Shown here: piece by piece, positions 1 to 33,592 of the stretch
How positions within the stretch are numbered: the stretch's first letter is position 1
How the letters are laid out: each line of letters opens with the position of its first letter
Assembly (NCBI GenBank): GCA_031256375.1
Contig: JAIRQX010000074.1
Coordinates: 1-33,592, forward strand
Source: Deferribacteraceae bacterium
Lineage (GTDB): Bacteria; Chrysiogenota; Deferribacteres; Deferribacterales; JAISNW01
Length of the DNA stretch: 33,592 bases
Reading direction: 5' to 3'
Made by a program: the position numbers and the translations under genes
Notes under the pieces: model-generated
The model's input: the letters and a program-made list of their open reading frames with translations, nothing else
What the model was told of the DNA's origin: nothing
Database searches by the model: none

Positions 1-14
1 CTTGCCTTGCCTTC

Positions 15-96
15 CAAAATGCCAAGCATTTTGTCACGGCATCCATGCCGTGTATTCCAATTCTAAATTAACGCACGTTTAATTTAGAATTGGAAT
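15..96. repeat. Cluster of three consecutive perfect hairpins
   Basis: Three inverted repeats follow one another: an 8-bp stem at 15-22/26-33 (CAAAATGC), an 8-bp stem with a 2-nt loop at 35-42/45-52 (CACGGCAT), and a 17-bp perfect stem at 54-70/80-96 with a 9-nt loop. The last one ends about 10 bp past the stop codon of the minus-strand Sel1-repeat gene. It could therefore act as a terminator for that gene, although neither strand has a strong U-tract. The close packing also fits a dispersed palindromic repeat element cut by the window edge. The inverted repeats are seen directly; the function is inference. Confidence 0.65.
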
Positions 97-105
97 TAAA
101 AGGGA

Positions 106-2133
106 TTATTTAAGATCATCAACAAAAGCATCAACAAAATATGACACAGAGGTAATATCCCCCTTTATCATCAATTCTGAAAAATAGCACAGAGACACAG
201 TAACATATTTGGATTTGTCAGGATTGCCGGTACCGGCAGTCTGCATAGCAAACCAATTTATAAACGGCACGCTGTAGTCTGTCATTGGTTTACCCTTCTT
301 CTGAGCAGTCTCGGATATTATCTGGGAAATGCCCTGAGGCAGCATAGCGGAGACTATCTGCTGTAAACTGGCGTTATAATTAAAATATATATCGTTTGAT
401 ATGCTGTACTTTGTTACAATATTCGCGCGCTCTACATTCCATGAACAATTTATGCCGGCGGGGAAAAGCGCTTTTATTTTATCGGCATACACATTATCCG
501 GGATCATATCAATATTTTTTTGCTCTGAGTATAGATTGTCCCAATTTGTTTTTTCAAGCATCTGTTTGGCATATTCGCTATATGCGGCGTTGGCTTTTGC
601 ATACCACTCATTTGCCTTTTTATAGTTGGTTTTTACTCCTCTGCCTTCAAAATAGCAATCGCCTAGCTTTTCCATAGCTTTTGAGAATCCCAGACCCAAG
701 CGGTAGTATTTGGAGTTATCTGCGGCTGTGGTATATAGTTCAATAACCTCGTTTGTCGCCGGATTTTGTTTAACAAGTATTTCCGCCAGTTCGTAGGCGG
801 CGAAAGGGTTACCTGCCTGCGCCGCAGCCCTTAAATATTTAGAGGCGTTGTCTATATCATTGGTTGAGGCGTAATATAACCCTATGGGATAGTTTGCGTC
901 AATACAGCCGTTTTTCAGAGATGTCATAGCGAAATCAAAACCTGTTTTGGGTATTGCGGGAGCCCAGACTCCCCGTATATAATATTCACCGATATACGCA
1001 AGTGCGCACGGTTCCTGATCTTTAGACAATATAAAATACTTCATTGCAGTTCCTGCGGAACTGTCATTGTAGCGGTTATGGTACGCATCCGCCATTTTTG
1101 CGTATTCAAACATAGCCGTTTTATTATCTGCGGATATCTCTTCAAACAATCCTGCGTTTTTTGCGTCTATTTTTGTAAGAACGTCAATCATAGCTTTTAT
1201 GTCAATATCATTTTGTTCTATATACTGTGTGATATTGTCAAGCGGACTGTCTAAGGTCGCCGGGTCTGCAATGGCAAGATATTGTAAGGCTTTATCCGCA
1301 TCCCAATATGCGAGGCTGTTCCTGCGGAAGAACGATTCCGCAAGTTTACCGTACAGATTCACCCCCTGACTTAAGGCGTCCAATGCATATTTTTCCGCAG
1401 TTTCATAGTTAAAATCCTGTAGATATGATATAAGGTTGAGGGCATATCCGTTGTTATTACCATGTTTTATAAGTTTATCAAAATATTTACGCGCTTTGGA
1501 TGTGTTTTGCAAAACATTATGCCCTTTTGAGTATATCTGCCCCAGAATTAACGCTGAAGCGTTGTCTTTATCAGAAGCTTTATCAAGTATGGGCAAAACT
1601 TTCTCCATATCAGATTCACTGTTAATCTGTTTAACAATGGAGGATATGAAGGTAAAATTTTCTGTACCGACAGCATTTTTAAGATATGTGAACGATTTTT
1701 CCCCCATTTTATTATTTTTATAGTTGTTGGCAAACAGAAATTCCAGAGAGTTTGCAACACCCATATCGTATGCTTTTTCCAGCCAAATATTGCTGGCGGT
1801 ATTATCTTTAAAATATAACGCCCAACCGTAACAGAAAATATATGAAACTTCGCCTTTTTCAGCCTCTTCCTGAAGTGTTGAAAGAGAAACGGCTGGGGTT
1901 AGTTCGCGGTCATTTATAACTATTTTCATATCATTGATAACGCTGTAAGCCAATATTGCCGCGGTTGACAAATTGTCCCCCTCCTCCGCGTTTTTTAAAA
2001 CAACCGGCGGCGCAAGGAAAAGCGTATTTGTGATTTCAGACGAAATTTGAGCGTCATACCGGAACGGTTTCTGTTCACAACCGTAAAATATTAATAAAAT
2101 AAAACAAACCGGCAAAATATATATTATACGCAT
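106..2133 (-). CDS. Sel1-repeat (TPR-like) lipoprotein, 675 aa
   Basis: This is a predicted exported lipoprotein. The protein opens MRIIYILPVCFILLIFYGC, a lysine/arginine-poor hydrophobic signal ending in a loose lipobox (FYGC). I chose the ATG at 2133 because AGGAGC lies four bases upstream and the signal peptide then starts at residue 1; the frame is open 31 codons further, but that would put the signal inside the protein. The body has several Sel1-like helical repeats (for example around SALILGQIYSKG, YIGEYYIRGVWAP and LGDCYFEGRGVKTNYKKA), of the type usually used for protein-protein contacts. It lies 37 bp downstream of the beta-barrel-like gene on the same strand and is probably cotranscribed with it. 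Whether it serves the upstream toxin/immunity island is unknown. The lipoprotein and repeat calls are firm; no specific function can be given. Confidence 0.85.
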   Translation of the reverse strand: MRIIYILPVCFILLIFYGCEQKPFRYDAQISSEITNTLFLAPPVVLKNAEEGDNLSTAAILAYSVINDMKIVINDRELTPAVSLSTLQEEAEKGEVSYIFCYGWALYFKDNTASNIWLEKAYDMGVANSLEFLFANNYKNNKMGEKSFTYLKNAVGTENFTFISSIVKQINSESDMEKVLPILDKASDKDNASALILGQIYSKGHNVLQNTSKARKYFDKLIKHGNNNGYALNLISYLQDFNYETAEKYALDALSQGVNLYGKLAESFFRRNSLAYWDADKALQYLAIADPATLDSPLDNITQYIEQNDIDIKAMIDVLTKIDAKNAGLFEEISADNKTAMFEYAKMADAYHNRYNDSSAGTAMKYFILSKDQEPCALAYIGEYYIRGVWAPAIPKTGFDFAMTSLKNGCIDANYPIGLYYASTNDIDNASKYLRAAAQAGNPFAAYELAEILVKQNPATNEVIELYTTAADNSKYYRLGLGFSKAMEKLGDCYFEGRGVKTNYKKANEWYAKANAAYSEYAKQMLEKTNWDNLYSEQKNIDMIPDNVYADKIKALFPAGINCSWNVERANIVTKYSISNDIYFNYNASLQQIVSAMLPQGISQIISETAQKKGKPMTDYSVPFINWFAMQTAGTGNPDKSKYVTVSLCYFSELMIKGDITSVSYFVDAFVDDLK

Positions 2134-2170
2134 AAAGCTCCTATTTATAATCATCTCCCGATAAAATTTG

Positions 2171-2899
2171 TTAAAATACCACACTGATACCTGCCTTCCA
2201 CTCATTTCCTCCGACTCTGTAATCAATGCCCAGCGCGCTTTTATCTAGCTTTACATTGTTCCATGCGTAGTCTGTATGTCTATATCCCATATCAAGGCTT
2301 ATATGGTAAAATTCCAATGTGCGGATTCCAAACTCGTAGTAAAATAAATTATTCATATTAGTACCAAAGCCATTTTTACCGTCAAGTCTCAAATCGCTAC
2401 GAATATACATATTGCCAGCTGTTCCATAAATATCAAATATATAAAGCGGTGAAAACAGATTATATATTTTGGTATCCTCGGATGAAAAAAAAGAACCCAC
2501 TGCTTTTATTGGGATTTTAAACCCAAAATGCATAGCAATTTGTGTAGATTGAATATCTATAGGCTTATAACCTCCTATATATCCTTCACTTTTACTTGTA
2601 TTGTATGACGTATTCTGTGATATTGCTATATCGTCAGATATATTAAAAACAAAATGAACGGAATATATCAAACTGTCTTTACGTTTAAACGAATATCTGT
2701 ATCCTTCGTATTTAAGCCGGTCTGTATGGGACATCAACCCTTGGCTCACCATTAAATACCACTGAAATAATTTTTTTTTGGATATCGTATTTTCAGAAAA
2801 TTCTTCAAAAACGTTGCCGGAAAATTTGTTACTGCTATTATCCTCCGCAAACGCCGCTGTGCAAATAAATAATATAATTACAATTAAAAACCGTTTCAT
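2171..2899 (-). CDS. Probable outer-membrane beta-barrel protein, 242 aa
   Basis: The protein begins with a classical signal peptide (MKRFLIVIILFICTAAFA, cleavage likely after residue 18). It then shows alternating hydrophobic/polar stretches rich in Tyr, Ser and Asn, with aromatic residues at strand ends. It ends in WKAGISVVF, a C-terminal phenylalanine pattern like the BAM recognition signal of outer-membrane proteins. I do not recognise a named family. It lies on the same strand as the Sel1 lipoprotein gene downstream, with a 37-bp gap, and 82 bp after the last small membrane-protein gene of the island. No clear Shine-Dalgarno precedes the ATG at 2899. The location call (outer membrane) is inferred from the signal peptide and terminal motif; a periplasmic soluble protein is the alternative. 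Confidence 0.75.
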   Translation of the reverse strand: MKRFLIVIILFICTAAFAEDNSSNKFSGNVFEEFSENTISKKKLFQWYLMVSQGLMSHTDRLKYEGYRYSFKRKDSLIYSVHFVFNISDDIAISQNTSYNTSKSEGYIGGYKPIDIQSTQIAMHFGFKIPIKAVGSFFSSEDTKIYNLFSPLYIFDIYGTAGNMYIRSDLRLDGKNGFGTNMNNLFYYEFGIRTLEFYHISLDMGYRHTDYAWNNVKLDKSALGIDYRVGGNEWKAGISVVF

Positions 2900-2981
2900 A
2901 AAAGTTATCGTTAGTAGCTATTAAATATTTTTTTCATAGGTCTATTTTCCATATTGTGCCTTATATGCATCATTTCCACTC

Positions 2982-3386
2982 TTAAATATATAATATAAAA
3001 GGAATATCTCCCCAATCATACAGTATTTGTGAATGATAAAAATATTCTGTTAATATGCCTGTCGCACACCAATAAAAAACTGCAAGTTTGATAACAATTT
3101 TTTTAATAATTGAGAGATTAACTCTTTTGATATTCAAAACAACAACAACAATAATAAAAATAAATGTTAGTATATTCAAAACAAATGTTAAACTATCATG
3201 TCCCAGAGGTATTAAAACGGCAGCCAAAAACCACATGGTTAAAAACGGACCTAATATGACATTGACCGTTGCTGAGTAAATACTGCCATCTATCAAGCCT
3301 ATTATTAATAATATTAGCGCTATAATAATTGATGTTATTGAAGCTACTATTACTGTTGATTTCAACCTTTTCTTGTAATCCATCAT
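2982..3386 (-). CDS. Small multi-pass membrane protein, paralogue of its upstream neighbour (candidate immunity protein)
   Basis: This 134-residue protein is dominated by about four hydrophobic segments. Its second half (IKKIVIKLAVFYWCATGILT) closely matches that of the upstream gene product (IKKFIIKVAIFYWSMIGILT), so the two arose by tandem duplication. The ATG at 3384-3386 overlaps the stop of that gene in an ATGATG/TGA arrangement, so translation is coupled. I recognise no Pfam family. Its position at the distal end of a CdiA-like locus, its size and its duplication make an immunity or immunity-relic role plausible, but that is inference. It is AT-rich compared with the core genes of the window. 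Confidence 0.75.
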   Translation of the reverse strand: MMDYKKRLKSTVIVASITSIIIALILLIIGLIDGSIYSATVNVILGPFLTMWFLAAVLIPLGHDSLTFVLNILTFIFIIVVVVLNIKRVNLSIIKKIVIKLAVFYWCATGILTEYFYHSQILYDWGDIPFILYI

Positions 3387-3826
3387 TCCACTACTGACAA
3401 TGTATGTGAATCAAAAATATTTACTGTTAATATACCTATCATAGACCAGTAAAAAATTGCAACTTTGATAATGAATTTTTTAATTGTTGAGAGATAAACA
3501 TTTTTGATATTCCATATAACAATTTTAATAATAATAATAAATATAAGTATATTCAAAGTCATTGCTATATTCCAAATAAACCCAAACTGGTTTAAAAACA
3601 CACCATATTTAGGGAATAAAAAATATATATTTATAAGAGTTCCTGTGATTATACCAATAGGTATCCTTAATAAGAAAACCATAAAAAGATAAAACAATTC
3701 CAATAATCCTTTATCTATATAAGCCAAAAAGCGTAACCCCAAAAAAAAACCAATAATTATCGAATATAATATGGAAGACCGTAGCTCCAATATTGTATAT
3801 ATATTAATTTTGTTTAATTTATTCAT
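3383..3826 (-). CDS. Small multi-pass membrane protein (candidate immunity protein)
   Basis: This 147-residue protein has about four transmembrane segments and a short lysine/asparagine-rich N-terminus. It is the paralogue of the next gene downstream; the shared block covers roughly its last 50 residues (ILIFIIIIKIVIWNIKNVYL leads into the shared IKKFIIKVAIFYW part). It overlaps the preceding gene by four bases (ATGA) and the following gene by four bases, so it sits inside a translationally coupled chain. No family is recognised. In contact-dependent inhibition islands, multi-pass membrane immunity proteins often protect against toxins acting at or across the inner membrane; assigning that role here is inference from context. 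Confidence 0.75.
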   Translation of the reverse strand: MNKLNKINIYTILELRSSILYSIIIGFFLGLRFLAYIDKGLLELFYLFMVFLLRIPIGIITGTLINIYFLFPKYGVFLNQFGFIWNIAMTLNILIFIIIIKIVIWNIKNVYLSTIKKFIIKVAIFYWSMIGILTVNIFDSHTLSVVE

Positions 3827-4296
3827 TTATATTGACACTCCTTTGGCAACCAATAAGACTCTAATCCAGAATTGCCATTTATATCGTATGATATACTATT
3901 TTCATACCTTAATTTATTCTTTTCATCTCTAAATCTGCTACCCCAAAGGTGTTTATTTACTAAATTACCATCTTTATCTTCCGCTAACATAAAGACTTTA
4001 TCATCTGCTTTGTAAATATCGTATATTTTTTTCATTCTACTAATAATATACGAATCACCACCACTATGTGAAGACAAAGAAAGACGAACTTTGTAACATT
4101 CATTATAACAACCATATTTATATTTTTCTAAAACATAGGATTCCTTAACATAGGAATTGTTATCCATATAAACAGTTTTTATCGTTTCTACAGGACATAA
4201 CATCAACATAAATAACACAAAGTAAAATAACAGTAAAACACCTCTAACCAAAAATAAAATCAGTGACAAGATAAAAGGAAAATTGTCATTATTCAT
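3823..4296 (-). CDS. Membrane-anchored protein, candidate immunity partner of the orphan toxin-like gene
   Basis: This 157-residue protein has one long N-terminal hydrophobic region (about residues 8-32, ending FMLMLCPVE) followed by a soluble, charged domain with several cysteines (YGCYNECYKVRLSL) and a Trp-Gly-Ser-Arg motif (HLWGSRF). The soluble part is probably periplasmic. The ATG at 4296 overlaps the end of the toxin-like gene by eight bases, within a short AATAATG tandem repeat. This coupling is what is expected of a toxin followed by its cognate immunity gene. I do not recognise the family. The anchor and overlap are seen directly; the immunity role is inferred. Confidence 0.75.
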   Translation of the reverse strand: MNNDNFPFILSLILFLVRGVLLLFYFVLFMLMLCPVETIKTVYMDNNSYVKESYVLEKYKYGCYNECYKVRLSLSSHSGGDSYIISRMKKIYDIYKADDKVFMLAEDKDGNLVNKHLWGSRFRDEKNKLRYENSISYDINGNSGLESYWLPKECQYK

Positions 4297-4987
4297 TATT
4301 CATTTTATTTATCATTTTACGAAAATTCTCACTTGCGTTGCCTATTCCAAGATTTATATATTTTAATGCATCGGGATCTTCTTTAAAACTCGATGAAAAA
4401 TTACTTATACTAAAATTTTTCATCCAATTCACCCATCCCCCACTATTCGTTTTCTGATGATAAACACCTGCTCCAAAAATTCCAACAGAATTAAATATAT
4501 TAGTATTGTTTTGTAAGTTTTCACCAAACATCATATTCCCTGCCATTTGACCGGTTATATATTTACCACCAAGTAGATAGCCATTCTGATGCAGATAATT
4601 ATTTCCTTCACCGCTTGCTTTTACATCGGCTAGCCCAGGATCAACAATAGCTGGCCATAAATTTTTTACATCATATTTTCCATTTGTTTGTGAATAAAAA
4701 GCTAAAGCAATTACAGAATTTTGGAATGCTGCAGTTTGAACACGATCATTGTAATCATCTGCCATGTCCCTGTTTAAGTAAATTTCATTTTTTTCATTTG
4801 CATTAATAAAAGTATCATCATAGTAAGAATAACCTATTATGTTATCCGACATTTTTATTTTATCCAAAACATCTGAAGTTGGAAGAAACATTTCACCCAT
4901 CAGGTCATGAGGAACCACATATATAGCTGTGTCACCATCCGCTGCAGCGCAGCTGCCTCTATAATTTCCATTCATACAAATGACCAC
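4289..4987 (-). CDS. Orphan toxin-like module, resembling polymorphic toxin type 44 domain
   Basis: This 232-residue protein has no signal peptide or membrane segment. Residues about 95-180 contain a pattern I associate with the bacterial toxin 44 family of polymorphic toxins: a Phe-Tyr then Tyr-Asp-Val-Lys (105-108), a Gly-Lys-Tyr-Ile...Gly-Asn-Met-Met-Phe-Gly stretch (141-155), and FGAGVYHQ (171-178). Only the first 25 or so residues look like leftover linker. The frame opens with GTG at 4985-4987, two bases after the upstream stop and just behind an in-frame TAG; no clear ribosome site is visible, but coupling to the upstream gene is possible. ATG at residue 5 is an alternative start. Position behind a CdiA-like gene and before a coupled small membrane protein fits a displaced C-terminal toxin cassette. 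Family assignment is moderate; the enzymatic activity is unknown. Confidence 0.65.
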   Translation of the reverse strand: MVICMNGNYRGSCAAADGDTAIYVVPHDLMGEMFLPTSDVLDKIKMSDNIIGYSYYDDTFINANEKNEIYLNRDMADDYNDRVQTAAFQNSVIALAFYSQTNGKYDVKNLWPAIVDPGLADVKASGEGNNYLHQNGYLLGGKYITGQMAGNMMFGENLQNNTNIFNSVGIFGAGVYHQKTNSGGWVNWMKNFSISNFSSSFKEDPDALKYINLGIGNASENFRKMINKMNNE

Positions 4988-4989
4988 TA

Positions 4990-5469
4990 TTAATGACTTC
5001 TACACAAAGCAAGCATTAAATAAAAAAAAAGTAACGCTCCGTTGTTACCGTACCAAATTAAACTACACAAAATATTGTACTTTCTTAATATTTTCAAAAT
5101 AGAAAAAATTACGCCGAAATATGTTACTAAAGAACCTACAAACAATATCATAGCCGTTGTTACTGTTGGTGGATATATTTTGATATAACAATTATAACAT
5201 AAAAAACCAACAAATACAAAAAGTAAAAAAAATATTATTAAGAAAAAAGTATGTTTTAGAAAGTATAATAAATTTTTTGTCAGAGGCAATTTTGAAATAG
5301 ACAAAAAATAACTAATTAAAATAGTCGGTAACATTGAATAAACGATAGGTGAACCAAAAACATCTAAAATCTTTTTTGGAATAGCATCAAAGAATATCAA
5401 AATCCATAATAGCCAAACTAAACAAACTAAAATATTATTCTTAACTGATACTTTTATACGACTGTTCAT
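4990..5469 (-). CDS. Multi-pass membrane protein, paralogue of the CdiI-position protein
   Basis: This 159-residue protein has about four to five transmembrane helices. It shares with the 5664-6170 product the N-terminal MNS...NN-IL, the internal YFLSI-KL block and the C-terminal block (CSLIWYGNNGA versus CNLIWYGNYGA). It is therefore a duplicated copy separated from its sister by a decayed coding fragment. A GGAG lies about 10 bases before the ATG. No named family is recognised. The repeated immunity/toxin-relic/immunity order is typical of CDI islands that collect old cassettes, so a candidate immunity role is inferred. It is markedly AT-rich. Confidence 0.78.
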   Translation of the reverse strand: MNSRIKVSVKNNILVCLVWLLWILIFFDAIPKKILDVFGSPIVYSMLPTILISYFLSISKLPLTKNLLYFLKHTFFLIIFFLLFVFVGFLCYNCYIKIYPPTVTTAMILFVGSLVTYFGVIFSILKILRKYNILCSLIWYGNNGALLFFYLMLALCRSH

Positions 5470-5470
5470 A

Positions 5471-5677
5471 TTAAAACTCCATAATTGTCATACGTTTTTC
5501 GCCCTCATTCGTCGAAATCATGGCATAGATATTACGGAAATGCAGAGATTAAATTCATATTTCCATATATTTAACTGTATTGGAGTCTTCTCCGCCCGTT
5601 GTGTTATTTGTTTCATTATGGTATTCACCTGCCTTATTAAATTGCACAAAATTCAATAGTTTCTTAAAGTTCTCCAC
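5471..5677 (-). pseudogene. Decayed toxin C-terminal fragment with two in-frame stops
   Basis: On the minus strand a single 69-codon frame runs from a GTG at 5677 to a TAA at 5471. It is interrupted only by a TGA at 5555-5557 and a TAA at 5549-5551. The first part translates to a hydrophilic stretch (VENFKKLLNFVQFNKAGEYH, then NETNNTTGGEDSNTVKYMEI), and the last part to FRNIYAMISTNEGEKRMTIM-EF. Both read like the end of a secreted-toxin domain, not random sequence. It sits exactly where a displaced toxin would be expected, between two paralogous candidate immunity genes, and overlaps the end of the upstream one. The frame and stops are seen directly; the toxin identity is inferred. Confidence 0.55.
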
Positions 5678-6170
5678 TTTCCATTATCATACGAGTAATA
5701 TAAGTTGAAAATGAGGCTCCATAGTTACCATACCAAATTAAATTACACATAATCTTATGGTTTCTAAATACTCTCAAAAAAAGAAGTAACATGCAAAAAT
5801 ATATTACAAGAAATCCTATATACATTATATTTTTATTTATACCAATGTTAATACAATAAATACAAAACGTAATTCCGGCACTGGCAATTATGAAAAGTAA
5901 AAGAGATATTATTAAAAAAAATAAATGTAATATAAAGTATAACATATAAAAAAGTATTGGTTTATCGTGGTTTATCGGTTTACCCAACAATAACTTTGGA
6001 ATAGACAAAAAATAACCAATAAAAATAGAAAGTACAAAACAAACAAAAACAATATTAAAAAGCAATGAATCTGGAGGAATATGAATATACTCAAAAATAA
6101 TTAAAAATAATACTAACCAAAATAAAAGAATTAAAAAATTATTTCTTATAAATATAAAAAAACTGTTCAT
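5664..6170 (-). CDS. Multi-pass membrane protein in the CdiI (immunity) position
   Basis: This 168-residue protein has about four to five transmembrane segments and very little soluble sequence. Its ATG lies six bases after the stop codon of the FhaB/CdiA-like gene, the usual place of a cognate CdiI. It is a paralogue of the 4990-5469 product (shared YFLSI-KLLL and the C-terminal CNLIWYGNYGA block). No named family is recognised. A membrane-embedded immunity protein would suggest that the linked toxin acts in or across the inner membrane, but this is inference; the toxin domain itself is unassigned. Confidence 0.8.
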   Translation of the reverse strand: MNSFFIFIRNNFLILLFWLVLFLIIFEYIHIPPDSLLFNIVFVCFVLSIFIGYFLSIPKLLLGKPINHDKPILFYMLYFILHLFFLIISLLLFIIASAGITFCIYCINIGINKNIMYIGFLVIYFCMLLLFLRVFRNHKIMCNLIWYGNYGASFSTYITRMIMESGEL

Positions 6171-6176
6171 AATAAT

Positions 6177-9100
6177 TTAAAATCCCAAATATAAGCTGTT
6201 TAAATTCAATATAAATTCATTTATCTTTTTTTTGTTATCTTTCTCTTTTTGTGTTTCAAACAGATCAAAGGGTAATTTCCCATCATTACCCGGAACCCAA
6301 CTATTAAAATTATTGTCTCTTTTAATATCTGCTCCTGAATAATTCAATAAATTGGTTACAAAAGAGTTAGAATTATCAAATAGATATCGATAACTAACTG
6401 GATTTTCTTTAGTATAATTTTCATAAGCATCATATCTTAAAAGAATATTTTGAGTAAACTCTGTATCGTTATAATATGGTGATATAACAGTTTTTTGTTC
6501 TGGCTTAAATTCTTTGATATTATTAAGATTTTGCATTTTATAAACATCTTGCGCTAATTGACTATCCGTTGGGTGATTTATTTGAGCATCAAGTACGGAT
6601 CTATCCTCAACTGTTCCTTTAAACCCGCCTAATACAAGCATAGATTTACCATCTTTTAGATCAGTAAATTTATATTTTTCAGGATCAAGTCCCATCTCTC
6701 TTATTTTGTCCGGTTTAAAATCGTCAGGGTTATCAGGAATCAATACTACCGCAGAATGTTTAATTTCTAATTTTTTAGTAATATAAAAATCCACATTTCT
6801 TACTAAATGTATAACTTCAAAATTTACGTCTCCTTCTACATTAGCTAAGTTATTTAAATTATTAAAAAAATTGCTATTCCCATCCAGTAAGACGCTGCTG
6901 CCCGCATTTTTAGCTAGCCACTGATCGCCATTCATAGTGTTTGTGTTTGCATTGCCGTAGTTCTTTAATCTCCATATAGCTTCCGCTGTATCTCCCATAT
7001 TTTCCGCTGTACGATCGTTTGCGCTGTGCCTTTCAAAATTTGTTGTCTCATGATATATTGCATTTATCAGCTTGTTTGGTTTCGCCAAATCAACATTAGC
7101 AAGGTCAATATTTATAAAACGATCAATACCGTCTTTATCTTGATATGCCATACCTATAACATTTCCATTCACATTAGAAATATAAAGTTCACCCATAAAT
7201 CCACCGTTAGCTCCAGCTATATCAGCAAGAGCCTGTAATAATGCTTGTACCTCTTCAGGGGGTAAGTTTGTCGCTCCATTTGCTTGCGCTGTTAACAGTT
7301 TATCCGCTTGTATCTCAGTTTCGCTGTGATCCACATTTACATAATCCAGTACAGCGCCTACTATACTAGTATTGCTATCTGTCGCCGCATTTTTGATTGA
7401 TCTTGATACTATATTGTCCGTCGCTATCGCTTCGGCTATATGTTTGACATTTTCCGGCAGATTTTCAAAATCTTTTTTTATGTTCTCTCTGCCTGATTCT
7501 GTAAATACTCTGTTATCCACCGACAGATTCATGTCCAGCGCGCCGGTTATCTGATCTTTTGTAACAACCTGAACGTTATCTACATTGCGGTTTAATCCTG
7601 ATATATCCGTTCCGTCATTTACTGTGATATTTCCGGAACCTATAGTGGAATAGGTCATCCCCTCTTTTTCGCTGCCAATACCGGTCAATCCTAATGTTGT
7701 GTTGCCGCCGCCATTATTAACATTGGAGCTTAAAGAAACGTTAAATCCGCTTGAGTTTGAACTATTCGTATTCTCAAGGTCTGTCCATGTCAGTTTATTT
7801 ACATTAATCGTCAGATTACCGCGGTCAACCCCGTCTTCATCTATATTTGCTATAATAGAACCTGTTAAATGAAGGTTGTTTGCGTTCAGCGACACAGATT
7901 CCGTTCCTATCAAAGAGCTTACGCTGTTTGACCAAAGACCGTCCATGCTGTTGCTTGAACTGCCAAAACTGCCGCTGATATCTCCGCCTTTACCAGCGCC
8001 CACACCCCAGTTGCTGCCTGAACCGGATGAATTCACCACATCTTGCAGCGTTACAAGGTTGATATTACCCGTCACTCCCGTAGCGTCTATATGTTTTGCT
8101 AAAGCGTTATAACCTTCAGCGTTTATATCTCCGTTGACGTTATAATATATGGTACCGTTCTGGGCTGAAGTACCCGCATTTGTGTAATAAACAGATTCTG
8201 ACCCGCTTTCTGATTTGCTGCCGGAGGCGTTTACGTTTGCTGAGCCGGAAGTTTTTGCGCTTACGCTGTAGCTCTCCTGACTGTATTCCATTTCGCTTGT
8301 AAACGTACTTTTTCCGGCTAAGAAATCAAGGCTGTTTACATTGTAACTGATATCGCCGAATTCGGAATTTACCCATGAACCCCGCTGAACCATACTGTTG
8401 CCGGTAAATGTGATGTCGCCTCCGGCATTTATAGAAGAACCTACGCTTACGCTTGAGCTTTCATTAATTGTTGCGCTTTCGGTATCGTATCTCATACCCG
8501 CTCCGGCATACATACCGGTACCATACGAAGTTGAAGCGGCTGCGGCTGTACCTGCGATTGCAGCCGCCGCATTTAATGTGGCGGTGGTAAGATTGACCCA
8601 CGCCGCCGCAAGATTTGCCTCCGCATCGTTCACAGCCTGCTGTGACGCCTCTCCATTCTTCATTTTGCGTTCCATCTCGTCCAGATCATTTTGCGCTTTC
8701 TCTACCGCTTTTTCAGCCTCATACAAATCATTAACCGCGTACGCCGCATCAACATAAGCGTTGCCTACCGATGCTGAAACATATATATCCGTCTGTTCAT
8801 GTTTGCTCTTTGTGTAGGTTGTATCGTGCGCGTCAAGAACACTCATCTTATCAAACTCAAAAAATGCGTTCCCAAACGCATTTATATCTGAACCAATTAT
8901 ATTTATATCGCCGTTTGCCATAACTGTTAAATTACCGCCTGCGTTCAGCGTTGATTTAACAACTGTTTCCGTTGTAACGCCCGTTTCATCAAGGCTACGT
9001 TCACCAACCTTTGCCGATACGGAACAACCGCCGCGCTCGCAACTGAAATTAATATCGTCAATGCCACTCAGCATAGTCGTCTGCTCATACATTTCATAAT

Positions 9101-11426
9101 GGTACGATTCATCATAAGCGTTTTCGAGGTAAAAGTTACCTCCGGTTTCTGATTTTATAAGTTCACCCTCTTCATCAAAGGTATAACCTGCAAAAATACC
9201 CATATCACCGCCCGATTTTACATTTGAGCCGACTATTTTTGTATCTTTGCCGCTTATCAGCGTCAGAGCATCTTCCGCTACAAAGTTACCGCCCTGATAA
9301 GTCAACTCTCTGTTCACTACCACGCTTGTTGATGACTGTAACCCGCCCATAGAACTTGAATCCGTTCTGGAGTACGAATACTCTTCATCAACAGCGCCCA
9401 TAACGGTAATATTGCCGTCCGCCTGAGCATACGCAAAACCATCTGTTTTCAGGTCGGCGCTTATTGCGGTAATATCATTCCCCGCAAGCAGTACAAGAGC
9501 TTCAGCGCCATATATAGACGAACCAACGTTTTTTACACTCAGAGTTTCCGACACAGTGGCCGAACTGCTGCCAATGCCATCCGTGCTTTCACTTGAAGCA
9601 GTATGAGTTGTGTTTACGCCGGTATATATGTTTATATCGTTTAGCGCCTGAAGCTGAACAACACCGTCTCCCTTTATGAAGCTTCCCGTTATATTTATGT
9701 CATTATCAGCGCTCAGAAGCATATTTCCGCCTGCGTTTATCTCCGAACCGTAAAAAGTTTCTATTGTTGTCGTTTCAGTCTTTTGTGCGCCGCCGCCATA
9801 ACCGTTACCGGAAGCGCTTCTGGTAGTTGAGCTATACGTTGTCGTTACTCCGCCTATAACAAGGTCTTCCCCTGCCTTTAACTGCATGGAGCCATCTGAA
9901 GACACTTTAGAACCTATTATCGCTAAGTCTTTCTCTGTGCTTATCAGCATTGAACCGCCGCTTGTTATAGACGCCATATTGCCAAGGTCGCTTCTGACCT
10001 CCCCTCCGAGAGAAAGTCCGCTCACAAGCGTCTGGGATACAAGTTCACCCGCGTCAAGCCACATATTGCCTTTGGATGAGATTGCCCCGCCGGTGTTAAT
10101 TAATGCGTCTGTAACATCTACAAACATGGTACCGCCAGATGAGATTGAAGCCTGACTTGACATATCAAAGCTGGTTATGCTCATACTCTGCGCTTCAATA
10201 TACATATTCTGCGCCGCAGCTATATTACCGGAGTTAGATACATTACCGGCATATATTTCCATATTTCCTCCGGACAGTATCTGGGAACCTGTACCGTCTT
10301 TCTCTATCATCGCCAACGTCTCAGGGCAAAGATACAGGGTAGGTACATATACGTCCTCGCCGTTAATATTCTTTGTAACATACCATATAATATCGCTCTC
10401 AAGTTTTGCAAGCTGATCCGCAGTGGGTTCCGTTCCCATAGATAAACCGAGCTTATCGCCTTGTTTAGACGCATTATTGTACAATATCTGCATCTGTTCC
10501 GCGCCGGAGGTTGCATCGGATATATACGGACGGTTTGTCCGCATTATTATATCGTTCATTATAAGCTGTGTCTCAAAATATGCGTCACCAAGCGATTTTT
10601 TATTATCACTGTTATCAAAACCCGTCAGGTTAAAGAAATATTCAGATCCAAAAAATAATGAAAGGTCAACAAACATAAGATCTGTCTCAAACATATAACT
10701 GCTGTCAGGTTTATTGTAGCCGTACATTCTTGATATATCATCCGGATCAAAACCCCATGTGCCGTCTTTATTTACTTTTATATCAACAATATTGCCAATA
10801 TTTGCGTGAACATTGTCTTTTATACTCCCAATGCTGATACTGTCAGCGTTTACATTTATATTTAATGAATCTGTGGTGATAGAATACGCCTTCAATCCCC
10901 CGCCAATAACCCCTTCAGTAGAAATACTTTTATTTTTAGCGGATACTTTATCAAAAGTTGGTTTACCAAAAAGTTTGGCAACGTCAATATTTTTGTTTGT
11001 CTCATCCACCATCAGCTCTTTTGAGGCTATAATATCCAAACTGCCTATACTGCTGATAACTGCCGCGGTATTTCCGTACAGGGTAGCGCTGTATGAACCT
11101 TCGGCATACGTATCACCTTTCCAGCCGCAGCCTATGCAACTTTGTTTGTTGCTCTTCCTGTGCATCCTTATCCCTAAGCCGTCCACAGTGAACGATTCAC
11201 GGATATTCTTTAATGAGTTGCTCTTCAGAACCATTGTCCCGCCGGACATTATCTTGCTTGAATTATTTACTAAATTTTCCGCATTTACATCCATATTACC
11301 CTGAGAAAGAATAACTCCGGTGGTCTCATTTGTCAGGGTAGATTCAACTTTCATAAGATATATCAGTCTCCAGTCACCGTTGCTGCTGTTACCTGCGGTA
11401 TATGTATCCGTAGTATAATGAACCAC
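6177..11426 (-). CDS. FhaB/CdiA-type filamentous haemagglutinin, main body separated from its TPS domain by a frameshift
   Basis: This 1749-codon frame carries the body of a large two-partner-secretion exoprotein. Residues about 350-880 and 980-1280 hold haemagglutinin repeats with the recurring pattern AGGN(L/M)...DI-I-GS (for example NAGGNMLLSADNDINITGS). A short helical, alanine-rich insert lies near residues 900-965. The C-terminal 350 residues are different: a HETTNFERH segment near 1460, then a domain with KHSAVVLIP near 1555 and NSNSFV near 1683, reminiscent of papain-like (NlpC/LRAT-type) folds with Ser where the Cys would be. No signal peptide or TPS domain is in this frame; the first start is GTG at 11426 just behind a TAG, with an alternative ATG at 11354. 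The missing N-terminus lies in the overlapping 11389-11973 frame, so the gene is probably broken. No VENN motif was seen. Confidence 0.85.
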   Translation of the reverse strand: MVHYTTDTYTAGNSSNGDWRLIYLMKVESTLTNETTGVILSQGNMDVNAENLVNNSSKIMSGGTMVLKSNSLKNIRESFTVDGLGIRMHRKSNKQSCIGCGWKGDTYAEGSYSATLYGNTAAVISSIGSLDIIASKELMVDETNKNIDVAKLFGKPTFDKVSAKNKSISTEGVIGGGLKAYSITTDSLNINVNADSISIGSIKDNVHANIGNIVDIKVNKDGTWGFDPDDISRMYGYNKPDSSYMFETDLMFVDLSLFFGSEYFFNLTGFDNSDNKKSLGDAYFETQLIMNDIIMRTNRPYISDATSGAEQMQILYNNASKQGDKLGLSMGTEPTADQLAKLESDIIWYVTKNINGEDVYVPTLYLCPETLAMIEKDGTGSQILSGGNMEIYAGNVSNSGNIAAAQNMYIEAQSMSITSFDMSSQASISSGGTMFVDVTDALINTGGAISSKGNMWLDAGELVSQTLVSGLSLGGEVRSDLGNMASITSGGSMLISTEKDLAIIGSKVSSDGSMQLKAGEDLVIGGVTTTYSSTTRSASGNGYGGGAQKTETTTIETFYGSEINAGGNMLLSADNDINITGSFIKGDGVVQLQALNDINIYTGVNTTHTASSESTDGIGSSSATVSETLSVKNVGSSIYGAEALVLLAGNDITAISADLKTDGFAYAQADGNITVMGAVDEEYSYSRTDSSSMGGLQSSTSVVVNRELTYQGGNFVAEDALTLISGKDTKIVGSNVKSGGDMGIFAGYTFDEEGELIKSETGGNFYLENAYDESYHYEMYEQTTMLSGIDDINFSCERGGCSVSAKVGERSLDETGVTTETVVKSTLNAGGNLTVMANGDINIIGSDINAFGNAFFEFDKMSVLDAHDTTYTKSKHEQTDIYVSASVGNAYVDAAYAVNDLYEAEKAVEKAQNDLDEMERKMKNGEASQQAVNDAEANLAAAWVNLTTATLNAAAAIAGTAAAASTSYGTGMYAGAGMRYDTESATINESSSVSVGSSINAGGDITFTGNSMVQRGSWVNSEFGDISYNVNSLDFLAGKSTFTSEMEYSQESYSVSAKTSGSANVNASGSKSESGSESVYYTNAGTSAQNGTIYYNVNGDINAEGYNALAKHIDATGVTGNINLVTLQDVVNSSGSGSNWGVGAGKGGDISGSFGSSSNSMDGLWSNSVSSLIGTESVSLNANNLHLTGSIIANIDEDGVDRGNLTINVNKLTWTDLENTNSSNSSGFNVSLSSNVNNGGGNTTLGLTGIGSEKEGMTYSTIGSGNITVNDGTDISGLNRNVDNVQVVTKDQITGALDMNLSVDNRVFTESGRENIKKDFENLPENVKHIAEAIATDNIVSRSIKNAATDSNTSIVGAVLDYVNVDHSETEIQADKLLTAQANGATNLPPEEVQALLQALADIAGANGGFMGELYISNVNGNVIGMAYQDKDGIDRFINIDLANVDLAKPNKLINAIYHETTNFERHSANDRTAENMGDTAEAIWRLKNYGNANTNTMNGDQWLAKNAGSSVLLDGNSNFFNNLNNLANVEGDVNFEVIHLVRNVDFYITKKLEIKHSAVVLIPDNPDDFKPDKIREMGLDPEKYKFTDLKDGKSMLVLGGFKGTVEDRSVLDAQINHPTDSQLAQDVYKMQNLNNIKEFKPEQKTVISPYYNDTEFTQNILLRYDAYENYTKENPVSYRYLFDNSNSFVTNLLNYSGADIKRDNNFNSWVPGNDGKLPFDLFETQKEKDNKKKINEFILNLNSLYLGF

Positions 11427-11973
11427 CTCGTATCTCTATATCCCCGTAACTGGATATGGAAAATGTGTTGAAATCAGGGTTGGAACGACCGGTAATTAAT
11501 GTTGTCCTATTGGAATTTATAAACCCGCAGCCCTCGCACGTTATACCGTTGGGGTTCGCTATTATAACCGCCGCGCCTTTACCTGCCACCTCCGTAAAAC
11601 CCGACATATTTGTGCGGTTGGTTGAAGTAACTTCATTCATTATTACTTCCGCGCTGTTGTTTTTTACATTCGGATTTGCCGCAATCCTTCCGCCGAGGGT
11701 TGTCAACTCTCCGTCATTTTTTGAGTTATTCAGGATAAGACCAAGGGCGTCAACGTTATAATCTCTATACTTATTATGAGAAACGCCCCCTGATGAAGGA
11801 GGCGCTATATTCACCACAGGAACTCCGTTAGGAGCGACCGTTATCTTAGTATTGGTTGTACCGTCAGCGGAAAGGGGCGCTCCGGCGTAAACCAGCATGG
11901 GATAAAACAAAAGAGACCAAAATACTGTAAGGATATAAAAAGATTGGGACAGTAACTGCAGTAAACGTTTCAT
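11389..11973 (-). CDS. TPS secretion-domain fragment of the FhaB/CdiA-type gene (frameshifted N-terminus)
   Basis: This 194-residue frame is the N-terminus of the haemagglutinin. It has a long signal peptide (about residues 1-30, ending MLVYAGA) followed by a TPS (haemagglutination-activity) domain with the diagnostic NPNGI motif, a Cys-x2-Cys pair (ITCEGCGF) and FINSNRTTLITG. It ends abruptly (SLYYGYIYRR) at a TAA, short of the usual length of about 250 residues. The main body continues in another frame overlapping by 38 bases. An AGGAG lies seven bases before the ATG at 11973, and a good promoter is upstream. Alone it could at most give a secreted TPS stub. No homopolymer tract lies at the junction, so a deletion scar or sequencing error is more likely than slipped-strand phase variation. 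Confidence 0.85.
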   Translation of the reverse strand: MKRLLQLLSQSFYILTVFWSLLFYPMLVYAGAPLSADGTTNTKITVAPNGVPVVNIAPPSSGGVSHNKYRDYNVDALGLILNNSKNDGELTTLGGRIAANPNVKNNSAEVIMNEVTSTNRTNMSGFTEVAGKGAAVIIANPNGITCEGCGFINSNRTTLITGRSNPDFNTFSISSYGDIEIRGGSLYYGYIYRR

Positions 11974-12024
11974 TCATTTACTCCTGCACAGATACCTCTA
12001 AAGTGCAATTTTTGCTGTTATTTG

Positions 12025-12054
12025 ATCGTAAACTAACTATGACCTTGATGTCAA
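12025..12054 (-). promoter_or_regulatory. Sigma-70-type promoter for the haemagglutinin operon
   Basis: On the minus strand a perfect -35 TTGACA (12054-12049) is followed after 18 bp by TACGAT (12030-12025), four of six matches to TATAAT. It points toward the ATG at 11973 with a leader of about 45 nt. Motifs are seen directly; activity is inferred. Confidence 0.55.
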
Positions 12055-12118
12055 GTTTTTTTTATGAAACCAATAATCAATAATCAATGAGGTAAAAACC
12101 ACTGCGTAAGTCCCATTA

Positions 12119-12175
12119 AAACTACCAAAATACCAACTTATTTCATTGTACAAAAACCAATATTTATGGTAGTTT
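12119..12175. promoter_or_regulatory. Imperfect inverted repeat between the divergent haemagglutinin and lysA genes
   Basis: AAACTACCAAAATA (12119-12132) is matched by the inverted arm TATTTATGGTAGTTT (12161-12175), differing by one inserted base, with a 28-nt loop. It lies about 50-110 bp upstream of lysA and behind the haemagglutinin promoter. It could be an operator or a structured leader. It does not resemble a lysine riboswitch, and no clear function can be given. Confidence 0.35.
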
Positions 12176-12228
12176 GTGTCTGTTATGCAGTGCATGATGT
12201 TGACGGGGAATAAAGGAGTTTTTTAAAA

Positions 12229-13473
12229 ATGACAGTAAAAAATGTACCGTTCACAAAAGAGTGTATTGAAAAGATTATACAGGTTTATCCGACCCCTTTC
12301 CATATATATGACGAGGCAACGATTTTGGCTAATGTAAAAGCGTTTTATGAAGCTTTTTCATGGGCGCCGGGATTCAAAAACTTTTTTGCGGTAAAAGCGC
12401 TGCCTAACCCTTCAATACTCAGATTACTGCATAAAAATGGATTCGGCGCGGATTGCAGCTCAGATACGGAATTGCTGCTTGCGGAGATGGCAGGGATAAC
12501 AGGCGAAGATATAATGTTTACATCAAACCAGACGCCGGCGTCCGAATACAAACTTGCAATGAAACTTGGCGCCGTTATGAATCTGGATGATATAACGCAT
12601 ATTGATTATCTTGAAAAACATTTAGGTATGCCGGAACTTATATCATTCCGCTATAATCCCGGTCCGCTTAAAGACGGCAATGACGTTATCGGAAAACCGG
12701 TGGAAGCTAAATACGGCTTAACGGAAGAACAGATGCTGGACGCTTTCAGAATTGTAAAGAGAAAAGGGGTAAAACGTTTCGGCATACACACGATGGTGGC
12801 AAGTAACGAACTGAATGTCAGTTACTTTGTGGAAACCGCTGAAATACTTTTCAGGCTCGGAGCGAAAATACATAAAGAAACAGGGGTTGATTTGGAATTT
12901 ATCAATCTTGGCGGAGGGATAGGGATTCCTTATAACCCGGATAATGCCCCTGTGGACTTTTGCTGTTTGGGCGGAAAGATAAAAAATCTTTATGAACGGA
13001 TAATAACCTCAGCCGGTATGAACCCAAAAATATATTTTGAATGCGGGCGCGTTATAACCGGACCTTATGGCTACCTTGTGACAAAAGCGATACATAAAAA
13101 ACATATATATAGAGAGTACATAGGGGTTGACGCGTGCGCGGCAAACCTCATGCGCCCTATGATTTACGGCGCGTATCACCATATTACCGTTATGGGCAAA
13201 GAAAATTTGCCATGTGATAAGACTTATGACATTGTGGGCAGTCTTTGTGAAAATACCGATAAATTTGCAATTAACAGGAAGTTACCCGAAATTGATACCG
13301 GAGATATACTGGTTATTCACGATACAGGAGCGCACGGTCACTCAATGGGGTTTAACTATAACGGGAAACTTCGTTCAGCGGAACTTTTGCTGCATACAGA
13401 CGGCGCTGTGGAGCAGATACGGCGCGCGGAAACACATGATGATCTTTTTGCGACAATAATTTTTAATAGATAA
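12229..13473 (+). CDS. lysA: Diaminopimelate decarboxylase family (PLP, fold-type III)
   Basis: Probably catalyses the last step of lysine synthesis, decarboxylating meso-diaminopimelate to L-lysine in the cytoplasm. Length (414 aa) is normal. The alanine-racemase-like barrel carries the PLP lysine K56 in FFAVKALPNP and the glycine-rich phosphate loop GGGIGIPY (228-235). The C-terminal domain carries ECGR (271-274, usual form EPGR), the substrate cysteine region CENTDKFA (340-347) and GAHGHSMGFNYNG (368-380). Differences from the commonest LysA, such as HTM where HIGS is usual and ECGR for EPGR, leave room for a related decarboxylase (for example carboxynorspermidine-type), but the CE-x-TD block favours LysA. 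AAGGAG precedes the ATG. Its stop overlaps the mnmA start by one base (TAATG), so the two are coupled. Confidence 0.82.
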   Translation: MTVKNVPFTKECIEKIIQVYPTPFHIYDEATILANVKAFYEAFSWAPGFKNFFAVKALPNPSILRLLHKNGFGADCSSDTELLLAEMAGITGEDIMFTSNQTPASEYKLAMKLGAVMNLDDITHIDYLEKHLGMPELISFRYNPGPLKDGNDVIGKPVEAKYGLTEEQMLDAFRIVKRKGVKRFGIHTMVASNELNVSYFVETAEILFRLGAKIHKETGVDLEFINLGGGIGIPYNPDNAPVDFCCLGGKIKNLYERIITSAGMNPKIYFECGRVITGPYGYLVTKAIHKKHIYREYIGVDACAANLMRPMIYGAYHHITVMGKENLPCDKTYDIVGSLCENTDKFAINRKLPEIDTGDILVIHDTGAHGHSMGFNYNGKLRSAELLLHTDGAVEQIRRAETHDDLFATIIFNR

Positions 13474-14558
13474 TGGACAGCGCTGAGACAGCAAACAAGA
13501 TAACGGAAGTTTTTACCCCGGGTGAAAAGGTTTTGGTCGCTATGAGCGGCGGCGTGGATAGCTCTGTTGCGGCATGGGCTGCCAAAAGAGCCGGATGTGA
13601 TGTCACAGGGGTGACGCTTTGGCTTTACGATACTCCGCCGGATACGGAACCGTTTTGGAAAGATGCTGAAAAAATGGCGGGGCATCTTGAAATAAACTGG
13701 TATCTGGCGGATTACAGGCAATATTTTAATGAAGATATTATCTCCCCTTACATTGCCACATATAAGAAGGGGGAAACGCCGAACCCATGCTGCGTATGTA
13801 ACCGCACCGGAAAAACAAAATATCTGTTTAATGAGATGCAACGCGCAAAAGCCACAAGAATAGTTACCGGTCATTATGCCTGTCTCGGATATTATAACGA
13901 CCGTAAAGTTATTATACGCTCAGCCGCCCAAGATAAGGATCAATCTTATTACCTTTGCCTTATGGATCCCTTTCATATTCAGCTAATGCTTTATCCTTTG
14001 TCATGCGCTGAAAGCAAGGAGGATGTAAGAAACGTCGCGGCGGAACTGAATCTTCCTACAGCGCAGAAAAGAGACAGTTATGAAGCCTGTTTTCTTATGG
14101 GTCAGGACTACCGAGAATTTTTACATACAAAAATTGGGGAGGGGAAACAAGGGCAGTTCATTTTTAACGGGAAAGAGCTTGGGCGGCATAAAGGTACGTT
14201 TCACTATACTGTTGGGCAGCGCAGGGGGCTAGACATAAGCCATGAGGAACCGCTGTACGTTAAACAGATTGATCCGGAAAACGGCGCAATAACCCTTTCT
14301 GAAAAAGGCGATCTTTTAATGCGCGGAGTCCGTCTGCGCGGCTGCATTTTTGATCAGGATGAACCGACTGTCCGGAGATGTTATGCTCAGTTACGCCATA
14401 AAATGAAGGCTGCTTTGTGCATACTTGAAATTCAGCAGCAGGGCAATGCTGTTTTGCTGTTTGACGAACCGCAGTTCGCGCCTGCCCCGGGACAGATCAC
14501 CGCCCTGTATGAAGGTTTACGGCTTATGGGCGGCGGTGTGGTGGATTCAGTATTTTAG
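13473..14558 (+). CDS. mnmA: tRNA-specific 2-thiouridylase MnmA
   Basis: Inserts sulfur at position 2 of the wobble uridine (U34) of Lys, Glu and Gln tRNAs, using ATP to activate the uridine and a persulfide relay. The 361-residue protein has the PP-loop SGGVDSS (25-31), the Cys-containing TPNPCCVCNR (102-111, catalytic C106) and the persulfide cysteine in DSYEACFL (C206), followed by GQDYREFL. The mid-domain IVTGHYA and the KGTFHYTVGQRRGL block, which contacts tRNA, are also present. The start overlaps the lysA stop (TAATG). Pairing with lysA is unusual functionally, though lysine supply and tRNA-Lys modification are loosely linked; the coupling may be chance. Confidence 0.93.
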   Translation: MDSAETANKITEVFTPGEKVLVAMSGGVDSSVAAWAAKRAGCDVTGVTLWLYDTPPDTEPFWKDAEKMAGHLEINWYLADYRQYFNEDIISPYIATYKKGETPNPCCVCNRTGKTKYLFNEMQRAKATRIVTGHYACLGYYNDRKVIIRSAAQDKDQSYYLCLMDPFHIQLMLYPLSCAESKEDVRNVAAELNLPTAQKRDSYEACFLMGQDYREFLHTKIGEGKQGQFIFNGKELGRHKGTFHYTVGQRRGLDISHEEPLYVKQIDPENGAITLSEKGDLLMRGVRLRGCIFDQDEPTVRRCYAQLRHKMKAALCILEIQQQGNAVLLFDEPQFAPAPGQITALYEGLRLMGGGVVDSVF

Positions 14559-14569
14559 GCATTTCATTA

Positions 14570-14598
14570 TTGATTTACCCGTTTAATTGTTTTATAAT
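14570..14598 (+). promoter_or_regulatory. Sigma-70-type promoter giving a near-leaderless transcript
   Basis: TTGATT (14570-14575), a 17-bp spacer and a perfect TATAAT (14593-14598). The ATG of the next gene is at 14608, only nine bases past the -10 box, so the transcript would start at or within a few bases of the start codon. There is no Shine-Dalgarno before that ATG, which agrees with leaderless translation. Confidence 0.65.
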
Positions 14599-14607
14599 AA
14601 CCTTACC

Positions 14608-16779
14608 ATGAGAAGAAAATATATTTGCGGTTTATTTTTTCTTTTTTTTTTAGCAATTCTTGTCACTTTTATTTTCACAGTATATAAAAAAACTTATCAT
14701 GAAACAAAGGAAACGTTGGAGAATGAGGGTTTTATAGACTCAATGAAGTTTAACCCCAATGATAATGTCATAATAATACTTCTGGACGCTATCAGCGCCG
14801 ATTTACTGGCTGATATTATGAAAGACAATGCCTCAATATTTAAAGAATACGATGGATTTGTAAATTTTACAAATAATGTGGGGATGTATGCGTGTACAGA
14901 TATGACTATTCCCGCGTTAATGACCGGACGGTATTATGAGTCAGACCCCAATGAATTATTTGCGGCGCTTCATGACTCTGATGATTCGCTTATCAAATAT
15001 TTCATTAATAACGGTTACGATGTAATTTTCCGTACGAGGCTTTCTCAGCTATCATATTCATCAGTACAAGCGTTAAATGTTAATACACAACCGCTTGACA
15101 ACCTCAACGCCACTGTTTCACCTGATGTAAATCAATATTATTATGACAACCTGGCAACGATCCCTATTGATAACGACAAACCTGTGTTTACCCTCCAGCA
15201 TTTCACAGGCGGACACCGTCCTTTTATTTTTGATGAAAATTGCGCTCAAGAAGGAAATATTGACATCTACACGCAGTCTGTCTGTGTTTTTAAAAAGATA
15301 GACAAACTTTTTGGCATATGGAAAGAGCGCGGGATTTATAACAGCGGCACAATTGTTGTAGCTGCCGATCACGGCGGCGATTATGACGCTTATGATTCAG
15401 GAATAGGTCAGACAGCGTTCCCTGTTCTGATGATAAAGCCAAAATATTCTCACGGGGAGATGGTTAACAGCGATATACCAACAAGCAGTTCAAAACTGGC
15501 GCCGCTTTTAAAACAGATCACATCCGCAGACAATCCGCCCGGCTTGCCGGAGATTGAAAAATTCATGTACACAGAGAAGAGAAGATTTGAAATTTATGAA
15601 GTATTACCGGACGGTTCTTACTCTTATTATATAGATGCGGATAACAGGAGCGCGCTTGAACTTAAGCCTGTCAGCATGAATTATGTTTATAATAATATGC
15701 GCAGGCTCAGGGATTCTATATACCCCGATATGATTTTAAACGGCGCATATATAGTTCAGCGGGGCATATTAGTAGATAACGCAACTATTACAATGCGCGT
15801 ACCTGAAAAAACCGGTTCCGCCGCCATTCATTTGTGGATGTATGAAGGGTTTGAAAGCACAGATGACATTATTAATTTTTCAGGGAGATTAAAAGACTTT
15901 GTCAGATATACAACCAATGTGTCGCCTGACGTAAATGGCATTTTTAATATAAAAATTAAGGGGAAAGGACAAATTTCAAGCCTGACGGTTGTTGATAAAC
16001 CGCTGTTTGAAGTGTTGTTTCCGCTGAAATATGGGACTTATATTCTTGAAAGACACTTCCCATCTTTCCGCACAGGTTTAGAATCCAGAAATAATGAGCT
16101 TACACTATCTCCCGCAAATGATGTCATGTTGCAGTTTAGGGTAAATGATAAAAAACAAATGCCTGTCCAGCTTATCATTAAAGCGTATTCTTCTTGCAGC
16201 GGCGTTATGAAGATAAATGTAAACGGCGTTGACTATGATTTCAAAGTTCAAGAGCGCCAGCCGTTTAAAATGATTTTTCAAGACGTTGTTCCTGACAAAA
16301 ACGGGCTTATTACAATGGAGTTTGACAATTCAAACTTGAATCCCGGTCAGGGAGTCTCATTACAGTCTCTTGTAATATCTGATAAGCCCGAAAGCGCAGG
16401 ATTAATCCCAATGAAGTTCAACAAAAATTTCTTAATTAATCAGTTAGATAAGAACATCATTTATTACGAACTTGTAAAAGGCGGTGAAAACGAAGAAGGA
16501 TTGTTCGCTTTGCCGGGGATTTTTTCGTCATTGCAATTCCGTGTCGGCAAAATTGTTCCGCTGACAGTCAGTGTAAGCGGATATGCGTCTTTTACAGGCA
16601 ATATTACGGTTACTGCCAACGGGAACGTCTATACGAACACATTTGATGCCCCCGAAGGCATTGATATCGTTTTTAATCATGTATTACCTGATTCTGACGG
16701 TGTGGTAACCATTGAATTTGATACAACAAAAATAACAGGAAACTGGCTTTTTTTGCAAACCCTTAAGGTGGCGCCATAA
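14608..16779 (+). CDS. Membrane-anchored sulfatase / phosphoglycerol-transferase superfamily protein with two C-terminal beta-repeats
   Basis: This 723-residue protein has an N-terminal signal anchor (about residues 8-26) and then an alkaline-phosphatase-superfamily domain on the outer face of the inner membrane. Visible pieces are IIILLDAIS (metal-ligand D60), CTDMTIPALMTG (candidate nucleophile T97 or T100), LQHFTGGHRPF, and VVAADHGGDYD (D254, H255). A Thr nucleophile resembles LtaS/OpgB-type phosphoglycerol or phosphoethanolamine transferases more than true sulfatases, which use Cys or Ser. The substrate is unknown; a periplasmic glycan or lipid is likely. The last 250 residues form two similar beta-sandwich-like units, ending LQSLVISDKP and LQTLKVAP. 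The frame is open seven codons further upstream from a TTG, but the ATG at 14608 matches the promoter position. Confidence 0.8.
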   Translation: MRRKYICGLFFLFFLAILVTFIFTVYKKTYHETKETLENEGFIDSMKFNPNDNVIIILLDAISADLLADIMKDNASIFKEYDGFVNFTNNVGMYACTDMTIPALMTGRYYESDPNELFAALHDSDDSLIKYFINNGYDVIFRTRLSQLSYSSVQALNVNTQPLDNLNATVSPDVNQYYYDNLATIPIDNDKPVFTLQHFTGGHRPFIFDENCAQEGNIDIYTQSVCVFKKIDKLFGIWKERGIYNSGTIVVAADHGGDYDAYDSGIGQTAFPVLMIKPKYSHGEMVNSDIPTSSSKLAPLLKQITSADNPPGLPEIEKFMYTEKRRFEIYEVLPDGSYSYYIDADNRSALELKPVSMNYVYNNMRRLRDSIYPDMILNGAYIVQRGILVDNATITMRVPEKTGSAAIHLWMYEGFESTDDIINFSGRLKDFVRYTTNVSPDVNGIFNIKIKGKGQISSLTVVDKPLFEVLFPLKYGTYILERHFPSFRTGLESRNNELTLSPANDVMLQFRVNDKKQMPVQLIIKAYSSCSGVMKINVNGVDYDFKVQERQPFKMIFQDVVPDKNGLITMEFDNSNLNPGQGVSLQSLVISDKPESAGLIPMKFNKNFLINQLDKNIIYYELVKGGENEEGLFALPGIFSSLQFRVGKIVPLTVSVSGYASFTGNITVTANGNVYTNTFDAPEGIDIVFNHVLPDSDGVVTIEFDTTKITGNWLFLQTLKVAP

Positions 16780-16784
16780 ATCAC

Positions 16785-16902
16785 ATAGCAGTTCCACCCG
16801 TCTTTGCGAGGAACATCGTGACGAAGCAATCCATGAATAAACAATCGTTATTGCCGCGCCAAAGGTGAGGTAATAACGATCAATGTAAAGTGGAACAGCT
16901 AT
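16785..16902 (+). repeat. MITE-like hairpin element, copy A (118 bp)
   Basis: Ends are inverted repeats (ATAGCAGTTCCAC and GTGGAACAGCTAT, 12 of 13 matching). Inside are the motif GTCTTTGCGAGGAAC-GTGACGAAGCAATCC and a hairpin with arms 16844-16855 and 16869-16880. It has the same length and layout as the copy at 18930-19047. It lies just after the sulfatase-like gene and may also stop its transcription. It contains no ORF. Confidence 0.8.
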
Positions 16903-16958
16903 AATATAGTCATTAAAATAATCCGTTATCGCATCTTGTAATACACTGTGATCACTAC

Positions 16959-18188
16959 TTATTTTCTCTTGAAACTATTTACAATCTTTGCAGGAGTGAT
17001 CGTAGGAAATGTATCTGAATAATCTATCACATAATTTACATATTGTGCAGGATAAACAATCTTTTTCCCAATGTCAAAATCGGTGAGAGCCTCCTTTTTT
17101 ATCCATCCCTGATTACTTTCGAGGGCGTATTTTTCGCAATATTTTTCAAACAGTTTTATAGGGTCACAGTCCATAGCGTGCCCTGACGACTTAATTATCT
17201 CACCGTCCGTATCTTTTTCAGAAAATATATAATGAACGCAGTCTATTTTGTTCTTTTTATAAAGTTTTTCCAGCGCGATTTTACTCTTTACGTCAACCAG
17301 CTTATCGTCAGCGCCGTGAAACATTATAATTTTCCCTTTAAAATGCTGTTTATAAGTATTAATGTGCGCTTTGTCGCAGAGCGTACGGATTTTTAACATA
17401 TCATCGGTAACATAATATTTGCTGTTTTTATCAGATTCATAGTAAAATCCTTTGAACTTACCCAGCATAACACCACTAATTTGGGTCCGTTGATATGTAT
17501 TACTGTCCGGTCTCATTGACGCTCTTTCAGGGAATGCGTATCCCGATACGTCCGCTACAAGGCTGAACGTATTGGGCGCAAATTTAGAACAAAGCTGCGC
17601 CAGTTGACCTCCGAAACTAACCCCGTAAGCAAATATCCTTTTTGCGTTCAATCTCTTCCCTTTTGATTTATACATATCCAGAACATATTTTACAGCACAC
17701 AGGCAATCTATTGTCTGAATATATCCGTAGTCAAAATAATCCCTTATTTGCTCTTTGTTTACATCGGAAACCTCATGCACAAATATCTCACTTGCTAAAT
17801 CTTGTCCTTTTAAATATCGCAGCATATCAAAGGGATTATTGGAATTACGGGATTTATAATCATCCTTTTGTTCTTCCGTCAATTTATTGAATAATTTATC
17901 GACCATATCGTTTTTTATTCTAAAAACTGCTGATTTATTAAACGATCTTGAACCAAAATAATTCACCCCTAAAGTGACAACATTGTAGCGGTTACTCCAC
18001 CTCTCGCGCATTTGAACAAGCGAAGGGCTAGATGCAAGTCCGCCCAACCCCTCCGAAATAAGAAACAGCCCCGTGTTTTCATTAATGGTGTCAGGCTCTT
18101 TTACATAAATATCAAAACTTCTCTCAAAATCATCTTCCTGAAATTCTGTTTTATGACCTTTAAGCCAAAAGATTTGTTCCGAATTCAT
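16959..18188 (-). CDS. Alpha/beta hydrolase resembling DUF2920
   Basis: This 409-residue cytoplasmic-looking protein has no signal peptide. It has the nucleophile elbow YGVSFGGQ (S191), an acid loop FHGADDKLVDV (D294/D295) and SSGHAMDCDP (H337), giving a complete Ser-Asp-His set. The N-terminal layout (ISEGLGG..., then a long insert before the elbow) resembles the DUF2920 family, best known from Campylobacter flagellar-glycosylation regions. That family link is from memory and moderate. The gene starts seven bases after the stop of the nucleotidyltransferase-like gene, so the two form an operon. A role in making or trimming an activated sugar or acyl group is possible but unproven. The last 60 residues beyond the catalytic His are of unknown role. 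Confidence 0.75.
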   Translation of the reverse strand: MNSEQIFWLKGHKTEFQEDDFERSFDIYVKEPDTINENTGLFLISEGLGGLASSPSLVQMRERWSNRYNVVTLGVNYFGSRSFNKSAVFRIKNDMVDKLFNKLTEEQKDDYKSRNSNNPFDMLRYLKGQDLASEIFVHEVSDVNKEQIRDYFDYGYIQTIDCLCAVKYVLDMYKSKGKRLNAKRIFAYGVSFGGQLAQLCSKFAPNTFSLVADVSGYAFPERASMRPDSNTYQRTQISGVMLGKFKGFYYESDKNSKYYVTDDMLKIRTLCDKAHINTYKQHFKGKIIMFHGADDKLVDVKSKIALEKLYKKNKIDCVHYIFSEKDTDGEIIKSSGHAMDCDPIKLFEKYCEKYALESNQGWIKKEALTDFDIGKKIVYPAQYVNYVIDYSDTFPTITPAKIVNSFKRK

Positions 18189-18195
18189 ACTGCCC

Positions 18196-18879
18196 TCAAA
18201 AAAAATTTTCTGAAATATATTTATATGTCACTTCAGGCACCAGTTCTTTTATCTTGTTCCGATCCCTTGATTTAATAAGCTCCCTAACATTAGTAGCGCT
18301 GATAAACCCTCCGTCATGCCGTACCCGTTCAATCTCAACAAATTTTATGCCATAAACCGGCAGCAAATTGCGCATAGCTTCATTATACTGTTTTGTTACT
18401 GTGCAGAAAGGTTCTGAGCCGGCAAAACGCACAGATATACCTAGCGCAGGCGCTATATGACTGCCAAACAGGTTCAGATCCACAGATATATCAGAAGAGC
18501 TGTCCTTTTTATTGTGAACCTCCTCCTTTGTGAAATAACCCGGGAATGTTAGGGATGATATAATAAATTTGCCGCCCGGCAACACTTTGACATTTTTCAG
18601 GTCATGAACCCCGTTACAAACCAGCGCATATCTTTCCTTAAAAGGGAAAAACGATTTATCCTCCTCCAATATAAACAGATATAAAAAGTCTACCCTTTGC
18701 GAAGCCTGCTCTATTAAATACCTGTGACCGTTGGTAAACGGATTGCAGTTCATAACAACCGCGCCGCAAACCCTGTAAGAGTGGGAGATTGTCTTTATAT
18801 CATGAAGCCCTTTAAGATATTCATTAAAAGCCATGTTAGTTTCGGCATCAAAAAAGTCACAATATACAAATGGTTGCAT
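18196..18879 (-). CDS. Stand-alone nucleotidyltransferase resembling the C-terminal half of citrate lyase ligase
   Basis: This 227-residue protein has the nucleotidylyltransferase signature near residues 38-58 (GAVVMNCNPFTNGHRYLIEQA region, T/HxGH at 49-52) and the second signature ISATNVRELI near 193-202, corresponding to the ISSTxxR motif. Both fit the cytidylyltransferase fold used by CitC to activate the citrate lyase acyl carrier by acetylation. CitC normally has about 340 residues with an N-terminal acetyltransferase half, absent here, and no citrate lyase subunit genes are nearby. It more likely adenylylates or cytidylylates a different small molecule together with the downstream DUF2920-like hydrolase. 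The start at 18879 is the only good ATG before the domain; its ribosome site is weak. Confidence 0.78.
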   Translation of the reverse strand: MQPFVYCDFFDAETNMAFNEYLKGLHDIKTISHSYRVCGAVVMNCNPFTNGHRYLIEQASQRVDFLYLFILEEDKSFFPFKERYALVCNGVHDLKNVKVLPGGKFIISSLTFPGYFTKEEVHNKKDSSSDISVDLNLFGSHIAPALGISVRFAGSEPFCTVTKQYNEAMRNLLPVYGIKFVEIERVRHDGGFISATNVRELIKSRDRNKIKELVPEVTYKYISENFF

Positions 18880-18929
18880 TATTTTTATCTCACGGAGATA
18901 TTATGAATTTCAATAAAACATATCAACAT

Positions 18930-19047
18930 ATAGTAGTTCCACTTGTCTTTGCGAGGAACAAAGTGACGAAGCAATCCATGAATAAACAATCTGTATTGCC
19001 GCGCCTTCGGCGCGGCAATACAGGTCAATGTAAAGTGGAACAGCTAT
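18930..19047 (+). repeat. MITE-like hairpin element, copy B (118 bp)
   Basis: Ends are inverted repeats (ATAGTAGTTCCACTT and AAGTGGAACAGCTAT, 13 of 15 matching). It shares with copy A the GTCTTTGCGAGGAAC...GACGAAGCAATCCATG-AATAAACAAT core. The central hairpin is a perfect 15-bp stem (18991-19005/19009-19023), which can be read as a C(TTCG)G tetraloop. Stem positions differ from copy A on both arms in a compensatory way. Confidence 0.82.
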
Positions 19048-19187
19048 ATTACCTTTTCTCCCAAACATAGTCACCCGCATAGCCTCGCGTAAAATCTTAC
19101 CAAGCGGCAATTATAATATCAAGTAAAAATCTTACCATTTTATAGTCATTTTTCTTAAAATAATCTGTTTTGTTGTGTAAAACATTA

Positions 19188-19300
19188 ATGGAAGAGTTGA
19201 GCAAATTAGATGAAACAGGATTTCTCAAGAAGGGTGAAAAATCAGCCGGAGTGATGAGATAATACAGCGGCGCGGCAGGTCGTGTGTAGAACTCCTTATG
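19188..19300 (+). pseudogene. Relic of an IS701-type transposase
   Basis: The plus-strand frame from ATG 19188 reads LDETGFLKKGEKSAGVMR, stop, YSGAAGRV, stop, NS. This matches the conserved core I know from IS701-family DDE transposases (DETGF-KKG-KS-GV-RQYSG-AGR-EN). The two stops are simple changes: TAA for CAA (Gln) and TAG for GAG (Glu). Nothing recognisable remains on either side, so this is an old, truncated insertion-sequence remnant. Sequence is direct; the family is assigned from memory. Confidence 0.75.
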
Positions 19301-19322
19301 TTAGTGATTGTGTTAAAATCAT

Positions 19323-19349
19323 TAAAGAAAAATATAATTCTGCCGATAA
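19323..19349 (+). promoter_or_regulatory. Sigma-28 (FliA) flagellar promoter
   Basis: TAAA (19323-19326), exactly 15 bases, then GCCGATAA (19342-19349). This is a full match to the FliA consensus TAAA-N15-GCCGATAA. The start codon of the flagellin-like gene is 34 bases past the -10, with GGAAGGA about eight bases before it. A TATAAT inside the spacer has no good -35 at proper distance. Confidence 0.85.
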
Positions 19350-19383
19350 GTATTGTAGTTTATAAACATGGAAGGACTCTTAT

Positions 19384-20271
19384 ATGAACATTAATTTCGG
19401 CAAACTGCATTCCATAGCGGATATGGGCTTAAATACCGTGCATTCCGCAAATACCGCTTTGTTTAAAAACCTTATCACACCGGATAACATTAAGAATAAA
19501 TCATTAAACATGGATAAAATTGAATTTTCAACAAAAATTGCCGCCGAACTCAATAGAATGGTTGATGAAAACAGGCCTGTGAGTAAAGAAGATGAAATAA
19601 TGACCGAAAATGAAGCTTCAACGCCTAATTCCACCTTCCGCGCTACCGGAAAACTAGCCGGAAAGCTATATGTTGCCAGAAGCGGGATAGAGAAGGTAAT
19701 GGATAACATAATGCTCATTCGCGGGTTTGTTGAAAGGTTAAACGAAAAGGACAATGCGTTTACAGAGAACGACCGTAAAGAGATTCAAAAGGAAATAGAT
19801 AGTCTGAAAAATAAAATCAATAAAATTTCGGAAACTGTAACGAAAGAGCTCGGTCCGGATTTTGATATGGGATGCCGTACTTTGGGAGTTGAAAATTTAA
19901 GCGTAATTACAAAAGATTTAGCGTATGAAGCGCTGGACACGCTCACGCTAGCCATGAGAAAAGCCAAAGACATAGAGATGATGATAAACAAAAAAATTGA
20001 GGAGCTGGAAAAGAGCCAGTATAAAAATAGGAAAAACAACGTATCAGCGGATATGAGCGATCTGGAGCGTCAGCGGCAGATTGCGGAAAAAATCCAGAAT
20101 GCCCTTAACGCCAATACTGATATAAACAATATAAATATGTCATTGAATGAGTTAATCCAGACATCTGCAACGGATCAGACAGCAGACGGCAAAAATACTG
20201 ACGCGTCTAAATCCTTAATTGATAGTATGTTTGACAAAGACGCCGCTCAAAAACCGGAAGAAGAGCAGTAA
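19384..20271 (+). CDS. Flagellin-like coiled-coil protein, late flagellar gene
   Basis: This 295-residue, largely helical protein has no signal peptide. The stretch around residues 98-155 (SGIEKVMDNIMLIRGFVERL, then EIQKEIDSLKNKINKISETV) resembles the flagellin D1 helix region, where an IR-L-....EI--EI--L---I--I pattern is typical. It lacks the conserved flagellin termini, so it is not an ordinary filament subunit. The C-terminal 70 residues are polar and low-complexity, ending DAAQKPEEEQ. The perfect sigma-28 promoter directly upstream places it in the late flagellar regulon. It could be an accessory filament, cap, sheath or chaperone-like protein. Family assignment is inference; the promoter link is strong. 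It stands alone, with no flagellar neighbours in the window. Confidence 0.72.
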   Translation: MNINFGKLHSIADMGLNTVHSANTALFKNLITPDNIKNKSLNMDKIEFSTKIAAELNRMVDENRPVSKEDEIMTENEASTPNSTFRATGKLAGKLYVARSGIEKVMDNIMLIRGFVERLNEKDNAFTENDRKEIQKEIDSLKNKINKISETVTKELGPDFDMGCRTLGVENLSVITKDLAYEALDTLTLAMRKAKDIEMMINKKIEELEKSQYKNRKNNVSADMSDLERQRQIAEKIQNALNANTDINNINMSLNELIQTSATDQTADGKNTDASKSLIDSMFDKDAAQKPEEEQ

Positions 20272-20308
20272 GGGTTTGAAAAGATTTTCATTATTGCAAG
20301 CGCTATAT

Positions 20309-20337
20309 TTGACCTTCCGGAAAGAATATAGTATAGT
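20309..20337 (+). promoter_or_regulatory. Strong sigma-70-type promoter for the 43-residue gene
   Basis: TTGACC (20309-20314), 17-bp spacer, TATAGT (20332-20337): five of six matches at each box. It lies 36 bp before the ATG at 20373. Confidence 0.7.
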
Positions 20338-20372
20338 ACCACATAGCGGTTATTTGTTGGAGATAAGAAGAA

Positions 20373-20504
20373 ATGTATAAAGTAACTGATTTTGTAAAAG
20401 GCACTGTCGCTTACTTTAAAACTAAGGCAGCTGCTGAGAAATACGTAGAAGACAATGAGTTAAAAGACTACGCTATAGAAGATATCTCGGATGAGGACGA
20501 ATAA
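20373..20504 (+). CDS. Small acidic protein, 43 aa
   Basis: The frame encodes MYKVTDFVKGTVAYFKTKAA followed by a glutamate/aspartate-rich end (EDISDEDE). It has a strong promoter 36 bp upstream and GGAGATAAGAAG shortly before the ATG. Together these make a real gene likely despite its size. No membrane segment, signal or known motif is seen. The basic first half and very acidic end could form a compact helical hairpin or a protein-binding tail. Function unknown. Confidence 0.7.
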   Translation: MYKVTDFVKGTVAYFKTKAAAEKYVEDNELKDYAIEDISDEDE

Positions 20505-20895
20505 ATTAAAATTATTAGAAAAATTGTTAATCGACTGACTGTTTAAATAACTGTCTTTATCTTGTAATAGTAGCTCATAGGATTAGAGCTTTTACCTACA
20601 TGGATTGCCGCGCTTCATAAAAAACATTCCGCTCGCAAAGACGGTTAATGTAAAGAGGTTATCAAGCCCCATCACCATATCCCTTGATGACTTGGCGATT
20701 GTAATGAAGTGATGTCAAAATGTAAATTAGGAAAAAATCTCGCGTGTACCTCCTTTATTCAATATTTTCCAATAAAATCAAGATATTACAGACTTGATAT
20801 CTGAAAAATTGAGGGTGCGCGGAATAATTTCACTCTTGCGAAATTAGTAAAAACAGTTAATACTTAAAAGCTATTTTAACGGCGTTGGTGGATGT
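20505..20895. other. 391-bp intergenic stretch without a recognised gene
   Basis: Apart from the scrambled repeat at 20599-20655 I see no ORF, RNA gene or clear terminator. A weak promoter candidate (TTGCGA, 16 bp, TAATAC, near 20836-20865) could serve the TPR lipoprotein gene. Confidence 0.4.
20599..20655 (-). repeat. Degenerate, rearranged piece of the MITE-like element
   Basis: CATGGATTGCCGCGC and CTCGCAAAGACGG are the reverse complement of parts of the element core (GCAATCCATG and GTCTTTGCGAG). The adjoining TTAATGTAAAG matches the element's right part in direct orientation. It is therefore a scrambled relic, not an intact copy. Confidence 0.5.
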
Positions 20896-23661
20896 ATGTT
20901 TAAAAACATTACTGTTTGTATATCGCTGGGGCTGATAATCATCTCCGCCGCAGGCTGCGGGAAAAAAGAACGTGTCACTCTGGGAGATAATATGACGGCG
21001 GAAACATCTGTAACATCTGTTGTGCAAAGCCGCGAACCCGCCATCAGTGAAGGGAACAACGCTTTCCTGCAAGGCGATTTTCAGGGCGCCGTAACTTACT
21101 ATGAACAGGGGCTTAAACAAAACCGTTCCGTTGCGTATTATAATATTGGCGTCAGTTATTATATGATGCAGAACATAGCGGAAGCGGAAAAATATTTCCG
21201 TCTGGCGGTGGAAGAAGACCCGTCTTTTGATGAAGCCGTTATGAACCTTGTGGCGACACTCGCAGAACAGGAAAAATCCGTTGAGGCGGAACGTTTTATC
21301 TCCCGCCTTGTTAATAAAAAAAAGAGCGCCCGCGTTTACGTTGATATGGCAAACCTCTCACTGAAAAATGGGTCTTCCGCCAAAGCCGTATTTTATTACG
21401 AAAAAGCGATGAATATAGATAACGAATCCGATGTGATACGATCAAACTATGCCAACTTTCTTATAAGCATAGGGGAATTGGACGCGGGAGAAGAACTGCT
21501 TAACTCCATCGCTGATAAAAATTTTAATATAAGATATAACCTCGCATATATAGCATGGAAACAGGGAAGAAAGATTTCTGCATACGAAAACGCCGTCCTT
21601 GCCAACAATTCCCCCGGTGATTCCGAAGAGGGAAATAACAAACTTGCATCACTCTTTGCCGAAATGAGATACTACTTTGACGAAGCAAATACGCTCAGAA
21701 GACTGATAATGTGGAGCCCTAAAAAGGAGTACCGCATCAGGCTGGTAAACAGCTACGCAAACGCAAATGAGCTTGACAGATCGGAAGACGAGGCAAACCT
21801 TCTGCTTAAAGATTATCCGAACGATATTGATGTTATTGTAACATTTTATAATATGAATATCGCAAGAAGCAGAATAATGGACGCCGGTAAATTTATCCGG
21901 AACGAATATAATAAAAACCCCGCAGACAGGCTGCTTTATCAGGTAGTCCGCCATATATGCCTGTATGAACTCAACAAAGAACCTGCCAAACGCATGATTA
22001 CCGCTCCAAATGACTCACACTTCCTGAATCTGGCGCGCGCAGCATATTATATAACCGCCAAAGATTATGCGTCCGCCAATGCCGCATTAGCTAAGGTTCC
22101 CGAAAATATTATTAACGATTACTATGTATATAAATGCTTCCTTATGTTTAAAGACGGGAAACTAAACGAAGCGGAACAGTTTGCATATAAAATAAATGAA
22201 TCTAAACCGGAATATTTCTGGTATCATTTTGCGTTGGCATGGAATTTACGTAAACCGGATAAAATTCTGGATCTCATAAAAAACTACCGCGATGATTTCT
22301 CTATCGGCATAAGGATCCCCGCACGGAATTACAGCATAAATCCGATAACATTCGCTTTTGATTTTCACGGTACAGGCGCGGATATAGCCTCCATGTTGCT
22401 TTACCCTTTTTTCATAGAGCCGGATGAAATGGAACCGTTTATGGCAATGGGTTACAGCCTTTTAAAAGACAGCAATAACTACGCAGCCATTGAAAAACTG
22501 CAACAATCAATAGAATACAGCAATGCTGTAAAATCCAATAACGACGGGGTAAAAAACCTTGCCTCATTCAAATATTGGGAAGCTCTTACAAAATTTAATG
22601 AAGCCGAAAAAATATTGACTCAAAACCCGTTTGTCCAGTATAATATAGGTCTCGCTCATTACAGAAACGGCGAATTTTTCCGCGCGGCTGAATATTTTCA
22701 GAAAACAATAAACATGAACAGATTTTTTGCGCCCGCCTATGTCGGACGCGGACTGTGTATGCTGAAATCGTACAACCCTGTGTTGGCAAACGATATGTTT
22801 AACTCCGCTATTATGAACTCCACTGAATACCTTTACAATACAGCGGATGAAAATTATGTTCTGCCGATGATAACTCAGGCGCGGTATCTGTCTATGCTTG
22901 CAATGAACCATATGGCAGATGTAATAGCTACTGCCGAAGAGGATACCAATAAAGACAGTTTTACCAATTTGGTCGCCGCGCTTGCCGGGTATAAAATGTC
23001 AGGCGGGGAAGAGTATCTTGATATAGTGCGCAACAGCAATATTTATCACAGCAAAGAGCTCGCTTACCTGCTAAAATTATATAGCGGAACGGCAAAGGGC
23101 GCTCAGGAAGAGGTTTCGCAAGACCGTAATACAGTTATGGCGGCAAAATATATAAATGCTTTAAATAACAAAACTTTTAGCGGCAACTACCTTGAACCGC
23201 ATATGAACGATTATTCCGTGCTGACAGAACTTGTGAATATTTCAATGCTTCTGGGACGAAAAGCGGACGGCTTACGTTATCTGCAAGCGCTCAGCAAAAT
23301 GAATGTCGGATACGCGCCGCAATATAAGGTATCGCTTTATTATTTCATGTGGATAAAAGATTTTATCAACGCCGAGGCTTCTTATGCCACGATGGATCGT
23401 CTCAAGTATTCCGATCAGGATGTAAACTACTATATGACGCTTTATTTTCTGCTGAACTATAACCAACGGCGACTTGCGAATTACGTGGATGACTTTGTTG
23501 CCGCATACCCCATTGATTACAGAGGCAGACTGTTATCTGCTTTTCAAAATATGGAAAGCGGAAACCTGAGTATTTTCTTCAGATCTATAACCGCCCTTTT
23601 AAGCGATGAACCGTTCCTTTTTAATAATATACCTTTGGAGATAGGGTTTGAAAATTTTTAG
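20896..23661 (+). CDS. TPR-repeat lipoprotein, 921 aa
   Basis: The N-terminus MFKNITVCISLGLIIISAAGC is a lipoprotein signal with lipobox SAAGC (Cys21), so the mature protein is membrane-tethered in the periplasm or outer membrane. The rest is mostly tetratricopeptide repeats, for example around AVTYYEQGLKQNRSVAYYNIG (residue 60 onward), AKAVFYYEKAMNIDNES, and FVQYNIGLAHYRNGEFFRAA near 578. It is first in a plus-strand run; the next gene overlaps its end by 14 bases. TPR lipoproteins usually serve as scaffolds for envelope complexes; no partner is identifiable here. A GGTGG before the ATG is a weak ribosome site. Confidence 0.88.
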   Translation: MFKNITVCISLGLIIISAAGCGKKERVTLGDNMTAETSVTSVVQSREPAISEGNNAFLQGDFQGAVTYYEQGLKQNRSVAYYNIGVSYYMMQNIAEAEKYFRLAVEEDPSFDEAVMNLVATLAEQEKSVEAERFISRLVNKKKSARVYVDMANLSLKNGSSAKAVFYYEKAMNIDNESDVIRSNYANFLISIGELDAGEELLNSIADKNFNIRYNLAYIAWKQGRKISAYENAVLANNSPGDSEEGNNKLASLFAEMRYYFDEANTLRRLIMWSPKKEYRIRLVNSYANANELDRSEDEANLLLKDYPNDIDVIVTFYNMNIARSRIMDAGKFIRNEYNKNPADRLLYQVVRHICLYELNKEPAKRMITAPNDSHFLNLARAAYYITAKDYASANAALAKVPENIINDYYVYKCFLMFKDGKLNEAEQFAYKINESKPEYFWYHFALAWNLRKPDKILDLIKNYRDDFSIGIRIPARNYSINPITFAFDFHGTGADIASMLLYPFFIEPDEMEPFMAMGYSLLKDSNNYAAIEKLQQSIEYSNAVKSNNDGVKNLASFKYWEALTKFNEAEKILTQNPFVQYNIGLAHYRNGEFFRAAEYFQKTINMNRFFAPAYVGRGLCMLKSYNPVLANDMFNSAIMNSTEYLYNTADENYVLPMITQARYLSMLAMNHMADVIATAEEDTNKDSFTNLVAALAGYKMSGGEEYLDIVRNSNIYHSKELAYLLKLYSGTAKGAQEEVSQDRNTVMAAKYINALNNKTFSGNYLEPHMNDYSVLTELVNISMLLGRKADGLRYLQALSKMNVGYAPQYKVSLYYFMWIKDFINAEASYATMDRLKYSDQDVNYYMTLYFLLNYNQRRLANYVDDFVAAYPIDYRGRLLSAFQNMESGNLSIFFRSITALLSDEPFLFNNIPLEIGFENF

Positions 23662-24181
23662 AACTGACAGTTATTACAGATATATACTGCTTGCTATATC
23701 AGTTATATGCGTCTTTGCCGCGGCGCTGAGTTTTTACTCAAAAGCAAAACCTTTGGAACTTTTATTACTGGTTTTTGCCGGAGCGGTTGCAGTTTTGATA
23801 ACTGTTTATATATGGAGTGTAAAAGTCCGGGCTGAAAACGGATTTATACATAAAAAAAATCTGTTCGGTTCACGGACAGTTGAAATATCCTCAGTAGAGG
23901 AAATAACTTTGATAACTCTCATGGGACGGTATGTGTTTACGCTTATAACCGCAAACAGTTTTCTTATGCTGTCCTCCATGCTGGAAAATTTTCAAGGGCT
24001 GAAAGATATTCTGAAAAACAGCGTTACGGAAAAGGTTTTTGAAGGGGTGAGCAATATCAGCGATGAACACTTAACTCGCAAAAAAAAGGTTATGAAGCTA
24101 ATGCTTGCCGCGCTGCTTATTTTATGCGCAGTTGTTTTTATTTACCAGTTAAAAGAGGTTACCTATGCAAAAAATCTCTAA
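23648..24181 (+). CDS. Small membrane protein with PH-like central domain
   Basis: This 177-residue protein has two hydrophobic segments near residues 12-28 and 37-55, a beta-rich middle (VRAENGFIHKKNLFGSRTVE, EEITLITLMGRYVFTLITAN) like bacterial PH/YdbT-type domains, and a third membrane helix near 149-166. The frame starts at TTG 23648, overlapping the TPR gene by 14 bases, with GGAG about 10 bases upstream. It overlaps the malonyl-CoA decarboxylase gene by 17 bases, so all three are coupled. Domain identity is moderate; function unknown. Confidence 0.78.
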   Translation: MKIFRTDSYYRYILLAISVICVFAAALSFYSKAKPLELLLLVFAGAVAVLITVYIWSVKVRAENGFIHKKNLFGSRTVEISSVEEITLITLMGRYVFTLITANSFLMLSSMLENFQGLKDILKNSVTEKVFEGVSNISDEHLTRKKKVMKLMLAALLILCAVVFIYQLKEVTYAKNL

Positions 24182-25529
24182 ATTGCCAAAATTTGTGACC
24201 GCACAAGAGGGTTCTCCGCCGTTAATGAAAGATATCTTCAGTTTGTTGAATGAGTGCGCTTATGCCAAAGGCGGTGAAGTATCAGCAAGAGCGCACGCGA
24301 AAACACTGGCGGATATGTATCTCAGACTTGACAAAAAAGACAGAAAAAGTTTTCTGCAAGTGTTGTCATTTGAATATAGTCCGGATTATGCCCGCCTTGC
24401 TGAAGCCTTTACCAAATACAGTGTGGCGGCGGATATACAGAGCCGCTGTAATGCTGAAATAGCGCTCCGGACAGTGATGTACTCTCCCAGAAAACGTATT
24501 TTAACACAGTTTAACGCAATTCCGGCAGGGATAAAATTTCTGGTTGATTTGCGCGCTGAACTTCTTGATTTTATGAAAGAGCTTCCTGAACTGAATGTCT
24601 TGGACAGTGAACTGAAAGATTGCCTTGCCTCATGGTTTGATGTGGGCTTTCTGGATCTTGTCCGTCTGACATGGAACTCACCGGCGGCGGTACTGGAAAA
24701 ACTCATAAAATATGAAGCTGTGCATAAAGTCGCCTCATGGCGCAACCTGAAAAAAAGACTGGATGAAGGCGACCGCCGCTGTTACGCTTTTTTTCATCCT
24801 AAAATGCCTGTGGAACCGCTGATATTTGTCAATGTGGTTCTTACGGACAAACTTGAAGACAATATCCAAAACCTTCTCGATGAAAACACCCCATCAAATG
24901 ACGCATCACAGGCGACCACAGCTATTTTTTATTCAATAAGCAACTGCCAATATGGTCTGCGTGGAATATCGTTTGGCAATTTTCTGTTAAAACGAGTTAT
25001 AGACAGCATGAGCCGTGATTTTCCTAAAATAAAAAATTTTGCTACCCTTTCTCCTATCCCGGGTTTAATCAAGTGGATGGAAAACAATCCCGAAGAGTTA
25101 ACCGGCGCGTGTTACCCTTCTGACTGGAAATACCTTGCAAAAGCAGGGGTGACAAGCCCTCAAAGCCCTATTTTCAGGGATATTGTAAAAAACCCTCAGA
25201 AATATTTTGACAATACAGAGCTCATAACAGCGCTTAAAACACCTTTGATCCGTACCGCCGCCAAATTTCTGACTACACTTCATGCAGACGGTCGTCCTAT
25301 TGACTTTGTGGCAAGATTTCATCTGGGTAACGGCGCGCGTGTGGAGAAACTTAACTGGATGGCGGACAACTCGCCAAAAGGGGTGTCCCAATCGCTTGGT
25401 TTGATGGTTAACTACCTTTACGATATATCCAAGTTGGAAAAAAATATTGAGAAGTTTACAGTAGAAGGGAAGATAAGCGCCTCGTCCGCCATAAAAGAGA
25501 TGACAGAGCGCGTTTCTGATTCCAAGTAA
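24165..25529 (+). CDS. Malonyl-CoA decarboxylase
   Basis: Converts malonyl-CoA to acetyl-CoA and CO2 in the cytoplasm, used in malonate breakdown or to control malonyl-CoA levels. The 454-residue protein has an N-terminal helical domain and a C-terminal GNAT-like catalytic domain. Conserved blocks include YEAVHKVASWRNLKKRL (183-199), FFHPKMPVEPLIFVNVVLT (209-227), NCQYGLRGISFGNFLLK (260-276), TLSPIPGLIKWM (294-305, likely catalytic S296) and FVARFHLGNGARVEKLNWMADN (catalytic H386). These match the family well. It overlaps the preceding gene by 17 bases and ends 28 bp before the sensor kinase gene. No malonate transporter or malonyl-CoA synthetase is beside it, which argues against a standard mat-type operon. 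Confidence 0.93.
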   Translation: MQKISKLPKFVTAQEGSPPLMKDIFSLLNECAYAKGGEVSARAHAKTLADMYLRLDKKDRKSFLQVLSFEYSPDYARLAEAFTKYSVAADIQSRCNAEIALRTVMYSPRKRILTQFNAIPAGIKFLVDLRAELLDFMKELPELNVLDSELKDCLASWFDVGFLDLVRLTWNSPAAVLEKLIKYEAVHKVASWRNLKKRLDEGDRRCYAFFHPKMPVEPLIFVNVVLTDKLEDNIQNLLDENTPSNDASQATTAIFYSISNCQYGLRGISFGNFLLKRVIDSMSRDFPKIKNFATLSPIPGLIKWMENNPEELTGACYPSDWKYLAKAGVTSPQSPIFRDIVKNPQKYFDNTELITALKTPLIRTAAKFLTTLHADGRPIDFVARFHLGNGARVEKLNWMADNSPKGVSQSLGLMVNYLYDISKLEKNIEKFTVEGKISASSAIKEMTERVSDSK

Positions 25530-25557
25530 TTTCAATAAATTGATTCGGGTGATTACA

Positions 25558-28500
25558 ATGAAGCTGCCGATATTTCTGAAATTCATTATATTATTAGCTG
25601 TTGTTTTTTTATCGCTGTCCGCAGCGGACAGCGGCATTATCTCCTTTGCCGTTAAAGGGTATTGTGAAACAGCGACAAATTATGCCAAAGGATCGTCTGA
25701 CAACCCCGCAAATTATAAAACATTTCTCGATATTCACGGTGTAACCGCAGAAGAAATTAACGCTATTAGTAAATTAAAGGAAGAATACGACCATTTTGTT
25801 TTCGGGGTATGTTTAGGCACTGACGCTTTTTATGATAAAAACGGTGAAATACAGGGCTACATTGCGCTATTATGCGAATGGCTGACTAAACTTTTCGAAA
25901 TCCCGTTTAAACCTGAATTTTATGAATGGGAAAACCTTCATATAGGACTCAGAAATGGTGCGATTGATTTTACTGGTGAATTGACGGCTAACTCTGAACG
26001 CCGCAAAATATACTTTATGACAGATGCCATAGCGGAGCATACCATAAAATATTTCAGGATTGATAAAAGTGAACCTCTCTCAATAATTGCGGAAATACGC
26101 CCGCTGAGATTTGCATTTCTGGTAAATTCCCTCACTTATCAAGATGTACTGATACGTTCAGTGTACAAATTTGAACCAATTTACGTAAATGATTTCGCAA
26201 CTGCCTATAAAAAGCTTAAAAGCGGCGAAATTGACGCATTTTTGTTTAAAGGTACAGCGGAGGCTGCTTTTGACGTTTACGGCGATGTTGTTGCAAGCTA
26301 CTTCTTTCCGCTCTTTTACGGACCTGTTTCTTTAGCAACAGAAAAATCGGAACTTCAGCCTGTTATATCCGTAGTACAGAAAGCGTTAATGGACGGCGCC
26401 AACCGGCATCTGACAACTCTGTACAACAAAGGAGAGTCGGAGTACATCAAACAAAAACTGTTGGCGCGACTCACCGACGAAGAAATAAAATATATTACCG
26501 ATAATCCTGTAATATCATTTGCCGCTGAACATGACAATTATCCGATCAGCTTTTACAACAAGCATGAAAAACAGTGGCAAGGCATAGCCGTTGACGTATT
26601 AAACAGAATGTCCGAGTTGACCGGATTATCTTTTAATATTTTAAACGATGAGAATACAAATTGGCAAGACCTGCTGAAAATGGTCAAAAACGGTAAAGCA
26701 TCCGTTCTATTATCATTGGTCTATCTGAAAGAACGGGAAGACAGTTTTATATGGCCGCAATCCTCATATATGTCCGACAAATACGCGCTGGTTTCAAAAT
26801 CGGACTATCCGGATATTCAAATCAATGAAGTCCTGTACTCGAAGGTGGGACTGGCAAGAGATACCGCATACGCGCAACTTTTTAATACATGGTTCCCCAG
26901 CCACACAAATACTGTAATGTTTGATAACATGGACGATGTTTTTAACGCCCTGAAAAACGGCAAAATTGATTTGGCTATGACAGCTCTGCACAGAGTGCTG
27001 CGGCTGACAAATTACCTTGAACAGGCGGGGTATAAAGCAAACATTGTATTTGACTACAATGACGAAGTTACATTCGGGCTTAATAAGGACGAAGTTATTT
27101 TATGTTCTATCATAGATAAAACTCTTTCTCTGGTGAATAAGGAGGAGATTACCGGCAAATGGATGCGCCAAACCTATGATTACCGGCTGAAAATTGTTAA
27201 AGCGCATCTTCCGTGGATAATCAGCATATCCGGCATGGCGTTATGTATTTTAATCCTTGCCTTTTTTCTGTTTTGGAGACGCCGTCAAAACCAAAAACTG
27301 GAATATCTGGTGCAGGAACGCACAAAAGAGCTGGAGAATCATACAGTTACAGTTACAACAATACTGGATTCAATCCCCGATCTTGTGTTTATAAAAGATG
27401 TGAATCAGCGTTATGTGCTGTGCAACAAAGCTTTTGAAAATTTTTTCAACCTCAGTAAGAAAGATATTATAGGAAAAGATGACAAGGAGGCTCTGAATCT
27501 GCCGGATAAAACGATTGAAATAATAAACGATCACGACCGTCAGGCTATGTCGGAAGGTCTCGTCAGATTTGAAGAGTTTTTGCCTGACACCTGCCAAGCA
27601 GAGATATTGTTTGATACAATTAAAGCTCCTATTATACAAGATGGCGTTATAAAAGCGATTGTGGGAATAGCGCGTGACATGACAATACGCAAAGCTATGG
27701 AAGAACAGACAAAAGCCGCTTCAAACGCCAAGTCCGTATTTATCGCCCAGATGAGCCACGAGATACGTACGCCAATGAACAGTATTGTGGGATTTTCCGA
27801 ACTGACGTTGGATGAAAACCTCCCCGAAAAAGCAAAGGAATACGTCAGCAATATTCTTGAGCAATCCGAATGGCTTTTGCAAATTATTAATGATATTCTG
27901 GATCTTTCCAAAATTGAATCCGGCAAAATAGTGCTGGAAAATATCCCTTTTGATCTGCATAAAATATTTGTGGACTGTCACACAATAATGCAGCCTAAAG
28001 CAAACGAAAGAGGCGTTATGATGCACTTTTACGCCGAACCTTCCGTAGGGAAACAGCTTGTGGGCGATCCCACAAGGCTGCGCCAGATACTTATCAACTT
28101 TATTTCAAACGCCATAAAGTTCACAAATGTCGGCACGGTAAAGCTTTCCGCATCTATAAAAAGTTTTACCGCTAATGCCACAACTATAAAATTTGAGGTA
28201 AAAGACAGCGGTATCGGCATGATACCGGAACAGATACGGAGAGTGTTTGAACCGTTTGTACAGGCTGACTCAAGCATAACGCGCAAATATGGCGGTACAG
28301 GGCTTGGTCTGCCTATATGCAGAAACATAATAGAAATGATGGGCGGTACGCTGAGTGTGGAAAGTTTGCCTGAAATCGGTACCAGATTCAGCTTTGATAT
28401 AACATTTGACACAATAGACGTTCCTATTGATATGCCCGTGCAGAAAATTATTGCCAATCACATTGAAAAACCCCTTTTTGATGAAGAAATTCTGCTCTGC

Positions 28501-29427
28501 GAAGACAATCTGATGAATCAGAAAGTTGCGCAAGAACATCTCAAAAAGGTAGGCATCAAAACCATAATAGCTCATAACGGCAAAGACGGAGTGGAAATTG
28601 TCCGCAAACGAATGGAAAACAATGAAAAACCGTTCAGTCTGATTTTTATGGATATCCATATGCCTATAATGGACGGTATGGAAGCGGCGTACAGAATCAG
28701 AAAAATGAATACGGGAACGCCTATTGTCGCCATGACAGCCAATATAATGGAGGAAGAAAAGTCGTTATATAAATCGCAGGGCATAGTGGACCACATAGGC
28801 AAACCTTTCACAACACAGGAACTTTGGCAATGTCTGCTGAAATATTTTACCCCGTTGGTTAACAATGTATCAAACTCACAAACGCTAAAAAATAATATAT
28901 CGCAGGATAATGATTTTCAGCTTGAATTAAAAAACGATTTTGCCAAAAGCAACAAAAATAAATTCAGTGAAATAAGCCATGCTATTAACATAGGCGATAT
29001 AAAGCTGGCGCACCGACTGGCGCACACATTAAAAAGCAACGCATCGCTGATCGGTAAAACAGGGTTGCAGAAAATTGCCGCTGATATCGAGGCAGCGCTG
29101 AAAAACGAAATAAATTCAGTTACAAACGAACAACTGAAACTATTTGAAACCGAATTAAACGCCGTTATGCTGGAATTAGCGTCACTTCCGGATAAAGAAT
29201 TGATCGAACCAATTAAACTTTTAGATAAGAAAAACGCACTTGTTTTGCTTGAAAAGCTGGAACCTTTAATTAAGGCAGGAAACAGCGACAGCCTTATATT
29301 TATCAGCGATCTGCGAGGAATACCGGGAAGCGAAAAATTGATACAGCAGATAGATGATTTTGATTTTAAACTTGCAGCCGTTACGCTTACAAATTTAAAA
29401 CATGAGGTTGAAGAACGCGATGGATAA
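25558..29427 (+). CDS. BvgS/EvgS-type hybrid sensor histidine kinase
   Basis: This 1289-residue protein has, in order: a signal peptide or anchor (1-22), two periplasmic solute-binding (SBP_bac_3) domains (about 55-300 and 310-545), a transmembrane helix (about 553-575), a PAS domain (about 595-705), HisKA with MSHEIRTPMNS (H734), an ATPase domain with N851 (NFISNAIKF), DSGIGM and GGTGLGLPICRN, a receiver domain with FMDIHMPIMDG (D1032), and a C-terminal Hpt domain with LAHTLKSN (H1156). All phosphorelay residues are present. The Venus-flytrap domains suggest sensing of a small polar solute. I chose the ATG at 25558 because the signal peptide starts there; the frame is open from a TTG six codons earlier. 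The next gene overlaps its end by eight bases and is the likely output partner. Confidence 0.93.
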   Translation: MKLPIFLKFIILLAVVFLSLSAADSGIISFAVKGYCETATNYAKGSSDNPANYKTFLDIHGVTAEEINAISKLKEEYDHFVFGVCLGTDAFYDKNGEIQGYIALLCEWLTKLFEIPFKPEFYEWENLHIGLRNGAIDFTGELTANSERRKIYFMTDAIAEHTIKYFRIDKSEPLSIIAEIRPLRFAFLVNSLTYQDVLIRSVYKFEPIYVNDFATAYKKLKSGEIDAFLFKGTAEAAFDVYGDVVASYFFPLFYGPVSLATEKSELQPVISVVQKALMDGANRHLTTLYNKGESEYIKQKLLARLTDEEIKYITDNPVISFAAEHDNYPISFYNKHEKQWQGIAVDVLNRMSELTGLSFNILNDENTNWQDLLKMVKNGKASVLLSLVYLKEREDSFIWPQSSYMSDKYALVSKSDYPDIQINEVLYSKVGLARDTAYAQLFNTWFPSHTNTVMFDNMDDVFNALKNGKIDLAMTALHRVLRLTNYLEQAGYKANIVFDYNDEVTFGLNKDEVILCSIIDKTLSLVNKEEITGKWMRQTYDYRLKIVKAHLPWIISISGMALCILILAFFLFWRRRQNQKLEYLVQERTKELENHTVTVTTILDSIPDLVFIKDVNQRYVLCNKAFENFFNLSKKDIIGKDDKEALNLPDKTIEIINDHDRQAMSEGLVRFEEFLPDTCQAEILFDTIKAPIIQDGVIKAIVGIARDMTIRKAMEEQTKAASNAKSVFIAQMSHEIRTPMNSIVGFSELTLDENLPEKAKEYVSNILEQSEWLLQIINDILDLSKIESGKIVLENIPFDLHKIFVDCHTIMQPKANERGVMMHFYAEPSVGKQLVGDPTRLRQILINFISNAIKFTNVGTVKLSASIKSFTANATTIKFEVKDSGIGMIPEQIRRVFEPFVQADSSITRKYGGTGLGLPICRNIIEMMGGTLSVESLPEIGTRFSFDITFDTIDVPIDMPVQKIIANHIEKPLFDEEILLCEDNLMNQKVAQEHLKKVGIKTIIAHNGKDGVEIVRKRMENNEKPFSLIFMDIHMPIMDGMEAAYRIRKMNTGTPIVAMTANIMEEEKSLYKSQGIVDHIGKPFTTQELWQCLLKYFTPLVNNVSNSQTLKNNISQDNDFQLELKNDFAKSNKNKFSEISHAINIGDIKLAHRLAHTLKSNASLIGKTGLQKIAADIEAALKNEINSVTNEQLKLFETELNAVMLELASLPDKELIEPIKLLDKKNALVLLEKLEPLIKAGNSDSLIFISDLRGIPGSEKLIQQIDDFDFKLAAVTLTNLKHEVEERDG

Positions 29428-30328
29428 TAAAGAAAAAAACGCCATCCTGATTGTAGATGATGAAAAACTCAATCTTAAGACGTTAATCCAGATACTGAAC
29501 GCTGAATATACTATCTATACCGCCAAAGACGGTTTAACTGCCATTGAAATGTCAATACAACTTCAGCCGGACGTTATTCTGCTGGATATTATCATGCCGG
29601 ATATGGACGGATATGAGATAATCTCCATGCTGAAAAAACAAGAAAAAACAAAAACAATCCCCGTAATATTTATTACAGGTCTCAGCAGTCTTGAAGACGA
29701 AGAAAAAGGACTGACGCTTGGAGCTGTTGACTATATAATCAAACCTTTCAGCGCTGCTATTGTCAAATTAAGAATCCGCAATCAAATTCAGATTATTAAT
29801 CAGTTGCGCACCATTGAATACTTAAGTTTTATTGACCAGCTTACAGAAATCCCAAACAGACGCAGTTTTGACAGCCGGATGATGCTGGAATGGGACCGGG
29901 CATTCAGGTCTAAAGAACCTATTACAGTTTTTATGATTGATGTTGATAAATTCAAAAATTACAACGATACCTACGGGCATCAGGAAGGCGATATCGCATT
30001 AAAAACAGTGGCAGATCTGGCTTCGTCAGCGCTGAAACGCTCCACTGATTTCATCGCCCGCTGGGGAGGTGAAGAATTTATTATTCTGCTGCCCAATACA
30101 GATGAAAAAGGGCTGAACGTAGCAGAAAATATCCGCGAAAATATTGAAAAAGCATCCATAGTATTACCTAACCACCCCAATACAAAAATAACCGTCAGTA
30201 TAGGTGTAAATACTGTAATACCGACAGAAAACGTATCTATCAGCAAATTTATATCCGGCGCTGACGAAGCAATGTACAACGCAAAAAAAACAGGAAGAAA
30301 CAAGGTATGCGTGTTCGGAAAAAATTGA
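29420..30328 (+). CDS. Response regulator with diguanylate cyclase (REC-GGDEF)
   Basis: This protein makes c-di-GMP from GTP when its receiver domain is phosphorylated. The REC domain (about 8-125) has LIVDDE and VILLDIIMPDMDG (phospho-acceptor D56). The cyclase domain has GGEEF (216-220) as an active signature and an RSTD inhibitory I-site (207-210), exactly five residues before it, so product inhibition is expected. The start at 29420 gives MDNKEKNAILIVDDE; an in-frame ATG at 29402 is an alternative with a worse ribosome site. It overlaps the hybrid kinase gene, whose Hpt domain is the probable phosphate donor. No effector domain beyond GGDEF is present. Confidence 0.93.
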   Translation: MDNKEKNAILIVDDEKLNLKTLIQILNAEYTIYTAKDGLTAIEMSIQLQPDVILLDIIMPDMDGYEIISMLKKQEKTKTIPVIFITGLSSLEDEEKGLTLGAVDYIIKPFSAAIVKLRIRNQIQIINQLRTIEYLSFIDQLTEIPNRRSFDSRMMLEWDRAFRSKEPITVFMIDVDKFKNYNDTYGHQEGDIALKTVADLASSALKRSTDFIARWGGEEFIILLPNTDEKGLNVAENIRENIEKASIVLPNHPNTKITVSIGVNTVIPTENVSISKFISGADEAMYNAKKTGRNKVCVFGKN

Positions 30329-30363
30329 AAACAGACTTCATCAAAAAAATGGTAATTATGTAC

Positions 30364-30392
30364 TTGACAAACCCATTAAATTGTGATATGGT
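30364..30392 (+). promoter_or_regulatory. Promoter of the IS1595-type transposase
   Basis: Perfect TTGACA (30364-30369), 17-bp spacer, TATGGT (30387-30392). The ATG is 28 bp further on, behind a GGGGG ribosome site. Confidence 0.7.
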
Positions 30393-30420
30393 AAAATCAT
30401 AATAAACATGGGGGTTGACT

Positions 30421-31341
30421 ATGAAATTCAAATCACTTTCAGAACTTATGGAAACCTACAACACAGAGGACAAATGTCATCAGTATTTTGTTTCATCAAG
30501 ATGGTCTTATGGTATAAGATGCCCCCATTGCGGTAATCACGAGGCAGAAAAGAAAATAGACACATTTAAAAACAAGCTATTCAAATGCGGAGCTTGCAGA
30601 AAACAGTTTACCGTCAGAATAGGAACATTTTTAGGTGACACCAAAATTTCATACCGTCAGTGGTTAGCTGCTATATTTCTTGTAACATCTCATAAAAAAG
30701 GGTTATCTTCAATCCAACTCGCCAAAGACATAGGCGTTACGCAAAAAACAGCGTGGTTTATGTTGCAAAGGATGTTCTATATTACTTCTGGCGGAAATAA
30801 TAACAATAAACTCTCTGGAACTGTTGAAATTGATGAGACTTATGTTGGTGGAAAAGAAGTTAATAAACATAAAAGCAAAAAGACCACTGAATACAACAAA
30901 ATTCAGGGTGATAAAGCTATAATTATTGGTATGATTGAAAGAGGTGGCGATCTTGTAATGAAAAAGTTTAATAAACTCAATAAAATCAACGTTAAACCCA
31001 TTATAGATCAACATATTTCAGATACTGCCATTGTGAATACAGATGAAAGCACAATATACAAAGGAGCTTTATCAGGCAGAGAAAGAAGAATTGTAAATCA
31101 TAAAGCCAAGCAGTATGTTAATGGCGAAGACACAACAAATCGGATTGAAGGCTCATTTGCTCATTTCAAAAGAATGGTAAACGGAATCCATCACTGGTTA
31201 AGCCATAGGCATATTCAGAAATATACAAATATGTTCTGCTTTCGCTGGAACACAAAGAAACTTGACGAACACAGCCGTATTGATCTGTTTTTATCCAATA
31301 TAGCTGATACCAGAATTATGTATAAAGAGGTAATCGCATGA
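30421..31341 (+). CDS. IS1595-family DDE transposase
   Basis: This intact 306-residue protein has an N-terminal zinc ribbon (CPHCGN at 34-39, CGAC at 56-59), a helix-turn-helix region (SSIQLAKDIGVTQKTAWFML, about 96-115) and a DDE-type catalytic domain: EIDETYVGG (D139), VNTDES (D208) and NRIEGSFAHFK (N240, E243). These are the hallmarks of the IS1595 (ISXO2-like) group. I chose the ATG at 30421 behind GGGGG; an in-frame TTG lies six bases earlier. The stop overlaps the next small ORF by four bases. I could not identify terminal inverted repeats on either side, so the element boundaries are open. All motifs being intact suggests a recent arrival. Confidence 0.9.
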   Translation: MKFKSLSELMETYNTEDKCHQYFVSSRWSYGIRCPHCGNHEAEKKIDTFKNKLFKCGACRKQFTVRIGTFLGDTKISYRQWLAAIFLVTSHKKGLSSIQLAKDIGVTQKTAWFMLQRMFYITSGGNNNNKLSGTVEIDETYVGGKEVNKHKSKKTTEYNKIQGDKAIIIGMIERGGDLVMKKFNKLNKINVKPIIDQHISDTAIVNTDESTIYKGALSGRERRIVNHKAKQYVNGEDTTNRIEGSFAHFKRMVNGIHHWLSHRHIQKYTNMFCFRWNTKKLDEHSRIDLFLSNIADTRIMYKEVIA

Positions 31342-31487
31342 AAAAGAGGTTTAAAAAGGCTGAAATTGCCGCAATAGATGCGCGAGCTAACGATACTAAG
31401 AAAATTACTAATGAAAAGCCTGTAAAAATCAATATGAGTATGGATGAATTAGCGAAAAAGTTATTAAATGTTGTGAATAAACGTTAA
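31338..31487 (+). CDS. Small ORF coupled to the transposase, 49 aa
   Basis: The frame starts in the ATGA overlap with the transposase stop and encodes a lysine-rich peptide (MKKRFKKAEIAAIDARANDT at the start, MSMDELAKKLLNVVNKR at the end). No ribosome site other than coupling is needed. Small ORFs of this kind follow some IS1595 transposases; it may be a regulatory or accessory passenger. Family unknown. Confidence 0.6.
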   Translation: MKKRFKKAEIAAIDARANDTKKITNEKPVKINMSMDELAKKLLNVVNKR

Positions 31488-31516
31488 TCAGCAGAATAAA
31501 AATCAGAAGGAATACA

Positions 31517-32881
31517 ATGAAATTTACAGTAGGTAGTGTTTGTTCTGGAATAGAAGCTTCATCAGTTGCTTGGGAAGATTTATGTGATTTTCAGTGGTTT
31601 TCTGAAATAGCGAAATTCCCTTCTGATTTTCTAAAATATAAATATCCTGATATACCAAATTTAGGAGATATGAGTAATATTCCTCTACTTTTAAAAGACA
31701 ACACAACTTATTCTGTTGATATGATTTGCGCTGGAACACCATGCCAAGCATTTTCATTAGCAGGAAAAAAACAAGGACTAAAAGATGATAGAGGTAACTT
31801 AACATTAAATCTAATTAATATTATTGAAGAAAATGATAAAATACTGTACAATTCCGGGAAAAGAGGAACTATATTATTCTGGGAAAACGTTGAAGGAGTG
31901 TTGAAAGACAAGACCAATGCTTTTGTTCAATTTATAACTTTGTTATCTGGTAGTGATGAGTTACTACCAATAAAATGTTTTTCTGCTGGAGTAGTATATG
32001 GTCTTAAAAGAAACATTGCATGGAGAATATTAGATGCAAAGCACTTCGGAGTTCCCCAACAACGGAGAAGGCTTTATTTGCTTGCCGGAGATAAAGATTT
32101 TTACCCTGAAAACATCTTATTTGAATATACCGATAAAATTCAAATAGAACCAATTAATAGACAAAACAATAAATATTTTGAAATTGAGGGGCAGAAATTT
32201 GAGATTTTTAGAGAATATACAGATTGTTTATATTCTGCTTATGGTACAAAATGGAACGGAAATGCGGCAGCATATAATGGTTCGTTATTTATTTTTCAAA
32301 ATGAACGATTAAGGAGATTTAACCCATTAGAATGCGAACGATTAATGGGTTTCCCTGATAATTATACAGACGTAGATTTTGCATCATCAACAGCAAGATA
32401 CCAAGCCGTTGGGAACTCTTGGGCTGTTCCTGTTATAAAATGGATAGGGCAACGATTATTTTCTCACCACATAGAAAAATTTTCAATACTAAACGATAAT
32501 TCTTTTCTTTTACAAAGAAAACATATATTGAAAAACGGTATTGTATATTATGATTTCAGCGATTATACAGAATTATATAATGGATTTATTAATACATCTT
32601 CTGTCCCTAACATTACTACTTCTTATAATATTAAAAATATCATAGACATAAATTGTCCTGAGAATTATTATATATCTCCTGTTGGTTGCTATGGAATTAT
32701 CAGGAGAGCTAAAGAAAGGGGATGCAAAATTAACGATAGATTAGAGTACGCTCTGTCGTATGTTGCTAATCAATGGGATATTGAAATTATAGAAAAAGTA
32801 TCAAAAATACAACCTAGAGGAAATTTTGTCAAAAATAAAGAAGAGCTAGGTTGGGCTAGATTTATTGAGGATATTTTTTAA
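31517..32881 (+). CDS. Phage-type DNA (cytosine-5) methyltransferase
   Basis: This enzyme transfers a methyl group from S-adenosylmethionine to C5 of cytosine. The 454-residue protein has motif I (SVCSGIEASSVAW, 7-19), motif IV with the catalytic Cys (GTPCQAFSLAG, C76), motif VI (ENV, 123-125), motif VIII (QQRRR, 181-185), the RRFNPLECERLMGFP block (266-280) and motif X (GNSWAVP, 299-305). The target-recognition region between VIII and IX is short. About 150 more residues follow, with YYISPVGCYGIIRRAKERG, a pattern common in phage and mobile-element Dcm proteins. AGAAGG precedes the ATG. The gene follows the transposase unit by 29 bp and converges on the endonuclease gene with a 36-bp overlap. 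It is visibly more AT-rich than the core genes. Confidence 0.92.
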   Translation: MKFTVGSVCSGIEASSVAWEDLCDFQWFSEIAKFPSDFLKYKYPDIPNLGDMSNIPLLLKDNTTYSVDMICAGTPCQAFSLAGKKQGLKDDRGNLTLNLINIIEENDKILYNSGKRGTILFWENVEGVLKDKTNAFVQFITLLSGSDELLPIKCFSAGVVYGLKRNIAWRILDAKHFGVPQQRRRLYLLAGDKDFYPENILFEYTDKIQIEPINRQNNKYFEIEGQKFEIFREYTDCLYSAYGTKWNGNAAAYNGSLFIFQNERLRRFNPLECERLMGFPDNYTDVDFASSTARYQAVGNSWAVPVIKWIGQRLFSHHIEKFSILNDNSFLLQRKHILKNGIVYYDFSDYTELYNGFINTSSVPNITTSYNIKNIIDINCPENYYISPVGCYGIIRRAKERGCKINDRLEYALSYVANQWDIEIIEKVSKIQPRGNFVKNKEELGWARFIEDIF

Positions 32882-33460
32882 ATATATTCGCCATTTTTCA
32901 ATATCGTACCAGGGGCAACCAATACAACCTTTTTCTGCCAGTTTCCCTGATTTTGGGAGTGATTCATCCCACTCTTTTTCTCCCTGATAGTAGTATTTAA
33001 ACCCATATATCTCACCTCTTTTCCCAGTCTGGTAGCAGTTTCTACAAATTTCCCTTTTTTGTAAATTTCTTTGATTGGATAATAATTGGAAATCATTTAT
33101 AATCTCATTCATAGACATATCATCCATATTATCTCGTCTTGTGTTTATATCCCACCGAATTTCAGGAAATTTGTGATCAGGTAAAAGAGATTCTGGTTTC
33201 ATTGATTTTGCTTCAAAAGCATCATAATATTTCAACGTTTCAATAATTTTCTGTCTCAATTTAGACGACCAGGTTTCATAACCAGTCACTCCACCTCTCT
33301 TTATTGGTATAAGCATTATATGCGTAGTATTTTTTCTGCAACGAGAACACATATATTTTGTATTTGTAGATAATGTATAGCCGAATTCTTTAATATCTTG
33401 TATTCTTCTTGCCCAATTAGGATTTTGAGGCAAAGAGCAATGCACACAATTCCACTTCAT
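32846..33460 (-). CDS. HNH-type restriction endonuclease, partner of the methyltransferase
   Basis: This 204-residue protein has four cysteine pairs (C5/C8, C38/C41, C139/C142, C179/C182), suggesting two bound zinc ions. Its nuclease core has SLLPDHKFPEIRWD (D95, H96), then FQLLSNQRNLQKREICRNC (N132), a layout I know from Type II HNH restriction enzymes encoded next to C5-methyltransferases. It would cut unmethylated DNA at the site protected by the neighbour. Its last 12 codons lie antisense to the end of the methyltransferase gene. Recognition sequence cannot be read from the sequence. Confidence 0.85.
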   Translation of the reverse strand: MKWNCVHCSLPQNPNWARRIQDIKEFGYTLSTNTKYMCSRCRKNTTHIMLIPIKRGGVTGYETWSSKLRQKIIETLKYYDAFEAKSMKPESLLPDHKFPEIRWDINTRRDNMDDMSMNEIINDFQLLSNQRNLQKREICRNCYQTGKRGEIYGFKYYYQGEKEWDESLPKSGKLAEKGCIGCPWYDIEKWRIYLKNILNKSSPT

Positions 33461-33480
33461 AGATTGTGTTAATACGCCTT

Positions 33481-33592
33481 ATGTCTTTGACTCAAGAACA
33501 TGATAACTGTGATTTTATATCGGATTATAACATAAGCAAAGATGGTGTTTTTGGAACAATTTTAAGAACAGTAAAAGGAGAAAATTTTGAGA
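33481..33592 (+). CDS. Partial ORF running off the window end
   Basis: A divergent frame opens at ATG 33481, 20 bp from the endonuclease start, and stays open for 37 codons to the edge (MSLTQEHDNCDFISDYNISK...). An in-frame TAG lies just upstream, with a GTG four codons before the ATG as an alternative start. Too short to classify; no strong ribosome site. Confidence 0.4.
   Translation, partial: MSLTQEHDNCDFISDYNISKDGVFGTILRTVKGENFE

Follow-up and report, generated by a model that had tools for sequence, protein, structure and literature searches.

Why does a gene that stands alone, away from flagellar genes, lie behind an exact match to the promoter consensus of the flagellar sigma factor FliA (sigma-28), and what might its product do, if it has a flagellin-like helical pattern without flagellin termini? 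We followed up this locus in a 33,592-nt window (the whole stretch of DNA that was analysed, contig C111 of a draft genome), for which a sequence-only reading had suggested an undescribed late flagellar component.

The promoter and start site

The elements upstream of the gene and the reading frame itself are as follows (window positions).

19323..19349, + strand: FliA/sigma-28-type promoter, TAAA-N15-GCCGATAA, with the -35 at 19323-19326 and the -10 at 19342-19349 (exact match, genome enrichment)
19370..19376, + strand: GGAAGGA, probable ribosome-binding site, 7 nt 5' of the ATG (sequence)
19384..20271, + strand: coding sequence, with its stop codon, of the 295-aa D1-only flagellin-like protein (ORF, translation, flagellin-core profile 43.6 bits)

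The exact FliA consensus that had been placed 34 bp 5' of the gene was confirmed, as the site (TAAAGAAAAATATAATTCTGCCGATAA, 19323-19349, + strand) is the single TAAA-N13..17-GCCGATAA match in the window, with exactly 34 bases between its end and the ATG at 19384. Shuffles led to an expectation of 0.05 TAAA-N15-GCCGATAA sites per window on average, and the pattern was seen in 4 of 100 shuffled windows. Across the 1.95-Mb assembly, TAAA-N14..16-GCCGATAA occurred 11 times against once for the backward control, and the stricter TAAAG-N13..15-GCCGATAA seven times against none. Among the 11 genomic sites, one lies 55 bp 5' of the start of the main flagellin (contig C6), where it is a 12/12 site as in the D1-only gene, one lies 184 bp 5' of motA, one 33 bp 5' of an OmpA-like gene, and one is that of the D1-only gene; two are near a contig end with TAAAGTTT, and the remainder are intragenic or have no nearby downstream gene. 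Of the flagellins of this genome that were examined, two others carry no such start-proximal 12/12 site. FliA itself is encoded, with a score above the curated cut-off, so that the promoter and the sigma factor expected for a FliA (sigma-28) regulon member occur in the same genome. Judged from these counts, the promoter is probably real, although a perfect consensus match does not prove that the site is used. A 43-aa ORF downstream is unlikely to belong to the same unit, with its own sigma-70-like site and no match in four family genomes.

Flagellin D1 ancestry and domain layout

Within the reading frame we distinguish the following segments.

19384..19632, + strand: aa 1-83, N-terminal segment in which Pfam detects neither D0 nor another domain, modelled with low confidence (Pfam, model)
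19513..19530, + strand: DKIEFS, a D-x-V/I-x-L/I/F-S motif at aa 44-49, resembling the start of the FlgM domain (motif scan)
19633..19851, + strand: aa 84-156, helical hairpin resembling nD1 (flagellin core positions 75-130 matched at 31.6 bits; helices 82-121, 128-156; block pLDDT 75-92 for aa 91-160)
19867..20088, + strand: aa 162-235, segment resembling cD1 (flagellin core positions 182-256 matched at 13.7 bits; flagellin D1 matched in structure)
20089..20268, + strand: C-terminal tail, aa 236-295, no recognisable cD0 (no family match; pLDDT mostly <50)

The sequence-only reading was also correct in describing a D1-like pattern without flagellin termini. In Pfam, Flagellin_N matched the protein only partially and below cut-off (aa 91-152, profile positions 67-126 of 139), and Flagellin_C did not match. 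A fused-core profile, built from nine flagellins after excision of their outer domain, gave 43.6 bits for the 295-aa protein and 43.2 bits for a relative from Termitispirillum (described below), as against 11.7 bits for the best of ~5,800 shuffled or locally shuffled decoys. The profile matched nD1 (aa 95-152) and cD1 (aa 162-235) in flagellin order, separated by a linker of ~10 residues where flagellins have their outer domain. D0 is not recognisable at either end, since the profile match covers neither D0 and the terminal fragments are without Pfam matches; a decayed D0 remnant may be present at the ends of both proteins. A hook/rod-type N terminus, considered from sequence, found no support in Pfam on the terminal fragments. 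When a profile of the two proteins was compared with all PDB sequences, the sole significant chain was the Geovibrio thiophilus flagellin (E 1.6e-10), matched in both nD1 and cD1, and each protein searched singly led to the same chain. Geovibrio belongs to the same phylum.

Structure prediction against flagellin, which had been proposed as a check, supported the relationship to flagellin through the relative and only ambiguously through the protein itself. The AlphaFold2 model of the 295-aa protein, with a two-row alignment as input, contains a three-helix core (aa 82-121, 128-156, and from 177 on); block pLDDT is 75-92 between aa 91 and 210 and low elsewhere. VIA-align placed many flagellins at Z ~10 to this model, tied with unrelated helical bundles, so that the model alone proves little, and Foldseek returned no significant match for it. 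With the relative's model, 48 of the 50 best structural rows listed were flagellin entries (Z up to 15.6), and the superposition on the Geovibrio flagellin reached Z 13.9, with an rmsd of 2.4 over 129 residues and 26% identity. On the profile evidence, the 295-aa protein is a real flagellin relative with an nD1 and cD1 core, and the models predict a three-helix flagellin D1 core from which the outer domain has been cut out, with neither D0 half.

A relative in Termitispirillum and the genomic setting

The relative (301 aa, compared with 295 aa) is encoded by Deferribacterales bacterium MS499-41 (G001), named 'Candidatus Termitispirillum reticulitermitis' in a 2026 paper; it lives as an ectosymbiont on protists of the termite gut and belongs to Termitispirillaceae (GTDB JAISNW01), a family known solely from insect guts (PMC12887300). 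The window's genome is from a different genus of the same family. The two proteins are alike in layout, and a 125-aa alignment that spans the nD1-cD1 junction shows 29% identity; a small, long-branched tree pairs them with 0.964 support. Searches with single sequences and with profiles, covering 60 and 147 genomes, yielded this one clear relative; those of the other matches that were inspected proved to be ordinary flagellins or flagellin termini at the edges of contigs, and a 300-aa candidate (G118) was a normal short flagellin. Pattern scans of genome and viral contigs added only the Termitispirillum relative, under its public name, and no phage match was found. The gene is present in two of five family genomes; its absence from the three others is weak evidence, as these are 78-88% complete. 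No sigma-28 site above chance precedes the relative (best 9/12), sigma-70-like sites being found there instead, and because exact TAAAG sites in its genome are few and lie inside frames, we take the missing site as a caution and not as a refutation. The loci of the two members showed no synteny connection. Ectosymbiont members of the family carry 15 to 40 flagellin genes, and the published flagellin tree used only proteins >350 aa (PMC12887300), which leaves proteins of ~295 aa outside it.

The genome encodes FlgK, FlgL, FliD, FliS and FlgM in addition to several flagellins, so the D1-only protein would be an addition to this set and not a replacement for one of these five, and its comparison with the genome's 1326-aa FlgL gave no alignment above chance. 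That FlgL-like protein (L069:4477-8457, G000:C48), encoded directly after flgK, is several times the usual FlgL size, and the FliD of the genome is also large (935-aa open frame).

Several other features of the window were recorded. A strong GC-rich hairpin lies just 5' of the D1-only gene (18991-19023), and a GCGAGG...GACGAAGCAATCCA repeat is found in two copies (18951-18978 and 16806-16833). Divergent from the D1-only gene, a DUF2920 hydrolase-like gene adjoins a citrate-lyase-ligase-like nucleotidyltransferase (16959-18879, - strand). A hemagglutinin-repeat protein (6177-11426, - strand) and a TPS secretion domain (11389-11973, - strand) occupy overlapping frames, possibly representing one two-partner-secretion adhesin split by a frameshift, and are followed by small ORFs without Pfam matches. 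The segment 30415-33460 holds an IS1595-type transposase, a C5-cytosine DNA methyltransferase and a convergent ICEA-like ORF, the latter two possibly forming a restriction-modification pair.

Possible roles of a D1-only flagellin relative

The product had been put forward as possibly undescribed, but a D1-only flagellin-like protein is already known, namely HP1076 of Helicobacter pylori, which has a D1 fold, competes with flagellin for FliS and fails to polymerise, and whose deletion causes no motility defect (PMC7248283); it is also cleaved by the protease CtpA (PMC12749690). HP1076 (PDB 3K1H, 3K1I, 6LEA) and our protein have in common a flagellin-like fold reduced to D1, with neither D0 nor outer domains, a gene outside the standard structural set, and, as predicted for ours, a failure to polymerise. 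HP1076 is shorter (171 aa, against 295 aa for our protein, both ends of which carry long extensions), is RpoN-dependent whereas the D1-only gene has a sigma-28 site, and has been reported only from epsilon-proteobacteria, whereas the present protein occurs in Deferribacterota. The kind of protein is therefore not new, and what differs here is phylum, promoter, size and extensions. In PDB searches with the D1-only proteins, no HP1076 entry was among the sequence matches up to E 10.

Other flagellin relatives offer partial parallels. FlaC of Campylobacter jejuni (PMC4863622) is likewise largely without outer domains and not obviously a filament subunit, but it is secreted and has D0 and D1, whereas in our protein the outer domain is absent and D0 is not recognisable, which sets it apart from the FlaC type. 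FljJ of Caulobacter crescentus is a flagellin paralogue with a regulatory job that is unable to form a filament alone, a likeness to the D1-only protein, yet it shares 49% identity with the other flagellins (PMC7591256) and is exported and glycosylated, whereas the present protein is reduced to D1. The Geovibrio thiophilus flagellin (PDB 9au6), the nearest sequence relative among solved structures, differs in being a filament-forming protein of 793 aa with a large outer domain. HP1076 was the sole D1-only flagellin relative found in the literature searched; a further example from a different phylum, preceded by a flagellin-type promoter, would, if true, suggest that the flagellin packing domain has been reused as a soluble binding module, and would provide a second system for asking what D1-only flagellin relatives do.

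As flagellin termini (D0) are critical for polymerisation (PMC8306008), the D1-only protein should stay soluble and not form a filament, and 'non-structural flagellin relative' fits it better than 'filament component'. The explanation that we favour, and that we give an even chance of being right, is a non-structural protein made under FliA at the same time as flagellin, whose D1 face would dock on partners that normally see flagellin D1, e.g. FliS first, as HP1076 does, and would thereby tune flagellin handling; alternatively, the protein may leave the cell as an export client. FliS binding, known for HP1076, is proposed here by analogy, with FliS encoded in the genome at G000:C62:15052-15390. 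In flagellin, FliS makes contact with the C-terminal D0 as well, and the absence of this region from the D1-only protein counts against FliS docking. Further points against the favoured explanation are the relative without a sigma-28 site, the presence in two of five family genomes, the tie of the protein's own model with helical bundles and its lack of a significant Foldseek match, and the normal motility of H. pylori after HP1076 deletion, which makes the analogue an uncertain guide to function.

How do other explanations compare? D1 mediates lateral packing in the filament, which together with FliA timing would suit a minor flagellar protein with a structural or assembly role (a junction, cap or filament-surface protein), as the sequence-only reading proposed. 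Flagellin-D1 ancestry, the lack of recognisable termini and a FliA-type promoter in a FliA-bearing genome agree with that proposal, but the protein has no D0, the gene is isolated from flagellar genes, its sole clear relative lacks a sigma-28 site, and FlgK, FlgL, FliD and flagellins are all encoded already, so that we regard a structural role as rather improbable. A somewhat better, if still doubtful, candidate is a protein secreted via the flagellar export apparatus that would act outside the cell, on a host, a protist or neighbours, instead of serving motility, in the manner of Campylobacter FlaC, a secreted non-motility flagellin (PMC4863622). FliA timing, the insect-gut habitat of the family (PMC12887300) and an N terminus that is not Sec-like and hydrophobic but acidic-poor and S/N/T-rich would all fit such a protein; FlaC, however, retains both D0 and D1, whereas no D0 can be recognised in the D1-only protein, and the N-terminal composition is weak evidence, matched by 5% of comparison genes for the D1-only protein and by <1% for the relative.

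That the gene is a degenerate flagellin copy becoming a pseudogene, with a promoter left over from its parent, would accord with long tree branches and with the expanded flagellin sets (15 and 40 copies) of related ectosymbionts (PMC12887300). We consider this quite improbable, because the ORF is intact with a start site and ribosome-binding site, and because a relative of similar length and layout in another genus, with the same nD1-cD1 fusion, points to retention. A chance sigma-28 match 5' of a coiled-coil protein merely resembling flagellin is barely credible: the promoter pattern does turn up in shuffled windows, and flagellins fit the protein's own model no better than other helical bundles do, but the two-segment, in-order profile match lies far above decoys, the sole significant PDB match is a flagellin of the same phylum, and the relative's model is clearly flagellin-like.

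The N-terminal extension offers a lead of its own. A D-x-V/I-x-L/I/F/M-S motif, chosen after being seen, was present between aa 10 and 80 in 10 of the 285 distinct genes examined. Seven of these ten encode FlgM (three), the D1-only protein, the relative, or members of a further uncharacterised FliA-linked family (two); the FlgM Pfam domain begins at this motif. The FlgM profile gave the D1-only protein 6.4 bits, a value reached by 3 of 1745 shuffles and a rough score, as the profile held a few mis-picked frames. An FlgM fusion or FlgM domain (PF04316) was rejected, since only the first motif resembles FlgM and the genome has a separate true FlgM; the similarity is best treated as a lead from sequence. 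Improbable is an extended version in which a FliA-timed D1 mimic would occupy FliS or other flagellin-binding partners, while its N-terminal D-x-V-x-L-S segment, common to FlgM and the other FliA-linked family, would be a common targeting or sigma-28-contact module marking several late flagellar proteins in Deferribacterota.

The two members of that other FliA-linked family, an uncharacterised one in Deferribacterales, are proteins of 331 and 291 aa (L110:1608-2603 in G002 and L085:1561-2436 in G021); they are encoded directly 3' of exact sigma-28 sites, are mutual homologues (33% over 98 aa), carry an FlgM-like DxVxxS motif and have no Pfam family match. An OmpA-family protein (L039:2145-2981, G000:C84) is also encoded 3' of a sigma-28 site, and its N-terminal half is similar to that of a protein from another family of the order (L082:1567-2154, G005), which likewise lies 3' of a sigma-28 site.
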